NCBI GenBank assembly: GCA_022827095.1
Contig: JAJDTP010000021.1
Span: 322,771 to 386,770, forward strand
Source: Dehalococcoidia bacterium
Lineage (GTDB): Bacteria; Chloroflexota; Dehalococcoidia; Lucifugimonadales; UBA3495
DNA: 64,000 nucleotides
Reading direction: 5' to 3'
Shown piece by piece: positions 1 through 64,000 of the stretch. The notes beneath the pieces are model-generated. The model saw nothing but the letters and a program-made list of their open reading frames with translations. It was not told where the DNA came from and ran no database searches. Position 1 is the first letter of the stretch. Each line of letters opens with the position of its first letter. Made by a program: the position numbers and the translations under genes.

Positions 1-1733
1 CACTCCAGAGTGCCGTGCTTGCCGATGTGGATCATGGCGTCCGCCTGGAACACGTCCCGGATCCAGCGGTAATAGGCGATGTAGTGATGCGTCGGCGTGA
101 GATCCGGGTTGTGATAAACGGAGATCGGGTTTTCACCGAAGCCGCGCGGGGGCTGCAGGCCGACGAAAACGTTGCCCATGGGAACGCCGGCGATGGCGAG
201 CCGGTCTCCGGTGCGGTACACATGGCCCGGAGGTTCGCCCCAGGCATCCAGCAATTCGGTGCGCACAGATTCCGGGAAACCGGAGAACCACCGGGCGTAA
301 TCCCGGCGTTCGACGTGGCCGGCGGCGAGGCGGAGTTGCTCCTCGGTCAGGGTGTCGGTGTCGTTGCTGCAACGCTCGATGATGCGTTGGACCAGGTCGT
401 CGCCGTCGACGGGGATGTCCGTCACCCGGTATCCGGCGTTTTTCAGGGCGTGGAGCAGGTTGATGGCCGAAGCCGGCGTGTCCAGACCCACGGCGTTACC
501 GATGCGCGCGTCCTTGGTTGGGTAGTTGCTGAGGATGATGGCGATACGCTTGTCCGCGTTGGCTTTGCGGCGGAGAACGGCGTGCCGCGACGTCAAGCGC
601 GCCAGATAGTCCATGCGGTCCGGCTGGGCAACGTAACGTTGCATGCGGCCGGCGGACAGAGTGTCGGGAGCGGCGCCGGTGTCTTCCTTGAACGAAATGG
701 GCACAGTAATGATCCGGCCATCGAACTCGGGGAAAGCGACGTTCATCGCCGTGTCGATGGGGCCCAGGCCCAGAGAACTGTCCTCCCACTCAGAGCGGCT
801 ACCGGTGCTGACGATGCCCTGGATAATGGGAACGTCAAGGTTGTCGAGGAGTTCCTGGGACCAGCCGGTGGCGACGGTTGCACCCGTGCCGCCCTGCTGG
901 TGGTCCAGGTCGCTCATGGCCAACCCCATGGTGTTGACGATGCAGTCCACACGTGGGATGCCATCGGGGTCAACCATGTATTCCGTCAGGGTGTGGCCGC
1001 CGTCGGCCTCGTCATCCTCGGGTTGATGTTTGAGGCTGTAGGAGAACACCGGTAGGACGTTGACGTCCTGTGCCTCCAGTCGAGCGATCAGGTCGTCGAC
1101 AAACGCGAGGTTCCCGCTCATCCAGTGGGCGCGGTAGAACAGGACACCCACGGACGGACGATCCGGGGCAAAGCGGGCAGCGCGGTAGTCGGAAACGGAA
1201 GTACCTTCGGGAATCTCGGGATGGTAGATGCCCTGCCAGGGCATGGGCGCCGGCGCTTCGTGGCCGAAATCACCGCCGAGGTAGGTGTCGGCGAGGAAGA
1301 GGAAGAGGTTGCGAAAGTTGAGGACACCGCCGCGCATAAGATACGAAAATACGGCTTCGACCTCCGCGACCGGAGCGGTACACGCGGCGACCAGATCGTC
1401 GTCCCATTCCTGGTGGCCCGGGCATGCGATCAGCGGAGTGCGGTTGCGGAGGCAAATTTCCCAGAGTGGATCGAACGCGTCGCCGAGGGCGCGCCGACCT
1501 CCAAGCAGGCGCAGCACGACCACGGAGGCGTCGTTGACGGCTTCCAGCAGTTCGCGGTGAGAGGCCGCCGCCTCTTCCGATTCGCCTTCGAGGGCCACCG
1601 GGTTGAAAGCGTGCACTGCCACCGTGTCGCCCCAAGGCATGCCGACCAGGGCGCGCTCCGCGGTGAGGATGTCGGTGTCGGCGGTGGTGACCAGTACTAT
1701 GGAACCGGTCGCGGCCTGGGTTTCGGTGGTCAT
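1..1733 (-). CDS. cobN: Cobaltochelatase subunit CobN (N-terminal part; gene runs off the left edge)
   Basis: The reading frame opens with ATG at 1733 and stays open to the window edge, about 577 codons. CobN is the large subunit of the ATP-dependent chelatase that inserts cobalt into the corrin ring. The last visible residues read IHIGKHGTLEW, the hallmark of the CobN/BchH family. I prefer CobN over the magnesium chelatase BchH because it lies 3 bases downstream of cbiE and behind a cobalamin riboswitch. Typical CobN is about 1,200 residues, so roughly half is missing to the left. Confidence 0.9.
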   Translation of the reverse strand, partial: MTTETQAATGSIVLVTTADTDILTAERALVGMPWGDTVAVHAFNPVALEGESEEAAASHRELLEAVNDASVVVLRLLGGRRALGDAFDPLWEICLRNRTPLIACPGHQEWDDDLVAACTAPVAEVEAVFSYLMRGGVLNFRNLFLFLADTYLGGDFGHEAPAPMPWQGIYHPEIPEGTSVSDYRAARFAPDRPSVGVLFYRAHWMSGNLAFVDDLIARLEAQDVNVLPVFSYSLKHQPEDDEADGGHTLTEYMVDPDGIPRVDCIVNTMGLAMSDLDHQQGGTGATVATGWSQELLDNLDVPIIQGIVSTGSRSEWEDSSLGLGPIDTAMNVAFPEFDGRIITVPISFKEDTGAAPDTLSAGRMQRYVAQPDRMDYLARLTSRHAVLRRKANADKRIAIILSNYPTKDARIGNAVGLDTPASAINLLHALKNAGYRVTDIPVDGDDLVQRIIERCSNDTDTLTEEQLRLAAGHVERRDYARWFSGFPESVRTELLDAWGEPPGHVYRTGDRLAIAGVPMGNVFVGLQPPRGFGENPISVYHNPDLTPTHHYIAYYRWIRDVFQADAMIHIGKHGTLE

Positions 1734-1736
1734 GTA

Positions 1737-2408
1737 TCAGTCCGGCTCCTCGGTGGGCCGGGGGAACACCATGATGGAGAGATCGCTGAATTCCTCGGTG
1801 ATCCGGCCTAGTTCGGCTAGGGTACCGTCCCAACGTTGTTCGTCGGGCAGGGTGAGACGCTGGAACACAGTGACGGGATGGTCGGGGTCGGCCCCGTCGG
1901 TAATTGCGCCAGCGGCGATGGCCGGCGGCATGAAGTCGAAGGGACGCGGAAGCAGGATGACGTTGCGGCGTCCCTGGTTCAGGGTCTCGACCAATTCCCC
2001 AAGTTCGGAGCCCCGGTCCCACCGCTGGTGCAGAGTCAGGAACAGCGATTCTTCCAGGGATATGCCGGCACGGGCACAGGCGAACTGGATGCTGCTGACG
2101 CCCGGCACTAGCTCGACAACCTCGGCCCGCCGCCGGACGCGGTTCAATAGCTCTTTGGCGGAGACGTTCAGATCGCCCCACACGCAGACGACGCAGTTCT
2201 TGCCCTGCTGGGCCTGCTCTTGCGCATAGTCGAGCACGGCCTCCTGGTCGCGGTAGGCCATGGGACGCAGTTCAGCACCACCGGTGCGGCCGGCGACTAC
2301 ATCCAGGACGGTCTTGAAGCCGACCACCAAGTCAGCGCACTCGATCGTCTCGCGGCCCTTGAGGGTGAGCATATCGGGATCGCCAGGGCCAACGCCCACG
2401 ACGGTCAT
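1737..2408 (-). CDS. cbiE: Cobalt-precorrin-7 (C5)-methyltransferase
   Basis: A tetrapyrrole (corrin/porphyrin) methylase-fold protein of 223 residues. It opens with the SAM-binding loop VGVGPGDPDMLT and carries VELVPGVSSIQFACARAG, the CbiE form of the conserved PGxSS segment. It should methylate C5 of cobalt-precorrin-7; the CbiT/CobL C-terminal half is absent, so it is a stand-alone CbiE. I chose ATG 2408 because AGGAA lies 6 bases upstream; an in-frame ATG at 2435 has no good ribosome site. It is the first gene after the riboswitch and is co-transcribed with cobN. Confidence 0.85.
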   Translation of the reverse strand: MTVVGVGPGDPDMLTLKGRETIECADLVVGFKTVLDVVAGRTGGAELRPMAYRDQEAVLDYAQEQAQQGKNCVVCVWGDLNVSAKELLNRVRRRAEVVELVPGVSSIQFACARAGISLEESLFLTLHQRWDRGSELGELVETLNQGRRNVILLPRPFDFMPPAIAAGAITDGADPDHPVTVFQRLTLPDEQRWDGTLAELGRITEEFSDLSIMVFPRPTEEPD

Positions 2409-2449
2409 TGTTATTCCTGTGTTTGAGGATGTCATCGATTTTCAAGCAA

Positions 2450-2482
2450 GAAGAAAACCCTGGGAAGTAGCTCCACCAGGGT
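2450..2482 (-). terminator. Intrinsic terminator of the cobalamin riboswitch
   Basis: Read leftward, ACCCTGG (2482-2476) pairs with CCAGGGT (2463-2457) across a 12-base loop and is followed by TTTTCTTCTT. It sits between the riboswitch aptamer and the cbiE start, so it is the likely expression platform that stops transcription when cobalamin is bound. Confidence 0.75.
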
Positions 2483-2574
2483 CGAAGGTTTTCACTGAAG
2501 TGAGTGCGCGCCGGAGGGTGTCAACCTATCCAAAGCGCGTACCAGAACGACCCTGTTGAGCGCAGAGCAGAGTT

Positions 2575-2762
2575 CCGAGGCAACACCGGGCAGGTCTCCT
2601 GGCTCGCGGCTCCAAGTCGGACTGACGCCTTCCCGCCATCTGTGTTTGACAAATGGCAGTGGCAAATCGTCAGCCGGCTCCCCGCTTACAGTGGCGCAAC
2701 CGCGGCGGATTTGCACCGCCTTCCCAATTAAGCCCATGGGTTTGAATAGCGCCCGGCGTTCG
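2575..2762 (-). promoter_or_regulatory. Cobalamin riboswitch
   Basis: On the minus strand the conserved core is plain: GGTGCAAATCCGCC followed by GCGCCACTGTAAGCGGGGAGC (split here at 20 bases), then a GCCACTG element, GGGAAGGCG, and the B12 box AGCCAGGAGACCTGCC at 2604-2589. Order and spacing match the adenosylcobalamin riboswitch class. It lies about 170 bases upstream of cbiE and controls the cbiE-cobN unit. The exact 5' end is approximate. Confidence 0.95.
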
Positions 2763-2894
2763 GTTTTCGAATTTTAATGTGCGGGCGAACCGCGCAGCCA
2801 ATGTAGCCGGGATGATGGCCGCTGTCAACGGCCGGATCAACGAGCATGTTACGCTATCTATGAATCAACCGTATACAGTGAAAAGGAATTGCGA

Positions 2895-4736
2895 ATGCTG
2901 ATAAAGATAGTCGGCGCCATTGCCGCCGTAGTGATCATCGCCGTCATAGTCGTTGGACTGGCCATGTGGCGCGGACTGATACCCATTCCCGGTCCACTGC
3001 TGGCGTTGATGGTTGGCGCGAAAGAACCGGAATACTCGGCTCGCTACTACCCGTCGGACACGCTGGCCTATGGCTGGGTCACCTTGACACCCGGCGGGGG
3101 CCAATTCGAGGAAATGCGGGAGATATGGGGGCAGTTCAACGAGTACCCCGCTTTTACCGATCTCATCGACGAATTGCGGGACCAGTTTGAATACCGTACC
3201 GAGATCGACTTTGAGACGGAGGTGATGCCGTGGATTGGCCCGGAGATCGCCGCCGCCGTAATTGAGGTCAAGCTTTCGGAGGGCGGCATCGGCTTTGACG
3301 ACGGCGTGGAGACCTGGGAGGGTGTGTCTGCGGCGGTCACGGTGGAAGTGCGCGACGAGGACGCTGCCGCCGAATTTCTGTCGAAATGGCTGGAGTCTAT
3401 GGAGAGAGAAACAGGCGCGAATTTCCGCTCCGGCTCCCATGACGGTTATGACACCTGGGTCGATGAGAATGCGTTACAGGCTTACGCTGTAACCGGGGAC
3501 TGGCTGGTATTCGCCACTGACCTGGAGACGTTGGAAAGTATCCTGGCCCGCATTGACGGCGAAGGCGGCGGATCATTGGCCGACACGCCCGGATTCCAGG
3601 CGGCACGGGCGGCTTTGCCGGAACGCCGTTTCTCCTCGTTTTACCTGGACTACCAACAGGGTTTGGAGCTGTTGGACGACTTCGTGGGCGGCGAATCCGG
3701 CGCGCTGATGCCGGGCATGTTCGGTCCGGCGGCCTTTGCCGAACAAGCGCCGGATTGGGTGGCCGGCTCCGCCGGGTGGGTAGAGCGCGGGGTGACGGTG
3801 CAGATGGTATCGCCCACCGTGTCCACTTTCGGCTTGGAAACGGTCGAGCTGCAAGACCCGGCCAATTTACTGCCCGCCGATACCCTGGGCTTTATGGCCG
3901 GCGCCTTCGACCCCAACGTTGACCACTGGCGGACTGCGCTGGGGGAGTATGATCTGGCCGCACTGCTCCCCTATCCCGAATTGATTGACGAAATCAACGA
4001 CGCCGTGGACGAAACAGCCAGCGGCGACGCGCCGGAACTGAATCCCGACGATACGCTGGCGGACGCGTTGGACCTGGGGTTCTGGCTGGTCGATGACCTC
4101 ACCGGCATTGACCTGGAGACAGATTTCTTGAACCACCTGTCCGGCCAGGCCATTCTGGCCGTGCGCGACTTTGATTTCGACGCCGTGAGGGATGACCCGG
4201 CTGCCAATCCCATTGACGCGGTGGCAATGCTGTCTTATCGGGAAGACGGGAAAGCAGGGTTAGACGACACGATGGACGAAGTTGCCAACCTGGTGCGAGA
4301 CGTCGGTCTGGAGACCAGTTCAGTTGACGTCGGGGCCGACGATGACGCCACGGTTTTTGACCTGGGCCTGCTGGGAATGATGATGGGCGGTCAATTCGGT
4401 TACCGGCCAGGCTACGTACTGCACGACCAATACCTCACCATTGGCACTACTGAAAGCGCACTGGCCGCCGTCGTGGAGCGGCAGAACGGCGAGGGGGATA
4501 GTTTATCATCCGATGCCGAATACCGGCGGGCAACCGCCCACCTGACGACGGACGGGCAGTTCCTGGGTTACGTTAACGTGCGGGCCATAGTCGCTCGGCT
4601 AGACATGGACGACCTGGATTTGGAACCGGAAGAATACCGGATATTGCGGGAAGGGATTGGCGTCGCTGCGTTCAGTTCGACTACCGGGGAAGACTACAGC
4701 CGGGGTGAGGCGGTCCTGACCTTGTTCCCGGAATAG
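2895..4736 (+). CDS. DUF3352 family membrane-anchored protein
   Basis: A 613-residue protein with one N-terminal membrane segment (about residues 3-25, rich in I/V/A) followed by a large acidic extracytoplasmic region. The motif YSARYYPSDTLAYGWVTL shortly after the anchor is typical of DUF3352 proteins, whose role is unknown. ATG 2895 follows AAAAGGA by 8 bases; a TTG at 2889 is the only other candidate. It is a single-gene unit, divergent from the cobalamin operon. Confidence 0.8.
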   Translation: MLIKIVGAIAAVVIIAVIVVGLAMWRGLIPIPGPLLALMVGAKEPEYSARYYPSDTLAYGWVTLTPGGGQFEEMREIWGQFNEYPAFTDLIDELRDQFEYRTEIDFETEVMPWIGPEIAAAVIEVKLSEGGIGFDDGVETWEGVSAAVTVEVRDEDAAAEFLSKWLESMERETGANFRSGSHDGYDTWVDENALQAYAVTGDWLVFATDLETLESILARIDGEGGGSLADTPGFQAARAALPERRFSSFYLDYQQGLELLDDFVGGESGALMPGMFGPAAFAEQAPDWVAGSAGWVERGVTVQMVSPTVSTFGLETVELQDPANLLPADTLGFMAGAFDPNVDHWRTALGEYDLAALLPYPELIDEINDAVDETASGDAPELNPDDTLADALDLGFWLVDDLTGIDLETDFLNHLSGQAILAVRDFDFDAVRDDPAANPIDAVAMLSYREDGKAGLDDTMDEVANLVRDVGLETSSVDVGADDDATVFDLGLLGMMMGGQFGYRPGYVLHDQYLTIGTTESALAAVVERQNGEGDSLSSDAEYRRATAHLTTDGQFLGYVNVRAIVARLDMDDLDLEPEEYRILREGIGVAAFSSTTGEDYSRGEAVLTLFPE

Positions 4737-4753
4737 CGCGACCCACCCGGTGC

Positions 4754-4777
4754 TATAATCGCGGTGCCGGCCGGCAC
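4754..4777 (+). promoter_or_regulatory. -10 element and start-site palindrome for the aspartic protease gene
   Basis: A perfect -10 hexamer TATAAT lies at 4754-4759 in the context GCTATAATCGCGG. Five bases downstream a perfect 14-base palindrome, GTGCCGGCCGGCAC (4764-4777), covers the expected start point and could be an operator. No good -35 is visible. Confidence 0.5.
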
Positions 4778-4797
4778 TTACGAAATGGAGAGGCATT

Positions 4798-5163
4798 ATG
4801 GGCGTGACTTACGCCAGAGGCAGTATCACCGGCCAGAACGGAGCTCGGGAGTTCGACTTCCTGGTAGATACGGGCGCGACCTGGGTGGGCATCCCGCAGG
4901 CCGACATTGACGCTCTGGGATTGGATACCGTGCCCAACGCCAGCGCCGCCCTGATGATAGCTGACGGCAGCGTCAGTCGCACTCCCGTTTACATTGCGGT
5001 GGGCATGCTGGAAGGGACTGGCTTCGTCAACGGCGCCGTACCGGCGGCAGTACCGCTGGTGGGCTACAAGCTGCTGCAGGATTTGGGGTTCAAGGTGGAC
5101 CTGGTGAACAAGCGCATTGAGCCACGACCCGACGACGGGATCGGGCCACCGTTCCTGCTGTAA
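4798..5163 (+). CDS. Retropepsin-like aspartic protease (clan AA)
   Basis: A 121-residue soluble protein. FLVDTGATWVGIP (Asp24-Thr25-Gly26) is the aspartic-protease active-site loop, and the C-terminal VGYKLLQDLGFKVD matches the second hydrophobic-Gly segment of retroviral-type proteases. One such domain per chain means it should act as a homodimer. There is no signal peptide. GGAGAGG precedes ATG by about 6 bases. The gene has its own promoter and terminator. Substrate unknown. Confidence 0.75.
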   Translation: MGVTYARGSITGQNGAREFDFLVDTGATWVGIPQADIDALGLDTVPNASAALMIADGSVSRTPVYIAVGMLEGTGFVNGAVPAAVPLVGYKLLQDLGFKVDLVNKRIEPRPDDGIGPPFLL

Positions 5164-5188
5164 CCGGGCAGCAATCCGAGAATATGGC

Positions 5189-5223
5189 GCCGGGGCGACC
5201 TGTCGGTTGCCCCGGCGTTTTGG
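5189..5223 (+). terminator. Rho-independent terminator after the aspartic protease gene
   Basis: GCCGGGGCGACC (5189-5200) pairs with GGTTGCCCCGGC (5205-5216) across a TGTC loop, followed by GTTTTGG. It lies 26 bases past the stop and separates this gene from the convergent MoaD-like gene. Confidence 0.8.
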
Positions 5224-5242
5224 TTAATCCCAAGTTCAGGGT

Positions 5243-5512
5243 TCAGCCCCCACCGATGGCGGGGAGGAAGTGCATCTCAGTGTCCTCGCTGACGCGCTCC
5301 ATCAATCCCAACTGGCTGACATCTCCATCGACGATGACGGCGAGACCGGGCGTTATGTCATCCAGCTCTTCGTCGTAGAGGAGTTCCTTGATGCCCGGGT
5401 GGAGCTGCTCCAGGTTGTTGATGACCTGGCGCACAGTGGCGCCGGCGACCTGGACACGGTCGGGAGCGCCGGTAATGCGTTGCATCGGCGCGGGTATCCA
5501 AACGTCAGGCAT
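5243..5512 (-). CDS. MoaD/ThiS-family sulfur-carrier-like protein
   Basis: An 89-residue protein of beta-grasp type ending in FLPAIGGG, so it carries the C-terminal Gly-Gly that is adenylated and thiocarboxylated in MoaD/ThiS carriers. TVRQVINNLEQLHPGIKELLYD fits the first helix of the fold. GGAGG lies 6 bases before ATG 5512. It follows the molybdenum hydroxylase subunit by 85 bases on the same strand, suggesting a link to molybdopterin supply. The extra Gly after GG is slightly unusual. Confidence 0.75.
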   Translation of the reverse strand: MPDVWIPAPMQRITGAPDRVQVAGATVRQVINNLEQLHPGIKELLYDEELDDITPGLAVIVDGDVSQLGLMERVSEDTEMHFLPAIGGG

Positions 5513-5597
5513 TCCGACCTCCTTTTGGTTGGCGTCAGTAGCGGAGATCAGTGGCGGGAACGATTAGCCATCCGTCCCCGCCTGATTCACCCTCGGT

Positions 5598-7922
5598 CTA
5601 CGAGCCGTTCTTTTCCCAAAGGGCTTCCAGTACGTTGCCCGGGTTCATGGGAAGGACGGTCAGACGGACGCCAATAGCGTCGTGGATGGCGTTGGCGATA
5701 GCGGCCATGGGAGGCACGATGGGCACCTCACCGACGCCGCGGACGCCGTATGGATGGTTGGGATTGGTGATCTCCACTATGCAAGTATCGATCATGGGTA
5801 GGTCGAGGCTGGTGGGCATGCGATAGTCCAGGAAGCTGGAGTTGACCATGTGCCCCTGGTCGTTGGTGTAGTACTCCTCGTTGAGGGCCCAACCGATGCC
5901 CTGGACGGCTCCGCCCTGGATCTGGCCCTCCACGTAGGAGGGGTGGATCGCCTTGCCGGCGTCCTGGATGGCGGTGTAACGGACGATTTCCACCTTGCCG
6001 GTGTCCTCGTCGACCTCGACATCGACGATGTGGACGCCGATGCACGGGCCGGCTCCGCCGGGGTTGACCCCGCCGCGGCCGACAATTGGGCCGCCGGTGG
6101 GTACCTGGCGCGCGGCGAGTTGCTGGAAGGTCATCTGCAACTGGTCGTCGGCACGGTGTTTGAGGACGCCGTCCTCATAGAGCACATCGTCCGGCTCGAC
6201 CTCCCAGATGCGGGCGGCGCGGGCAATCATCTGCTGCCTGACGTCCTGGGCGGCAGTGTACGCGGCGAAACCGGTCTTAAAGGTGACGCTGCTGCCGCCA
6301 GTGTTGGAGGTGAAACCGATGCTGTCGGTGTCGCCGATCTGGGGATTGACGTCCTCCACGGCGATGCCAAGCACCTCGGCCAACTGCTGGGACACGGAGG
6401 CTCGGGTGCCGCCGATGTCTGGGGAGCCCTCGGTCAGGGTAACGGTTCCGTCAGGATTGACCAGGGCAACCGCAGCGGACGGGCCGGTGTTGTTGCCCCA
6501 GAAGCCGGAGGCGACGCCACGGCCGCGCTTTTTGCCGTCCTTGGGGGCGGCATAGTGCGGGTGGGCCTTGGTGGCCTCCAGGGTTTCGATGTAGCCGACC
6601 TTGGGCGTCAACGGGCCGGTGGGGCGTCGGGTTCCCTCTTTGGCGCTGTTGATAAGGCGAAGATCGATGGGGTCGACGCCCAGTTTCTCGGCCAGTTCGT
6701 CGAGCGCGACTTCGACACAGTAGGCGGCGGCCGGGGAGCCGGGGGCACGGTAAGCCGCGGTCTTGGGCCGGTTGACGACGATGTCGTATCCCTCGATCCA
6801 GGTGTTGGGGATGTCGTAGGCGGCGAGCACGCAGTTGGCCGCGCCGGCGACGGGGGAGCCGGGGAAGGCGCCGGCTTCGAAGATCAAGTGCACCTCGGCG
6901 GCGGTGATCTTGCCGTCGTTGGTGGCGCCGATCCGGCAGGAGATCTCCGTGCCGGAAGTCGGCCCGGTGGCCTCGAAGACCTCGGTGCGGTTCATGGACA
7001 CCTTGACCGGAGCGTGCGCCTTGCGGGCCAGCAGCGCGGCCAGAGGCTCCATGTACACCGCGAGCTTGGCGCCGAAACCGCCGCCGATTTCCATGGGCAC
7101 TGCCTTGACTTTGGATACCGGAATGCCCACCAAGCGGGCGGTGTGGTCGCGGACCGTGAAGTGGCCCTGACTGCTGGAGTAAATGGTCAGGCTGCCGTCG
7201 TCGTGCCACATGGCGGTGCCGCTGTGGGGCTCGATGTAGCCCTGGTGCACGGCGGAGGTGGAGACGCAGCGTTCCACGACGATGTCGGCGTCGGCGAAAC
7301 CGGCGTCGAGGTCCCCCATTCGGAACTCGAAGTGGTTGGCGGTGTTGGTGCCCCGCGTGGCATCGTCGTCATCCAACACGCCGCCGGCGCGCGTGCCGGC
7401 CGTTTGGAACGCGGCGAGACGCTCGTGGACCAGGGTGGCGTCGTCAGCCATCGCATCGCGGGCGTGCATCACCGGCGGAAGCACCTCGAATTCGACGTCG
7501 ATCAGGTCCAGGGCTTCCTCGGCGGCGTGAGCGCTGACCGCGGCGACGGCGGCAATGGCGTGGCCTTTGTAAAGGGCCTTGTCCTGGGCCATGATGTTAT
7601 TGCTCAGGAACTTGAAGTTGACCATCGCGCCCTCGGCCAGGTCGGAGGCGCGGCCGGTGGGTTCCACAATGTCGGCGCCGGTGATAACCGCGCGGACGCC
7701 GGGCGCGGCCTCGGCGCGGCTGGTGTCGATGGACTTGATGCGGGCGTGGGCGTGGGGGCTGCGCAGGACCTTGCCGTAGAGCATGCCGGGCAGGTTCAGG
7801 TCGGCGCTGTAGCGGGCCATGCCGGTGACTTTATCGGCGCCGTCGTGGCGGACCGGGCGAGTCCCGACTACCTTGTATTCCTTGTCGCTGGTCAGGACCA
7901 TGTTGGGCGTGTAGTCCGGCAT
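5598..7922 (-). CDS. Xanthine dehydrogenase family molybdopterin-binding (large) subunit
   Basis: A 774-residue protein of the molybdenum hydroxylase family, covering both the a/b-hammerhead domain (about residues 20-130) and the two molybdopterin-binding domains. Visible family segments are EIGGGFGAKLAVYMEP, AYRAPGSPAAAYCVE and the C-terminal GVRGVGEVPIVPP with the catalytic Glu. The cofactor loop reads AYRAPGS, not the AYRCSFR of form I CO dehydrogenase, so CO oxidation is not supported. No FAD or 2Fe-2S subunit is adjacent; a MoaD-like gene follows. GGAGG precedes ATG. Substrate unknown. Confidence 0.88.
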   Translation of the reverse strand: MPDYTPNMVLTSDKEYKVVGTRPVRHDGADKVTGMARYSADLNLPGMLYGKVLRSPHAHARIKSIDTSRAEAAPGVRAVITGADIVEPTGRASDLAEGAMVNFKFLSNNIMAQDKALYKGHAIAAVAAVSAHAAEEALDLIDVEFEVLPPVMHARDAMADDATLVHERLAAFQTAGTRAGGVLDDDDATRGTNTANHFEFRMGDLDAGFADADIVVERCVSTSAVHQGYIEPHSGTAMWHDDGSLTIYSSSQGHFTVRDHTARLVGIPVSKVKAVPMEIGGGFGAKLAVYMEPLAALLARKAHAPVKVSMNRTEVFEATGPTSGTEISCRIGATNDGKITAAEVHLIFEAGAFPGSPVAGAANCVLAAYDIPNTWIEGYDIVVNRPKTAAYRAPGSPAAAYCVEVALDELAEKLGVDPIDLRLINSAKEGTRRPTGPLTPKVGYIETLEATKAHPHYAAPKDGKKRGRGVASGFWGNNTGPSAAVALVNPDGTVTLTEGSPDIGGTRASVSQQLAEVLGIAVEDVNPQIGDTDSIGFTSNTGGSSVTFKTGFAAYTAAQDVRQQMIARAARIWEVEPDDVLYEDGVLKHRADDQLQMTFQQLAARQVPTGGPIVGRGGVNPGGAGPCIGVHIVDVEVDEDTGKVEIVRYTAIQDAGKAIHPSYVEGQIQGGAVQGIGWALNEEYYTNDQGHMVNSSFLDYRMPTSLDLPMIDTCIVEITNPNHPYGVRGVGEVPIVPPMAAIANAIHDAIGVRLTVLPMNPGNVLEALWEKNGS

Positions 7923-8128
7923 TGGTTATTCCTCCGGCTGGTATGTAAATTGCGGGCTGGACACGGGCCGGCGAGACCCGAAAAACCCGTTCCGGCAGTA
8001 TGATAGCATAGCGAACCAACCGTTGGGACGGGCGGATTTCCGTCCCATGTTAATGTCCGGTGAACGGTCGCTGGCGGTCGCCATGACAGCGGTACGCGAG
8101 CAATTACATCACGCAACAGGCGGGAAGC

Positions 8129-9016
8129 ATGGATACTATCATCATCAAAGGATGCATCAACGGCAGTCGTGGCCGGGAGCAGAACCCCAACGTGCCGTTC
8201 ACGCCGGAAGAAGTGGCGCAGGAGGCTATCAGGTGCTACGAGGCGGGAGCGTCGATAGTCCACATCCACGCCCGGACGCCGGACGGCGGCATCAGCTACG
8301 ATCCGTCGTGGTACGCGCAGACCGACGCGATGATCCGGGCGCAGTGCGACCTGGTCTTGAACCACACCACCGCGCGGCAGGCTCACGTGCCGGTGGAGGC
8401 GGTGACGCGCTACCTGCTGGAGACCCCGCAGCCGGTGGAAATGGTGTCGCTGAACCTCGGTTCCGGCACTCGCTGGGTGGCCGACCCGGAGACCGGACAG
8501 CGGCGCACCGTCACCAGCCCCAACTCCTTCGAGGACATTGTGGCCACGCTGGACGCCTGCTACCAGCGGGGCACCTTTCCCGAGCCAGCCGTGCACGACC
8601 TGGGCAACGTGAACGCCGCGATCACCCTGATGCGCGAAGGCTACATCCGCGATTCCCGTTACTTTTTGGTAGAGCCAGGGGCGCACTGGGGTGACGGCCG
8701 CCTGAACATGGTGGGTTCCCCGCGCAACTACATGCTCATCGCCGACACCATCCGGGAGCACTACCCGAACGCAACCTGGTTGGCGCACAGCAGCATGGGC
8801 CAAACCTTCCCATTGTGCGCCATCGCCATCGCCACGGGAGCGCATATCCGAGTGGGCATGGAAGACAGTCCATTCCTGCCCAACAACCCGGAGCCGCGAT
8901 CTAACGCGCAGTACATCGAGTGGGCGGTCACCATGGCGCGGTTGCACGGCAGAGAACCGGCGACGCCGCAACAGGCGCGAGACATGCTGGGGTTGAATCC
9001 TTACCCCGAAACGTAG
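8129..9016 (+). CDS. BKACE family 3-keto-5-aminohexanoate cleavage-type enzyme
   Basis: A 295-residue TIM-barrel protein of the BKACE (DUF849) family, which cleaves beta-keto acids with acetyl-CoA. IIKGCINGSRG at the N-terminus and the metal-binding pair in VHIHARTPDGG (His45, His47) are diagnostic, as is the later AHSSMGQ. The substrate varies in this family and cannot be told from sequence. The gene is alone, divergent from the molybdenum hydroxylase gene. Confidence 0.85.
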   Translation: MDTIIIKGCINGSRGREQNPNVPFTPEEVAQEAIRCYEAGASIVHIHARTPDGGISYDPSWYAQTDAMIRAQCDLVLNHTTARQAHVPVEAVTRYLLETPQPVEMVSLNLGSGTRWVADPETGQRRTVTSPNSFEDIVATLDACYQRGTFPEPAVHDLGNVNAAITLMREGYIRDSRYFLVEPGAHWGDGRLNMVGSPRNYMLIADTIREHYPNATWLAHSSMGQTFPLCAIAIATGAHIRVGMEDSPFLPNNPEPRSNAQYIEWAVTMARLHGREPATPQQARDMLGLNPYPET

Positions 9017-9061
9017 CGATACCCAACTCCGCCCAGTGGAACGAACGGCGGAGAGCAATAA

Positions 9062-9889
9062 TCAATCGATGCGACGGCCGCGCCAGTACTGGGGCGGCCG
9101 CTGGTAATCGTCGCCGCGTCGACCGCGGCCGCCGCCGGAGCGGGACACGCCGCCGGGTCCGCGCCGGAAGGGTCGGACTGCCAGTCCCACGACAGCGCCA
9201 ACCACGAAGCCGCCGATGTGGGCAAAGAAAGCGGTGGAGACCTCATGGCTCACGCCGATTGACAGGAGGCCCTGGATAGCTTGCAGGGCGAACCAGATCG
9301 CGAGGAGCCAGACCGCTCGGAGTTCGATGACCGTAATCAGGATGTAGATCAGCAGGGTCCGGATCCGGTTGCCCGGGTACAGCAGGAGGTAGGCGCCCAT
9401 GACGCCGGATATTGCGCCACTTGCGCCGACCAGTGGGGTCTGCGACGACGGGTCGATTGCGTAATGCGAAAGGGTGGCGAGGACGCCGGCCACGAGGTAG
9501 AACAGCAGGTATTTGACGTGGCCGAAGGTGGCTTCGATGTTGTCGCCGAACACCCACAGGAACAGCATGTTGCCAATGAAGTGCATCAAGCTGCCGTGGA
9601 TGAACATGCAGGTCAGCATCGTTCCCCAAGTCGGAATGGGGGAAGCGATGTCGACTGCCCCGGAGCCGAGCGGGAGCAGTTCAAAGCCCCGGCCTGACGA
9701 CAGTTCGGCGGGGATGAAGCCAAACTCCAGGAAGAAAACGAAGATCTGCAGGCCGCCTCCCCCGAAGAGGAAGCTGAACCCGCCGATAGCAATCTCGTAG
9801 AGGAATACGAGGGAGTTGAGGCCGATTAGGGCGAGATTGACGACCGGGAGGTATCCATGATGCCGCCCGGCATCGGAGATGGGCAGCAC
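9062..9889 (-). CDS. Rhomboid family intramembrane serine protease
   Basis: A 275-residue, six-to-seven-helix membrane protease. HGSLMHFIGNMLFLWVFG holds the conserved His/Asn of helix 2, GASGAISG carries the catalytic Ser157 and FFAHIGGF the catalytic His224. After the last helix comes a Gly/Arg-rich cytoplasmic tail of about 35 residues. The start is GTG, 2 bases after the cytidylate-kinase-like gene. It is the last gene of a three-gene unit with that gene and a GNAT acetyltransferase. Confidence 0.92.
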   Translation of the reverse strand: MLPISDAGRHHGYLPVVNLALIGLNSLVFLYEIAIGGFSFLFGGGGLQIFVFFLEFGFIPAELSSGRGFELLPLGSGAVDIASPIPTWGTMLTCMFIHGSLMHFIGNMLFLWVFGDNIEATFGHVKYLLFYLVAGVLATLSHYAIDPSSQTPLVGASGAISGVMGAYLLLYPGNRIRTLLIYILITVIELRAVWLLAIWFALQAIQGLLSIGVSHEVSTAFFAHIGGFVVGAVVGLAVRPFRRGPGGVSRSGGGRGRRGDDYQRPPQYWRGRRID

Positions 9890-9891
9890 GG

Positions 9892-10602
9892 CTAGGCGGC
9901 TACTGCGGCGGTGATGTCTTCGGCAGCGTGAGCGATTATTTCCGCAGCGGTACTCTGGGAGATGCGCCCGATGTTGAGCATCAGGTGGAACTTGGTGGGA
10001 TCGTTGGCCTCAGACCGGAAGAATTTACGGTAGAAGGTCACGCGAGCGTTTTCCAGGTCCTCGGCGTAGGCCCGAGCTTCATCGGGGGAGAACAGCTCCC
10101 GCTTGGCCATGGTGTCGATGCGCACGTCCATGGGGGCGAGGAGGCCGACGTGGATGACACCGGGCGTATCCGCCAGGATCATGTTGCTGCCGCGGCCGAT
10201 GATCACTACGTCGTCGCCGCCGGCCAACTCTTTGATCACGGAGGTAGTGGCCTCGATAAACGCCCGGTCATGGACGTTGGACGAGGAAGCGGCGTCGGAT
10301 ACCAACTCGGTGTACGCCTCGGCTGGGAGCATTTCGATGCCGCGGCCGAAGTAGGGCTCGGCGCCGGCGCCGGCCACGGCGGACCGTTCGAGAACCGTCT
10401 GCATGAAACGGGCGACCTTTTCGCGGAACGGGACGACCCGCTGCTCCTTTTCGATGAGCCGGCTGACTGGGGAGCCGACCAGACGGGCCGCTTCGGAGAA
10501 GATGTACCGGTCGACGTAGTTCAGGCCCATGTTCTGGGCGACCAGGTGGCCGATCTCCAGCGTGCCGCTGCCGATGACGCCGTTGATGGTTATAACCGGC
10601 AT
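9892..10602 (-). CDS. Cytidylate kinase-like family protein
   Basis: A 236-residue P-loop protein. It starts VITINGVIGSGTLEIG, then YVDRYIFSEAARLVG and VVIIGRGSNMIL, as in the cytidylate kinase-like family. The Walker A Lys is absent, as is usual in this subfamily, so it need not phosphorylate CMP. I chose ATG 10602, which has GAGGAA just upstream and clears the preceding gene's stop at 10629; the frame stays open upstream to 10713. Middle gene of the GNAT-kinase-rhomboid unit. Confidence 0.8.
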   Translation of the reverse strand: MPVITINGVIGSGTLEIGHLVAQNMGLNYVDRYIFSEAARLVGSPVSRLIEKEQRVVPFREKVARFMQTVLERSAVAGAGAEPYFGRGIEMLPAEAYTELVSDAASSSNVHDRAFIEATTSVIKELAGGDDVVIIGRGSNMILADTPGVIHVGLLAPMDVRIDTMAKRELFSPDEARAYAEDLENARVTFYRKFFRSEANDPTKFHLMLNIGRISQSTAAEIIAHAAEDITAAVAA

Positions 10603-10628
10603 GATGATTCCTCCGTCTCCGACGCGGG

Positions 10629-11216
10629 TTACGCCGTGTACTGGGCCAGGACCCGTTCGCGGCGGCGGTGGTACTCGTCGACGAGGAGACCCATCGCGAA
10701 AGAGTCGTACCAATTGCCGTCCTTGCGGTGCGTACGGCGCAGGTGCCCTTCAAGCACGAAGCCCAGATGCCGGAACATCTGCAGGGCGTGCTCGTTGTAC
10801 TCCGGAACGTCCACCCACACGCGGTGAAGTTCGAGGTTGTCGAAGGCTTCATCCAGCATGGTGACCAGGGCCGAGGTCCCGTAATGGTGGTGCCAAAGGT
10901 CCTTGCGTCCGATCAGGATGAAGAGTTGAGCCTCTTCCAAAGGCCATTCGACCAGCAGTTGACCCTCCCCGATATGGGCCTCATCCGTGGCGTAGATGGA
11001 GTAGATGCGCCTTTCATCCTGGTTGAATGTCTGATGCCAAGTGTCGTCGTCGGCATCACGGATGGCTTCGGGAGCGTAACCGATGTGCAGAGCGTGGCCG
11101 TCGGATTCGTCTGTTCCGTACCACAACGAACTGACCTCGGGATCGCGCAGCCAATCGCGGATACGGGAAACATCTTCGCGGGAAACGTCTGAGATAAGGC
11201 TAACTGTTGGGAACAT
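10629..11216 (-). CDS. GNAT family N-acetyltransferase (RimJ/RimL-like)
   Basis: A 195-residue acetyl-CoA-dependent acyltransferase. ILIGRKDLWHHHYGTSALVTMLDEAF is the acetyl-CoA-binding region, and VWVDVPEYNEHALQMFRHLGF followed by EGHLRRTHRKDGNWYDSF is the typical end of the RimJ/RimL branch. Acceptor unknown. First gene of a unit with the cytidylate-kinase-like and rhomboid genes, behind a TATAAT at about 80 bases. Confidence 0.85.
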   Translation of the reverse strand: MFPTVSLISDVSREDVSRIRDWLRDPEVSSLWYGTDESDGHALHIGYAPEAIRDADDDTWHQTFNQDERRIYSIYATDEAHIGEGQLLVEWPLEEAQLFILIGRKDLWHHHYGTSALVTMLDEAFDNLELHRVWVDVPEYNEHALQMFRHLGFVLEGHLRRTHRKDGNWYDSFAMGLLVDEYHRRRERVLAQYTA

Positions 11217-11293
11217 ATACCGGCCTCCTAGAACTGCAATGGCAATGATTTTCCGACTTTCCGGGGGCCAAATTTATACTGGGAACTACCCGG

Positions 11294-11299
11294 ATTATA
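11294..11299 (-). promoter_or_regulatory. -10 element for the GNAT-kinase-rhomboid unit
   Basis: Read leftward the sequence is GTGTTATAATCCGGG, a perfect TATAAT about 78 bases before the GNAT start, in the same sequence context as other -10 elements in this window. The -35 is not convincing. Confidence 0.45.
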
Positions 11300-11347
11300 A
11301 CACGGTGGCAGTGGCTGAAAGGGCTCGTTTCCCGTCGGGATTCAAAC

Positions 11348-11373
11348 GAGGGGCGAACTGACGTTCGCCCCTC
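11348..11373 (-). terminator. Terminator hairpin after DAHP synthase
   Basis: GAGGGGCGAAC (11348-11358) and GTTCGCCCCTC (11363-11373) form an 11-bp stem with a 4-base loop, 30 bases past the stop of the DAHP synthase gene. The following tract (GTTTG) is only weakly U-rich. Confidence 0.65.
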
Positions 11374-11403
11374 ATCGAGTCGCGTGGATTTGCGTACCAG
11401 AGG

Positions 11404-12477
11404 TTAATCCGCAGGTACCGCAACCTCGCTGCCGATAGCTTCGTAAGCCCATTCGAGCAGGTCGACAGTCTCGTCCCAGCCGATGCAGGAGTCGGTGATG
11501 GAGACGCCGTATTGCAGCTCGGACGGGTCGGCGCCGAGCTTCTGTGCGCCCGGATTGATGTTGCTTTCAAGCATCACGCCGATGAGGTCGGAGTTGCCGG
11601 CCAACCGCTGCTCCAGCACGTCGCGGAAGGCGATGTGCTGGCGCGTGTGGTCCTTGTTGGAATTGCCGTGGCTGCAGTCCACCACGATGGGAGCGGGAGC
11701 GCCGGACTTGCGGAGAGCGTCAGTGGCGGCCGCGATGGAACGGGAGTCGAAGTTGGTGCCGCTGCGGCCGCCGCGCATGACCAGGTGACAGTTGCGGTTG
11801 CCGCGGGTTTCAACGATGGAAGCCTGTCCATCGTGGTCGATGCCGAGGAACGCTTGGGGCGTGCGGGCGGCTACCAGGGCGTCTACGGCGGTCTGGGGGT
11901 CGCCGTCGGTGCCGTTCTTGAAACCCACGGGCATCGACAGGCCGGAAGCCATCTGACGGTGGATCTGACTCTCGGTGGTGCGTGCGCCGATGGCGGCCCA
12001 GGTGACGAGATCGGACACGTACTGGGGCACTATGGGATCGAGGAACTCGGTGGCGGAACTGAGGCCGGTTTCGGCAATCTCAAGCAGCAATTGGCGAGCG
12101 CGATGCAGGCCGTCCTCGATCTGGTAGGTGTCATTGAGGTTGGGGTCGTAGATGAGGCCCTTCCAACCTACCGTGGTGCGTGGCTTCTCGAAGTAGACGC
12201 GCATCACGATCATGATGCGGTCGCTGAGCCGGTCGGCCAGGGGCTTGAGACGAGCCGCGTAGTCCAGCGCACCCGACTGGTCATGGATCGAACAGGGGCC
12301 GACAATGACGGCAAAGCGCTCGTCGTCGCCGTTGAGCACGTTCTCCAGCTGGCGCCGGCTATCGAGCACTACGTCTTCTGCCTTGTCGCTAAGGGGAATT
12401 CGGGCTTCCAGTTCGGACGGTCGGATCAATGCGTTGTTACTCATCACGTTCACGTCTTTTGCCGGTGAGATTGCCAT
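11404..12477 (-). CDS. aroG: 3-deoxy-7-phosphoheptulonate (DAHP) synthase, class I AroFGH type
   Basis: A 357-residue enzyme joining phosphoenolpyruvate and erythrose 4-phosphate, the first step of the shikimate pathway. VIVGPCSIHD, MRVYFEKPRTTVGWKG, ARTTESQIHRQMASGLSMPVGFKNGTDG and VDCSHGNSNKDH are all class I landmarks, and the length fits AroF/G/H. AGGAGG lies 8 bases before ATG 12477. A Tyr/Phe-rich leader peptide and terminator directly upstream suggest control by aromatic amino acid supply. Which of AroF, G or H it corresponds to cannot be told. Confidence 0.92.
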   Translation of the reverse strand: MAISPAKDVNVMSNNALIRPSELEARIPLSDKAEDVVLDSRRQLENVLNGDDERFAVIVGPCSIHDQSGALDYAARLKPLADRLSDRIMIVMRVYFEKPRTTVGWKGLIYDPNLNDTYQIEDGLHRARQLLLEIAETGLSSATEFLDPIVPQYVSDLVTWAAIGARTTESQIHRQMASGLSMPVGFKNGTDGDPQTAVDALVAARTPQAFLGIDHDGQASIVETRGNRNCHLVMRGGRSGTNFDSRSIAAATDALRKSGAPAPIVVDCSHGNSNKDHTRQHIAFRDVLEQRLAGNSDLIGVMLESNINPGAQKLGADPSELQYGVSITDSCIGWDETVDLLEWAYEAIGSEVAVPAD

Positions 12478-12524
12478 CTTTTTGTCCTCCTGACGGTACC
12501 GGGTGCGGGGCTGACGTTACCAAC

Positions 12525-12558
12525 AAAAAGGACTTCAGCCTCCGTCCGGCTGAAGTCC
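12525..12558 (-). terminator. Attenuator terminator upstream of DAHP synthase
   Basis: Read leftward, GGACTTCAGCC (12558-12548) pairs with GGCTGAAGTCC (12540-12530) in a perfect 11-bp stem with a 7-base loop, followed by TTTTTGTTGG. It begins 24 bases after the stop of the leader peptide and ends about 48 bases before the DAHP synthase start, so it must be read through for the gene to be expressed. Confidence 0.9.
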
Positions 12559-12582
12559 TGCCAAAGTGGTTGTCACCAAGTT

Positions 12583-12687
12583 TTATCGGGCTTCCAACAC
12601 CGGGTTCACGCTGGCCGTGCTGCGGTAAGCGTAAAAGTAGAAGGGGCGATAATACCCGGGGACGATTTGGTGGCAGGCGGTACTCAT
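12583..12687 (-). CDS. Tyr/Phe-rich leader peptide of the DAHP synthase attenuator
   Basis: A 34-codon ORF whose residues 11-22 read GYYRPFYFYAYR: five Tyr and two Phe within ten residues (12-21). It ends in TAA 24 bases before an 11-bp terminator, and it starts about 4 bases after the predicted transcription start of a near-consensus promoter. Composition, length and position are those of a classical attenuator leader peptide sensing charged tRNA-Tyr and tRNA-Phe. I did not identify the competing antiterminator pairing with certainty. Confidence 0.8.
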   Translation of the reverse strand: MSTACHQIVPGYYRPFYFYAYRSTASVNPVLEAR

Positions 12688-12697
12688 TTCGACGAAA

Positions 12698-12726
12698 ATC
12701 CTACTCCCGTCGCGCTGCGTTGTCAA
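12698..12726 (-). promoter_or_regulatory. Promoter of the aromatic leader / DAHP synthase unit
   Basis: Read leftward: TTGACA (12726-12721), a 17-base spacer, then TAGGAT (12703-12698). The predicted start near 12691 lies about 4 bases before the leader-peptide ATG at 12687, so the leader would be nearly leaderless. Confidence 0.75.
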
Positions 12727-12790
12727 CGGGCATGATTCCCACAATTCGGGAGTTGCCGCGGCGGGCGACAAAGGATGATCGCGACGAACC

Positions 12791-13609
12791 CTAAAGGGTC
12801 CGTCCCGCCAGTTGGGCGACGACGCTGGCGCCGCGTTCCGCCGCCTGCTCATCAGGGCCGTCGGACAGGGCGCGCACCAGCAGACTGCCGACGACTGCGG
12901 CGTCGGCCCGTTTGCCAACAGCCAGCACGTGCTCCCGGCTGGAGATGCCGAAACCGACCGTGACGGGGAGATCCGTGCGCTCCCGAACCCGGTCGACTAG
13001 GTCCAGGCCGCGATCTGACAATTCCGAACGTGCGCCCGTGATGCCCACCACGCTGGTGCAGTAGACGAACCCACCGCCCAGTGAGACCGAACGCTCGATG
13101 CTCTCATCGGTGCTGGTTGGCGCCAGGAGCGGTATCAGGCGGACGCCGTAGGGCTCGAGTTCCGCAACCAGCGTCTCAGCCTCCGAACTTGGCAGGTCAA
13201 CGATGATCAGGCCATCCACGGTGGCTTCGGAGCACGCCGCGGCAAATTCCCTGAGGCCGAAGGACATGACCGGGTTGTAGTACCCCATCAAAATGAGGGG
13301 CGTATCGCCGACGAGGGGTCGCAGGGCTGCCACGGTATTCAGGCAGTCCCGGGCGGTTACCCCGTTTTGCAGGGCCACGTAGCTGGACGCCTGGATCACT
13401 GGACCTTCGCCGATGGGATCGCTGAACGGAATGCCCAACTCGATGGCGTCCGCGCCGGCCTCAACCAGGCGGGGCACGACGTCCAACGCGGCGTCCTTGT
13501 AGGGATGGCCGACCGTGACGAACACGACGAGACCGGGTCGGCCCTCGGCTTTGATCGACGAGAACTTGGCGGCAATACGGTCCGGGCGAATGGCGGTCTG
13601 GGTTGTCAT
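12791..13609 (-). CDS. trpA: Tryptophan synthase alpha subunit
   Basis: A 272-residue TIM barrel that cleaves indole-3-glycerol phosphate to indole and glyceraldehyde 3-phosphate for the beta subunit. GADAIELGIPFSDPIGEGPVIQ holds the catalytic Glu and loop; MGYYNPVMSFG, DLPSSEAE, LLAPTS and VGFGISS follow in order. trpB is not next to it, which is unusual. ATG 13609 is preferred, with GTG 13618 as an alternative; neither has a strong ribosome site. It lies just upstream of the attenuated DAHP synthase gene. Confidence 0.93.
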   Translation of the reverse strand: MTTQTAIRPDRIAAKFSSIKAEGRPGLVVFVTVGHPYKDAALDVVPRLVEAGADAIELGIPFSDPIGEGPVIQASSYVALQNGVTARDCLNTVAALRPLVGDTPLILMGYYNPVMSFGLREFAAACSEATVDGLIIVDLPSSEAETLVAELEPYGVRLIPLLAPTSTDESIERSVSLGGGFVYCTSVVGITGARSELSDRGLDLVDRVRERTDLPVTVGFGISSREHVLAVGKRADAAVVGSLLVRALSDGPDEQAAERGASVVAQLAGRTL

Positions 13610-13747
13610 CTTAGTCACTCGACGAAGGGCGAAGATCGAAGTGTAACTAGACTATCCTACGGGCCGGCGGGTGTCCAGACGGCGGGATTGAGTACGTGCC
13701 GTACGCTGGGTGAGGCGGCCATTCCCGGCTGGAACACGGCTGCGAGT

Positions 13748-14512
13748 TTACAGGCCCAACCACGTGCTGAGCACGGCCACCAGGTTCTGAGCGGCGTGGA
13801 CGGCGATGCAGGGCCACAGCGAGCCGGTGCGGTGGTACAGGAAGCCCAGCAGCAGGCCGGTAACGAACACCGGCAGCAGCAGGGCGGGAGCCTGGTGCAG
13901 GGCGGCGAACACGGCGGCCGACGCGACGAGGGCGGGCGCCAATCGCCAGCGGTTGGCGAGTCCCCGCAGGATGAAACCGCGAAAGAACGTTTCCTCGGCG
14001 ACCGGAGTCCAGACCGCCAGGGCAAGCGCGCTGAATACAACCCAACCTCCGGGGAGCAGCAAACCGTCGGGAATCTCGGGAGGCATCAGAAACTCCCAAC
14101 CCAAAGCCATCGCGGCCATGGTGTACAGTTGAGCGAATCCGAGACTGCACACCAGCGCGGCCACCACAAGCATTGTGGAGGCACGGAGTGAAGTCCGCGG
14201 TCTGGTGAACCCAACCGCCGCCAATGGAGGCGGCCAGGTGCGGATGCCGAGGAGCCACACCAGGACGACCTGCAGCAACCCCAGGATAGTGGCAGAAACC
14301 ACCGCAGCGACGGCCAGGGGGATCACCAGGGCCAGGGACGCCATCAGCACCGCCGTGGGCACCAGGACCATCAACCCGAGGGCGGGTGGCCAGATGCCCC
14401 AGGTCGGCGCATCGGCCGGCGCGGCAGCAGGCGCCACCGCTGATCGACACTCGGCGCATTCCACCGCGCCTGGCGGAAGCACGCCGCCGCAATGGGTGCA
14501 GAACGATTGCAT
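13748..14512 (-). CDS. CPBP family (CAAX protease / Abi) membrane metalloprotease with N-terminal zinc ribbon
   Basis: A 254-residue protein. The N-terminus carries FCTHCGG and ECAEC, a four-Cys zinc ribbon; then come about seven membrane segments. TPVAEETFFRGFILRGL is the EExxxR motif of the CAAX-protease/Abi family, and ALHQAP and HAAQN supply the further His ligands. Role unknown; members process prenylated or secreted peptides. TTG and GTG codons lie just upstream of the chosen ATG. Confidence 0.85.
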   Translation of the reverse strand: MQSFCTHCGGVLPPGAVECAECRSAVAPAAAPADAPTWGIWPPALGLMVLVPTAVLMASLALVIPLAVAAVVSATILGLLQVVLVWLLGIRTWPPPLAAVGFTRPRTSLRASTMLVVAALVCSLGFAQLYTMAAMALGWEFLMPPEIPDGLLLPGGWVVFSALALAVWTPVAEETFFRGFILRGLANRWRLAPALVASAAVFAALHQAPALLLPVFVTGLLLGFLYHRTGSLWPCIAVHAAQNLVAVLSTWLGL

Positions 14513-14552
14513 CACCAAAATGCCATGTTGAATGGAGTCCCAAGTTGGGCTT

Positions 14553-14707
14553 GTAACTGTTCAGACTTGCGGGTGTAATTGCGAGCGAAGCGCGGCAATC
14601 TCGTTGGCGTAGGGGAGTCCGTTGAGGCAGACATTGCCGCTGCCGTGTGGAGATTGACACGGCGCAAGCGTCTCGTAATGACAACCTCCCGGATTCTGAA
14701 CACTTAC
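14553..14707. repeat. MITE-like dispersed repeat, copy 1
   Basis: About 155 bases with imperfect terminal inverted repeats: GTAACTGTTCAGA at the left and TTCTGAACACTTAC at the right (its complement begins GTAAGTGTTCAGAA). Inside, ATTGCGAGCGAAGCGCGGCA and a mirror arm ending CGGCGCAAGCGTCTCGTAAT form a second inverted pair. A homologous copy lies at 59663-59822. No ORF of its own is credible. No clear target duplication. Confidence 0.75.
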
Positions 14708-14867
14708 TTGGACTTTCCAGTATAGAACAAGGTCGATGGAGGGACGGATTCGGTACGTTGACGGGAGGCCAGGCGCGGGCGCCCTATTTGCCAACTTGGA
14801 CTCATTGGGCCATAATTGCGGGCGCCCGCCTGGACAGCAAATCATGGCGATGTTGCGGGGAGAACTA

Positions 14868-15101
14868 ATGGCCACGGGTCCCGATTCACCAGGATTTGGC
14901 GAAGGGTTTTTGCGCATGGCCCAGGCGTTGGGCCTGGACATGTCGGATGAAGAAAGAGGACAAGACCTGGCGCGCCGAGTTGCACTGATGCGCGAGGGTC
15001 TGGCTCGCCTATACGAGATTGATGTCTCCGGGGCCGAGTCTCCGTCCGCCTTCATCCCGTCCGCGTATCATCATTCCGACTCACCGGTGGGGAGAGGTTA
15101 G
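14868..15101 (+). CDS. Small AtzG/GatC-like protein upstream of an amidase
   Basis: A 77-residue helical protein ending 3 bases before the amidase start. FLRMAQALGLDMSDE followed by RRVALMREGLARLYEI, then a Pro/Ala-rich tail, resembles the small helical partners (AtzG, GatC) that wrap around amidase-signature enzymes. This is inference from size, helix pattern and position; no diagnostic motif is present. GGGGAG precedes ATG 14868; the frame is open further upstream into the repeat but those starts lack a ribosome site. Confidence 0.5.
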   Translation: MATGPDSPGFGEGFLRMAQALGLDMSDEERGQDLARRVALMREGLARLYEIDVSGAESPSAFIPSAYHHSDSPVGRG

Positions 15102-15104
15102 ACC

Positions 15105-16514
15105 ATGGCCGACGCACTTCATTACATGTCGGCTTGGGAACTGTCCGGCCTCATCCGCAACCGGGAGGTATCGCCGGTCGAGGTGGTGGAAGCTTGCCTG
15201 GCCCGGATTGAAGAGACCGAACCGACCCTCAATTCGTTCATTACCCTGATGCCCGAGCAGGCGAGGAGCGCGGCACAACGTGCTGAGGACGAAATCGCCA
15301 GGGGGAATTACCGCGGGCCGTTGCATGGTATACCCGTGGGATTGAAGGACCTGTTCAACACGGCTGGGGTCAAGACCACGTCGGGGACGAGGATATATGA
15401 CAATTTCGTGCCCGAGCAGGACTGCACGGTGGCGACCCGGTTTGGGCAGGCTGGCGCGATCCTGCTGGGCAAGCTGAACATGCACCCGTTTGCGTTCGGT
15501 CCAACCGGCGAGAACGGCGATTACGGTCACATGCACAACCCGTGGAATCCGGAGCGGATCACCGGCGGTTCCAGCGGGGGCAGCGGGTCGGCAGCGGCGG
15601 CAGGACAGTGCACCATCACCATGGGCACCGACACCGGCGGGAGCGTGCGAATTCCGGCGGCCCTGTGCGGGATCGTGGGACTCAAGCCGACCTACGGCCG
15701 AGTGAGCCGGGCGGGTTTGACTCCGTTGTCGTGGTGCCTGGACCATCCCGGTCCCATGGTGCGGACGGTGGAAGACGCAGCGCTGACCATGAACGTGATC
15801 GCCGGCCATGATCCTGGGGATCATGCGACATCGGACGCTCCGGTTCCCGATTACACTACGGCGCTGACCGGAGACATCCGAGGACTGCGCATCGGCGTGG
15901 TCAGGGAATATTTCGAGACGGAAATAGATCCGGCGGTGGCGGCGCTGACGCAACAGGCGATTACGGTGCTGGGTGAACTGGGCGCAGAGATCGTGGACGT
16001 TTCCCTGCCGTTGTATGAGTACGCTCAGCCCATCAGCAATGCCATCCTGAGCGCCGAGGCGACGGCCGCCCATCGGGACGTGTTGCTCAGCGACGGCGAC
16101 AAGATGTATCCGCAGGTACGCGAGCGGTTGGAGGAAGGGCTGTTCATCTCGGCGGCGGAATACCTGAGAGCCCAGCAGGCGAGACAGGTTTTCTGCCAGC
16201 AGGTGGCCAGTTTGCTGCAATCCGTCGATCTCCTGGCCGGGCCTGTTGAGCCGGTAACGGCTCCCAGAATACTAGAGCGCAGGATCGAGATTGGCGGTGA
16301 AGCTTTGCCGGCAGTACCTATGCTGACCAAGTACACGCGGGTGTACAACATCACCGGGTCGCCGGCGATTTCGGTGCCTTGCGGGTTTGGGCCCGACGGA
16401 TTGCCCGTGGGTCTGCACCTGGCGGGGCGGAACTTTGACGAATCGACCGTACTGCGGGCCGCCTACGCCTACCAGCAGGCAACAGACTGGCACACGCGCC
16501 GGCCTCCACTGTAG
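15105..16514 (+). CDS. Amidase signature family amidase (AtzE/GatA-like)
   Basis: A 469-residue hydrolase with the Ser-cisSer-Lys triad of the family: GIPVGLKDLF holds the Lys, RITGGSSGGSGSAAAAG the cis-Ser and GTDTGGSVRIPAALCG the nucleophile. It is near GatA in length and motifs, but no gatB is adjacent and the partner gene is only GatC-like, so a role as a carboxamide hydrolase (AtzE type) is as likely as tRNA amidation. First large gene of a rightward run with HAD, unknown, oxidoreductase and phosphodiesterase genes. Confidence 0.85.
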   Translation: MADALHYMSAWELSGLIRNREVSPVEVVEACLARIEETEPTLNSFITLMPEQARSAAQRAEDEIARGNYRGPLHGIPVGLKDLFNTAGVKTTSGTRIYDNFVPEQDCTVATRFGQAGAILLGKLNMHPFAFGPTGENGDYGHMHNPWNPERITGGSSGGSGSAAAAGQCTITMGTDTGGSVRIPAALCGIVGLKPTYGRVSRAGLTPLSWCLDHPGPMVRTVEDAALTMNVIAGHDPGDHATSDAPVPDYTTALTGDIRGLRIGVVREYFETEIDPAVAALTQQAITVLGELGAEIVDVSLPLYEYAQPISNAILSAEATAAHRDVLLSDGDKMYPQVRERLEEGLFISAAEYLRAQQARQVFCQQVASLLQSVDLLAGPVEPVTAPRILERRIEIGGEALPAVPMLTKYTRVYNITGSPAISVPCGFGPDGLPVGLHLAGRNFDESTVLRAAYAYQQATDWHTRRPPL

Positions 16515-16568
16515 TTCGGTTCCGCAGACTGACAACGAACCTCTCACGCCGGGAGGAACCGCAAAGAC

Positions 16569-17330
16569 GTGGCTACGATAAACGCCGTAACCTTCGACCT
16601 GTGGCAGACCCTGATCCTAGACAATCGGGAACTGGGCCTCCAAAGGGCACAGGTTCGCCTGGATGGCGCCCGCGATTTGCTGGCCGAGCAGGGGATCCAC
16701 CACGACCCGGATCACATCCGCGAGGCCTACCGGGGATGCTACCGAGCCTGCCGGGCAGTGCGGAACAACAACGCAGACGTGAGTTTCCGCGAGCAGGTGG
16801 AGATCTTCGTCAACCTGATCGAAGACGGCCTGGTGGGGCGTTTGCCGGAGCCAACCCTGGCCGAGATCGAGAGGGTCTACGCCGAGTCGTTCTTCGACTA
16901 CCCGCCGCGGTTCCACGAGGCGACGCAGGACACTCTGGCTACGGTCAGCGGTATGGGGCTGCGCATCGGGCTGATATCGAACACCGGCATGACGCCGGGC
17001 TATACCTTCCGCCAGTTCCTGGAGCAACATGGCCTGGCCCAATATTTCCAGACCATGACCTTCTCCGACGAGGTTCTGCTGGCCAAGCCTTCCGATGAGA
17101 TTTTTCTGATGACCATGGAGGCCTTGGATTCGAAACCTGAGAGCACGATCCATGTCGGCGATCACGTGAGCAATGACGTGGTCGGAGCTAATCGCGTGGG
17201 GATGAAGTCCGTCTGGATCCGTGGCTTTTACGAACCCGAGGATCCCGACGACCCGGAAAGTAAGCCGGATGCAGAAGTCGACGACCTGTCCGGCGTCGCG
17301 GCAGCGATTCGGGGTTTGATCACCGGCTGA
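16569..17330 (+). CDS. HAD family hydrolase, haloacid-dehalogenase-like
   Basis: A 253-residue Rossmann-type HAD protein. Motif I is FDLWQTL, with nucleophile Asp10 but Trp12 in place of the second Asp that phosphatases use as general acid. Motif II is LISNTG, motif III the Lys of LAKPSDEIF, and motif IV GDHVSNDVVGA. A helical cap covers about residues 20-100. GTG start with GGGAGG upstream. The substitution leaves phosphatase activity uncertain. Same strand and operon as the amidase, 54 bases downstream. Confidence 0.85.
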   Translation: MATINAVTFDLWQTLILDNRELGLQRAQVRLDGARDLLAEQGIHHDPDHIREAYRGCYRACRAVRNNNADVSFREQVEIFVNLIEDGLVGRLPEPTLAEIERVYAESFFDYPPRFHEATQDTLATVSGMGLRIGLISNTGMTPGYTFRQFLEQHGLAQYFQTMTFSDEVLLAKPSDEIFLMTMEALDSKPESTIHVGDHVSNDVVGANRVGMKSVWIRGFYEPEDPDDPESKPDAEVDDLSGVAAAIRGLITG

Positions 17331-17348
17331 CACCACGAACGATCAAAT

Positions 17349-17373
17349 CCTCTATCGCTCTCTGCGATAGGGG
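17349..17373 (+). promoter_or_regulatory. Hairpin in the leader of the 17.4-kb unknown gene
   Basis: CCTCTATCGC (17349-17358) pairs with GCGATAGGGG (17364-17373) over a TCTCT loop, a 10-bp stem with one G-U pair. There is no U tract, so it is not an ordinary terminator; it may be a stability or processing element between the HAD gene and the next gene. Confidence 0.45.
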
Positions 17374-17398
17374 CCGATTGGGCGCAAGGAGCACAACC

Positions 17399-17974
17399 TT
17401 GTTCCAGGAACTCAGTGGCGGGCCGCTTCCCAACGGACGGTATCCGGATATCACCTTGGCCATCTTTCCGCACCTGCAGGAATTCGTGGTTGTGGACACC
17501 CGGGGGTCGCCGGCTGCGGTCAGGCTGCTTTCCACCGAGGACGTGTTCAACGACGAATACTACCGAACCGTGGAAAGTGAATTCGCCAGCGCGCTGCGGG
17601 AAGGCGGTGATCGACCGTTCCTGCACCTGATGCATCTGCCCAACCAGGTAGATGACATCGTGCGCGGCGTGGCAATGCACTACATCCTGGAGCGGCTGGG
17701 TGTGAACTACCACGACGAGGACAACATGCCTGAGGTGGTGGTCTTCGTGATATCGGGTCCGACCCTCGCCATTCCATCCGACCAGGTGGTTACCGGGTTC
17801 TCGGAGATGCTATCGGGCAAGCTGGACGACAAAGAAGTCGACCGGTGGTCCCGCGAACTGAACCGTTTAATCGAACAGGAGAGCCAGGCGTTCCCCGCGG
17901 CCGGGGACGCGCTGGGCGAGACCATGACCGACGAGTCCCTGGACCCTTACTACATCTGGCAGAACCGCAATTGA
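17399..17974 (+). CDS. Hypothetical protein
   Basis: A soluble, acidic protein of 191 residues that I do not recognise. Visible features are DITLAIFPHLQEFVVVD, a possible beta-alpha opening, and a mid-region HLMHLPNQVDDIVRGVAMHYIL; it ends DPYYIWQNRN. TTG 17399 is chosen because AAGGAG lies 6 bases upstream; the frame also has a TTG at 17378. It ends 9 bases before the luciferase-like oxidoreductase, so the two are probably co-translated. Confidence 0.7.
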   Translation: MFQELSGGPLPNGRYPDITLAIFPHLQEFVVVDTRGSPAAVRLLSTEDVFNDEYYRTVESEFASALREGGDRPFLHLMHLPNQVDDIVRGVAMHYILERLGVNYHDEDNMPEVVVFVISGPTLAIPSDQVVTGFSEMLSGKLDDKEVDRWSRELNRLIEQESQAFPAAGDALGETMTDESLDPYYIWQNRN

Positions 17975-17983
17975 GGGGCAATC

Positions 17984-19003
17984 TTGACCACCGAACGCAT
18001 GGCGCTGACCTTCAGCAGTCGCGACAACAACGATGACTATGACCTCATTGCCGTGGCGCAGGCCGCCGACCGCCTGAGGTACGAGTCGTTCTGGACTGGG
18101 GAGTCTTGGGGACGCGACGCCTTCACCGTGCTGACGATGCTGGCGTGCCACACGGAGCGCATCGGCCTGGGGACAGGGATAGTTACCGTTTACAGCAGGA
18201 CGCCGGGTCTGGTGGCGCAGAGCATCGCATCGCTGGACCGAATCAGCAACGGGCGGGCCATTCTGGGGCTTGGTAGCAGCGGACGCATCGTGATCGAGGA
18301 CTGGCACGGGGTGAAGTTTGACCATCCGGTGGGCCGCACGGCCGAATACATCGACATCATCCGGCTGGCGCTTTCGGGCGAACGCGTCAACTACGAGGGC
18401 CGGTTTTACAATCTGAAGCGTTTTCGGATGGGCGTGCGGCCGGTGCAGGAGCGAGTGCCGATCTACGTGGCGTCGCTGGGGAAGCGCAACCTGGAGTTGA
18501 CCGGCCGCTCAGCCGATGGATGGCTGCCGATCTGGACGCACCGCGAGAGGTTGCCAGAGGTGAAGGAGCCACTGGCGCAAGCGGCGGCATCTGCGGGGCG
18601 CGCAGTCTCCGACGTGACCACGGCCCCGCAGATACTCAGTTGCGCCAGCGACGATGAGGAAACCGTGTCCGACGCGATTGCCCAGGCCCGTTCGCACATG
18701 GCGTTTTACATCGGCGGCATGGGAACTTACTACTACGATCTGTTCTGCAGGTATGGATACCAGGAAGAGTGCGACCGCCTGCGGACGGCCTGGGCCGAGG
18801 GAGACCGAGCCAAAGCCGCTACGTGCATTACGGACGAGATGGTGGACAACATCACCGCGATTGGAACGCCCCGCGAATGTCGGGACAAGATGGCCCGGTT
18901 CCGAAGCAACGGGGTCGATATGCCGCTGGTGGCCTTTCACCACGGTTCGGACCGGGACACCATGCTGGGCACGCTGGAAGCGCTGGCCCCCGCGCCGGCA
19001 TAA
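17984..19003 (+). CDS. LLM class flavin/F420-dependent oxidoreductase
   Basis: A 339-residue luciferase-like TIM barrel. The pattern fits the F420/FMN-dependent 5,10-methylene-tetrahydromethanopterin reductase branch: IGLGTGIVTVYSRTP, LDRISNGRAILGLGSSG, VNYEGRFYNL and PIYVASLGKRNLELTGR. Substrate unknown. TTG start after GAGGGG. It sits between an unknown gene and a phosphodiesterase with 9-base gaps on both sides, indicating tight co-expression. Confidence 0.85.
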   Translation: MTTERMALTFSSRDNNDDYDLIAVAQAADRLRYESFWTGESWGRDAFTVLTMLACHTERIGLGTGIVTVYSRTPGLVAQSIASLDRISNGRAILGLGSSGRIVIEDWHGVKFDHPVGRTAEYIDIIRLALSGERVNYEGRFYNLKRFRMGVRPVQERVPIYVASLGKRNLELTGRSADGWLPIWTHRERLPEVKEPLAQAAASAGRAVSDVTTAPQILSCASDDEETVSDAIAQARSHMAFYIGGMGTYYYDLFCRYGYQEECDRLRTAWAEGDRAKAATCITDEMVDNITAIGTPRECRDKMARFRSNGVDMPLVAFHHGSDRDTMLGTLEALAPAPA

Positions 19004-19012
19004 GTTGAACCG

Positions 19013-19591
19013 GTGAAGATCGGGCTTATCTCCGACACCCATTCCGCGGGCAGTGGGCGGGATCTGCCGACGGCGGTGTTCGAGGCGCTACAGGGCTGCG
19101 ATTTGCTTCTGCACTGCGGCGATCTGGAGTGCATCGGCGTGCTGGATTACCTGGAGGAGCTGGCACCGGTGCTAGCGGTGCGCGGGTACGAGGACCCCGT
19201 CGAGCCCGGCGACCGGCTCGCCAGCGTTTCGCGGATTGTCGAGGTGGCCGGGGTGCGGGTTGGCATGGTGCACGACATACAGTGGCCAACTCCTGCGATT
19301 GCCACCACGCCGGACGGGACAGGCCTGGTGTGGCCCGAGTCCGGACTGAAGGATCTGCTCAGTAAGAAATTCGGCGGCGAGGTCGACGTGGTCGTATTCG
19401 GGGACACGCACGAGGAGATGGTGGAGTGGACCAACGGCGTGCTGTTCGTGAACCCGGGCAGTCCGACGTACCCCGGTCGTCGCCACGCGCCGGGATCGCT
19501 GGGCACAGTCGCCGTCCTGGCTATCAAGGAAGGCGAAATCACTGCAACCATCGTAGATTTGGCTTCGAAAACTGACGGCAATGTTAATTGA
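19013..19591 (+). CDS. YfcE/MJ0936-type metallophosphoesterase
   Basis: A 192-residue calcineurin-like phosphodiesterase. Metal-site motifs are LISDTH (Asp8, His10), HCGDLE, MVHD, GDTHEE and NPGSPTYP. The usual GNCD segment reads RGYED here, so the conserved Asn is replaced, which could alter metal site 2. GTG start. Last gene of the rightward amidase run, 70 bases before the pyrophosphatase gene. Confidence 0.85.
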   Translation: MKIGLISDTHSAGSGRDLPTAVFEALQGCDLLLHCGDLECIGVLDYLEELAPVLAVRGYEDPVEPGDRLASVSRIVEVAGVRVGMVHDIQWPTPAIATTPDGTGLVWPESGLKDLLSKKFGGEVDVVVFGDTHEEMVEWTNGVLFVNPGSPTYPGRRHAPGSLGTVAVLAIKEGEITATIVDLASKTDGNVN

Positions 19592-19616
19592 CACTCGATA
19601 GGCGCTGTGCTAATTT
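19588..19616 (+). promoter_or_regulatory. Promoter of the membrane pyrophosphatase gene
   Basis: TTGACA at 19588-19593, a 17-base spacer and TAATTT at 19611-19616. The predicted start near 19623 lies about 40 bases before the ATG, which itself follows GGAGAGGAG. Confidence 0.65.
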
Positions 19617-19661
19617 CGCAATGTTTGTCGGAATTTGTAGCCGAAAAACGGAGAGGAGAGT

Positions 19662-21731
19662 ATGGAATCAATCATCGTAGCCTTGGCCGCCGGGGTAATC
19701 GCCCTGGCGTTTGCGGCTTTTATGGCCTTCCGGGTCATCGGCTCGGACCAGGGCAATGAGCGCATGCGGGAGATTGGCGACGCCATCCGCACCGGCGCGT
19801 CCGCCTTCCTGCGTCGCGAGTACATGTCCTTGCTGCCATTCGTTGTGGTGGTGGCGGTGATCCTGGCCGTACTGGACTACACGGTCTTTACCCACGGTCT
19901 GGGAGTGCCGGCCACGGCCATTTCATATCTGGTCGGCACGATCTGTTCCGGGCTGGCAGGATTCATCGGGATGAATGTGGCGGTACGCGCAAACATCCGG
20001 ACCGCCGCCGCGGCCATGCGCGGGTTGAACCCAGCCCTGCGGGTGGCGTTTTCCAGCGGAACAGTGATGGGTGTGACCGTGGTGGGGATCGGTCTGCTTG
20101 GCGTCACCATCCTGTATCTGGTATTCCAGGACATCGGCGCCGTTGCCGGCTTTGGGTTCGGCGCGAGCTCCATCGCCCTGTTTGCCCGCGTGGGCGGCGG
20201 CATCTTCACCAAGGCGGCCGACGTGGGTTCCGACCTGGTGGGCAAGGTGGAAGCCGGCATCCCCGAGGACGACCCGCGCAACCCCGGTGTCATCGCGGAC
20301 AACGTCGGCGACAACGTGGGCGACGTGGCCGGCATGGGCGCCGACCTGTTCGAATCCTATGTGGGCAGCATCATATCGGCGGTGGCGCTGGCTGCGGCCA
20401 GCACGACTGCCTTCGCGGTATTCGGCAATGACGCCGTGTTTCCGATGCTGCTGGCCGGCGCGGGCATCGTGGCCGCGATCCTCGGAACCTTCGTGGTGCG
20501 CAGCGGTGAACAGGCCGACTTCGAGCGACTGCTGTGGGCCCTGCGCTACGGCATCTTCGCCGCCGGTGGGTTGCTGATCATCTTCGCCGCGATCCTGACC
20601 ATCACCCTGACCGGCAACTGGTGGTGGTTCGGCTGCGTGGTGGCCGGACTGATTGCCGGGACCATCATCGGACTGGCCACGGAATACTACACCTCATACA
20701 GCTACAAGCCGACGCAGCGCGTGTCCGAATCGTCGCAAACCGGCGCGGCTACGGTCATCATCAGCGGCATCGCCACCGGCATGTTGAGCACGCTGATCCC
20801 GGTGATCTGCGTGTCAGTAGCAATTCTGCTGGCTTACTGGTTCGCGGGCTTCTACGGCATCGCGCTGGCCGGTGTCGGGCTGCTGTCCACGCTGGGCATC
20901 ACCCTGGCCACCGACGCGTACGGTCCGGTGGCGGACAACGCTGGCGGCATCGCCGAGCAGGCCAACCTGGACCCGCAGGTTCGGGAACGCACCGACGCCC
21001 TGGACGCGTTGGGCAACACCACGGCGGCCACGGGCAAGGGCTTCGCCATCGGATCGGCGGCGCTGACGGCGTTGGCGCTGCTGGCCGCGTATTCGGTGAG
21101 CGCCAATTTGATCACCTTGGGACCGGACGGACGGCTGGCCGCCGGCGGGGCTGGGATCAACATCCTGCAACCACAAATCCTGGTCGGGCTTGTAATTGGT
21201 GCGATGCTGCCGTTCATCTTCTCGGCGTTGACCATGCAAGCGGTTGGCCGAGCGGCACAGGGCATCGTCGACGAAGTGCGCCGTCAGTTCCGTGAGATAC
21301 CCGGCCTGATGGAAGGCACGGCCACTCCCGACTCGGCGCGGTGCGTGGACATCAGCACACGGGGAGCGCTGCGGGAGATGATCCTGCCCGGCGTGATGGC
21401 GGTACTGGCCCCGATAGCGACGGGGTTCATCCTCGGCGAGGCGGCTCTGGGCGGGCTGCTGATCGGATCGGTGTCGGCCGGTTTCATGCTGGCCATCATG
21501 ATGGCGTCGGCCGGCGGAACCTGGGACAACGCGAAGAAGTACGTTGAGCTGGGCAACTACGGCGGGAAGGGTTCGGACGCCCACAAAGCCGCAGTGGAAG
21601 GCGACGTGGTAGGAGACCCGTTCAAGGACACCTCCGGCCCGAGCCTGAACATCCTGCTCAAGCTGATGGCGATTGTGTCGCTGGTGTTCGCTCCGGCATT
21701 TGTGGCAGCGCCGGCGTTGATCAACTTGTAG
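19662..21731 (+). CDS. hppA: Membrane-bound cation-pumping pyrophosphatase, K+-dependent type
   Basis: A 689-residue, about 16-helix integral membrane pump that couples pyrophosphate hydrolysis to H+ or Na+ export. The catalytic loop FTKAADVGSDLVGKVEAGIP, then EDDPRNPGVIADNVGDNVGD, and the second site TDAYGPVADNAGGIAEQ are intact. In GNTTAATGKGFAIGSAALTA the residue that is Lys in K+-independent enzymes is Ala, so K+ dependence is expected. Sequence alone does not settle H+ versus Na+. It has its own promoter and terminator. Confidence 0.95.
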   Translation: MESIIVALAAGVIALAFAAFMAFRVIGSDQGNERMREIGDAIRTGASAFLRREYMSLLPFVVVVAVILAVLDYTVFTHGLGVPATAISYLVGTICSGLAGFIGMNVAVRANIRTAAAAMRGLNPALRVAFSSGTVMGVTVVGIGLLGVTILYLVFQDIGAVAGFGFGASSIALFARVGGGIFTKAADVGSDLVGKVEAGIPEDDPRNPGVIADNVGDNVGDVAGMGADLFESYVGSIISAVALAAASTTAFAVFGNDAVFPMLLAGAGIVAAILGTFVVRSGEQADFERLLWALRYGIFAAGGLLIIFAAILTITLTGNWWWFGCVVAGLIAGTIIGLATEYYTSYSYKPTQRVSESSQTGAATVIISGIATGMLSTLIPVICVSVAILLAYWFAGFYGIALAGVGLLSTLGITLATDAYGPVADNAGGIAEQANLDPQVRERTDALDALGNTTAATGKGFAIGSAALTALALLAAYSVSANLITLGPDGRLAAGGAGINILQPQILVGLVIGAMLPFIFSALTMQAVGRAAQGIVDEVRRQFREIPGLMEGTATPDSARCVDISTRGALREMILPGVMAVLAPIATGFILGEAALGGLLIGSVSAGFMLAIMMASAGGTWDNAKKYVELGNYGGKGSDAHKAAVEGDVVGDPFKDTSGPSLNILLKLMAIVSLVFAPAFVAAPALINL

Positions 21732-21755
21732 GCCGAGCCTACATTCAGCGCAATT

Positions 21756-21787
21756 GGGGGCGGCCCAGTGGGTCGCCCCCATATTTT
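21756..21787 (+). terminator. Terminator after hppA
   Basis: GGGGGCGGCCCA (21756-21767) pairs with TGGGTCGCCCCC (21769-21780), a 12-bp arm with one mismatch, followed by ATATTTT. It lies 25 bases past the hppA stop. Confidence 0.75.
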
Positions 21788-21881
21788 GACAGCGTACGGT
21801 GGCAGTCGACGCCAGCGGATGGCAGAATAGCGCAGTGCCAATTGACGGCGATCAATCCCGCAACGAACGGAGACGACGACG

Positions 21882-22661
21882 ATGACTAGCAGCAACGGCA
21901 ACCTGTTTGACCTCACCGGACGCGTGGCCTTGATCACCGGCGGCAATGGCGGCCTGGGCCTCGGCATGGCGTTGGGGCTGGCCGACGCCGGGGCGGACAT
22001 TGCCATTGCCGCACGCAACGCGGAGAAGAACGTGGCCGCCGTTGCGGCAATCGAAGCGATCGGGCGTCGCGCCTTTGCGATCCCAACGGACGTCACCAGC
22101 GAGTCGGACATCGACGACATGGCCTCCCGGGCGATAGCCCATTTCGGGCACGTTGACATCCTGATCAACAACGCCGGCGCCACGGTTCGGAAGGCCCCGG
22201 AGGACATCACCGCCGCCGAGTGGGACAACGTGCTGGACGTTAATCTGCGGGCGGCGTTCCTGTCGAGCAAGGCGGTCTACCAACACTTCAAAGCGCAGGG
22301 CAGCGGCAAGATCATCAGCATCGGCAGCATGTACAGCATCTTCGGCGGCGGGGGCAGTGGCGTGCCCTACTCGTCCAGCAAAGGCGGCATAGTGCAGCTG
22401 TCCAAGAGCTTCGCCGTGGCCTGGGCCGGCGACAACATCCAGTCCAACGCCATCCTGCCGGGGTGGTTCATGACCGAGTTGACGCAGGCGATCCCGGAAA
22501 CCCAGCCGGAGCGCTACGACCTGATCAACCGCCGGATACCGATGGGACGCTGGGGCGACGCCAACGAGTTGCAGGGCGCGGCGGTGTTCCTGTCCAGCCG
22601 GGCGTCGGACTATGTTACCGGGGCGGTGATTACGGTTGACGGAGGGTTCTCGGTGGCGTGA
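21882..22661 (+). CDS. SDR family NAD(P)-dependent oxidoreductase
   Basis: A 259-residue classical short-chain dehydrogenase. TGGNGGLGLGMA is the cofactor loop, NNAG follows at about 97, the catalytic Ser is in ISIGSMYSIFG and Tyr-x3-Lys in PYSSSKGG. VDGGFSVA ends the protein in the usual way. It is closest in pattern to gluconate 5-dehydrogenase/3-ketoacyl reductase types, but substrate is not determinable. Stand-alone gene with its own upstream region. Confidence 0.9.
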   Translation: MTSSNGNLFDLTGRVALITGGNGGLGLGMALGLADAGADIAIAARNAEKNVAAVAAIEAIGRRAFAIPTDVTSESDIDDMASRAIAHFGHVDILINNAGATVRKAPEDITAAEWDNVLDVNLRAAFLSSKAVYQHFKAQGSGKIISIGSMYSIFGGGGSGVPYSSSKGGIVQLSKSFAVAWAGDNIQSNAILPGWFMTELTQAIPETQPERYDLINRRIPMGRWGDANELQGAAVFLSSRASDYVTGAVITVDGGFSVA

Positions 22662-22668
22662 AGGCCAA

Positions 22669-22968
22669 CTAACGAGAGCGTGTGATGTAGAAATATCCCG
22701 CCATTATCGTGAGTAAGCCAGATATTGACAGGAAAACCCACGGAGATATGTAGACCTGCAAGCCCCAACAGATCAACGCCAATGCCTAGATTATCCCGCC
22801 AACAGCTTCCAGCACAGGGTTAGAGGAGCCTTTGAGCCCGCCGATCACGACCGAATCGATTGGGTCTTCAAACAGTCCGACCATTGCGACCACCGCGCCG
22901 ATCGCGGCGAACACGGCGAAGCACAGGGCGTAGACCGCTCGGTCCGACAACATCTGCCCCGCTATCAA
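22669..22968 (-). pseudogene. Small membrane protein split by an in-frame UAG
   Basis: A TTG-initiated frame of 60 codons (22968-22786) encodes a transmembrane stretch AVYALCFAVFAAIGAVVAMV and ends at TAG. The same frame stays open for another 38 codons to 22669 and encodes two more hydrophobic stretches, LALICWGLQVYISPWVF and SISGLLTIMAGYFYITRSR. The two parts read as one protein of about 100 residues with a nonsense codon at position 61. Ribosome site is weak. A decayed gene, a sequencing error or readthrough would all fit. Confidence 0.45.
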
Positions 22969-23055
22969 ACCGGGGACGGGTAATCACCTCCATTCCCGGT
23001 GTCATCGCCGTCCCGGGTGGGTGAAGGCGACTCGCCTACGACTTACCCTCGGGCT

Positions 23056-23928
23056 TTACAGCTGTTCCAGGGCCTGCCGGGATAGCATCATTTTGACCGG
23101 GCTGATGGGGCGGAAGGTGCGGGAGACGCGAACGTCGCCGGCAAGGCTGCACAGGGTGTAGGCGTCGTAGGGAGCCATGCCCTTTTCCGTGATCAGGAAG
23201 TCCACCATCTCACGGACGGCCTGCTTCATGGCCGGGCCAAGATCGTCGCCGTGGGACAGGACAACGTAGTGGTCGGGGGTGACGGCGCGGGGTCCGGTGA
23301 GGGTCATGCCCTTTTCAACGGTGACGCGGACGTGGGTGTCGGCGGAGCACTCGGCGCCGGTTCCGGCCACTGCGCCGTCGCCGACCACGGCGTGGCAGTC
23401 GCCCATGGCGAGGAGGGCGCCTGGAACGAATACCGGCAGGAAGAGGGTGCTGCCCTCGACCAACTCTTTCATGTCGATGTCGCCGCCGTAGGGGCCGCTG
23501 TCGCTGGCGGTTTCCTGCGGATAGGTGGGCGTGGTGGCGACCAGGCCCAGGGACGGGTTCAGGGGCAGACGCATTCCGCTGGGCAGCACCAGGTCGTCAC
23601 CGTCAATACTCATCACCGTGGGGTAGCCCTCGGTGAACTCGGCTTCGAGGAAACCGCGGCCGGGCATGACCATGTGGGCCGGGCTCTCTTTGGGCTTGAT
23701 GCTGACGAATTCGACGCGGAGGGCGTCGCCCGGTTCGGCGCCGTTGACGTAGATCGGGCCAGTGGCCGGGCCTTTCAGGGACTTTTCCTGCAGCACGCCG
23801 GGCTCACGGATCCCCTCGAAGGCGTCCCAGGTTTCCACCATGAGGTCGTCGCCGGAGTCGATGGTGACGGCCGGCTCATTCTCAGGGTGAAGGACGTAAA
23901 TGCAGTGGTCGCGGGAGATGGATTTCAT
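23056..23928 (-). CDS. Acetamidase/formamidase family protein
   Basis: A 290-residue enzyme of the FmdA/AmdA family that hydrolyses short amides to ammonia and acid. Family marks are AFEGIREPGVL, GPIYVNGAEPGDAL, the metal site region MGDCHAVVGDGAVAGTG and MVDFLITEKGMAPYDAYTLCSLAGD. AGGAG lies 9 bases before ATG 23928. The ATG overlaps the stop of the upstream gene as ATGA, so translation is coupled to it. Confidence 0.88.
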   Translation of the reverse strand: MKSISRDHCIYVLHPENEPAVTIDSGDDLMVETWDAFEGIREPGVLQEKSLKGPATGPIYVNGAEPGDALRVEFVSIKPKESPAHMVMPGRGFLEAEFTEGYPTVMSIDGDDLVLPSGMRLPLNPSLGLVATTPTYPQETASDSGPYGGDIDMKELVEGSTLFLPVFVPGALLAMGDCHAVVGDGAVAGTGAECSADTHVRVTVEKGMTLTGPRAVTPDHYVVLSHGDDLGPAMKQAVREMVDFLITEKGMAPYDAYTLCSLAGDVRVSRTFRPISPVKMMLSRQALEQL

Positions 23929-24584
23929 AGCGTGATCTCCTGTCTTGGAGGAATCTCTATAGCCACGTAGCGGAAAGTTTGCCCGGGCTTGTCGCCGAAT
24001 GATGAGTAATCCCTCCAGCGCATCCGGTAGGAATTTCTGAGTTGGATCGGATTTTCGCGGTTCCGCATGGTACCAACACCGGCATTGTCGCTCCACTGCA
24101 AGTTGCCGCTGAGAACTTGTCGACCGTCGTGGATACGAAAGTCAGAATCAATAATGTTGTCTTGCCTCGGTGGGCTCCAATACGTGGAGTTATTGGTCAG
24201 CAAGACGGCAAAGCCGTAATCAGCCGGGTTGTGAAGGCCCAAAGCCTGTTCTAATCGTTGCACATCTTTGACGAAGTCATACCGACGGGGTGGTTGCGCA
24301 CCGTGGTCGCGAAGGGCAAAAACCTCACCATTACATTCTTCCTGTAAAGCACGGTTCGTATACTTCAACTCGATTGCAATAGCCACACCCGAAACGCGAA
24401 TCCAAACGTCCGTCGCCATGCGCTCTTGGGTGCCGGGCAAGAACTGCTCACGCTCCAGGCGCAAATCGCACTCCGGCAGGGTTTCATGAATATGCCACGC
24501 AAAAGCGTGCTGGAAGTCGGCTTCAGAATGAAAGATTGGCCGGCGTGACGATAGCACGGCCATTAAGCCGTGAATGTCGAGCAT
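23925..24584 (-). CDS. PD-(D/E)xK nuclease-like hypothetical protein
   Basis: A 219-residue soluble protein. Glu21, then TDVWIRVSGVAIAIELKY with Asp59, Glu72 and Lys74, gives the E...D-x12-ExK pattern of the PD-(D/E)xK nuclease fold; beyond that I cannot place it. ATG 24584 is chosen over an upstream TTG at 24596. Its stop overlaps the formamidase start (ATGA). No methyltransferase or specificity gene is adjacent, so it is not an ordinary restriction system. Confidence 0.65.
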   Translation of the reverse strand: MLDIHGLMAVLSSRRPIFHSEADFQHAFAWHIHETLPECDLRLEREQFLPGTQERMATDVWIRVSGVAIAIELKYTNRALQEECNGEVFALRDHGAQPPRRYDFVKDVQRLEQALGLHNPADYGFAVLLTNNSTYWSPPRQDNIIDSDFRIHDGRQVLSGNLQWSDNAGVGTMRNRENPIQLRNSYRMRWRDYSSFGDKPGQTFRYVAIEIPPRQEITL

Positions 24585-24599
24585 GGTAACTGCCAATCA

Positions 24600-25337
24600 T
24601 CAGGTAGTTATGGGCAGCGCGGCCTGCACGACGCTTACAGGGTTCGTTTGAGTCGCATCAAAGCAGACAACATTAACCGCTACCCGTCCTCGCGCACTGG
24701 ACGCGCCCATCGGCGAACCGGAGTAGAACGCGGTTACACCGTTCTGCGAAACGTCCTCGAACCGCTCCCAATGGCCCAGCGCGATGTAGTCGCAGGAGGC
24801 TTCAGCGATTTCGTGCGGGTGGATGGGCGATGAGCGTTCCTCGGTGTCGTCGGGGTAGTGGAAATGGCCGTGGGCCATGGCGACCCGCCAGTGGCCATTG
24901 CGGCCGTTCGGGATGCCGGCCAGGGGTCGAAAGGCCGGCGTGTGGCTATCCATGGCGCGGCCCCAGACTTCCAATGCCAGATCGGGGAAGCTCAGGGTTT
25001 GGCCGCGGGTGCCGCTGATGATGTGGAGGTTGTCCGGCGCAGTTACGAAGGGTGAACGCAGATACAGCGACGCAGAGTCGTAGAGGTCATGGTTGCCGGG
25101 CAATATTACTGTCGGGACGGCAGCGCGGCCGATTTCGCTGACGAAGAAATCCAGCACGGCGTCGGAGATGCGGGCGTTGTCAAAGGCGTCGCCGGCGATC
25201 AGGAGGGCATCACCCCGCAGGTCGTGCACACCGTCGACTACGGCGGATAGAGCGCGCTGCGCGGAGTCGGGGTCCCAGTCGTCTCCCAGATGAGTGTCCG
25301 AGGTGTGAATGATGCGGAGCTTGCGGCGAAGTGTCAT
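24600..25337 (-). CDS. Metallophosphoesterase (SbcD/Mre11-like)
   Basis: A 245-residue calcineurin-like phosphoesterase. IIHTSDTHLGDDWD (Asp14, His16), LIAGDAFDN, LPGNHDLYDSASLYL, MAHGHFH and LGHWE supply the metal and catalytic residues. It resembles the nuclease SbcD/Mre11 and DNA-repair exonuclease group in its GNHD and HGH regions but lacks their C-terminal capping domain. No SbcC gene is present. It starts 23 bases after the hflX stop on the same strand. Confidence 0.85.
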   Translation of the reverse strand: MTLRRKLRIIHTSDTHLGDDWDPDSAQRALSAVVDGVHDLRGDALLIAGDAFDNARISDAVLDFFVSEIGRAAVPTVILPGNHDLYDSASLYLRSPFVTAPDNLHIISGTRGQTLSFPDLALEVWGRAMDSHTPAFRPLAGIPNGRNGHWRVAMAHGHFHYPDDTEERSSPIHPHEIAEASCDYIALGHWERFEDVSQNGVTAFYSGSPMGASSARGRVAVNVVCFDATQTNPVSVVQAALPITT

Positions 25338-25359
25338 AACGTCTGAGAGTCCGAAAGAG

Positions 25360-26547
25360 TTAGACCGGGGCGGGAGCCGGCACCGCGACGGGAGCGCCCA
25401 CCCGGTCCAGAATGGCTTCCAACAGAGCCGGCAGGTTCCAGCCCCGGGCTGCCGACACGAACACCCGTCCGCTGACCGCGGGGGAATCCGCGCCGGAAAT
25501 GGCGGACAAGTCGATCCGGTCCAGAACCTCCACGTCGGCGGGATCGTCGGTGAGCAGGTCCAGCTTGTTGATGACCAACAGGCGCGGCTTGCCGCCGAGG
25601 TCCAGGTCAGCAAGGGTCTGTTCCACCACCTCAGCCTGTTCGGGAGCCTTGGGGTGCGTTATGTCGATCACATGCAGCAGGAGGTCGGCCTCGCTCAGTT
25701 CCTCCAGCGTGGCGCGGAAGGCGGCGACCACGGTGGGGGATAGTTTCTGGATGAAGCCCACCGTGTCGCTGAGCAGCAACTCGTTGCCGTCGGGCAGGCG
25801 CAGACGACGGGTTACTGGGTCCAGTGTGTTGAACAACTGATCCTCGGCAGGGACGCCGGCGTCGCAGAGAGCGTTGAACAGCGTGCTCTTGCCGGCGTTG
25901 GTGTAACCGACCAAGGTTGCCATCGGCGTGGAAGACCGGCGGCGACGCTCCAGGTACTGGCCGCGCCGCTTGCGCACGTTGTCCAACTCAGACTCTATCT
26001 TTTGGATGCGACGGCGGATCAGCCGGCGGTCGGTCTCGAGCTGAGTCTCGCCGGGACCGCGGGTGCCGATTCCTCCGCCGAGGCGTTCCAGATGGGACCA
26101 CTGACCAACCAGTCTCGGCAGCAGGTACTGGTGCTGGGCAAGTTCGACCTGTATCTGGCCCTCTCGGGTGCGGGCGTGCCGACCAAACACGTCGAGGATC
26201 AGCGCGGTGCGGTCGATGACCTTGATTTGCAGGGCCGCTTCGAGGTTGCGCTGTTGGGTGGGAGTCAGTTCGTCGTCACAGATCACCACATCGGGACGTT
26301 CGTCCGCCAGCAGGTCCTGCAACTCCTGGAGCTTGCCCTTGCCAAGGTAGGTTGGGGTGATGCGCTCGGCGCGCTGGGACACGGTGGCGACCACCTCCGC
26401 GCCGGCGGACCGGGTCAAGTAGTCCAACTCGACCAGCGTATCGTCCAGGCCCCACAGGCTCTCGCCGCGCTTCTTCGCTTCCACGGCAACCAGCACCGCT
26501 CGTTCTGTTTGCGGGCCGGTGGGTTTGGGTTGGCGGGATTTGGGCAT
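25360..26547 (-). CDS. hflX: GTPase HflX
   Basis: A 395-residue ribosome-associated GTPase that splits stalled or hibernating 70S particles. The N-terminal HflX domain ends in GGIGTRGPGETQLETDRR, a coiled linker follows, then the G domain: GYTNAGKSTLFNAL (G1), DTVGFI (G3) and NKLDLL (G4). ATG 26547 is the first codon of the frame. It heads a leftward pair with a metallophosphoesterase. Confidence 0.95.
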   Translation of the reverse strand: MPKSRQPKPTGPQTERAVLVAVEAKKRGESLWGLDDTLVELDYLTRSAGAEVVATVSQRAERITPTYLGKGKLQELQDLLADERPDVVICDDELTPTQQRNLEAALQIKVIDRTALILDVFGRHARTREGQIQVELAQHQYLLPRLVGQWSHLERLGGGIGTRGPGETQLETDRRLIRRRIQKIESELDNVRKRRGQYLERRRRSSTPMATLVGYTNAGKSTLFNALCDAGVPAEDQLFNTLDPVTRRLRLPDGNELLLSDTVGFIQKLSPTVVAAFRATLEELSEADLLLHVIDITHPKAPEQAEVVEQTLADLDLGGKPRLLVINKLDLLTDDPADVEVLDRIDLSAISGADSPAVSGRVFVSAARGWNLPALLEAILDRVGAPVAVPAPAPV

Positions 26548-26556
26548 AGACGGCGT

Positions 26557-27132
26557 TTATCGCTGCCGACGAAAGAGTTGCCACACGGGAATGCTGAAAC
26601 CCGGCAGCAGTTCTTCGCCGCCCAGAATAGCGTCCTCACCCAACACGACCGGGGTCTGGCCAGGCCGGTAGCGGGTAACGGTAGTGTCTTCCGGGTTGAG
26701 TACCCAGACCTCGCGGGCGCCGAAATCCAGCCACATCTGCGCCTTTTCCGACAGCAGGCGGTCACGACGTGAGTTGCTGGGCGACGCCACCTCAACGCAC
26801 AAGTCTGGGGTCAGTTCAGGGAAGCCAGTGGTTCCGGGCGGGATGCGTCCGGGGGCAAACCAAGCAATATCCGGGCACCGCACCGTATCGGGATCAGCCT
26901 CCAGACGATAACCCGGTTCGCCAACACAGACCACACCGTAATCAGTGGCGTCAATGTACACATAAAAGACGCCTCCAGTGTGGAAAACGGTTATCGAGTG
27001 AGGGTGACCTGTTCCCACAGTTTTCTCCGTCAGGATGCCTCTGACGAGTTCGTACCGCCTGCCGGGAACGCGCTCCATCAACAGGAGCTCATCGGCAGTC
27101 ATCAGGCGCGATGGCGTTTTCGCGGTAGTCAT
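26557..27132 (-). CDS. Uma2 family endonuclease-like protein (DUF820)
   Basis: A 191-residue member of the PD-(D/E)xK-fold Uma2/DUF820 family. Family marks are RYELVRGILTEKTVGTGH, YRLEADPDTVRCPDIAWF, ELTPDLCVEVASPSNSRRD and KAQMWLDFGAREVWVLNPE. Cellular role unknown. ATG 27132 with GAGG nearby; the frame is open further to 27180. It lies between hflX and dapL, 9 bases downstream of the dapL stop. Confidence 0.88.
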   Translation of the reverse strand: MTTAKTPSRLMTADELLLMERVPGRRYELVRGILTEKTVGTGHPHSITVFHTGGVFYVYIDATDYGVVCVGEPGYRLEADPDTVRCPDIAWFAPGRIPPGTTGFPELTPDLCVEVASPSNSRRDRLLSEKAQMWLDFGAREVWVLNPEDTTVTRYRPGQTPVVLGEDAILGGEELLPGFSIPVWQLFRRQR

Positions 27133-27140
27133 GGCAAGCC

Positions 27141-28313
27141 TCACGGGGCGGGAATGTTCCAGTTTTCGAGGCGTTGGCAACCGGTCTCGACACGCTCGTC
27201 CGGGGTGGTCAGGGAGAGGCGGATGTAACCCTCACCGTACTGCCCATACGAGGAGCCAGGGGTAACGACGATGTCTATTTCTTCCAGCAGGCGCGCTGCG
27301 AAGTCAGCGGAGGTGAAGCCTTCCGGCACGGGCGCCCAGATGTAGAGGCTGGCACGCGGGGTTTCCACGTTCAAACCCATGCTAGTCAGAGCCTGGAGTA
27401 CGCGGTCGCGACGCCACTGGTAGGTGGCAATGTTCTCATCGATGCAGTCCTGCGGACCGGTGAGCGCCTCCATGGACATTTCCTGGATGGCCTGGGGGAT
27501 GCCTGAGTCCAGGTTGGCCTTGATCTGGAAAATCGCCTTGATCATGTCGGCGTTGCCTACGGCCATGCCCATGCGCCAGCCCGTCATGTTGTAGGTCTTC
27601 GAGAGGGAATGGAATTCGAGGCCAACCTCTTTGGCTCCATCGAGCTGCATCATACTGCCGGCGCGGTATCCCTCGTAGCCGACCTCGGAGTAGGCGGCGT
27701 CGTGGAGCATTGCGATATCGTTCTCGCGGCAATATCGCAATGCCGACTCGAGGTCTTCCTGGGATGCGACTGCGCTGGTGGGGTTGTTGGGGTAGTTGAG
27801 CCACATCACTTTGGCCTGGCGGGCCACGTCTTCAGGAATGGCGTCCAGTTCGGGCAGCCAGCCATTGCGCTGGTACAGCGGCATCACGTGGCTCTCGGCG
27901 CCAGCGAACATGGTGCCCACCGCGTATACGGGATAAGCCGGATCCGGCACCAGCGCTATATCGCCTGGATCCAGGAACGCAAAGGCCGCGTGTCCGATAC
28001 CCTCTTTCGCGCCGATCAGGGGCAGCACCTCGGTATCGGGATCAAGGTCGACGTCGAAACGCTGCTTGTACCAGTGAGCGACGGCGCGGCGCATCTCGGG
28101 CAGGCCGTCGGTTTCGGGATACCGGTGGTTGGGCGGATCCTGCGAAGCGGTAAGGAGGCGGTCGATGATGGGCTGCGGAGTGGGGATATCAGGGTCACCG
28201 ATGCCAAAGGTCACCACGTCGGCGCCGGCGGCGCGTTTCTCCGCGATGATCCGGGAGATCTCGACGAAGGGATACGGGGCAAGTTTGCCGAGGCGTTGCG
28301 ACAGGTTAGGCAT
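27141..28313 (-). CDS. dapL: LL-diaminopimelate aminotransferase
   Basis: A 390-residue class I/II PLP aminotransferase. LGKLAPYPFVEISRIIAEKR, TFGIGDPDIPTP, NYPNNPTSAVAS and HSLSKTYNMTGWRMG (PLP Lys) are typical of DapL. DapL converts tetrahydrodipicolinate directly to LL-diaminopimelate; dapF, the next enzyme, lies 0.8 kb away on the same strand, which supports this over generic aminotransferases. AGGAG precedes ATG 28313. Confidence 0.85.
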   Translation of the reverse strand: MPNLSQRLGKLAPYPFVEISRIIAEKRAAGADVVTFGIGDPDIPTPQPIIDRLLTASQDPPNHRYPETDGLPEMRRAVAHWYKQRFDVDLDPDTEVLPLIGAKEGIGHAAFAFLDPGDIALVPDPAYPVYAVGTMFAGAESHVMPLYQRNGWLPELDAIPEDVARQAKVMWLNYPNNPTSAVASQEDLESALRYCRENDIAMLHDAAYSEVGYEGYRAGSMMQLDGAKEVGLEFHSLSKTYNMTGWRMGMAVGNADMIKAIFQIKANLDSGIPQAIQEMSMEALTGPQDCIDENIATYQWRRDRVLQALTSMGLNVETPRASLYIWAPVPEGFTSADFAARLLEEIDIVVTPGSSYGQYGEGYIRLSLTTPDERVETGCQRLENWNIPAP

Positions 28314-28417
28314 GATGCTCCTGGATTGGTACGGTTTCGTTCGGTGAGTGACGCGAGAGGAGTTGACCCGCCGGCCCACAGAATAGGCCGGCGCGGTCGG
28401 ACGACGAAGACGGCAAC

Positions 28418-29098
28418 CTACACCGCAACCGCGGCGTCGGGTTGAAAGACCATCTCCCGCTCCAGCGTTACCCAGTTGTATTCGTCAACGAACTTGGCGA
28501 GCCTGAAAGGCGGATCGATTCCCAACTGAGCCGACAGCGCGCCAGCCGGGTCTTCGACGCCGTGCTGGGTGCGAGCGTCGGTGACGATGGATAGGGCCGC
28601 CATGCGCATGACGGTGAGGAACTGGGAATAGGTTGCGCCGTTGGGGCGGTCCTGAGGGAAATAGGCTTTTCGTATACCCTCGCCCCAGGACACGAACAAC
28701 TGGGGATTAATGACGGTCAGGAGTGCAGATGCTCCGGTCGGGCCGACGCCGTTGGCCTCGGTGAGGCGATCGAAGGCGCGCTCCACGACGTCCAGGGTCG
28801 AGCAGCGCAAGTCGTCGAATTCCAGGGCGGAGACCGCCATGGGCTCGAGCAACCGGGCGGCATCGCTGACCGCGGAGGCGATAACATCCGATTTGTGCTG
28901 GGGAATTCGGCAGCCCCATTGGTTCACGTAGCCGATCAGGGCGGACCAGTCGGCGTCGGCCTGGCCCGACAGAATGGGGCCGCGGAACGCGTCTGCTCGC
29001 GCGGCGATGCACGTCGCGTCGTCGGAAAGGCCGCGGAAAACCTGAGAGGACCAACGAAGCTGGTCAAAGGTGGTGGGGCCGGTCACGTAATTGCTCAT
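28418..29098 (-). CDS. Hypothetical protein translationally coupled to dapF
   Basis: A 226-residue soluble protein that I do not recognise. The most distinctive segment is LTEANGVGPTGASALLTVIN followed by PQLFVSWGEGIRKAYFP, whose GxGPTxAS part looks like a helix-hairpin-helix or DNA-glycosylase-type turn; this is tentative. Its ATG overlaps the dapF stop as ATGA, so the two are co-translated. It could be DNA- or RNA-binding, but nothing in the sequence proves it. Confidence 0.65.
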   Translation of the reverse strand: MSNYVTGPTTFDQLRWSSQVFRGLSDDATCIAARADAFRGPILSGQADADWSALIGYVNQWGCRIPQHKSDVIASAVSDAARLLEPMAVSALEFDDLRCSTLDVVERAFDRLTEANGVGPTGASALLTVINPQLFVSWGEGIRKAYFPQDRPNGATYSQFLTVMRMAALSIVTDARTQHGVEDPAGALSAQLGIDPPFRLAKFVDEYNWVTLEREMVFQPDAAVAV

Positions 29099-29952
29099 TC
29101 TGTCCACACTCCGCTGAATACTTCGGCCGCTGGGCCTTCCAGATAGACTTCACCGGCGCCATCCCACTCGATGTTGAGGGTGCCGCCGGGAAGGTTGACC
29201 GCGACCCGATCGCCGGTGTGACCCAACAGACGGGATGCGACGCCGATGGCGCACGCTCCGGTGCCGCAGGCCATTGTTTCGCCGGAGCCGCGCTCCCAAA
29301 CCCGGGCGTCAACGTTGCCGTCGTCCCGGATGTTGACGATTTCGAAATTCACCCGATCGGGAAAGATGGGGTGGCGTTCGACCAGGGGGCCGATGTTATG
29401 CAAGGGAAATTCTTCGATGGGCTGGTCGATGAAGGTGACCGCATGGGGATTACCCATGGATACGAACGTCAGGGACAACCGGAAATCGCCAGGATGGATG
29501 GCATAGTTGAGGATTGGCCCGTCATGGCCGGCGATGGCGGGATCAAGTGCGACGGGGATTTCGGACGGGGCCAACCGGGGCTGACCCATGCTCACCCGAG
29601 CCGAGTCCACGGTGGCGCCGGCATAATGTGGAACGATGGTACGAACGCCGGACATCGTGTCAACGGTGACCTGCTGGGCCGAGTTGGACACGATGCCGCG
29701 TTCGATGGCGTACTTGGCGAAACACCGGATGCCGTTGCCGCACATGGCGCCTTCGGAGCCATCCGAGTTGAACATGCGCATCCTGAGGTCCGCGACGTCA
29801 GAATCCATCACCAGGATAAGCCCGTCGCCACCGACTCCGAAGTGGCGGTCGCTGATTGCCCGCGACAGGCTGTGCCAATCCCGTTCGGGCATCACACGGG
29901 CGTCGACGTAGACGTAATCGTTGCCAGCGCCGTGCATTTTGGTGAATTCCAT
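29095..29952 (-). CDS. dapF: Diaminopimelate epimerase
   Basis: A 285-residue enzyme interconverting LL- and meso-diaminopimelate for lysine and peptidoglycan. Both catalytic Cys motifs are intact: EGAMCGNGIRCFAKYA and ETMACGTGACAIGVA. FTKMHGAGNDYVYVD opens the protein as in the family. With dapL nearby it completes most of the aminotransferase route. ATG 29952; a candidate TACAAT -10 lies about 45 bases upstream. Confidence 0.96.
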   Translation of the reverse strand: MEFTKMHGAGNDYVYVDARVMPERDWHSLSRAISDRHFGVGGDGLILVMDSDVADLRMRMFNSDGSEGAMCGNGIRCFAKYAIERGIVSNSAQQVTVDTMSGVRTIVPHYAGATVDSARVSMGQPRLAPSEIPVALDPAIAGHDGPILNYAIHPGDFRLSLTFVSMGNPHAVTFIDQPIEEFPLHNIGPLVERHPIFPDRVNFEIVNIRDDGNVDARVWERGSGETMACGTGACAIGVASRLLGHTGDRVAVNLPGGTLNIEWDGAGEVYLEGPAAEVFSGVWTE

Positions 29953-29987
29953 CGTTGCGACTCCTGCGCTGAGAGCGGCCCCTTCCG

Positions 29988-30941
29988 TCAGGCGCCAATT
30001 GTATCACAAGGGGTCGGCCGTTCCAGGAAAAGGCTTACCCTCGAGGTGGCCTCGGCGACCGGCAGGCCGTGGGTGCCATCGAGCCAATCGATGCGCCGGT
30101 CGCCCGGCTTGAACCAGGTGTACTGCCGACGCACCAGGCGATGGGTACGAGTCTTGGAACGAGCCACCGCTTCGTCCAGCGCCATTTCGCCGGCCAGGTA
30201 CATACCCAACTCGGTGTAGCCGACGCCGGACAGCGCGCCGCTCCCGAGGACATATCCCGCGGCGGCAAGGCGGCGGGCTTCGCCCAGTAATCCCCGGGCC
30301 ATCATCGCATCAAACCGGGCGTCGATGCGGTCGTACAAGATGGCGCGGTCGGCGGTCAAACCGATGACGAGGGAACGGTACGGAAGCTCGGCGCTTCTGC
30401 CGGTGGCGACCGGGCTGCCCGTCGCGTTCACAATCTCGAGGGCGCGGATGATACGGCGCGGGTTCCCCGGGTCGACGGCGTCGGCGCGGGCAGGGTCCAG
30501 TCGTCGCAACTCCTGCCACAGCGAGGTCTGACCCTCGGCGGCGAGGCGACGCTCCAGGTTGGCGCGGAATGTCGGGTCGGGCGGAACCTGGGGCACGGTC
30601 CAACCCTCCAGGAGCGCCCACACGTACTGACCGCTTCCTCCGCACAATATGGGCAAATTGCCCCGGGAGACGATGGACTCGATGGCTTCGCGAGCCAGCG
30701 GCAGGAACTCTCCCAAGCTGAACGGGGAGTCGGGTGCCCGGATGTCAATCAGGTGGTGGCGAGCAGCCCTACACTCGGCCGGAGTGGGCTTGGCGGTGCC
30801 GATATCCATGCCGGTGTAGACCTGCCGGCTGTCGGCGTTGACGACTTCGCCGTCGAAGAGTTGCGCGATTTCGATTGCGAGGGCAGTCTTGCCGACCGCA
30901 GTCGGTCCGACGATGGCAACGAGATTGCGCAGGGCCGACAT
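29988..30941 (-). CDS. miaA: tRNA dimethylallyltransferase
   Basis: A 317-residue enzyme adding a dimethylallyl group to A37 of tRNAs reading UNN codons. The P-loop is VGPTAVGKTALAIEIA, followed by NADSRQVYTGMDIGTAKP, HLIDIRAPDSPFSLGEF, GGSGQYVWALLEGW and TRTHRLVRRQYTWFK. Length matches the family. It follows tpiA by 18 bases on the same strand; tsaC, also a tRNA-modification gene, is at the far end of this run. Confidence 0.95.
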   Translation of the reverse strand: MSALRNLVAIVGPTAVGKTALAIEIAQLFDGEVVNADSRQVYTGMDIGTAKPTPAECRAARHHLIDIRAPDSPFSLGEFLPLAREAIESIVSRGNLPILCGGSGQYVWALLEGWTVPQVPPDPTFRANLERRLAAEGQTSLWQELRRLDPARADAVDPGNPRRIIRALEIVNATGSPVATGRSAELPYRSLVIGLTADRAILYDRIDARFDAMMARGLLGEARRLAAAGYVLGSGALSGVGYTELGMYLAGEMALDEAVARSKTRTHRLVRRQYTWFKPGDRRIDWLDGTHGLPVAEATSRVSLFLERPTPCDTIGA

Positions 30942-30959
30942 AAACCGGCCGGCCGGACA

Positions 30960-31736
30960 CTACTGGTCGCGATTGGAGAACGCGGCCGCCACGTCCAGGA
31001 AGGTACCGGCTTCAAGGCTCGCGCCGCCCACGAGGGCGCCGTTGATGCTCGGCACCGCGGCGAAGTCGGCAGCGTTGGCCGGGTTCACGCTACCGCCGTA
31101 CAGCAACGGAGTCGCCGAAGCGGCATCGGCTCCCAGGACGGCCGCCACGGTGGAGCCGATCGCCCCGCCCATGATCTGCTCCGCGATCTCGGGAGTCGCG
31201 GCGCGGCCGGTGCCGATGGCCCAGACTGGTTCATACGCAATGGTAAGCAGACCGGCGGTGGATTCGGGGTCGAGATCAGTCAGCGCAGCGACGACCTGGA
31301 GACGGATGACCTCGGCAGCCCGGCCCGATCCCCGCTCATCGAGCGTTTCGCCGACGCAAACGATGGGACGGAGCCCATGTTGCAACGCCGCAGCGGCCTT
31401 GCGACCCACGGACTCGTCCGTTTCGCCGAAGAATTGGCGGCGCTCGGAGTGGCCGATGATCACGTAGTCGCACAACCCGACCAGCATCGGAGGTGCGACC
31501 TCGCCGGTGAAAGCGCCGCTGTCGTCGGAGTGCATGTTTTGCGCGGCCACCGCTACACCGCTGCCGGCCACCGCATCCCGCACCGCCGCCAGCGACACGA
31601 AGGGCGGCGCAACCGCGACCTGTACCCCGGACAACATCGACGCGCCGGCCGCAACCGCGGCGGCCAACAATACGCCGGAAGTCACGTCCGTATTCATCTT
31701 CCAGTTGCCGACGACGATGTTGGTTGGAGAGGTCAT
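30960..31736 (-). CDS. tpiA: Triosephosphate isomerase
   Basis: A 258-residue TIM barrel converting dihydroxyacetone phosphate and glyceraldehyde 3-phosphate. VVGNWKMN, IIGHSERRQFFGETD (catalytic His), AYEPVWAIGTG (catalytic Glu) and LYGGSVNPAN are all present. ATG 31736 preferred; a GTG at 31739 is the other choice. It belongs to a glycolytic run with apgM and pgk. Confidence 0.96.
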   Translation of the reverse strand: MTSPTNIVVGNWKMNTDVTSGVLLAAAVAAGASMLSGVQVAVAPPFVSLAAVRDAVAGSGVAVAAQNMHSDDSGAFTGEVAPPMLVGLCDYVIIGHSERRQFFGETDESVGRKAAAALQHGLRPIVCVGETLDERGSGRAAEVIRLQVVAALTDLDPESTAGLLTIAYEPVWAIGTGRAATPEIAEQIMGGAIGSTVAAVLGADAASATPLLYGGSVNPANAADFAAVPSINGALVGGASLEAGTFLDVAAAFSNRDQ

Positions 31737-31764
31737 CACAGGATCCCCGGGTTTGCGATCCTGG

Positions 31765-32970
31765 CTACGGGCCGTACTTGCCCAGTTTGCCGGCGTGGGA
31801 CAGCGCGAGGAGCATGATGGTTTCCGCCGGGATCCGGCCGATGGACCCCTGGGCGCAGGCCCGCTCGTTGAACCCGTCGACCCCTTCCCCGAGGGTTAGC
31901 TGCGAGTGCAGCATGAAGGGAACCGGGTGCCAGCTGTGGGATGCCATGATGGCGGGGGTGGCATGGTCGCCGGCGACCATGAGCACGTCGGGCTCCAGGT
32001 CGAGGATGCGCGGGATGTGTCTATCCAGTTCCTCGAGGCACTTCACTTTGCCATCAAAGTCGCCGTCTTCACCGGCGGCGTCGGCGGGTTTGTAGTGGAT
32101 GAAGAAGAAGTCGTGATCGTCCCAATTCGCGTGCAGGGTGTCCACCTCGTCGCCAAAAGTCATGCCCGTGGGAATGATCCGCATGTTGGCGACGGAAGCG
32201 AGACCCCGGTACATCGGATAAGCGGCGATGGCCGCCGGGTTCAGATGATAAACCCGCCCGAATTCAGGCAGATTGGGAAGCTGAGCCCATCCCCGGAGCA
32301 GAACCATGTTGGCGGGTTGTTCCTCGGACAGAAGACGCCCCGCCTGGGATACGAACTCCTGGACGACTTCGGCGGTACGTTCACCCGTGGCACTCAGGGC
32401 TCGCGCCGGTCGGGGCGGCAAACCCTCGCGTTGGGGGTCGGTCTCCTCCACCGCTTCGGACAGACCCTCGCCGCGCAGCCGCAGCACGAACCGGTAGTCC
32501 TGCACCGGCATCACGTCCACCTGGACGCCGGGGATCTCGATGCTGTCGAGGCGCTGACACAACGGAGCGCTCAGCTCGGTCCGGATCCGGCCGGCGCGGC
32601 GGTCGGTTAGTAGGCCCTCGTCGTCCACGGTGCAGAAGTTGCCGCGTGCGGCCACGTCGCCGGGCAGCAGTTCGGCCCCGATGCCCAGGGCTTCCAGCGC
32701 CCCACGGCCAATAAGGTACTTCAGCGGGTTGTAGCCGAAAAGCGCCAGATGTCCGGGTCCACTGCCCGGGGCAACTCCGACCTCCACGGGGGTGGTCAGA
32801 CCGCAGGCGCTGCGCTGGGCCAGCCCGTTCAGATTGGGGATGTGGGCAGTCTCCAACTCGGACTTGCGGGTGTCGGGATGGGGCAACCCGCCCAAGCCAT
32901 CGGCCACCAGGAGGACGATTTTGGATGGGGTGCTGGCGATACTGTCGTGGATCTGTTCCAGGTCAATCAT
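31765..32970 (-). CDS. apgM: 2,3-bisphosphoglycerate-independent phosphoglycerate mutase, archaeal ApgM type
   Basis: A 401-residue alkaline-phosphatase-fold enzyme interconverting 3- and 2-phosphoglycerate. KIVLLVADGLGGLP opens the metal site, TPVEVGVAPGSGPGHLALFG holds the phosphoserine loop, and VAGDHATPAIMASHSWHPVP gives the C-terminal metal ligands. This is the short archaeal-type form rather than the GpmI form. It lies between tpiA and pgk on the same strand. Confidence 0.92.
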   Translation of the reverse strand: MIDLEQIHDSIASTPSKIVLLVADGLGGLPHPDTRKSELETAHIPNLNGLAQRSACGLTTPVEVGVAPGSGPGHLALFGYNPLKYLIGRGALEALGIGAELLPGDVAARGNFCTVDDEGLLTDRRAGRIRTELSAPLCQRLDSIEIPGVQVDVMPVQDYRFVLRLRGEGLSEAVEETDPQREGLPPRPARALSATGERTAEVVQEFVSQAGRLLSEEQPANMVLLRGWAQLPNLPEFGRVYHLNPAAIAAYPMYRGLASVANMRIIPTGMTFGDEVDTLHANWDDHDFFFIHYKPADAAGEDGDFDGKVKCLEELDRHIPRILDLEPDVLMVAGDHATPAIMASHSWHPVPFMLHSQLTLGEGVDGFNERACAQGSIGRIPAETIMLLALSHAGKLGKYGP

Positions 32971-32996
32971 GCTTAGCTCCGGTGGCCGGCTGGCGG

Positions 32997-34193
32997 TCAG
33001 GCATCAGGTATGGCGTCGATTCCAGGGAGGACGCGCCCTTCGAGGAACTCCAGGGAGGCGCCGCCGCCGGTGGATACGTGGGTCATGCTGTCCATGAGGC
33101 CCAGGGCTTCAACAGCCTCAGCGGTGGAGCCGCCGCCAACGACCGTGGTTGCGTCGGCCAAACCTGCAATGCGGTTGGCCACCTGCCGGGTGCCGACGCT
33201 GAACTGCTCCATCTCAAATACGCCCATGGGCCCGTTCCACAGGATGGTCCGGCAATCGGCAAGAGCGGTAGCGTAAGCGGAAGCCGCATCCCGGCCGATG
33301 TCCATGATGTACCAGCCGTCGGGAACGGCGTCCGCGGCCACAGTGTCCACCGCATCGGGATTGGGATCAAACTCGTTGGCAACGACCAGATCGGGAGGCA
33401 GGTGCACGGCAACGCCGGCAGCGTCGGCGCGTGCCATCACATCACGGGCAAAATCCAATCGGTCGGTTTCCACGGACGACTGCCCCACAGGTTTGCCCTG
33501 GGCGGCCAGGAACGTTACCGCCATGCCTCCGCCGATGAACAGGTGATCGAGCCGGGTGAGCAGGTTTTCCAGAACGAGGATTTTGTCGCTGACCTTGGCG
33601 CCGCCCATTAGCGCCGCCAAGGGGCGGACGGGGTTCTCCAGGGCTACGCCGAGGGACTCGACCTCCCGCTGGGTGAGGAGTCCCATGGCGGTGGGGAGGA
33701 TCTGGGGAACTCCTACCGTGGACGCGTGGGCTCGGTGGGCTACGGCGAAAGCGTCCATGACGAAGCAGTCCGCCAGGCTCGCGAGCTGGGCCGAAAATCC
33801 CTCATCGTTGCTCTCTTCGCCCTCGTGGAAACGCAGGTTCTCGAGCAGGTACACATCGCCGGGCGACATGTCGCTAACCGCCTCGGCAACCGCGCGGCCT
33901 ACGCAATCTTGCAACGGAGTAACCGGCCGGCCGAGGAGAGTAGCCAGACGCTCGCCAACGGGCGCCAGCCGCAGGGTCTCGTCGACCCTGCCGCGGGGTC
34001 GACCCAAATGGGAGCACAACACCACCTTGCAATCCCGGTTCACCAGGTATTCGATGGTGGGCAGGGTGGCACGCAGTCGATGGTCGTAGTTGGCGATGAA
34101 TTCCACGCCCTGCTCAATGGGTACGTTGAAGTCGACACGCACCAGCACGGTCTTGCCGTCCACGTCCAGTTGGTTGAGCGCGCGTTTGGTCAT
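32997..34193 (-). CDS. pgk: Phosphoglycerate kinase
   Basis: A 398-residue two-domain glycolytic kinase. VRVDFNVPIEQG, CSHLGRPRGRVDET, GDVYLLENLRFHEGEE, AALMGGAKVSDKI, WNGPMGVFEM and VVGGGSTAEAVE follow in family order. VAHRAHASTVGVP matches the hinge region, usually AAHRAHAS. Start at ATG 34193, 19 bases after the prenyl synthase stop. Confidence 0.95.
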   Translation of the reverse strand: MTKRALNQLDVDGKTVLVRVDFNVPIEQGVEFIANYDHRLRATLPTIEYLVNRDCKVVLCSHLGRPRGRVDETLRLAPVGERLATLLGRPVTPLQDCVGRAVAEAVSDMSPGDVYLLENLRFHEGEESNDEGFSAQLASLADCFVMDAFAVAHRAHASTVGVPQILPTAMGLLTQREVESLGVALENPVRPLAALMGGAKVSDKILVLENLLTRLDHLFIGGGMAVTFLAAQGKPVGQSSVETDRLDFARDVMARADAAGVAVHLPPDLVVANEFDPNPDAVDTVAADAVPDGWYIMDIGRDAASAYATALADCRTILWNGPMGVFEMEQFSVGTRQVANRIAGLADATTVVGGGSTAEAVEALGLMDSMTHVSTGGGASLEFLEGRVLPGIDAIPDA

Positions 34194-34212
34194 GCTCTTG
34201 CGGTCCGGGCAA

Positions 34213-35244
34213 TCAGGGGGATTTGCGACCGACGACCCATTGGGTAGCCCAATCCAACGCCGACGGGTGTTGAAGCGCGACGTCATCGGCCGCCAAGGCT
34301 CCGCGCGCTTCGCCAAGGAGTTGGTCCATTTTATCGTTGGAGTAATCCAGGGAACCCGCCTGTTCCAGGATAGCGACGATCCGGGGCGTGTCTCCGGGTT
34401 CCAGCACGCGCTTCATGTAGATGGAGCCCAACTCGCGCTTGGCGGCGGTGTCCGAGTTTTGCAGGGCGTGGATCAGTGGAAGGCTTTTCTTCTTGTTGAG
34501 GATATTAGCGGGAGTGAAACCGTCGCTTGAGCGGCCCCAAAGGTCGGATATATCCTCCCGCACCTGGCGAGCCATGCCCAGCTTCTTGCCCCATTGCTCC
34601 AGAGCGTCGGCGGTGTCTGGCAAGGCTCCCGCGGCCAGAGCTCCCAGGCGCGCCGAGCACCCGGTCAGTGCGCCGGACTTTCTCCCGATCATGTCCATGT
34701 AGTCCGTTTCGGAAACCATGATCTGGTCCTGATAGGTCAAGTCCATGTACTGCCCTTCGCACAGGGTGAGACAGGCTCGATCCAACGCCTGGAGTCCAGC
34801 CAGAACGAGTTCAGCATCCGCTCCGGCTTCAGACATGCGCATCAACACGGAGCGGGCCAGGGCATGCAGTCCATCGCCGGCGTTAATGGCCTGGGAGGGA
34901 CCCCAAACCCACCAGATGCTGGGACGGTCGTTGTCCTGGTCGATGCGGCCGGCCTGGACGTCGTTGTGCACGAGCACGAAATTGTACGCCAATTCGACAG
35001 CGGCGGCGGCAGTGACCGCCTCGTCGTGCTTGCCGGAAACCGCGTCGGCAGATGCCATCGCGAGGACGCCGCAGTGGTGCAGGGTAGTCAGCGAGTCATC
35101 GGCCGGGTTGCCGCGCTCGTCCACCCAACCCAGATGATAACGGAGAAGGTCGTAGACCATGCCCTGCCGGCCGTCGAACGCGGATCGCAGTTCGGCGTGC
35201 ACGTCGGCCCGGTAGCTATCGTATGTTTCCGCCGTTGCGATCAC
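34213..35244 (-). CDS. Polyprenyl diphosphate synthase family protein with a degenerate first Asp-rich motif
   Basis: A 343-residue all-alpha isoprenoid synthase homologue. ELAYNFVLVHNDVQAGR occupies the place of the first aspartate-rich motif (DDxxD), but reads NDVQA at 94-98, losing two acidic residues; the Asp cluster IDQDNDRP follows. WGPSQAINAGDGLHALA is conserved, and the second motif is near normal (EDISD, 230-234). It may still use Asp95/Asp103-105, or have lost chain elongation. GTG start. Between tsaC and pgk. Confidence 0.8.
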   Translation of the reverse strand: MIATAETYDSYRADVHAELRSAFDGRQGMVYDLLRYHLGWVDERGNPADDSLTTLHHCGVLAMASADAVSGKHDEAVTAAAAVELAYNFVLVHNDVQAGRIDQDNDRPSIWWVWGPSQAINAGDGLHALARSVLMRMSEAGADAELVLAGLQALDRACLTLCEGQYMDLTYQDQIMVSETDYMDMIGRKSGALTGCSARLGALAAGALPDTADALEQWGKKLGMARQVREDISDLWGRSSDGFTPANILNKKKSLPLIHALQNSDTAAKRELGSIYMKRVLEPGDTPRIVAILEQAGSLDYSNDKMDQLLGEARGALAADDVALQHPSALDWATQWVVGRKSP

Positions 35245-35252
35245 CGACCTCG

Positions 35253-35882
35253 CTAATCGACCGGCCCGACCGTTTCAAGGGTTGCCAGCACACGCTCATA
35301 GGGCAACACACCCTCGCGGAGAAGACTGATACCGTCGGAGGATACCGCCACGATGGTGCTGGCGCCACCGACGGGTTTGGGGCCGGACACAATGATACCA
35401 TCTACCCGAGGGGCCAGGACGCGGCGCAGTTCGTCCGGGTCGGTTATGTCCGGTTCGCCGCTGCGATTGGCGCTGGTGCCGGTGATGGGCCGACCCAGGG
35501 CAGTAGCGAGAGCGAGCGGCACGGGATGATCAGGCATGCGCACGGCGACGGTGTCCCGGCCGGCGGTCAGGCGCTCCGGCAAGCCGGGGATCGCGGGCAG
35601 AACCATGGTCAACGAACCGGGCCAGTAGGCTTCGGCCAAGCGTCCCGCCAGCAACTCGGCCTCCGGTGAGACACTGACCACCTGGAGCGCCTGCTCCCAG
35701 CCGGAAACCAGCACGGGCAGGGGCATATCCGCAGGGCGGCCCTTGGCAGCGTAGACGCGGTCCAGTGCGTCAGGGCTCAAAGCGTCCGCCGCCAAACCGT
35801 AGAGCGTGTCGGTCGGAATGGCGAGGACACCACCCTGGGCGAGGGTTTCAGCGGCGCGGTTGATTTCGGTTTGGAAATTCAA
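35253..35882 (-). CDS. tsaC: L-threonylcarbamoyladenylate synthase (Sua5/YrdC/TsaC family)
   Basis: A 209-residue protein forming threonylcarbamoyl-AMP for the t6A37 modification of tRNAs reading ANN codons. GGVLAIPTDTLYGLAADAL, VYAAKGRPADMPLPVLV, SLTMVLPAIPG, VRMPDHPVPLALATALG and TGTSANRSGEPD are the conserved blocks. TTG start without a clear ribosome site. First gene of the long leftward tRNA/glycolysis run. Confidence 0.92.
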   Translation of the reverse strand: MNFQTEINRAAETLAQGGVLAIPTDTLYGLAADALSPDALDRVYAAKGRPADMPLPVLVSGWEQALQVVSVSPEAELLAGRLAEAYWPGSLTMVLPAIPGLPERLTAGRDTVAVRMPDHPVPLALATALGRPITGTSANRSGEPDITDPDELRRVLAPRVDGIIVSGPKPVGGASTIVAVSSDGISLLREGVLPYERVLATLETVGPVD

Positions 35883-36010
35883 TGGGAAAAGAGTAAATGA
35901 CGGAGCGAGAGATCAAACCTCGCAAAGGGTAGCGAATTGCAGGAACAACCTGCTTGAAAATCGGTAGCGACGACCTCGGATGCTTTCCTCGATCCTTACC
36001 ATCCGCCCGA

Positions 36011-36715
36011 TCACGAATCGCCGGCGATGTCGCAGCCCAAGAACTGGCGACCAACCTGATGGGCAGCAGTCATCACGGAATAGCTGCCGGCCGCCGGGTC
36101 GAGCACGACGTCTCCGGGGTCGGTGACCGCCTCGATCAGGCGCGCCTGAAGGTTTACAGGCTTGGGATGAACGTTCCCGATCCGCTCTACCTTTTCGGTC
36201 ACCACGTCAGGAATGTCGTGCCGATGCCAGACTCCCTTGGCGCGCTTGGGCGGTTTCTGCAGGATGAGGAGGTATTCACCTACACGCCGGGTGCGGTATC
36301 CCATTCCCATCTTCGCTTTGTTCCAGGTAACGAGATCGACCACCTCCAACCCCCATTGCTCCATCCAGAGACCAACGCCCGTGCACAGATGGAACTTGTC
36401 GATCCAGAGGAACAGGTGACCAGACGGGATCAATACCGTTGCGATGCCAGCGATGAATTCGCCGATGGTCTCCTCACTCATCTGAGGCAGCGATGACCTG
36501 GCACGTCCCCGGCTAACCCCTTCATTGCCGTACTGCATTTTGTCCAGGATCCCTCGATATTGAGGGTCGAAGATGCACAACGGGACAGTTTCCGCGTCCA
36601 GCGCTGCGAGCAAGTCCAAACCGTCGAATTGATTGCGCTGGTTCAACGGCAATGGCCATTGGACGATTTCTGCCCCGCCGAAGCGTGGTGTTCGGGTTGT
36701 CGCGAATACGGTCAT
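36011..36715 (-). CDS. Orphan DNA methyltransferase (beta-class order)
   Basis: A 234-residue SAM-dependent DNA amino-methyltransferase. Motif IV is DPQY (50-53), a variant of DPPY, and motif I comes near the C-terminus as LDPAAGSYS (205-213), so the motif order is the circularly permuted beta class. There is no restriction enzyme or target-recognition gene beside it, so it is either a regulatory orphan or of phage origin. It is divergent from guaA. Confidence 0.82.
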   Translation of the reverse strand: MTVFATTRTPRFGGAEIVQWPLPLNQRNQFDGLDLLAALDAETVPLCIFDPQYRGILDKMQYGNEGVSRGRARSSLPQMSEETIGEFIAGIATVLIPSGHLFLWIDKFHLCTGVGLWMEQWGLEVVDLVTWNKAKMGMGYRTRRVGEYLLILQKPPKRAKGVWHRHDIPDVVTEKVERIGNVHPKPVNLQARLIEAVTDPGDVVLDPAAGSYSVMTAAHQVGRQFLGCDIAGDS

Positions 36716-36845
36716 AATGTCCGCAGGATAATCCTTGGATCTGCGCCCATCATTCTAACAGGCGTGCGCGGGCGAGCAGTGGTCGAGTCCGGCGCTCGCT
36801 ATGCTAATATATCCTCCGATTCCCACAGACGGCGGCGGGGAGTTT

Positions 36846-38399
36846 ATGAGCAGCACAGCGCAGCCAGACGCCATTGCGGTCATCGATTTTGGCTCCCAAT
36901 ATACGCATCTGATCGCCAGACGGGTGCGTGAGCTGGAAGTGTACTCGGAGATCATACCGGCCACCGCCGGGCGTGATCGGATTGGGCATCTGAACGTTAA
37001 AGGGATCATCCTGTCCGGCGGCCCGGCGAGCGTGTACGACGAGGGGGCGCCGACCATCGCAGACTGGGTGCTCAATTCCCGCGTCCCGGTGCTGGGGATC
37101 TGTTACGGCATGCAGGCGCTGGTCCATCAACTGGGCGGCAAGGTAACGCCGGGGGACGCGCGGGAATACGGACACGCTGATCTGCAATTAGGCAGACGGC
37201 CCGACAGGCTCCTGGCCGGGCTCGGCGCTTCGGCTCCAGTATGGATGAGCCACGGGGACCGGGTGGAAAGCCTGCCGGAAGGTATGGCCACGCTGGCGCG
37301 CACCGAGAACAGCGATTGCGCCGCGGTGTCCGATGGACGACGTTGGTTCGGCCTGCAGTTTCACCCCGAGGTGCAGCACACCCCGGACGGCATGACCATC
37401 CTGCATAACTTCGTACGCGAGATCTGCAGCTGTTCCGGCTCGTGGACGCCGGGCAATTTCGTGTCGGACACGGTGGCGCGGGTCCGGGAGAAGGTGGGCG
37501 CCGACCGGGTGATCTGCGGGCTCAGCGGAGGCGTGGACTCCTCGGTGGCGGCGGCGTTGCTGCACCAGGCAATCGGACCGCAGTTGACCTGCATTTTCGT
37601 GAACAACGGCCTGCTCCGGCACGGAGAAGCGGAACAGGTGCAGCAGACCTTCCACGAGAACATGGGCATGGACCTGCGCTACGTGGATGCCTCGGACCGC
37701 TTCCTGAACGGGTTGCGGGACGTGATCGACCCGGAAACGAAGCGCAAGACCATCGGCAACGAGTTCATCCGGGTTTTTGAGGACGCGGCGGCCGAGATCG
37801 AAAACGTGCGCTGGCTGGCCCAAGGCACGCTATATCCCGACGTGATCGAAAGCGAAACCCCGGAAAACCGGGCCTCGGCACGGATCAAAACGCACCACAA
37901 CGTTGGCGGCCTGCCGGAGCGAATGAACTTCGGGTTGGTTGAGCCACTGCGCTACCTGTTCAAGGATGAGGTGCGCTCCGTAGGCTTGGAACTGGGCTTG
38001 CCGGAAGAAATCATCTACCGCCAGCCCTTCCCGGGGCCGGGCCTGGCGATACGGATCATCGGCGAGGTCACCCCGGAACGAGTTGAGTTGTTGCGCGACT
38101 GCGATCGAGTCGTGCTGGAAGAGATCCAGGAAGCGGGTTTATACCGGGACATCTGGCAGAGCTTCGCCGTGTTGACCGACAACCGAACCGTGGGCGTGAT
38201 GGGCGATTACCGCACGTACGGGTACGCGTGCGCCATCCGCGCCGTCAACTCCGAGGACGCGATGACCGCGGACTGGGTAAGGTTGCCGTACGACGTGCTG
38301 GCCCGGATCAGCAACCGTATCGTGAACGAAGTCGACGGTGTCAACCGCGTGGTCTACGACATCACCAGCAAACCCCCGGGAACCATCGAGTGGGAGTAG
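36846..38399 (+). CDS. guaA: GMP synthase (glutamine-hydrolysing)
   Basis: A 517-residue two-domain enzyme that aminates XMP to GMP. The class I amidotransferase domain has [27 protein letters not shown] and the nucleophile in [15 protein letters not shown]; the ATP pyrophosphatase domain has [17 protein letters not shown], and [15 protein letters not shown] plus [13 protein letters not shown] end the protein. GGGGAG precedes ATG 36846; a longer frame from 36801 lacks one. First gene of the purine cluster. Confidence 0.97.
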
Positions 38400-38405
38400 C
38401 CGGCG

Positions 38406-39707
38406 ATGCGCATCCTGGTAGTCGGTTCCGGGGGTAGGGAGCATGCCCTGGCCTGGCGGTTGGCACGCTCACCGAAGGTGACAGAATTATTCGCGGCGCC
38501 CGGCAACTCGGGCACCGCTACTCTTGCCACCAACCTGGCCGTCGTCGAAACCGACATCGACGGATTGGTCGACGCCGCCTTGGACCAATCGATTGACCTG
38601 ATGGTGGTTGGACCTGAAATTCCCCTGTCGATGGGTCTGTACGATCGATTGACTTCGGCCGGCATACCATGCTTCGGCCCGAGCCGCTCCGCCGCCCGGC
38701 TGGAATCCAGCAAGAGCTTTGCTCGGGACGTGCTGGATGCGGCCGACGTGGCGGGTCCAGAGTACCGGGTGTTCCGGACCGCATCTGCGGCCCTTGCGTA
38801 CGCCGAGCACCGTAACCGGCCCCTGGTGGTCAAGGCGGACGGGCTCGCCGCCGGCAAGGGCGTTGCGATGTGCGCCAACCTCGAAGAAGCCAAGACCGCA
38901 ATCGCTATGTGCATGCAGGACCGGGTTTTTGGAGAGGCCGGGGAAGCGGTGGTGATCGAAGAATGGCTGCACGGCCCGGAAGTGAGCGTGTTTGGGTTCA
39001 CCGACGGGGAGAACCTGTCGCCCGTGGTTGCCGCGTCCGATTACAAGCGCGTGGGAGAAGGCGACACCGGGCCCAACACCGGCGGTATGGGCAGCTACGG
39101 ACCGCCGGCGTTCTGGGACGAGACCATCGCCGAGCGGATCCGTTGCGAAATCATGCTGCCGGTGATCCGGGAAATGGCGTCGCGCGGAGCGCCCTACCGG
39201 GGAGCGCTCTATTGCGGGCTGATGCTCACCGACGATGGGCCACGGGTGCTGGAATTCAATTGCCGGTTCGGAGACCCGGAAACGCAAGCGATCATGCCCC
39301 GGCTGATGAGCGACCCCGTGGAGGCGATGATGGCCTGCGCGACGGGCAGCTTGACCGATATCGATCCCGTGGCATGGTCGAACCGCCCGGCGGTGGCGGT
39401 GGTTATGGTTTCAAATGGATACCCGGGTTCGTACGAGACCGGGCTGGAGATCCACGGGTTGGACGACAATAGCAGCCACGGCGCAGACAGCCTGGTGTTC
39501 CACGCCGGGGTCCAGGACGCCGAGGATGGAGGCGGACGGTTGCTGACTTCGGGCGGGCGAGTGCTGGCGTGCGTCGGCATAGGCGATGACGTCGAGCAGG
39601 CTCGAGATCACGCCTATCGGCGCGCTTCGGAAATCAGTTTCGACGGCGCTTACTACCGACGGGATATCGCTGACCTGCGGTCTGCGCAGACGGCCCCGGC
39701 CCGATAA
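38406..39707 (+). CDS. purD: Phosphoribosylamine--glycine ligase
   Basis: A 433-residue ATP-grasp enzyme joining phosphoribosylamine and glycine. MRILVVGSGGREHALAWRL, VVKADGLAAGKGV, VIEEWLHGPEVSVFGF, NTGGMGSYGPPAF and LEFNCRFGDPETQAIMPRL are the standard blocks. It starts 6 bases after the guaA stop, so it is in the same operon. Confidence 0.97.
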   Translation: MRILVVGSGGREHALAWRLARSPKVTELFAAPGNSGTATLATNLAVVETDIDGLVDAALDQSIDLMVVGPEIPLSMGLYDRLTSAGIPCFGPSRSAARLESSKSFARDVLDAADVAGPEYRVFRTASAALAYAEHRNRPLVVKADGLAAGKGVAMCANLEEAKTAIAMCMQDRVFGEAGEAVVIEEWLHGPEVSVFGFTDGENLSPVVAASDYKRVGEGDTGPNTGGMGSYGPPAFWDETIAERIRCEIMLPVIREMASRGAPYRGALYCGLMLTDDGPRVLEFNCRFGDPETQAIMPRLMSDPVEAMMACATGSLTDIDPVAWSNRPAVAVVMVSNGYPGSYETGLEIHGLDDNSSHGADSLVFHAGVQDAEDGGGRLLTSGGRVLACVGIGDDVEQARDHAYRRASEISFDGAYYRRDIADLRSAQTAPAR

Positions 39708-39727
39708 TCGGCACCCCGCTACCTCCA

Positions 39728-40318
39728 ATGGCGAACACTACGTCAGCGCAAGATTGGCCGTCCTTGGCGGAGTCCTTTCACCGCGCAGAGCAGGGCGGTA
39801 ATCTGGATGCCTATCGCCGCCGCCGTTGGGGCAATGACGGGCGCGCCGATTGGCTTGAACAGGACTACCTGCCCGAACTCACCGAGACGGAGGCGCTGGC
39901 GCTGTACCGCGGCGCCGGAGGCAGACAGGCCAAGCGTTTTGGCAGCAACCCCATCGCCGACGTGAGAGACTCCATGGATTTCCTGCTGTACGACACCATC
40001 AAACTGGAAAACCGGTTCGAGGAGTGCGCCGCTGAAACGGGCGGCTTCGGCCTAGCGGGCGCGGGCAAAGAATGGCCGTCGTATCTGCTGACGCTGCGGG
40101 AACCGACACTTTTCGCACCGTGGAGTCCGCATACCGACCGCACGCTGCGTCGCCTGGGAATGCTTCCGCCGGGGCTCCGGGCGGGACACCCTGGGCTGTG
40201 CTACATCGACCTCCTGGATACGATGGCCACACTGGCGTTTCGATTGCACCTACCTGACTTTCGCGGCGTCGATGAGTTCTGTTACCTTAACGGCCGGCAA
40301 AAACGGGCCACAAGCTGA
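39728..40318 (+). CDS. Hypothetical protein in the purine cluster
   Basis: A soluble 196-residue protein that I do not recognise. Two segments stand out: RAEQGGNLDAYRRRRWGNDG with EQDYLPELTETEALALYRGAGG, and APWSPHTDRTLRRLGMLPPG. There is no signal peptide or membrane segment. It begins 20 bases after purD and precedes another unknown and purE, so it is likely part of the purine operon, but it is not a known pathway enzyme. Confidence 0.7.
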   Translation: MANTTSAQDWPSLAESFHRAEQGGNLDAYRRRRWGNDGRADWLEQDYLPELTETEALALYRGAGGRQAKRFGSNPIADVRDSMDFLLYDTIKLENRFEECAAETGGFGLAGAGKEWPSYLLTLREPTLFAPWSPHTDRTLRRLGMLPPGLRAGHPGLCYIDLLDTMATLAFRLHLPDFRGVDEFCYLNGRQKRATS

Positions 40319-40366
40319 TCAAAACCGGCGAGCCCGCACGTAGAGCACGCAACGGAGGACTTATCA

Positions 40367-40798
40367 ATGCCCTGGCTGGATGACCTGAAACGACTGCGCG
40401 TCCGCGTGGACAACGAGGGTTACGGCAAGCAGATGGCGGACGCTGCCGAGCGGCGCACGCTCCTTGAGCGATTCGCGGCGGACTTGGCCGTGGAAGGCAT
40501 GATGGGCGAAATGAACGACATCCTGCTGGACGGTGGCGCTCGCTTATTGGTGGACCGGTCCTGGCAGTACGATTTCGATGATGACGAGGACGGAGCCGGC
40601 GACGACGAACTGGCCGACGAGATCGTCTACACCCTGTACTGGCACGATGGGGAGCCGGTGGAGATCGAGGTGCGGGTCGGGATCGACGACGAGGACGCCG
40701 GCTACGTGATCGTGGAAGACGAGGAAGTGGACGACGATACCGAGTCGATCCAGAAAGCTCTTATCGACGCTTTCCGGGACATCGCGGACATGGACTGA
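40367..40798 (+). CDS. Acidic hypothetical protein upstream of purE
   Basis: A 143-residue, very acidic soluble protein with Asp/Glu runs such as YDFDDDEDGAGDDELADEIV. The N-terminal part, LKRLRVRVDNEGYGKQMADA, is basic. No known domain recognised. GGAGG lies 8 bases before ATG. It sits between an unknown gene and purE on the same strand; a protein-binding or adaptor role is only a guess from its charge pattern. Confidence 0.7.
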   Translation: MPWLDDLKRLRVRVDNEGYGKQMADAAERRTLLERFAADLAVEGMMGEMNDILLDGGARLLVDRSWQYDFDDDEDGAGDDELADEIVYTLYWHDGEPVEIEVRVGIDDEDAGYVIVEDEEVDDDTESIQKALIDAFRDIADMD

Positions 40799-40846
40799 CC
40801 AGCGCCGCGAACCTCGGCCTGACAACCAAGCAAAAGGAGCAAAACC

Positions 40847-41305
40847 TTGCCACTGGTAGGAGTCATTATGGGCAGCGCCTCCGATGAAGAGGCGGTCCAA
40901 CCGACCATCAACACCCTGGAATCGCTGGGAGTGGACTACGAAGTCCGCGTCATGTCGGCCCACCGCACCCCCGAGCGGGTCCACGAATACGCATCGACGG
41001 CCCGGGAGCGCGGCATCGAAGTGATCATCGCGGCGGCGGGAGGATCCGCGGCCCTGGGCGGCGCGCTGGCCGCGCAGACCACCTTGCCCGTCATTGGAAT
41101 ACCGCTGACCTCCAGCGAGCTCAACGGTTGGGACGCGCTGCTGTCCACGGCGCAGATGCCGCCCGGCATACCGGTGGCGGCGATGGCCGTCGGCGGATGG
41201 GGCGCGAGAAACGCCGCGTACTACGCCGCCCAGATCCTGGGTATCAAGCACGACGATATCCGCGACGCCGTCGAGCGTTACCGGCAGTCCCTGCGTGAAC
41301 GCTAG
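40847..41305 (+). CDS. purE: 5-(carboxyamino)imidazole ribonucleotide mutase
   Basis: A 152-residue class I PurE that moves the carboxylate of N5-CAIR to C4. [60 protein letters not shown] and [14 protein letters not shown] are the family blocks. TTG start after AAGGAG. Its partner purK is not in this window. The next gene overlaps its 3' end by 11 bases. Confidence 0.96.
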
Positions 41306-41990
41306 AATCTCCGCAACGGACCGCCGCAAGCCGGCGGTCCTCACGGATTTCGACGATACCGCCGCGGCCCAGAACGTGGCGGAATTGTTGTTGCACGAGT
41401 TCGGCCACCCGTCGTGGACCGATGTACGGGAACGGTTCCGGGCTGGTGAACTGTCGCTGAAGGACTACCAGGAAGCGACTTTCCTGCGGATGCGGGCGGA
41501 CAAGGACGCCATGCAGTCCTACGTGCGCGCCCACGCCAACTTCCGCCCCTACTTCGCCGAGCTTTCGGCTTTCTGCCGGGCCCATTCGATCCCCATGTGC
41601 ATCATCAGCCAGGGCCTGGACTTCTACATCCAGGCGCTGTTGGACGGGTCCGGACAGTCGGAAATACCGGTGTACGCGGTGGCTACGGAATTCGACGGGC
41701 GGGGACGGGTATGCGGATACCGGTACGATTTCGCATATCCCGAGGCACCGCACCTGGGCAACAGCAAGGCCCTGATCGTGCGCCGGTTCCAGGAACAGGG
41801 CCACCACGTGTTTTTCATGGGCGACGGACGCTCGGACTTCGAGGCCGGCGAGGTGGCGGACACGGTGTTCGCCCATCGACAGATGGCGGCCATGTGCGAC
41901 GAGGCCGGCATCGAGTTCTCTCCGTTCACCGACTTCGGCCCGGTGCTGGAAGCCATCCAGCAATACATGGCTGCACTGAACGGCGGCTGA
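41295..41990 (+). CDS. HAD-IB family phosphatase (MtnX-like)
   Basis: A 231-residue HAD phosphatase. Motif I is TDFDDTA (Asp18, Asp20), motif II CIISQGLDFYI, the Lys is in GNSKALIV and motif IV is FMGDGRSDFEAGEVAD. The pattern resembles MtnX and phosphoserine-phosphatase-like enzymes. GTG start overlapping purE by 11 bases, so it is translationally linked to the purine operon, though its substrate is unknown. Confidence 0.85.
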   Translation: MNARISATDRRKPAVLTDFDDTAAAQNVAELLLHEFGHPSWTDVRERFRAGELSLKDYQEATFLRMRADKDAMQSYVRAHANFRPYFAELSAFCRAHSIPMCIISQGLDFYIQALLDGSGQSEIPVYAVATEFDGRGRVCGYRYDFAYPEAPHLGNSKALIVRRFQEQGHHVFFMGDGRSDFEAGEVADTVFAHRQMAAMCDEAGIEFSPFTDFGPVLEAIQQYMAALNGG

Positions 41991-42104
41991 TGCCGACCGA
42001 CTACCCGAGCGAGTGTTGCGTGGCGTGGCGATTGGCGAGTCGGGGACGGAAAACCGCTGTGATAAAATGTTTTCGTGTCATGGAAATCGCGCGGAGGCGA
42101 CGCA

Positions 42105-43418
42105 GTGATTGACCGTTATTCCAGGCCGGCGATGAAACAGGTCTGGTCTGATGAAAACAAGTACCGCATGTGGCTGGACGTCGAGCTGGCCGTTTGCGAG
42201 GCTTGGACCGAGGCCGGCGTCATCCCGCTGGAGGACATGGAATCGCTGCGTGGAGCAGCGTACAACCACCAGCGGATGATGGAGATTTTCGAAACGACCC
42301 GCCACGATGTCACGGCGTTTCTGCGTTCCATTACCGAAACCTTGGGCCCGGAGGGCCGCTGGCTCCATCTGGGGATGACCTCATCCGACATGCTGGATAC
42401 CGGCCAGGCCCTGCAGTTGGTGGCCGCGGCCGATTTGCTGCTTGCCGAAATTGACGCCGCCATCAAAGCCGTGGGCCAGCAGGCAGTCCTTCACAAGGAC
42501 ACGCTGATGATGGGGCGAACCCACGGCGTGCACGCGGAGCCGATGACCTTCGGGCTCAAGCTGGCCCTTTGGTGGGACGAACTGCGGCGCCAACAGGAAA
42601 GAATGGCGGCAGCGCGCGATTCGGTGCGTGTGGGCAAGATCTCCGGGGCGGTGGGAACCCATGCCACGATCCCGCCGCACATCGAGGAGCGGGTGTGCCA
42701 CCACCTGGGCCTGGACGTGGCTCCGGTATCGAACCAGGTGGTGCAACGCGACCGCCACGCCCACTTCATTACCACGGCCGCGCTGGTGGCCGCGTCCCTG
42801 GAGAAGTTCGCCACCGAGATCCGGGGGATGCAGAGGACGGAGATCCACGAAGTGGAAGAGCCCTTTGGCGCCGGTCAGACCGGATCGTCTTCCATGCCTC
42901 ACAAGCGCAACCCTGAACTGACGGAGCGCATCTGCGGGCTGGCGCGCACGATCCGCGGAAACGCGGTGCCGGCCCTCGAAAACGTCGCGCTGTGGGGAGA
43001 ACGGGACATCAGCCACTCTTCTTCCGAGCGGATCATCCTGCCCGATACCTGCCTGATGCTGGACTACATCCTGAGCATCTTCACCCATGTGGTGAGCGGC
43101 TGGCGCGTGGACACCGACCGGATGTGGCAGAATCTGGAAAGCAGCCGGGGGCTGATCTTCAGCCAACGGGTGCTGCTGGCGCTGGTCGAAGACAAAGGGC
43201 TGTCCCGCGAGACCGCGTATGACATCGTGCAGCGCAACGCCATGCGGGCGTGGGACGACGCCCAGGACTTCCGGCAGTTGCTGAAGTCGGACGCCGAGGC
43301 CGCCCAGCACCTGAGCGCGGACGAGATGGACGAGCTCTTCGACTACGGCTACTACACGCGATATATCGACGACAACTTCAAGCGCATCGGGCTGCTGCCC
43401 GTTCCCGCGCTGGCCTGA
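42105..43418 (+). CDS. purB: Adenylosuccinate lyase
   Basis: A 437-residue fumarase-superfamily enzyme cleaving SAICAR and adenylosuccinate. IDRYSRPAMKQVWSDENKYR starts the protein, GMTSSDMLDTGQALQL, MGRTHGVHAEPMTFGLKL and the signature TGSSSMPHKRNPELTERI follow. GTG 42105 with GGAGG 10 bases upstream is preferred; a longer frame from 42075 lacks support. It lies in the rightward purine cluster before purC. Confidence 0.96.
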   Translation: MIDRYSRPAMKQVWSDENKYRMWLDVELAVCEAWTEAGVIPLEDMESLRGAAYNHQRMMEIFETTRHDVTAFLRSITETLGPEGRWLHLGMTSSDMLDTGQALQLVAAADLLLAEIDAAIKAVGQQAVLHKDTLMMGRTHGVHAEPMTFGLKLALWWDELRRQQERMAAARDSVRVGKISGAVGTHATIPPHIEERVCHHLGLDVAPVSNQVVQRDRHAHFITTAALVAASLEKFATEIRGMQRTEIHEVEEPFGAGQTGSSSMPHKRNPELTERICGLARTIRGNAVPALENVALWGERDISHSSSERIILPDTCLMLDYILSIFTHVVSGWRVDTDRMWQNLESSRGLIFSQRVLLALVEDKGLSRETAYDIVQRNAMRAWDDAQDFRQLLKSDAEAAQHLSADEMDELFDYGYYTRYIDDNFKRIGLLPVPALA

Positions 43419-43453
43419 CACACACTTTGCGACCGGCTCAATCCGGTCCCTGA

Positions 43454-44365
43454 ATGGCTGCCATGATTATTGAAACCCGAATGCCCGACCGCATGCATCG
43501 CGGCAAAGTCCGCGACACCTACCAGCTCACGGACGATCTGCTGCTGATGGTCGCCACCGACCGGATCTCGGCCTTCGACGTGGTGCTGCCCAACGGGATC
43601 CCCGACAAGGGGGCAGCGCTGAACCGCATGTCCGCCTTCTGGTTCGGGCTGACGGACCACATCGTGCCCAACCACCTGGTGGCACTAGCCGACGGGCCGG
43701 ACGCTGCCGCGTACGCGGGGAACCCGGTCCTCACCCACCCGAGCTACTCGGAAGACGGCGTCGGCCGGCAGGCAATGATCGTCAAGAAGGCGGAGCGCAT
43801 CGACATTGAGTGCATCGTGCGCGGGTACATCACCGGCTCGGCCTGGGGCGAGTACCGCAGGCAAGGCACGGTGTCCGGCAAGCCCATGCCAACCGGCCTG
43901 GTCGAAGGCGATATGTTCCCGGAACCCCTCTTCACGCCGACCACAAAGGCGGAAGAAGGCCATGACGAGAACATGAGCGACGACGAGGTCCTGGCCATGG
44001 TGGGCAAGGACACGGCTCAAAAGCTGGCCGACATCAGCAAGGCGGTGTACCTGCACGCCCACGACTACGCGAAAGATCGGGGCATCGTGCTGGCGGACAC
44101 CAAGATGGAATTCGGCTTCCTGGACGGGGAGTTGATCTTGATCGACGAGCTGCTGACGCCCGACTCCAGCCGTTTCTGGGACGCCGAGGGATACGCGCCG
44201 GGGAAATCGCAGCCGAGCTACGACAAGCAGTTCGTGCGCGATTGGCTGACCGCCCAGGGCTGGAACCAGGAACCGCCGGCTCCGGAATTGCCCGATGACA
44301 TCGTGCAGCGGACCGCCGAGCTTTATCGCCAGGCCTACCAACGGCTCACCGGCGAAACGCTGTAA
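43454..44365 (+). CDS. purC: Phosphoribosylaminoimidazole-succinocarboxamide synthase
   Basis: A 303-residue SAICAR synthetase. RGKVRDTYQLTDDLLLMVAT, DRISAFDVVLPNGIPDKG, ECIVRGYITGSAWGEYRRQG and IVLADTKMEFGFLDGELILI are the conserved blocks; length fits the long bacterial/fungal form. ATG 43454, with a second ATG at 43463. It lies 35 bases after purB, whose partner reaction it precedes. Confidence 0.96.
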   Translation: MAAMIIETRMPDRMHRGKVRDTYQLTDDLLLMVATDRISAFDVVLPNGIPDKGAALNRMSAFWFGLTDHIVPNHLVALADGPDAAAYAGNPVLTHPSYSEDGVGRQAMIVKKAERIDIECIVRGYITGSAWGEYRRQGTVSGKPMPTGLVEGDMFPEPLFTPTTKAEEGHDENMSDDEVLAMVGKDTAQKLADISKAVYLHAHDYAKDRGIVLADTKMEFGFLDGELILIDELLTPDSSRFWDAEGYAPGKSQPSYDKQFVRDWLTAQGWNQEPPAPELPDDIVQRTAELYRQAYQRLTGETL

Positions 44366-44402
44366 GCGTCGTTAGCTAGCGGCTGCACCGCAAGGAACCG
44401 TA

Positions 44403-45158
44403 TTGCCTCCCTCCCGACATCGCCGACGGAGCGCCGCGCGGCGTTCCCAGCGGCGGACTCCACCAATAGCGACCGGCGGCGGTTTTCGCAGCCGTTGGCT
44501 GCTGTTTGCATTCGCCGCGATTGCCGGACTGTTCATCATCGCGCTGCTGGTTCCGGTGGTGCTGCCGGTCAATTTCGGCGGCGCCGGGCAGGGCAAGGCC
44601 AGCGAGTACGTGGAAGGAATCGGGATTGAGGCAGAGCTTGCACCGAGCGCAGCCCACTTTCCAGACAATCTGACCATCGCCGACGTTGTGCCGGAAGGCT
44701 ATCTGACAACGCCACCGACGTCCGGCCGACACTGGAACGGTTGGGTGCAATGCGGCTTTTACACGAACCCCGTGCCTGACGAACGCATCGTGCACAACAT
44801 GGAGCACGGGAACATTGTCGTCAGCTACAACCTGACCGACCAGGCACAGATCGACGAATTGCAAGACGCCTTCGACGGTATCGGCCTGACGAATGCCTGG
44901 GGGGTCGCCAGACCTTATAACCCGGGCGCCGTGGATACTGACGGCAATGAACTCTTTCCCGAGGGGACCATCGCACTCACTACTTGGGGCGTTATCGATA
45001 AGTGGAACGTGAGGGAAGTGGACGACGCTGATAATCATCGGATTATCGGTGTTGACAAAGACCGGATCGAGCAGTTCTTCGAGGCCTATTCCGGCAAGTT
45101 GGGGCCGGAGTTCCCCAACGGCGCCCCGTGCACGACCGGCGGCGTGATGAACCCGTAG
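44403..45158 (+). CDS. DUF3105 membrane-anchored protein
   Basis: A 251-residue protein with a basic N-terminus, one membrane segment (about 31-55, WLLFAFAAIAGLFIIALLVP) and an extracytoplasmic DUF3105 domain. PPTSGRHWNGWVQCGFYTNP and VHNMEHGNIVVSYNL are the hallmark motifs. DUF3105 function is unknown. TTG start after AAGGAA. It is followed by a paralogous lipoprotein gene, both inserted between purC and purS. Confidence 0.85.
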   Translation: MPPSRHRRRSAARRSQRRTPPIATGGGFRSRWLLFAFAAIAGLFIIALLVPVVLPVNFGGAGQGKASEYVEGIGIEAELAPSAAHFPDNLTIADVVPEGYLTTPPTSGRHWNGWVQCGFYTNPVPDERIVHNMEHGNIVVSYNLTDQAQIDELQDAFDGIGLTNAWGVARPYNPGAVDTDGNELFPEGTIALTTWGVIDKWNVREVDDADNHRIIGVDKDRIEQFFEAYSGKLGPEFPNGAPCTTGGVMNP

Positions 45159-45168
45159 GTGTTCCGCG

Positions 45169-45954
45169 GTGATGATCGCGCGGAGCGCGCTGGGAACCGC
45201 CGGTATCCTGGGATTGTTTCTGACGCTGCTGGGCTGCCAGCCGACGATGGAACCGGCGCCCACGCCGCAAGCGGAACCTCTGGCAATCGCTACGGCGACG
45301 CCTCTGCCCACCCCGACGCCCTTGCCCACACCCACGAACACCATCGCGCCACCCGGGGACGTACTCACGCCCACGTTGAGGCCCACGGAACCTCCGGTAA
45401 CGTTCGCGCCCGCCGCGACCTCTACCCCAACGCCGACGGAGGTCGCCGCCGCCATGGTGCCGCCCACCGACGGGCCGATCCGGGTCGAGGCCATGCCCAG
45501 CCGGGACCACTTCCCGCCGCAATTGAAGATCACCGACGTGATTCCCAGCGGCTACAGCACGGTGCCTCCCACCTCCGGTCGTCACTGGGGAGCCTGGAGC
45601 GATTGCGGATTTTACAACCACCCGTTACCGGACGAATTGCTGGTGCACAACCTGGAACACGGCAATATCATCGTAAGCTACAACCTGACCAGCGACGCCG
45701 AGGTCGCGGCGCTGAGAGCAGCCGTGGAGGCGATCCCGCTAGCTCGTGAATACGCCATCGTCCGTCGCTACCTGGCGATACCGGAAGGGATGGTGGCGTT
45801 GACGACCTGGGGCGTCCTGGACCGGATGGAAGGCGTGGACCCAGCGCGCATCGCCAAGTTTTTCGAGGACTACCCGGGGAACACCGGCCCAGAATTCGCC
45901 AACGGGCTGCCGTGTACCACCGGCATCGACATGACGCAATCGTCCGGCGGGTAG
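45169..45954 (+). CDS. DUF3105 lipoprotein
   Basis: A 261-residue lipoprotein. The lipobox LTLLGC gives Cys23 as the lipidation site, followed by a Thr-Pro-rich linker of about 70 residues and a DUF3105 domain with PPTSGRHWGAWSDCGFYNHP and VHNLEHGNIIVSYNL. It is paralogous to the preceding gene, 10 bases downstream: a tandem duplication with one copy on a membrane helix and one lipidated. GTG 45169 or ATG 45172. Confidence 0.85.
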   Translation: MMIARSALGTAGILGLFLTLLGCQPTMEPAPTPQAEPLAIATATPLPTPTPLPTPTNTIAPPGDVLTPTLRPTEPPVTFAPAATSTPTPTEVAAAMVPPTDGPIRVEAMPSRDHFPPQLKITDVIPSGYSTVPPTSGRHWGAWSDCGFYNHPLPDELLVHNLEHGNIIVSYNLTSDAEVAALRAAVEAIPLAREYAIVRRYLAIPEGMVALTTWGVLDRMEGVDPARIAKFFEDYPGNTGPEFANGLPCTTGIDMTQSSGG

Positions 45955-45988
45955 CCTCCGGGACGATCAGAGAGGCAGCGCAACCAGC

Positions 45989-46240
45989 ATGTTTTTGGCA
46001 AGGGTCTACGTGACCCTGAAACCCGCGGTGAACGACCCCCAGGGACTCACCGTGATGGGCGGTCTGCACAGCCTGGGCTACGAAACCGTGGAGGACGTCC
46101 GCATCGGCAAGTACCTGGAAATCCGGGTGGACACGGAGGACCAGGCTCAAGCGGAGAACGACGTGGCGGGCATGTGCGACCGGCTGCTGGCCAACCCCGT
46201 CATCGAGGATTACCGTTTCACGCTGGAACGCATCGAATAA
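45989..46240 (+). CDS. purS: Phosphoribosylformylglycinamidine synthase subunit PurS
   Basis: An 83-residue PurS that bridges PurL and PurQ in the FGAM synthase complex. ARVYVTLKPAVNDPQGLTVM, LGYETVEDVRIGKYLEI and LLANPVIEDYRFTLERIE match the family. purQ and purL normally follow but are not here: a hairpin closes the unit 4 bases later. It is the last gene of the purine cluster. Confidence 0.95.
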   Translation: MFLARVYVTLKPAVNDPQGLTVMGGLHSLGYETVEDVRIGKYLEIRVDTEDQAQAENDVAGMCDRLLANPVIEDYRFTLERIE

Positions 46241-46244
46241 GCGT

Positions 46245-46268
46245 TGGGGCGGACCTTGGTCCGCCCCA
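46245..46268. terminator. Hairpin between purS and the thioredoxin-like gene
   Basis: TGGGGCGGACC (46245-46255) and GGTCCGCCCCA (46258-46268) form an 11-bp stem with a 2-base loop, between convergent genes. There is no U tract on either side, so termination efficiency is uncertain. Confidence 0.55.
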
Positions 46269-46302
46269 GCCATTCCGCGAAACCCCGAGACGGGTCCTGG
46301 CG

Positions 46303-46887
46303 TCAGTGCAGGTGTTCCTGTATGAGCCCCACCAGTTCGTCCACAGTTGCTTTCTGCCAGTCGCCGGCTCGTGCCGAGGTTCGGGCGCGCCGCTGCCGGC
46401 CGAAGTCCTGGTCCGAGATATCCGGCTGTTCGGACCGTATCGCGGCTTCGATCTCGCCCTGCTCGCGGTTGGCGACCTCGGAGCGCTCGATCCAGTGACA
46501 GATGTACTCGTGCCCCTGGTCGTAAAAGACCGCGACGGGAATCGACATGTACAGCCCCTCTTTGAGGAACTCGTTCATGATGTCGTGGTTTTCGTCGCGG
46601 GGAAAGATTCGCAGCTCCAGCCCGGCTGCCTCGGCGACGCGGGCCAGTACGGGCAGTTCACGCACCACGTCCCCGCACCAGTCCTCGCCGATCACCATCA
46701 TGCGAGCGGGGCCGTTTGCCTGTGAAGCCAACTCCTGCAGCCTGGCGGTCTGCTCAGAGTCCAATGCCACGTTGGAATAATATTCTTCGATCCTGGCCTT
46801 GTTAACCTTGACCGTGTCCATGTACTGATCGTAGGTCATGCCCTGGGAGTAGCGCTCCGGGGTCACGACGCTGGCTTCCTGCACCAT
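46303..46887 (-). CDS. Thioredoxin-like fold protein (Thioredoxin_9 type)
   Basis: A 194-residue protein with IGEDWCGDVVRELPVLARVA, the WC-G-D motif of the thioredoxin_9 group, which has one Cys rather than a CxxC pair, followed by IPVAVFYDQGHEY, the cis-Pro region. A single active-site Cys makes thioredoxin-type disulfide exchange unlikely by itself. It is followed upstream by a small glutaredoxin-like gene on the same strand, suggesting a redox pair. Confidence 0.8.
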   Translation of the reverse strand: MVQEASVVTPERYSQGMTYDQYMDTVKVNKARIEEYYSNVALDSEQTARLQELASQANGPARMMVIGEDWCGDVVRELPVLARVAEAAGLELRIFPRDENHDIMNEFLKEGLYMSIPVAVFYDQGHEYICHWIERSEVANREQGEIEAAIRSEQPDISDQDFGRQRRARTSARAGDWQKATVDELVGLIQEHLH

Positions 46888-46974
46888 GATTGCACCTCTT
46901 GATTTCGACGATTCGGTTCCGGCGATTGCCGAGGGGATGGTTGGGGACAGGCCACCGGCCGGTCAGCCGATCTC

Positions 46975-47190
46975 TCAACCGCGCTGACCACGAAAACCCG
47001 TCTCCACTTTGCCATCGGGCCACACTATGATCGGAACGGCATCCCCATAGTCCAGAGCCTCGTCCAATGTGTCCTGGCTCTGGTCGACGCGGCGCTCCTC
47101 ATATTCAACGCCCTCACGTCGCCAGGCGGCGCGCAGCGAATCGCATGCGGGACACACTGTCAAGGTATACACGATGGGAATATCTGCCAT
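46975..47190 (-). CDS. Glutaredoxin-like protein
   Basis: A 71-residue protein with YTLTVCPACDSLRAAWRREG (CxxC at Cys13-Cys16), then VPIIVWPDGK with cis-Pro, the minimal glutaredoxin/thioredoxin fold. GAGG precedes the ATG. It is upstream of the thioredoxin-like gene, 87 bases apart, on the same strand. Confidence 0.85.
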   Translation of the reverse strand: MADIPIVYTLTVCPACDSLRAAWRREGVEYEERRVDQSQDTLDEALDYGDAVPIIVWPDGKVETGFRGQRG

Positions 47191-47252
47191 GATTGCCTCC
47201 CGTGTGGCGAGCCGACTATGGCGGCATTCTACAACTTTGCGTCGGTCGCTGC

Positions 47253-47258
47253 TATAAT
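47253..47258 (+). promoter_or_regulatory. -10 element for the ABM-domain gene
   Basis: TATAAT in the context GCTATAATCCCGG, 35 bases upstream of the start at 47293. No strong -35. Confidence 0.5.
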
Positions 47259-47292
47259 CCCGGTCGAATCACTGCCATCCAAGGAGACGACA

Positions 47293-47622
47293 ATGATCGC
47301 GCTGATTGTGGAAATCAATATCAAACCCGGCTTCAAGGACCAGTTCATGGCCTCCATGCTGGGCGACGCCAGGGGTTCCAACAACGATGAGCCGGGATGC
47401 CTGCGCTTCGACGTCCTGCAGGACAACGAGGACGAGAACAAGATCCACCTGTTCGAGGTGTATGAGGACGAAGCCGCGGTCGAAGCGCACCGGAACGCTC
47501 CCCACTTCATCAAGTGGCGGGAAGAATGCGCCGACTGGTTCGCCACGGAGAACATCCGCAAGATCGCCACGCCGGTTTATCCGGTACCGGAGAAGTGGGA
47601 AAAGCGACCTCCGGCGGACTGA
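47293..47622 (+). CDS. Antibiotic biosynthesis monooxygenase (ABM) family protein
   Basis: A 109-residue dimeric alpha/beta barrel domain of the ABM type. LIVEINIKPGFKDQFMASM, GSNNDEPGCLRFDVLQDNED and HLFEVYEDEAAVEAHRNAPH followed by FIKWREE match the family. Substrate unknown. AAGGAGACGACA lies immediately before ATG 47293. It has its own promoter and terminator. Confidence 0.82.
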   Translation: MIALIVEINIKPGFKDQFMASMLGDARGSNNDEPGCLRFDVLQDNEDENKIHLFEVYEDEAAVEAHRNAPHFIKWREECADWFATENIRKIATPVYPVPEKWEKRPPAD

Positions 47623-47643
47623 GCCGGAGCACCCAGGCAAATG

Positions 47644-47678
47644 AAACGGGGCAGGTGTTCAGCCTGCCCCGTTTGGTT
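47644..47678. terminator. Bidirectional terminator between the ABM gene and the class-III aminotransferase
   Basis: AAACGGGGCAGG (47644-47655) pairs with CCTGCCCCGTTT (47663-47674), 12 bp with a 7-base loop; T-rich on the right and A-rich on the left, so it can serve both convergent genes. Confidence 0.85.
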
Positions 47679-47692
47679 TCTGTGGCTATGGG

Positions 47693-49018
47693 CTAATCGA
47701 CCTGGCGCTGCAGGACCCGCTTGAATGCGCGCACGAACGCGTCGATCTCGACCTCGCCCAGTTCGGTGGACACCGCGCCGACCAGGTTGGGCGCCAGCAG
47801 GAACCCTTCGTTCAGCATCCCGATGAACACTCGGCCGGCCAGCGCCTTGTCCGTCGCGGCGATGTCGCGATAATTGTGGAGCGGACCGCTGCCAAAGTGA
47901 ATGCCGAAGAGGGAACCGGCTCCCGTGACTACGACGGGCTGCTCCAGCTCGGCGCAGACCTGGCGAATACCCTGTTTCAGCATCTCAGTGAGTTCGGCGA
48001 GGCGGCGGTACACGGTCGGAGTCAGCTCGTTGAGCGTGGCGACGCCGGCGGCCATGCTGATGGGATTGGCATTGAAGGTGCCGCCGTGGGCGATGGCGGC
48101 ACCATTGACTGGGCTGTACTGCGCCATCACGTCTGATCGGCCACCGAACGCGCCCACCGCGAAGCCGCCGCCGATGATCTTGCCCAGGGCGGTCATGTCG
48201 GGCGTGACACCGTAGTATTCCTGGGCGCCGCCAGGCGCGACGCGGAAGCTGATCACCTCGTCGAATATGAGCAGCGCCCCGCTGTCATCGGCGAAGTCGC
48301 GCAGCATTGACAGGTACGCGGGATCGGCGGGCAGCATACCCACGGAGCCCATGACCGGCTCGACGATTACCGCGGCCAACTCATCGCGATGCTCCTCCAG
48401 GATGTTTCGGGCCACTTCGACGTCGTTGTACGGGACGATAACGGCCTGGTCCAGAACACCGTCGGCAAGGCCGGCACTGGACGCGACGGGTTCGGGGTGG
48501 TCGTAGGCGCCGCCGCTGGCCGGGTCGATGCGCAGGCTGACCAGGACGGCGTCATGGGTGCCGTGATAACCGCCTTCCACCTTGGCAAACTTGCTACGCC
48601 CGGTGAACGCGCGGGCGGCGCGTAGCGTATTCAGCGTAGCCTCGGTTCCGGAGTTGGTGAAACGCACCTGATCGAAGCAGGGGATGCGCTCACACAACAG
48701 CTTAGCGAGTTCGACCTGGTGGCGGTTGGGCGAGTTGTACGCCAGGCCCAACTCCATCTGCTGCCGCGCGGCGTCGAGAACGGGAGCGGGTCCGTGGCCC
48801 AGGATCATGGTGGTCATCGTATTGATGAAATCGAGACGCTCGACCCCATCGGCATCCGTGACCACCGCTCCCTGGGCGGATTCGGTAAAGATCGGGTACG
48901 GGTTCCAGAAGATGGAATGCCGGCTATCGCCGTCAGGCAAGTACCGGCAGGCTTCTTCCCAAATGCTTCGGGATTTTGGAGTGATTTCGAGGTAGCGGGT
49001 TATCTCATCGTAAGGCAC
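47693..49018 (-). CDS. Class III aminotransferase, glutamate-1-semialdehyde aminomutase-like
   Basis: A 441-residue PLP enzyme. RFTNSGTEATLNTLRAARAF, KVEGGYHGTHDAVL, LLIFDEVISFRVAPGG and the PLP Lys segment LGKIIGGGFAVGAFGGRSDV are the family blocks. It is close to HemL, which makes 5-aminolevulinate for tetrapyrroles, but the genome context gives no heme genes, so the exact amine exchange is open. GTG 49018 with GGAG upstream. Confidence 0.82.
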   Translation of the reverse strand: MPYDEITRYLEITPKSRSIWEEACRYLPDGDSRHSIFWNPYPIFTESAQGAVVTDADGVERLDFINTMTTMILGHGPAPVLDAARQQMELGLAYNSPNRHQVELAKLLCERIPCFDQVRFTNSGTEATLNTLRAARAFTGRSKFAKVEGGYHGTHDAVLVSLRIDPASGGAYDHPEPVASSAGLADGVLDQAVIVPYNDVEVARNILEEHRDELAAVIVEPVMGSVGMLPADPAYLSMLRDFADDSGALLIFDEVISFRVAPGGAQEYYGVTPDMTALGKIIGGGFAVGAFGGRSDVMAQYSPVNGAAIAHGGTFNANPISMAAGVATLNELTPTVYRRLAELTEMLKQGIRQVCAELEQPVVVTGAGSLFGIHFGSGPLHNYRDIAATDKALAGRVFIGMLNEGFLLAPNLVGAVSTELGEVEIDAFVRAFKRVLQRQVD

Positions 49019-49107
49019 AGCACAACTCCGGGAAACTCCATTGTCTTGATCCAAGAATAGCAAATCGCACGCTAGACCGGTGCGCGCGAGCTGACCGACA
49101 CTCAAGC

Positions 49108-49162
49108 AAAAGCCGGCCGACTTGACCGCACACTGCGATCATCGCAGCGTAGGCCAGCCGGC
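49108..49162 (-). terminator. Possible terminator after the MFS transporter gene
   Basis: Read leftward, GCCGGC (49162-49157) pairs with GCCGGC (49117-49112) around an inner CTGCGAT/ATCGCAG hairpin, followed by TTTT. The long interrupted stem makes this a weaker call. Confidence 0.4.
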
Positions 49163-49181
49163 GGCGAGACCGGGGGCGCCG

Positions 49182-50588
49182 CTAATTGTCCCCACCGGCG
49201 GGGCTGGCCGCAGCGGCTACCGGGCGGGCCTCACCGCGGAAGTAGATCCCGCGCCAGAAGCCGCTGCCCACAACTGTGCCGACGACCACCAGGGTGAATG
49301 CGGCGCCGGCCACCGCCATCACCATGCCGGGCGACCAGAAGTCCGCCAGCCTACCGTACAGCAGGTTGGCGAACGCCATGCTTCCGCCGACGTGCATGGA
49401 ATACACCGAGGAGACACGGCCGCGGATTTCGTCCGGAACAACCGACTGGATAATGGTGTGGGTGATAGTCATGAATCCGGAGGTGCCCAGCCCCATCATT
49501 ATGGCGGCGAACATGGAAACGCCGGTCTGCGCGGACAGGCCCAAGCCGATAGGCGTCAGGCTGCTGGTGAAGCCCAGAAACAGGAACACCCGACCACGCG
49601 TCATGTGGCTCACGATACCGCCGACGAAGATCGACGATAGCAACGCTCCAATCCCCAAGGCGGACATCAACGCGTAGACATCGTTCTCGTCGAACGTGAT
49701 CCCGTCGGGTGAAAGCTTTTCGAGGGCCAGGGGCGGCAGCATCGATTCGAATGACATCACCAGAACGCAGTGGGCGAGCGCCATCAGGATGATGCCGAAC
49801 ACCAGCGGCGTGCTGTAAGAGTACGCGAACCCGGCGGCCGTGTTGGCCCAGAAGCTGCGCCGGCGGTCGATTCGGCCGGTAGATACGGTTCGAATGCTGA
49901 GCGCGGCCGCCAGTGCAACCAAATAGAAGACCGCGCAGGCCCAGAACACGATCGCAGAAGAGCCGATGGTCAATGCCAGGTTTTGAACGGTGAACGCCAC
50001 GCCGCCGCCGCCGAACAGCACGCTGCTGCCCACGGTGGCGGAGACTGCCAACAGGATCGCGGGACCGACAGCGCGCGAACCCTGTTGCATCGCTTCATTA
50101 AGGGCGACGGCGTTGGGCAAGCGCTCCCGGTCCACCAGGTTCGGCGTCAATGCCTGGGCGGCGGTCTGCTGGGTGGCACGCAGGGTTCCGTTGACGATTG
50201 CCAGCAGCAACACGTACCAGGGGTTGTCGACGCCCACCATCACCAGGATGGCCATGATCGCCGCCTGGGTGAGCTGCAGGGCGTAAACCCACTGCAGCAA
50301 AGTCTTGCGCGTCATCTTGTCGGCAAGGTAGCCGATGAATGGCGTCGCAAAGAAACGGGGCGACATGGCGGCGAAAGTAATAAGGCCGACCCAGAGGCCC
50401 CAGGTTCCCTGCAGTTCGGGGATGCTGTAGACCCAGGCGCCGCGGGCGACGATCAGCGCCCACGCGCCGCTCCCGCTGGACAGGGACGCCACGGCCAGGA
50501 AACGGAAATCGCGGAAAACCAGGGCCGCGAGAAAGCGATAGGCTTTTTGCTGGAAGAAGTTGCGCTGCGGGGCGGGAGTCGTGGCCAT
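49182..50588 (-). CDS. MFS transporter
   Basis: A 468-residue, 12-helix major facilitator. GYLADKMTRKTLLQW is the loop 2-3 signature, followed by helices through about residue 440; the N-terminal half has GSGAWALIVARGAWVYSI as in the DHA3/enterobactin-exporter group. Substrate unknown. Start ATG with CAGGAG 8 bases upstream, behind a TATAAT about 145 bases away. Confidence 0.88.
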   Translation of the reverse strand: MATTPAPQRNFFQQKAYRFLAALVFRDFRFLAVASLSSGSGAWALIVARGAWVYSIPELQGTWGLWVGLITFAAMSPRFFATPFIGYLADKMTRKTLLQWVYALQLTQAAIMAILVMVGVDNPWYVLLLAIVNGTLRATQQTAAQALTPNLVDRERLPNAVALNEAMQQGSRAVGPAILLAVSATVGSSVLFGGGGVAFTVQNLALTIGSSAIVFWACAVFYLVALAAALSIRTVSTGRIDRRRSFWANTAAGFAYSYSTPLVFGIILMALAHCVLVMSFESMLPPLALEKLSPDGITFDENDVYALMSALGIGALLSSIFVGGIVSHMTRGRVFLFLGFTSSLTPIGLGLSAQTGVSMFAAIMMGLGTSGFMTITHTIIQSVVPDEIRGRVSSVYSMHVGGSMAFANLLYGRLADFWSPGMVMAVAGAAFTLVVVGTVVGSGFWRGIYFRGEARPVAAAASPAGGDN

Positions 50589-50730
50589 TTCGGAACTCCT
50601 GCTTGCGACCTGGACCGGGTCTGACGACCGACATGATCCGGCTAGGTGCGCAAGTCAGGAACCGCCTGACATCCGCCGCCAAACGTGCTGATGCCGTCGT
50701 TACCAGTGGTTAACTTGGGATAATTGCCGC

Positions 50731-50736
50731 ATTATA
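50731..50736 (-). promoter_or_regulatory. -10 element upstream of the MFS gene
   Basis: Read leftward the context is GCTATAATGCGGC with a perfect TATAAT, about 145 bases before the MFS start. The intervening stretch holds no other feature that I can support. Confidence 0.4.
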
Positions 50737-50868
50737 GCGCACGGCAATCGGGGGTCAAATTGCGTCTGGCCAGCGCCGGCGTGGCCGGCCGCCGTGCCGT
50801 AGTGCACGGGCGGGGGACGTGCGGGCACAGCCAGCGGAGCAAACCGGCCCGGGGCGCGATCCGGGGAG

Positions 50869-51129
50869 TCAGTGGCCCTGCTGGTGTAAGCGAACCCGAG
50901 AGATCAGGAAAAGCTCGTCGCCATCGCGCTGAATGCCGAACTCGGCAAACTCAGGGGCGGCCGGCAGGTGTTCCCGGATAGTGAACAGCATGCTGTCGCG
51001 CAGGGCTGTCAACTGCGGCGAGGAAACCTCGATGCGATCCCGGCGAATGGCCGATTGAACCCGCTCCCGGGCTACCTGCCGCGGGTTGCCATGGCCGCGA
51101 TTTCGATTTTTGCGCAGGAAATCAAACAT
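50869..51129 (-). CDS. minE: Cell division topological specificity factor MinE
   Basis: An 86-residue protein. VARERVQSAIRRDRIEVSSP followed by QLTALRDSMLFTIREHL matches the anti-MinCD and topological parts of MinE, and FDFLRKNRNRG is the membrane-targeting N-terminus. ATG 51129 overlaps the minD stop by 8 bases. It displaces MinC from MinD and drives the oscillation that places the septum. Confidence 0.88.
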   Translation of the reverse strand: MFDFLRKNRNRGHGNPRQVARERVQSAIRRDRIEVSSPQLTALRDSMLFTIREHLPAAPEFAEFGIQRDGDELFLISRVRLHQQGH

Positions 51130-51946
51130 GGGCGGAAGCCTTGCGGTTAATGCCCATGATGTTGCGCACCTTGTCCATGATGGATGTGGGAGTCTCATCA
51201 ACCGGATCAATCAACGTCAGGTGTTCGCCGTCGATGCGGGCGGCGACACGAACGAACTCGCGTCCGGAAGGCGACTGAGAGTCGTACACAACGGGTGTCC
51301 CATTGTTGGTCGAGGTGATGACGCGATCATCGGCCGGAACCAGGCCGATGGCGTCCACCGCCAGCATTTCGAGGACGTCCGAGGCGTCCATCATGTTGCC
51401 CTGGCGGACCATCGCCGGGTTGATGCGATTGATGATCAGTCGAATCTCGCGGATGTCCGCCGCCTGGAGCAGTCCAATCACCCGGTCGGCGTCTCGGATG
51501 GCCGAAACCTCAGGAGTTGTAACGACCAGGGCTTCACGGGCGGCGGCGATGGCATTGCGGAAACCCTGCTCGATACCAGCAGGGCAATCGACGATGACAT
51601 AGTCGAAGTCGTCCTCGAGCCGCTTGCAGAGGCCGACGAGTTGCTGCGTGGTGATGCAATCCTTATCGCGCGTCTGCGCCGCTGCTATCAAGTACAGGTC
51701 GCCGGCGTGTTTGTCGCGGATCAGAGCCTGTTCGAGGCGGCAGCGCCCTTCAACTACGTCCACCAAGTCATACACGATGCGATTCTCGAGCCCCATCACC
51801 ACGTCGAGATTGCGCAGTCCAATGTCGGTGTCGATGACGACGACGCGGTTGGAACGGAGGGCCAAAGCGGTCCCCACATTGGCGGTTGCGGTAGTCTTTC
51901 CCACGCCCCCCTTTCCAGAAGTCATGACGATGGTCTTACCGCTCAT
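51122..51946 (-). CDS. minD: Septum site-determining ATPase MinD
   Basis: A 274-residue deviant Walker-A ATPase. TSGKGGVGKTTATANVGTAL is the P-loop, DTDIGLRNLDVVMGLENRIV the switch region, DCPAGIEQGF and TTPEVSAIRDADRVIGLLQA follow; the basic C-terminus IMDKVRNIMGINRKASAHV is an amphipathic membrane-targeting helix. Overlaps minC by 11 bases and minE by 8, so all three are coupled. Confidence 0.96.
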   Translation of the reverse strand: MSGKTIVMTSGKGGVGKTTATANVGTALALRSNRVVVIDTDIGLRNLDVVMGLENRIVYDLVDVVEGRCRLEQALIRDKHAGDLYLIAAAQTRDKDCITTQQLVGLCKRLEDDFDYVIVDCPAGIEQGFRNAIAAAREALVVTTPEVSAIRDADRVIGLLQAADIREIRLIINRINPAMVRQGNMMDASDVLEMLAVDAIGLVPADDRVITSTNNGTPVVYDSQSPSGREFVRVAARIDGEHLTLIDPVDETPTSIMDKVRNIMGINRKASAHV

Positions 51947-52811
51947 TGGGATTGCCTCCCTGGTGCATGGAATTGGTATTCAAATACGGCGCGACGTGGA
52001 TGGCGCCGTTGGACACCCGGGCAAGGGCGGGACCGTTGCCATCGTTGCTTTGGCGTGCGTTGCCACTGGTGGGGCCATCACGATGCCAGGAGTATTCGGC
52101 GATGCGGAGCACGGGATAGGCGATGGACATGGCAAGGATGGTGGCGGTAGTGTCTCCGCTGGCCCCAGCGTGGACCCGGCCGCGCAAGCCCCCAAAGACG
52201 ATTACGTCGCCTGCGGCTATCACCTGGGCGCCCGGGTTCACGTTCCCCAGGATGACGGCGTGACCCGGGAACCGGCGCGTCACGCCGGCCCGCAGGTTCC
52301 CGTGCGCGATGTCCACGGGAATTCTATATGCCTCGTCCACCTCGTCAGCAGTCAACTCGGAGGAGGGCACATCTTCGGAGACCGGCTCCCCGGCTGCGTC
52401 GGGAATCGGTTCTGGCGTTTCGGCTTCTTCGGACGGACACTCTCTAGGTTCGACGCCTCTGGACAAGGAGCCGACGATGCTGGCTTGCTGTTCTAACAAC
52501 TGGGTGATCCGCCGACTCTCCCGCTCCAGGATTTCGGGGGGGCACCAGAACTGCTTGACGGACAGTCCGGATTCGGACTCGATGACCTTGCGGATACGAT
52601 CCTGGTCGGCGTCGCTGAGGAGGCGGGCGCCAATGTCGGCGATGACTTCGCCGCCGGAGTAGAGGAGACGGTTGCGCCCGAGGTGCTCACGCAGGGCGCG
52701 GCAGGCGTCGTTGAGCGGCACGCTGTCGTCGATTTCAAAGTTGACCAACGCGCCCCGCCCGGTCACCCGGACCAGATCCTGAGTTTCTGTGATTTCGGTC
52801 AACATCGCCAC
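51936..52811 (-). CDS. minC: Septum site-determining protein MinC
   Basis: A 291-residue FtsZ inhibitor. The N-terminal MinC domain is divergent; the linker (about 120-155) is Glu/Pro-rich; the C-terminal beta-helix has GNLRAGVTRRFPGHAVILGN and GAQVIAAGDVIVFGGLRGRV, the standard MinC_C motifs. GTG 52811 or ATG 52805. First gene of minCDE. Confidence 0.92.
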   Translation of the reverse strand: MAMLTEITETQDLVRVTGRGALVNFEIDDSVPLNDACRALREHLGRNRLLYSGGEVIADIGARLLSDADQDRIRKVIESESGLSVKQFWCPPEILERESRRITQLLEQQASIVGSLSRGVEPRECPSEEAETPEPIPDAAGEPVSEDVPSSELTADEVDEAYRIPVDIAHGNLRAGVTRRFPGHAVILGNVNPGAQVIAAGDVIVFGGLRGRVHAGASGDTTATILAMSIAYPVLRIAEYSWHRDGPTSGNARQSNDGNGPALARVSNGAIHVAPYLNTNSMHQGGNPNER

Positions 52812-52915
52812 CAGTTATAGCAATTGGCGGCTGGCGGCGGCCTTGAGCCGGCGGTGCAAATTTGACCGAATTCAAACCATTGTAGGCAGAATCGGGCCAT
52901 CGCCACGCCGGTGCG

Positions 52916-53320
52916 TTACTGGTCGGCGTCGGCCGGTTCGGGTACATAAGCGATGGTTTGGTCAGTCAAACCCAGCCAGTTGGCGTCGGGATCCTCGATG
53001 GCGGCAAAAATGCCCCAGGGGAGATCGGCGGGTGGCATGGCGATTTTGACGCCGTGCGCTTCCAGGCGAGCGATCGTGCCGGGTATATCGGCGCAGTAAA
53101 ACACCATTGACGCTTTGCGTTCGGCCCAGTCGGGCATCAGTTCGCGGGGGTAGATGACGAGGCACGTTTCGGCGCCGGGTGGAGCAACCTCGATCCACTC
53201 CGCGCCAGCACCCATCTGCATACGGCGGCGAACCTCAAAGCCCAGGACGCTCACGTAGAAATCGACGGATTTCGCCTGGTCGGACACGTAGACGCCTACG
53301 GTTTTGATCGAGCCAAGCAT
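52916..53320 (-). CDS. VOC family (glyoxalase-like) protein
   Basis: A 134-residue single-chain VOC domain with paired beta-alpha-beta units. TVGVYVSDQAKSVDFYVSVL followed by GFEVRR opens the first, and MVFYCADIPGTIARLEAHGV then IEDPDANWLGL close the second, with the Glu of the metal site at the end region. Substrate unknown; could be a dioxygenase or resistance-type protein. GAGAGTG precedes ATG 53320. Confidence 0.85.
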   Translation of the reverse strand: MLGSIKTVGVYVSDQAKSVDFYVSVLGFEVRRRMQMGAGAEWIEVAPPGAETCLVIYPRELMPDWAERKASMVFYCADIPGTIARLEAHGVKIAMPPADLPWGIFAAIEDPDANWLGLTDQTIAYVPEPADADQ

Positions 53321-53333
53321 TGAGCACTCTCTC

Positions 53334-53370
53334 ATAAAATTGACCGGAGACCGCTTACACGGCTCCGGTC
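53334..53370 (-). terminator. Terminator after the thiolase gene
   Basis: Read leftward, GACCGGAGCCG (53370-53360) pairs with CGGTCTCCGGTC (53353-53342) with one unpaired base in a 6-base-loop hairpin, followed by AATTTTATG. It lies about 50 bases past the thiolase stop and just before the VOC gene. Confidence 0.55.
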
Positions 53371-53417
53371 GGGGTGTTGGCTGATTCTCGCTCGGCGTCA
53401 GCGCTAACGCACAACCG

Positions 53418-54590
53418 CTAGTCGGGTCGTCCGAACACCGCCACGGAACAGGTGAATGCCCCCGGGCGACCGCCGAGGTTGTGCGTAATGCCGAGATCGG
53501 CCTTCTGCAATTGCCGACCGCCGGCCTTGCCCTGCATCTGCTTGTAGACCTCGTAGATCATGCGAATGCCACTGGCTCCGATGGGATGCCCGAAACACTT
53601 GAGGCCTCCGTCGGTGTTGACGGGCAAGTCGCCCTCCAGCGAGAACGCACCGTCCGCAACGTCGGCGCTGGCCTGGCCTCGGTGGCTGAACCCCAAGTCT
53701 TCCATGATGATCAACTCGGTGATGGTGAAACAGTCGTGGACCATCGCCATGTCGATTTCGGCTCGGGGGTCGCTGATGCCAGCCTCCTCGTAGGCGACCT
53801 GGCTGGCGCGCACGGTTTCTGGGAAGTAGGTGAAGTCCCAATCGTTGCGGAGGACACCAAAAGCGCCAACGGCGAGGCCGAGGCCCTTGACCAGGATGTA
53901 GTCATCACGCAAGGTGCGGGCGATCTCCGGCGTCGTGATGATGGCGGCGGCGGCGCCGTCGCTGACACCGCAGCAGTCGTACAGACCCAAGGGCCAGGCG
54001 ATCATCGGGGCGTTGATGATCTGATCCTCGCTGACCTCGCGCTGGAAGTGCGCCTTGGAATTCAGCGTGCCGTTGTGATGGTTCTTGGAAGCAATCTGTG
54101 CCAGCGTTCGTTTGCCGTCGTCGTAGTCGATGCCGTAATGGTGGAAGTAGCGGGTGGCCGCCATGGCGAACTGCGACGGCGGCGGCGTGGGCGGCTCGAC
54201 ATCGGAGCCGGGGCCGGCGGCGATGGCCAGGCCGGAAAAGCCGCTGTCCTTGAGCTTTTCCACCCCCATTGCCAAAACGATGTCATACACGCCGGCGGCA
54301 ACAGCGTAGCAAGCGTTGCGGAAAGCGTCGGTGGCGGTGGCGCAAGCGTTCTCGACGCGGGTGATGGGAATGTAATCCAGCTTGAGGGCCTCGGCCAGGG
54401 GCTGGCCCGTGCGAAAGCTGCTGACGGTGCCCAGCCAGGCGGCCTGGATATCACCGGCATCCAGCCCGGCGTCCTCGTACGCTTCGTACGCGGCCTCGAC
54501 CATCAGGTCAGCCGCCGACGCGTCCCAACGCTCGCCAAAACGGGTGCAGCCCATGCCGACCACGGCGACCCGGTCCCTGATTCCGCTCAT
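53418..54590 (-). CDS. Thiolase family protein (SCP-x/acetyl-CoA acetyltransferase type)
   Basis: A 390-residue thiolase-fold protein. VENACATATDAFRNACYAVA holds the nucleophilic Cys, CFTITELIIMEDLGF and GGLKCFGHPIGASGIRMIYE hold the catalytic His and GHPxG motif. The short N-terminal loop and the neighbour place it with the SCP-x-like thiolases that pair with DUF35 proteins. Translation starts at ATG 54590, after AGGAAAG. It lies 15 bases downstream of an HMG-CoA synthase-like gene. Confidence 0.88.
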   Translation of the reverse strand: MSGIRDRVAVVGMGCTRFGERWDASAADLMVEAAYEAYEDAGLDAGDIQAAWLGTVSSFRTGQPLAEALKLDYIPITRVENACATATDAFRNACYAVAAGVYDIVLAMGVEKLKDSGFSGLAIAAGPGSDVEPPTPPPSQFAMAATRYFHHYGIDYDDGKRTLAQIASKNHHNGTLNSKAHFQREVSEDQIINAPMIAWPLGLYDCCGVSDGAAAAIITTPEIARTLRDDYILVKGLGLAVGAFGVLRNDWDFTYFPETVRASQVAYEEAGISDPRAEIDMAMVHDCFTITELIIMEDLGFSHRGQASADVADGAFSLEGDLPVNTDGGLKCFGHPIGASGIRMIYEVYKQMQGKAGGRQLQKADLGITHNLGGRPGAFTCSVAVFGRPD

Positions 54591-54605
54591 AGTTCTTTCC
54601 TCCAT

Positions 54606-56039
54606 TTACGCGGGCGCTGCCGCCGGCTCGGGTGTGCGCCTGGGTATGGCTTTCCAATAGTAGTTGTGGATCCCGTTGACGACGCGCAGTTTGCGGAAGC
54701 TCATTTCCACCGGCATACCGACGTGGACCTCGTCGAGTTCGCGGTCGGTCATCATGCACAGAACGCGACCACCACCCTGGAAATCAACGACCGTCACCAC
54801 CAGCGGGGTATCCACCGCGCCGGCGATGTAGTCCATGGAATAGGTGAAGACTGACGCCGGAGTTTCGCTGAGGCGCACCGGCTCGCCGTCGTCCACCTTG
54901 CGGCACTCCACGCAGACACGTTGGGCCGGGTACTGCACGTAGCCACAACTCCGGCATCGGGCTCCATAAAGCCGGACGTTCTTGTCGCTCTCGCGCCATA
55001 ATGCAGATACGGAAGGCGATGCGGCAGCGGGACGGCGGGAAGCGTCGTCCAGCGTCCAGACCTCCCGCCAACGGGCGTAGGTTTCGTAGTCGGCGAGCAT
55101 GCGCTTGGCTTCGAGCCAACCGGACACCCCCATGGGCGGAATCGTAGCCAGGGCAATGGCGCCGGTGGCGCGAAAGCCGATAACGTCGCTGCCATCTCCG
55201 TACGATACCGTCAGTAACAGATCGTCCGGCTCCGCGGTTTCCAGCGCGGACGCGAGGAGCATGGGCGCAAAAGCCGCTCCCGTGTTGCCCACCGCGCCGA
55301 ACAGCGGTTCCTGGACCTGGTTGTCGGAGAACCCCAGCTGGCGAGCGAGCCGGGCGTGACGGCGGGCATCGGGAGCGTACAGGGCGATTTTCGCGACGTC
55401 CGAGGTTTCCATATTAGTGCGCTGGCAGTAGCCGCTGACGGCGGCGGGGACAATCCGCTCGATGCCCTCTTCGGTGGCGAAACGGTCCTCCCACGTGCGG
55501 ACGAAGGGGTCTCCAGGGGAACGCCACGCGTCGAGCATGTTGTCGGTCACCGCGTGGCTGCCGACGTGTTCCGCGATCACCCCCTGGTCGGCGATAACGA
55601 AAGCGGCGGCGCCGGCGCCCGATGCGCGCTCGGTCTCACCCCGGGGCGGGCCCTGGCGGCTGTCCGCGATAACCACGAGAACCTGACCGGCGCGTCCGGA
55701 GGCCACAGCGTCCAATGCAGTCTGGACAGCGTTGGTGCCGGCCCGGAGGACGTTGGCGACGTCAACGGCGAAAATGTCGGTGCGGAGGTCCAACGCGGCG
55801 GCCACGATAGCGGCGCACTGCTTTTCAGCGTAAGGCGGAGTCGTGCTGGCAAACACAATGCCGTCGATCAGGGAGCGGTCGCGTCCGGCGAGGCAGTCTG
55901 AGCCGGCGGCGACGGCCATGGTCACGCTGTCCTCGTCGAAATTAGCCACGGCGCGTTCCTGGCGGGAGTTCCAGCCGACTGTGTCCGCACCCAAACGGTA
56001 GCGGGGAATGTACGCACCATACGCTGAGATGCCGACCAA
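54606..56039 (-). CDS. HMG-CoA synthase-like protein fused to a DUF35 OB-fold domain
   Basis: A 477-residue two-domain protein. Residues 1-330 are a thiolase-fold HMG-CoA synthase homologue; residues 345-470 are a DUF35 acyl-CoA-binding OB fold with a zinc ribbon, CRSCG (Cys362, Cys365) and CVEC (Cys376, Cys379). At the nucleophile position DVANVLRAGTNAV has Leu98 where HMG-CoA synthase has Cys. Without the Cys it may condense nothing itself and instead present substrate to the adjacent thiolase. TTG start after GGAG. Confidence 0.82.
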   Translation of the reverse strand: MVGISAYGAYIPRYRLGADTVGWNSRQERAVANFDEDSVTMAVAAGSDCLAGRDRSLIDGIVFASTTPPYAEKQCAAIVAAALDLRTDIFAVDVANVLRAGTNAVQTALDAVASGRAGQVLVVIADSRQGPPRGETERASGAGAAAFVIADQGVIAEHVGSHAVTDNMLDAWRSPGDPFVRTWEDRFATEEGIERIVPAAVSGYCQRTNMETSDVAKIALYAPDARRHARLARQLGFSDNQVQEPLFGAVGNTGAAFAPMLLASALETAEPDDLLLTVSYGDGSDVIGFRATGAIALATIPPMGVSGWLEAKRMLADYETYARWREVWTLDDASRRPAAASPSVSALWRESDKNVRLYGARCRSCGYVQYPAQRVCVECRKVDDGEPVRLSETPASVFTYSMDYIAGAVDTPLVVTVVDFQGGGRVLCMMTDRELDEVHVGMPVEMSFRKLRVVNGIHNYYWKAIPRRTPEPAAAPA

Positions 56040-56119
56040 TTTGCTACTCCAGAGTCAGGACAAGACGTGCCGGGATGCTATCAGTGAGCGCGAAGGGGTG
56101 TCAACGAAAGGGCCCATGC

Positions 56120-56125
56120 TACAAT
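56120..56125 (+). promoter_or_regulatory. -10 element overlapping the S41 protease start
   Basis: TACAAT in the context GCTACAATG, 6 bases before the second in-frame ATG (56133). If used, the mRNA would start at that ATG and be leaderless. Confidence 0.4.
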
Positions 56126-57335
56126 GCAGTCAATGACTGCTCGCTTGGCTGCGGCGAGGCTGCCGCTACTCCTGATTGCATTTTTACTGCTGGTGGTTCT
56201 GGTCGGCTGCAACCGTGTCAGCGCCGTTGCCACGGAGCCAATTCCGCCAGGCGACCGACTACCCACCGAACTGGGAACCGTGGGCGAGGCCTACCGCATC
56301 CTGCTCGACGAACACGTCGACCACGACGTGATCGACCCGAAGAACCTATCGGAAGGGGCAATTCGCGGAATGCTGGCCGCTCTGGAGGACCCACACGCCT
56401 CGTATCTCAGCGCGGAACAGCACTCGCGGGAACAGGAGGGGTACCGCGGTTACTTCGAGGGGATAGGCGCGCAAGTCACGCTGACTGACGCGGGCCTTAC
56501 CGTGATTGCCCCGATTCCCGGCGCGCCGGCCGAAGAGGCCGGAATACGCGCGGGAGACCTGATCCTGGCGGTGGATGGCGAAGACATCGACGGGTTGACG
56601 CTGATCGAGTCGGTAAATCTGATCAGAGGTCAGGGTGGTACCGAGGTCACGCTGCTGGTGCGACACGTCGGCGAATTCGATGACGTTAGCATTACGGTTA
56701 CGCGGGGACGGATACCTATCGAAAGCACCGCGTTCCAGATGCTGGAAAACGGGATCGGCCACCTGTGGGTATACAGCTTCTCCAACACCACCGAAGACGA
56801 AGTGCGTCGCGCATTGGATGAACTGGAAGCTGCGGACGGCCGGGGGCTGATACTGGATCTGCGCAACAATCCGGGTGGCCTACTTGCCTCGGTAATCAGC
56901 GTCACCGACCTGTTCCTGAACAGCGGTACGATACTTTACGAAATCGACGCCGAGGGCGACCGGAGCGACTATGAGGCGGCTCGACGCGGCCCAGCCACGG
57001 ATGTGCCGTTGGTCGTCATCGTCAACCAATTCTCGGCCAGTGCCAGCGAAATCATGGCCGGAGCCATTCAAACCAGCGGCCGCGCCACGGTGGTGGGAAG
57101 CAGCACCTTCGGCAAAGGCAGCGTCAACATTGCCCGGGAGTTGTCGGATGGGTCTGCGATCTACTTCACCATCCGGCGATGGTACCTCTCGGACGGCACC
57201 CAGATAGAAGGGGAAGGCGTAACCCCAGACATCGAGATCGAGGCCGACGCGCACCCGCTGCCCATAGATTTCGAGCAGGACGCGGCGCTGAAACGAGCAT
57301 TCGAGGTGCTCGACCAGCAAATCGGGCAGCGCTAG
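56124..57335 (+). CDS. S41 family C-terminal processing protease (CtpA-like) lipoprotein
   Basis: A 403-residue secreted serine protease. A lipobox LVVLVGC places the lipid on Cys29. A PDZ domain (about 105-190) precedes the catalytic domain: NQFSASASEIMAGAIQTSG with Ser306 as nucleophile and FGKGSV with Lys331 as the base, the Ser-Lys dyad of CtpA. Length and order fit. Start at ATG 56124 or, if the leaderless promoter is real, ATG 56133. It lies just upstream of smpB. Confidence 0.9.
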   Translation: MQSMTARLAAARLPLLLIAFLLLVVLVGCNRVSAVATEPIPPGDRLPTELGTVGEAYRILLDEHVDHDVIDPKNLSEGAIRGMLAALEDPHASYLSAEQHSREQEGYRGYFEGIGAQVTLTDAGLTVIAPIPGAPAEEAGIRAGDLILAVDGEDIDGLTLIESVNLIRGQGGTEVTLLVRHVGEFDDVSITVTRGRIPIESTAFQMLENGIGHLWVYSFSNTTEDEVRRALDELEAADGRGLILDLRNNPGGLLASVISVTDLFLNSGTILYEIDAEGDRSDYEAARRGPATDVPLVVIVNQFSASASEIMAGAIQTSGRATVVGSSTFGKGSVNIARELSDGSAIYFTIRRWYLSDGTQIEGEGVTPDIEIEADAHPLPIDFEQDAALKRAFEVLDQQIGQR

Positions 57336-57422
57336 GATCGCGGTAAAGCGGTAAAATGGCATCTGCGGGCATCTGCGGCTAATGAGCGGCGGCGACCTCT
57401 ACGAGCAACAACGGCGGCGACC

Positions 57423-57929
57423 ATGCCGAGAAAGAACCGAAACAGCAAAAAGAAATCCCAGGCGACAGCCGGCGGCAACAACCGCCAAGTTGCGGTCAAC
57501 CGCAAGGCCATGCACGACTACGAGATCCTGGACCGCGTGGAAGCTGGCCTGGTCCTGACCGGCACTGAGATCAAGTCGATTCGCGCCGGCAAAGTCGACC
57601 TGCGCGACGCCTACGCGCGGGTCCAGGATGGCGAACTATGGCTCCACGGGGCCCACATTGCACCGTACGAAGCTGGGAGCTACATGAACCATGAGCCGCG
57701 GCGAACGCGCAAGCTTTTGGTGCATCGCAGCGAGATCAGCGAACTGGCGTCCCAGACGGCAGAAAAGGGGCTGACCCTGGCGGCGCTGCGCCTGTACCTG
57801 AAGAACCACCACGTGAAGGTGGAGCTCGGCGTGGCCCGGGGAAAGCGGCAATACGACAAGCGGCGCACCATTATCGAACGCGAACGGGAGCGGCAGGCGA
57901 GGCAGGCGATCAAGGAGTGGCGGGAGTAA
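57423..57929 (+). CDS. smpB: SsrA-binding protein SmpB
   Basis: A 168-residue partner of tmRNA in rescuing stalled ribosomes. NRKAMHDYEILDRVEAGLVL, GTEIKSIRAGKVDLRDAYAR, HGAHIAPYEAGSYMNHEPRR and GLTLAALRLYLKNHHVKVEL are the family blocks; it ends in the usual basic tail KREYDKRR-like (here RQYDKRRTIIERERERQARQ). No ssrA gene was recognised within this window. Confidence 0.96.
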   Translation: MPRKNRNSKKKSQATAGGNNRQVAVNRKAMHDYEILDRVEAGLVLTGTEIKSIRAGKVDLRDAYARVQDGELWLHGAHIAPYEAGSYMNHEPRRTRKLLVHRSEISELASQTAEKGLTLAALRLYLKNHHVKVELGVARGKRQYDKRRTIIERERERQARQAIKEWRE

Positions 57930-57962
57930 TTCCGGACACTGTTTGCTGGCGCTTCACCACGC

Positions 57963-57968
57963 TATAAT
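57963..57968 (+). promoter_or_regulatory. -10 element for the gamma-carbonic anhydrase-like gene
   Basis: TATAAT in the context GCTATAATCCCGG, 65 bases before the TTG start at 58033; nearly identical to the element before the ABM gene. Confidence 0.5.
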
Positions 57969-58032
57969 CCCGGCTCGGATCCCGCGCCCCGGCCCTGACG
58001 CCGGCGGCGCTTCATCTTGTGAGGTAAGCATC

Positions 58033-58536
58033 TTGATACGCAGCTTGCGCGGCATCGAACCGAAGATCGCGCCCACGGCCTGGGTGAGCGAGGCCGCCTA
58101 CGTGGTCGGCAACGTGGTGATCGGCGAATACAGCAGCGTGTGGCCGGGGGTGACCATTCGCGGAGACGGGGACGTCATCACCATCGGCAACCACGTGAAC
58201 ATCCAGGAGGGTTCCGTGGTGCATGGCGACGGGTTGGTCATCGAGGACTACGTTTCCATCGGGCACTGTGTGGTCGTGCACGGAGACCGCATCGGCACGG
58301 GCAGCCTGCTGGGCAACAACTGCACTTTTCTGACCGAATCGACCATCGGCAAGGAGTGTCTGATTGCCTCCAATGCGGTAGTGCTGTCCAACGTCGACGT
58401 TCCCGACCGCAGCTTCGTGGCGGGTGTGCCCGGCTCGGTGAAGCGCCCAGTGTCTGAAGAGCAGATTGAGCAGATGCGGATGACCGCCGAGCACCTGGTG
58501 GAACGCGCGGAATGGTTCAAAGAGAGCGGTCTGTAA
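58033..58536 (+). CDS. Gamma-carbonic anhydrase family protein (left-handed beta-helix)
   Basis: A 167-residue trimeric beta-helix protein of the CamH/PaaY/YrdA type. Repeated hexapeptides such as VIGEYSSVWPGVTIRGDGDV followed by HVNIQEGSVVHGDG and HCVVVHGDRIGTGSLLGNNC contain the zinc His residues. Whether it is an active carbonic anhydrase or a ferripyochelin-binding-type homologue cannot be told. TTG 58033 with GAGG 8 bases upstream; the frame from 57943 is a poor alternative. Confidence 0.88.
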   Translation: MIRSLRGIEPKIAPTAWVSEAAYVVGNVVIGEYSSVWPGVTIRGDGDVITIGNHVNIQEGSVVHGDGLVIEDYVSIGHCVVVHGDRIGTGSLLGNNCTFLTESTIGKECLIASNAVVLSNVDVPDRSFVAGVPGSVKRPVSEEQIEQMRMTAEHLVERAEWFKESGL

Positions 58537-58558
58537 AGCCGGCGGTGCCGGATCGATA

Positions 58559-58587
58559 AAACGGGGCGAATTTTCATCGCCCCGTTT
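58559..58587. terminator. Bidirectional terminator at 58.57 kb
   Basis: AAACGGGGCGA (58559-58569) pairs with TCGCCCCGTTT (58577-58587), 11 bp, 7-base loop, A-rich on one side and T-rich on the other, between convergent genes. Confidence 0.8.
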
Positions 58588-58611
58588 CATTTGCTGGTAG
58601 GCTGCGTCGCC

Positions 58612-59553
58612 TCAGCCCAGCCGCTCCGCCACTGGGAGGATGTGCTCGGCAAGGTGTTCCATTACCTGGATGCACGGACCGATGCCATCGACGCGGAAGT
58701 CGAAGGTCAGTTGGTCGATGCCCAATTCGTTGCAGTAGTGCACGTCGTCGATGACGGCCTGGGTGGTGTTGATAAGCGCGCCACCGGAACGGACGCCAAC
58801 ACCCTCCTCGGCGCCTCCCATATCAGTAAAGTGCAGGCTACGCTTCAGTGAGATGGTTATGTCAGCCGGATCGCGGCCAGCACGTTCCGTCTGCTCCCGC
58901 AGGTAGGGCAGGTTCTCGGCGACGAAATCGGGGGTCTGACGCGTCGTGTGCCAGCAGTCGCCGTATCTCGCGGTGCGCCGCAGTGCGCGCCGGGTGTGCC
59001 CACCGACCCAGATGGGGATGCGCGGCTGCTGGATGGGCTTGGGCTCGAAATAAATGCCATCGATCTGGTAATACTTGCCCTGGAAATCAGGCACTTCCTC
59101 GGTCCATAGGGCGTTGAATATGGCGAGGAATTCGTCGGTCATGGGCCCGCGGTCGGCGTAGGGGACGCCAAGGATATCGAACTCCTTCTCCAGCCAACCG
59201 ACGCCCACACCGCAGATAATCCGCCCGCCCGACAGCACGTCCAGAGAAGCAAACATCTTGGCCTGGACGACGGGATTTCGGTAGGGCAGGATCAGCACGG
59301 TGCTGCCCAGGCGGATCTCGTTGGTGCAAGCAGCCATGAAACCCAGCATGGTCATGGTCTCGAGGAACGGCTCGTCCGACGGACGCTGGAAGGCGCCAGT
59401 GGGAGTGTAGGGGTACTGGTTGGTGCCGCCCACGGGCAGAACGATGTGATCGCCAGCCATCACCGACTCGAAGCCCAGCCGCTCGGCGCGCTCGCAGAAC
59501 TCGCGGATGCCTTCAGCGTCCGGCAGGCGGGGGATGCTGACACCTATTTTCAT
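58612..59553 (-). CDS. LLM class F420-dependent oxidoreductase
   Basis: A 313-residue luciferase-like TIM barrel of the TIGR03619-type F420 branch. SVMAGDHIVLPVGGTNQYPY, RLGSTVLILPYRNPVVQAKM, FASLDVLSGGRIICGVGVGW, YFEPKPIQQPRIPIWVGG and GDCWHTT are the family landmarks. Substrate unknown. Start at ATG 59553 with AGGAG 8 bases upstream; frames further upstream run into the MITE-like repeat. Different branch from the LLM enzyme at 18 kb. Confidence 0.88.
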   Translation of the reverse strand: MKIGVSIPRLPDAEGIREFCERAERLGFESVMAGDHIVLPVGGTNQYPYTPTGAFQRPSDEPFLETMTMLGFMAACTNEIRLGSTVLILPYRNPVVQAKMFASLDVLSGGRIICGVGVGWLEKEFDILGVPYADRGPMTDEFLAIFNALWTEEVPDFQGKYYQIDGIYFEPKPIQQPRIPIWVGGHTRRALRRTARYGDCWHTTRQTPDFVAENLPYLREQTERAGRDPADITISLKRSLHFTDMGGAEEGVGVRSGGALINTTQAVIDDVHYCNELGIDQLTFDFRVDGIGPCIQVMEHLAEHILPVAERLG

Positions 59554-59617
59554 TTGAAAATCTCCTGAGCAAAAGACGGAGTTAAAGGAGCGCCGTCGCA
59601 GACCCGACGGCGGCGGC

Positions 59618-59623
59618 ATTATA
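59618..59623 (-). promoter_or_regulatory. -10 element for the LLM oxidoreductase at 58.6 kb
   Basis: Read leftward the context is GCTATAATGCCGCC with a perfect TATAAT, about 65 bases before the ATG at 59553. Confidence 0.45.
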
Positions 59624-59662
59624 GCATCGCGATTGGAGCGCTTCGCTTCGCGCAAAGGCGGG

Positions 59663-59822
59663 GTAACTGTTCGGACTTGTAGGGAAAGTGTCATTGCGAG
59701 CGCAGCGCGGCAATCTCGTTGGTGTAGAGGAGTCTTTCGGGGCAGACATTGCTGCTACGGCGTCTAGATTGCCACGGCGCAAGCGCCTCGCAATGAAAAC
59801 CTCCTGTATTCTGAACACTTAC
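59663..59822. repeat. MITE-like dispersed repeat, copy 2
   Basis: About 160 bases homologous to 14553-14707, same orientation. Ends GTAACTGTTCGGACTTG and TTCTGAACACTTAC give imperfect terminal inverted repeats. The inner arms CATTGCGAGCGCAGCGCGGC and CGGCGCAAGCGCCTCGCAAT are an inverted pair. Short ORFs in it, such as MSLRAQRGNL, are repeat by-products. Confidence 0.75.
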
Positions 59823-59841
59823 AACGCCGGCTCCGGCCCAC

Positions 59842-60519
59842 CTATACAGCCCGATCCGTGTTCCTGCGCCAGGTTATGGCGCCCCGGCAGCTGGCGCAAA
59901 CGCGATTGCGCATGATGCGCCGTTGCAGGGTTTGACGGAACCACTGCTGGCCGCAGCCGCACTCGCCGATCCATCTGGGCGTCGTATGCTGGACACGGTG
60001 ACAGCGCTCGCCGGCGCACCCGATTTCCCGCGCCTTGGCCTTCCAGACGGCATCGTGGTTATGCTTAGGTCCGACAATGGCGTGGGCGATTTCGTGGAGC
60101 ACGGTGTCCTCAATCTCGGCTCGCGTGGCGGCGAGACCATAGCTAACCGACAGGTCGATGCGTCGCTCGGCGTAGCGGCAGACACCGGCGCGGGAATTGG
60201 CGAGATCGAAACCGAACACCCAACCCGAGGGCAGAACTCCCTTCGACTGAAATGAGGACACGAGGCTATCGCCGAGCGCCTGGATTTCTCGCAGCGTGCA
60301 TTCCGGTACGGGAGCATCTATGACGGACAGGACGGCCGAGTAAGGAATATTCCATTCGACGCCGGCGTCGTCAATGGCATGGGCGCTGCGGGTTCGGATT
60401 GCCGTCACGGTGGCGCGATGCTCTCGGCCGCTGGATGCGACGAAACGAATGACGCTGCGGGGTGGACACGCGGCGCCGGGAAAATCGGCGGTGATGAGAG
60501 TACGACGTCGCTGGCTCAT
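59842..60519 (-). CDS. SprT-like metalloprotease with zinc ribbon
   Basis: A 225-residue protein. VLHEIAHAIVGPKHNHDAVW (His142, Glu143, His146 plus a later His) is the SprT/SprT-like zinc motif, followed by WIGECGCGQQ and RNRVCASCRG, a four-Cys zinc ribbon as in Spartan/SprT. SprT-like proteins act on DNA-protein crosslinks in eukaryotes; bacterial role unclear. ATG 60519. It lies next to repeat copy 2. Confidence 0.82.
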   Translation of the reverse strand: MSQRRRTLITADFPGAACPPRSVIRFVASSGREHRATVTAIRTRSAHAIDDAGVEWNIPYSAVLSVIDAPVPECTLREIQALGDSLVSSFQSKGVLPSGWVFGFDLANSRAGVCRYAERRIDLSVSYGLAATRAEIEDTVLHEIAHAIVGPKHNHDAVWKAKAREIGCAGERCHRVQHTTPRWIGECGCGQQWFRQTLQRRIMRNRVCASCRGAITWRRNTDRAV

Positions 60520-60597
60520 AGAGACGAATCGGCAAACGGATTATAGGACGATCAGGGCAGTTTGGCATGGATTTGGGCGAACTTTTGAAAAGCGTTC

Positions 60598-60625
60598 TTG
60601 CGCTAATCTACTACGGTGCTATAAT
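60598..60625 (+). promoter_or_regulatory. Promoter of the duplicated PHYHYGP protein gene
   Basis: TTGCGC (60598-60603), 16 bases, then a perfect TATAAT (60620-60625) in the context GCTATAATCCGCC. The start at 60695 follows GAGGAGG, leaving a leader of about 60 bases. Confidence 0.55.
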
Positions 60626-60694
60626 CCGCCCAAAAGGAGCGGTCACGGTTGTCGTGACCGCCGTAAAACCACATTCCACGAGGAGGCGAGCTTC

Positions 60695-61498
60695 ATGGAA
60701 AAGGGAGACACCATTGTTAATATTGGGCCGGTGGACGTGGCCCTGTCCTACCGCAAGGAGATCATGCCTGACCAGGGCCTGATGGTCCAGGTATTCGGCG
60801 ACGTGGAGGGCCACGACACCGAGATCCTGCGGTTCGACTGCTTCGACCAGGACCCGCACTACCACTACGGGCCGGAGAACATGAACATCCGGCTGCACAT
60901 GGACAAGACCACCGTTGGCACCCCGTTGGGCTGGACGCTGAAGAATATCCGGACCAACCTGCCCGCCATGGTCCGCCGAGCCGGTTACGACGACCTGGCC
61001 TCCGCCGTCGAGTCCCAGGGCATCGACGAGAACAAGATGGATGAGGTCGAGGCCTGCGCATTGGGTAAAGCCCGCGACGAGCGGCGCACGGTCACCCACT
61101 TCCGCGGCGACCACATCTACGAGGCCGGCAACATCCGCTTCGGCGTGGAGTTCCGCAGCAACATCGGCGCGGCCAACGACCGCGGCGTTGCCATCCACGT
61201 GCTGACCGACCACCTGGGGCAGGAGTTTGAGCTGTTGGCTTTCGACTGCTTCGAGATCGCTCCGCACTACCACTACGGCCCGCGGAACCAGGACGTCCGG
61301 ATCTACTGGGACGTTACCACCAGCGGCAACACTCTGGCCTGGACCCTCGACCAGTTCAAGTCCGGCAACCTGGCCACCATGATCGACCGCGCCGGCTACC
61401 CCACCGTGGCCGCCAATGTCGACAACGACCTGGTGCAGGCTGTCCTTCCTTCGATGGAAGAGAAAGCCTGGGCCCTGGTAGGCACGAACCAGCAGTAG
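60695..61498 (+). CDS. Internally duplicated protein with PHYHYGP motif, function unknown
   Basis: A 267-residue soluble protein made of two homologous halves, about residues 28-98 and 164-235. Each has a DCF...PHYHYGP block (54-60 and 190-196), then a conserved N, R, D and TTxGxxLxWTL segment, then LxxMxxRAGY. The two HYHYGP segments, with His, Tyr and adjacent acidic residues, look like metal- or ligand-binding sites. A conserved linker of about 65 residues separates them. I cannot assign a family. GAGGAGG precedes ATG 60695 and a strong -10 and terminator frame the gene. Confidence 0.75.
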   Translation: MEKGDTIVNIGPVDVALSYRKEIMPDQGLMVQVFGDVEGHDTEILRFDCFDQDPHYHYGPENMNIRLHMDKTTVGTPLGWTLKNIRTNLPAMVRRAGYDDLASAVESQGIDENKMDEVEACALGKARDERRTVTHFRGDHIYEAGNIRFGVEFRSNIGAANDRGVAIHVLTDHLGQEFELLAFDCFEIAPHYHYGPRNQDVRIYWDVTTSGNTLAWTLDQFKSGNLATMIDRAGYPTVAANVDNDLVQAVLPSMEEKAWALVGTNQQ

Positions 61499-61521
61499 TA
61501 TCTAGCCAGATCGCAAACACG

Positions 61522-61550
61522 CAGGGGCGGGTTCTCACCCGCCCCTGTTT
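61522..61550. terminator. Terminator after the duplicated PHYHYGP gene
   Basis: CAGGGGCGGGT (61522-61532) pairs with ACCCGCCCCTG (61537-61547), 11 bp with a 4-base loop, then TTTGTTG. It also lies just past the convergent SDR gene. Confidence 0.85.
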
Positions 61551-61571
61551 GTTGTCAGACGATGGCGTGGA

Positions 61572-62369
61572 TCACATCATGGTGTACCCGCCCGAGACAC
61601 TGAGCGTCTGCCCGGTGATGAAGCTGGCGGCGTCAGAGGCGAGGAAAACCACCGCGTTGGCGACTTCCTGAGCGGTGCCCATGCGGCGGAGAGGGTAAGC
61701 GCGCTTCACCCGCTCGAGCACTTCGTCGGTGAACAGGTCCTGCATGCCCTGCGCCCACATGCTTTCCGTGCCGGTTACCTCGGATTGATCGGGCACGACG
61801 AGGCCCGGGCAGACCATGTTGAACCGCAGACCGTAACGGCCGGTCTCGCGGGCCAGTGACTTGCTGAGGGCAATGACGCCGGCCTTGCAAGCCGAATAAA
61901 CGGCCTCACGATACTCGCCCATCCTGCCGGCGTCGCTGCTGATGCTGACGATGGCGCCGGCCCGCCGCTCTATCATGTGCGGTAGGACGGCGTGGATGCA
62001 GTTGATGGCCCCCCAGAGGTTGACATCTACTTCCTTACGGTGCTCGTCGCGCTCCTTGTCGACAAAGAGGCGGTCGATGGTCCAGCCCACGTTGTTGACC
62101 AGGACGTCCACGCTTCCCAGGCGATCAACGGCCTCGTTCATCATCGTGGAGGTGCGGGCTTGATCGGTCACGTCAGCATCGACCACGATGGCTGACGCCC
62201 CGGTCCCGAGGGCGGCGACCTCGGCGGCGACGCGCTTGCCAGCGTCGTGATTTAACTCGGCGATGGCGACGTTGCTGCCTTCAGCGGCAAAGGCGAGCAC
62301 AATGGCACGCCCGATATTGTTGCCGCCACCGGTTACCAACACGTTTTTGCCTTTTAGTCCAAGCTCCAA
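61572..62369 (-). CDS. SDR family oxidoreductase
   Basis: A 265-residue classical short-chain dehydrogenase. [16 protein letters not shown] is the cofactor loop, DVLVNNVGW follows, the catalytic Ser is in [11 protein letters not shown], and Tyr-x3-Lys is in YSACKAG. It ends SGGYTMM. Substrate unknown. TTG 62369 with GGAGG 7 bases upstream; the start overlaps the end of the YprB-like gene by 16 bases. Confidence 0.88.
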
Positions 62370-62854
62370 TTTTCGTCCTCCAATATATTCCGGAGGACGC
62401 GCAGGTTTTCCACGTCCTCCCGGTTGTATTCAAGAAGCATATCCAAGGCGTCGTGATTATCTTCACGACGGTATTTGTCCCAAAGCAGCACGGCGTCGTG
62501 GCCTGCCATGTCCGGCAGGTTCCGTGCGATGCCCAGCGCCTTCTCGATTGCTTTCAGCCCACCTTTCAGGCCGGCGCGCCGGGACTCTCGCATGAGATCC
62601 CGATGTTCAAATCGGCGCCGCAGGTCCACGCCGGGCTTCCAGGCCAGGAACGGCAGATCGAAGCTGGCGCCGTTGAAGGTATAGATGGTGGTCACGCCTT
62701 CGAGGACGTGCAGCACTGCATCAGCAGTGATGCCGCTCCCGACCAACTGGCTGGTCGACCAGTCGCTGGGGAAGTCCACGGCGATACCGACGACAGTCGG
62801 GTAGGAACTACCACCGATGAAACCGGTGGTCTCGATGTCCAGGTAGGCGTCCAA
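62354..62854 (-). CDS. RNase H-like 3'-5' exonuclease domain protein (YprB-like)
   Basis: A 166-residue protein of the DnaQ-like exonuclease fold. [11 protein letters not shown] has the first catalytic Asp-Glu pair, [12 protein letters not shown] the second Asp, and [20 protein letters not shown] then [11 protein letters not shown] the last. TTG 62854 is the likely start; a CTG at 62866 overlapping the purH stop is an alternative. It is closely linked to purH and the SDR gene. Confidence 0.72.
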
Positions 62855-62862
62855 CGGGACGG

Positions 62863-64000
62863 TCAGTGCCGGAAGTGGCGGACGCCAGTGAACACCATGG
62901 CGATGCCGGCCTGGTTGGCAGCAGCAATCACCTCGTCGTCGCGGATGGAGCCACCGGGCTGCACGATGGCAGTGATCCCGGCCTCGGCCGCGAGTTCGAT
63001 GTTGTCTGGGAACGGGAAGAAAGCATCGGAAGCCAGCACGCATCCGGTCGCCTTTTCGCCCGCCGCACGTTGTGACAGGTGAACGCTCACGACACGGTTG
63101 GGCTGGCCGGCGCCCATCCCGACGAGCGTTCGATCCTTGACGAAGGCAATGGCGTTGGACTTGATATGCTTCACCGCTTTCCAGGCGAACGCCAGGTCGG
63201 CCAATTCCACAGGAGTGGGAGCGCGTTCCGTAGCGGTGTTCCAGGAGTTGGGATTCTCAACAACGGCATCCGGAGTCTGAACCAGGACGCCGCCACTGAG
63301 TGGGCGAACATCGTAATCCGATGAGCCCGGAGCGACAGCAACGGGGGCCACGGTCAGGATGCGCAAGTTGCGTTTTCGACGGAGGATCTCGAGGGCGTCT
63401 TCATCGTAGCCGGGGGCAACGACCACCTCGTAGAACACGGGGTCCATAGCCTCGGCGGCAGCGGCGGTGACGTTGCGGTTGAAACCGACGATACCGCCGA
63501 AAGCCGACACCGGGTCGCCCTCGTAGGCCAATTCGTAGGCCTGCGAGACGTCGTCTCTCGAAGCGAGGCCGCACGGGTTGGCGTGCTTGATCACGCAGAC
63601 CGACGGGTCGGCATAGTCGCTGACCGTGCGCCAAGCCGCGTCGGCATCCATCAGGTTGTTGAAAGACAGCTCGCGGCCATGCAGCTGCGTTGCCCTGGCG
63701 AGTCCGCCTTCGCCTCCGCTGGCGGGCACATACAGGGCGCCACGCTGGTGCGGGTTCTCCCCGTAGCGCAGGCTGGAGACGCGAGTCAGGCCGATGGTGA
63801 CCTGTTGCGGCATCTCCTCCTCGGACGTCGGGTCGTTGGACAGGTAATCGGCCACCGCCGCATCGTAGACTGCCACGTGCTGAAAAGCCTTGGTGGCCAG
63901 GGCGCGGCGCTGTTGAGCGTCCAAGCCGGGTCCGGACAAGGCTTCGGCGACCCATTCGTAGTCGGACGGGTCCACGACGACGGCAACGGACGGGAAATTC
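62863..64000 (-). CDS. purH: Bifunctional AICAR formyltransferase / IMP cyclohydrolase PurH (C-terminal part)
   Basis: The frame is open to the right edge, about 379 codons, so the cyclohydrolase N-terminus lies outside. What is here is mainly the AICARFT domain: [91 protein letters not shown] and [15 protein letters not shown]. It completes IMP synthesis. No stop or start is disrupted in the visible part. Confidence 0.95.

Follow-up and report, generated by a model that had tools for sequence, protein, structure and literature searches.

What controls the class I DAHP synthase gene at this locus, and does the short reading frame in front of it, crowded with tyrosine and phenylalanine codons, belong to a transcription attenuator? 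The first-pass annotation of the window (the whole 64-kb stretch of Dehalococcoidia DNA analysed here) had described a 34-codon ORF with five Tyr and two Phe codons in ten, a perfect 11-bp hairpin with a T5 tail 24 bases past its stop, a promoter with a start point about 4 bases from the leader ATG, and the ribosome site of DAHP synthase beyond the terminator. All of these features were confirmed, and they lie on the minus strand of the window in the 5' to 3' order trpA, promoter, leader ORF, hairpin with T5, AGGAGG, and DAHP synthase; the start point is predicted from the promoter boxes. The components are as follows.

12794-13618, minus strand: trpA, directly upstream of the leader unit and on the same strand.
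12698..12726, minus strand: predicted sigma-70-type promoter, TTGACA-17-TAGGAT, between trpA and the leader.
12583..12687, minus strand: leader peptide ORF, 34 codons and a stop, encoding MSTACHQIVPGYYRPFYFYAYRSTASVNPVLEAR.
12625..12654, minus strand: putative Tyr/Phe stall codons, YYRPFYFYAY, codons 12-21 (five Tyr and two Phe), which with flanking codons make up region 1.
12591..12648, minus strand: competing 1:2 fold, in which 12648-12622 (Tyr/Phe codons) pairs with 12611-12591 as long as it is free of ribosomes; minimum-energy fold of the leader RNA.
12589..12603, minus strand: region 2, the predicted 5' arm of the antiterminator, CCGGTGTTGGAAGCC, within the leader ORF; from stalled-ribosome folding and covariation with region 3.
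12546..12558, minus strand: region 3, the predicted 3' arm of the antiterminator, GGACTTCAGCCGG, which is the 5' arm of the terminator plus the first bases of its loop.
12525..12559, minus strand: intrinsic terminator with a 12-bp stem, a 7-nt loop and a T tract.
12486..12491, minus strand: DAHP synthase ribosome-binding site, AGGAGG, 8 nt 5' of the ATG.
11404..12477, minus strand: class I (AroFGH-type) DAHP synthase, the regulated gene (NCBIfam TIGR00034, E 1.6e-141).

The perfect hairpin spans 12558-12530, reaches 12 bp when the flanking A-T pair is counted, and is followed by T5. The -10 box lies 10 nt from the leader ATG, and transcription is predicted to start about 4 nt ahead of that codon. 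Within the 64-kb window no other ORF with at least 5 Tyr or Phe codons in 12 has a terminator behind it. The genome to which the window belongs (G000) has one match to the DAHP synthase family PF00793 and none to the class II family PF01474; with a single detected DAHP synthase, no entry to the pathway was detected other than the one behind this leader unit. At the element itself, Rfam gave no family at the gathering level, and relaxing the search to E values up to 10 added two chance matches only. Elsewhere in the window, a cobalamin riboswitch (RF00174, 101.6 bits) lies at 2572-2771 on the minus strand.

The anatomy of the unit, its conservation, the covariation of its arms and a natural codon swap before pheS, all of them read from sequence, give us high confidence that it is a classical ribosome-mediated transcription attenuator responding to charged tRNA-Tyr and probably tRNA-Phe. 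We infer the following cycle. The transcript would begin some 0-4 nt 5' of the leader ATG, and translation of the leader would initiate with no Shine-Dalgarno site. A shortage of charged tRNA-Tyr and/or tRNA-Phe would make a ribosome stall on YYRPFYFYAY and cover region 1, leaving region 2 free to pair with region 3, and transcription would read through into DAHP synthase. With an ample supply of aromatic amino acids, the ribosome would reach the stop codon and cover region 2, allowing the 3:4 terminator to form; in untranslated RNA, the 1:2 fold would likewise favour termination.

The unit is widespread and covarying rather than a curiosity of one genome. In the genus, a leader with a recognisable YYRPFYFYAY run and a hairpin were found in all 12 genomes that have this DAHP synthase orthologue, the window's own genome included; of two other congeners, one has only a distant DAHP synthase copy and the other has no DAHP synthase. 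The genus alignment shows no variation at Y12, F16, Y19 and Y21. Across the order, a strict scan found a leader and a terminator before DAHP synthase, much diverged, at 53 of 125 loci, spread over 25 of 57 genera and 11 of 23 families, and no match at the other 72 loci. Under a single criterion, the unit was present in 49 of the 125 real upstream regions as compared to none of 625 dinucleotide shuffles. The peptides have strongly diverged between families and have kept their richness in Tyr and Phe (14.3% and 8.9% of residues, respectively), for example MKITWGGYGYYYYFFTGCQPTGEGLVC (L015), MFNLLSSYGYYYYFTGTYYTGGVLVL (L017), MENKFFEGTHFYYYFSSFSRLPIKDLCKL (L160) and MIENYFTYYYYFKKKGRIIAFR (L023). 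The first-pass annotation had staked its reading on relatives keeping the Tyr/Phe codons and the hairpin, and both are kept in the genus and at the 53 order loci.

Other aromatic leaders were seen along the way. In family f36, genera g67, g72, g73, g74 and g77 carry other Tyr/Phe-containing upstream ORFs of 25-55 amino acids before DAHP synthase, e.g., ...EYFSYSYTGGLFTNGRSYRS (loci L180, L187, L190, L192, L195, L191, L205, L147, L173, L174, L193, L158, L166, L168 and L177). Some of these loci have hairpins near the stop codon, and an intrinsic terminator was not detected at them; they possibly represent a different, terminator-less type of attenuator. Two DAHP synthase genes from Desulfatitalea/Desulfobacteraceae (L077 and L085 (2700-3000)) have Tyr-rich leaders, HFYYYYYYRG and REYSYYSYWTG, with strong terminators. 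In another class of Chloroflexota, the DAHP synthase leaders of L276 and L279 mix Phe, Trp and Tyr (FWGYFWFSYF and FFYFWFSYF), and judging from their codons they might sense all three aromatic amino acids.

The promoter is conserved together with the leader. A good sigma-70 promoter precedes the leader at 50 of the 53 order loci, as compared to 25 of 530 control windows, and in 45 of those loci the -10 box ends 6-12 nt 5' of the leader ATG. Given this conserved spacing, the transcript probably begins 0-4 nt before the ATG, which would leave no Shine-Dalgarno site. The spacing suggests that members of this group generally translate the attenuator peptide from a leaderless start.

The core of an attenuator is the choice between two pairings, and the evidence for the antiterminator comes from several directions. 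Region 2, in the 3' part of the leader ORF, is complementary to region 3, made up of the terminator's 5' arm and its loop; in the window's genus they read CCGG...GAAG.CC and GG.CTTC..CCGG, respectively. Over 25 genera, the 2:3 pairing energy was -23.6 kcal/mol with each genus's own partner and -18.4 kcal/mol with swapped partners, and none of 20,000 permutations of partners between genera was as good; a palindromic CCGG common to both regions inflates the complementarity, and the swap control corrects for this in part only. The first-pass annotation had proposed looking for covariation between the terminator arm and an upstream segment, and regions 2 and 3 do covary across genera. In an alignment of 22 diverged loci (A1), 11 of the 2:3 pairs changed on both sides, with 33 such cells as compared to 15.9 after shuffling; the covariation score was 0.266 as compared to 0.190 for shuffled alignments (0 of 500 as high), and it collapses when the pairing is slid. 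The terminator stem covaries as well among diverged relatives. Among members of the genus the 2:3 arms show almost no variation, and at this level covariation neither supports nor refutes the pairing. The 1:2 helix is supported more weakly by the sequences: its counterpart in diverged families has 76.5% of cells paired, and the region 3 motif recurs in the codons just past the Tyr run (e.g., ACCGGC).

Folding is consistent with the same switch. When a ribosome was modelled on the Tyr/Phe codons, with RNA polymerase having reached the loop, the lowest-energy fold of locus L001, and likewise of the four folded congeners, was the antiterminator at most stall positions. With the modelled ribosome at the leader stop, the terminator alone forms in L001 and its relatives. 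The full-length terminator of L001 exceeds the antiterminator in stability, which means that the switch has to work kinetically. Kinetic switching is usual for attenuators.

We built a covariance model, R1, from 22 diverged loci. It matched 44 of 250 order genomes, once per genome apart from one extra copy, and in all 43 genomes where its matches could be compared with DAHP synthase coordinates they lie directly upstream of that gene. Among 294 genomes sampled from the class, R1 matched one, which belongs to the same order. Under strict filters R1 did not detect the window's own element, and it detects the congener G003 weakly (E 3e-4). The genus form has therefore diverged from the family, and the match in G003 links it to the family.

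The sole extra match lies in G101, before pheS (TIGR00468, E 1.1e-91).

L239:230-420, G101 contig 121: attenuator copy before pheS, with the Phe-only leader MCNTSITNFFTRFRFIG.

This copy can be aligned with the DAHP synthase copies of the same family in its promoter, regions 2 and 3 and terminator, but the codons TAT TAT TAC have become CGC TTC CGC, i.e., Tyr codons have become Phe and Arg codons. The leader codons thus track the amino acid of the regulated gene, Phe only at pheS and Tyr/Phe at DAHP synthase, in a single natural case. Attenuation by tRNA charging predicts this pattern, with Phe codons ahead of a Phe-tRNA synthetase and Tyr/Phe codons ahead of DAHP synthase, and the copy is a natural codon swap that fits the textbook mechanism. 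It is isolated, since no leader-terminator unit was found before pheS in 30 relatives. The G101 metagenome bin carries about 7% contamination, and a close relative could be the true source of the contig.

Which of the two amino acids is sensed is a question within the attenuation reading, not an alternative to it. A response to Tyr or Phe alone is a serious possibility, though we lean a little against it. For Corynebacterium glutamicum, PMC11802643 describes a Phe-Tyr-Phe leader that reacts when Phe is limiting but is indifferent to Tyr availability, and this precedent warns against assuming the joint sensing of both end products that the first-pass annotation had expected; in the order-wide leaders, moreover, Tyr exceeds Phe by 212 to 132. 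However, the stall window holds both Tyr and Phe codons in nearly all families, and one of the residues invariant in the genus is F16. On the codon count, Tyr is probably the dominant amino acid.

Sensing through the nascent peptide (an arrest peptide) or a small ligand, instead of tRNA charging, seems very improbable to us. The C-termini of the leaders beyond the Tyr/Phe run are conserved within groups (AAGEGLV and EAR), as this explanation would have it, but these codons coincide with region 2 and their conservation can be explained at the RNA level, by that overlap. Between families the peptides differ strongly except in Tyr and Phe, the pheS copy kept its RNA parts while its Tyr codons were replaced, and no Rfam riboswitch matched at the element. 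We rejected, as having very little chance of being right, the idea that the hairpin is the terminator of the trpA transcription unit and the leader ORF a chance or unrelated frame: trpA does adjoin upstream on the same strand, with this terminator the first one past it, but the leader and terminator are kept before DAHP synthase at 18 of 34 checked unit loci with no recognisable trpA in the upstream stretch examined, 6 loci with trpA lack the unit, a strong promoter lies between trpA and the leader while no promoter-like site was found between the terminator and DAHP synthase, and neither the conserved Tyr/Phe codons nor the 2:3 pairing would be accounted for. Nearly leaderless attenuation through Tyr and Phe codons, as the first-pass annotation had proposed it, is the reading that conservation and covariation strongly support.

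Taken as such an attenuator, the unit may be part of a wider division of labour in amino acid control. G000 also contains three T-box leaders, L206, L207 and L208 (contigs C21, C5 and C26). Two of them seem to precede acetolactate synthase (ilvB), and the other, which is weaker, seems to precede trpE, the gene names being read from translated ORFs. Based on these positions, branched-chain and Trp control may use T-boxes in this genome, and DAHP synthase a leader peptide. We think it fairly likely that the units form an undescribed RNA family across this uncultured Dehalococcoidia order, combining leaderless initiation, a Tyr/Phe stall run, and one motif that is present in both region 1 and the terminator loop and competes for region 2; it would have been copied once to pheS, with a change from Tyr to Phe, and would act as the principal control on the first step of the shikimate pathway, beside the T-boxes of trpE and ilvB.

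The first-pass annotation knew of no described case of attenuation on class I DAHP synthase, and here it was mistaken. In C. glutamicum aroR-aroF, a leader with Phe-Tyr-Phe precedes the DAHP synthase gene, and stalling raises aroF transcription (Neshat et al. 2014, as described in PMC11802643 and PMC4046766). The two systems share a leader peptide with aromatic codons upstream of a DAHP synthase gene; they differ in phylum, in the codons (FYF only, as compared to five Tyr and two Phe here) and in the reported response, which in these sources is to Phe only, and we liken them by description and claim no homology. In Acholeplasma, the uORFC-13-1 motif before aroF consists of an upstream ORF and an apparent intrinsic terminator, its 5' end carries possible promoter boxes, and attenuation has been proposed (PMC8632094). 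The arrangement of ORF and terminator before aroF is similar to ours, whereas that motif has a ribosome-binding site, its U-run encodes at least one Phe, and it is confined to Acholeplasma and environmental sequences.

Leader peptides that begin at or beside the transcription start, without a Shine-Dalgarno site, are also on record, in Sinorhizobium meliloti trpL (PMC7298713), in Streptomyces lividans leuL, trpL and ilvL (PMC8079986), and in the C. glutamicum ilvB leader, which is described as lacking a ribosome-binding site (in a paper cited by PMC4046766). These serve other amino acids in other phyla, and in our case the arrangement is predicted from promoter spacing. The E. coli attenuators of pheA (pheL) and pheST, where stalling at aromatic codons controls transcription (PMC11802643), offer a further comparison by description: the pheS copy parallels that of pheST, while, as described there, both act on genes other than that of our main unit and respond to Phe only. 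Our literature search for an attenuator of a Chloroflexota DAHP synthase returned no report, which is weak evidence, as subscription journals were poorly covered. With the C. glutamicum case described and the Acholeplasma case proposed, this kind of attenuator is known; what is new, and apparently unreported, is an order-wide Chloroflexota family of it, which extends tRNA-sensing leader-peptide attenuation of the first shikimate enzyme to a large and mostly uncultured lineage of that phylum.
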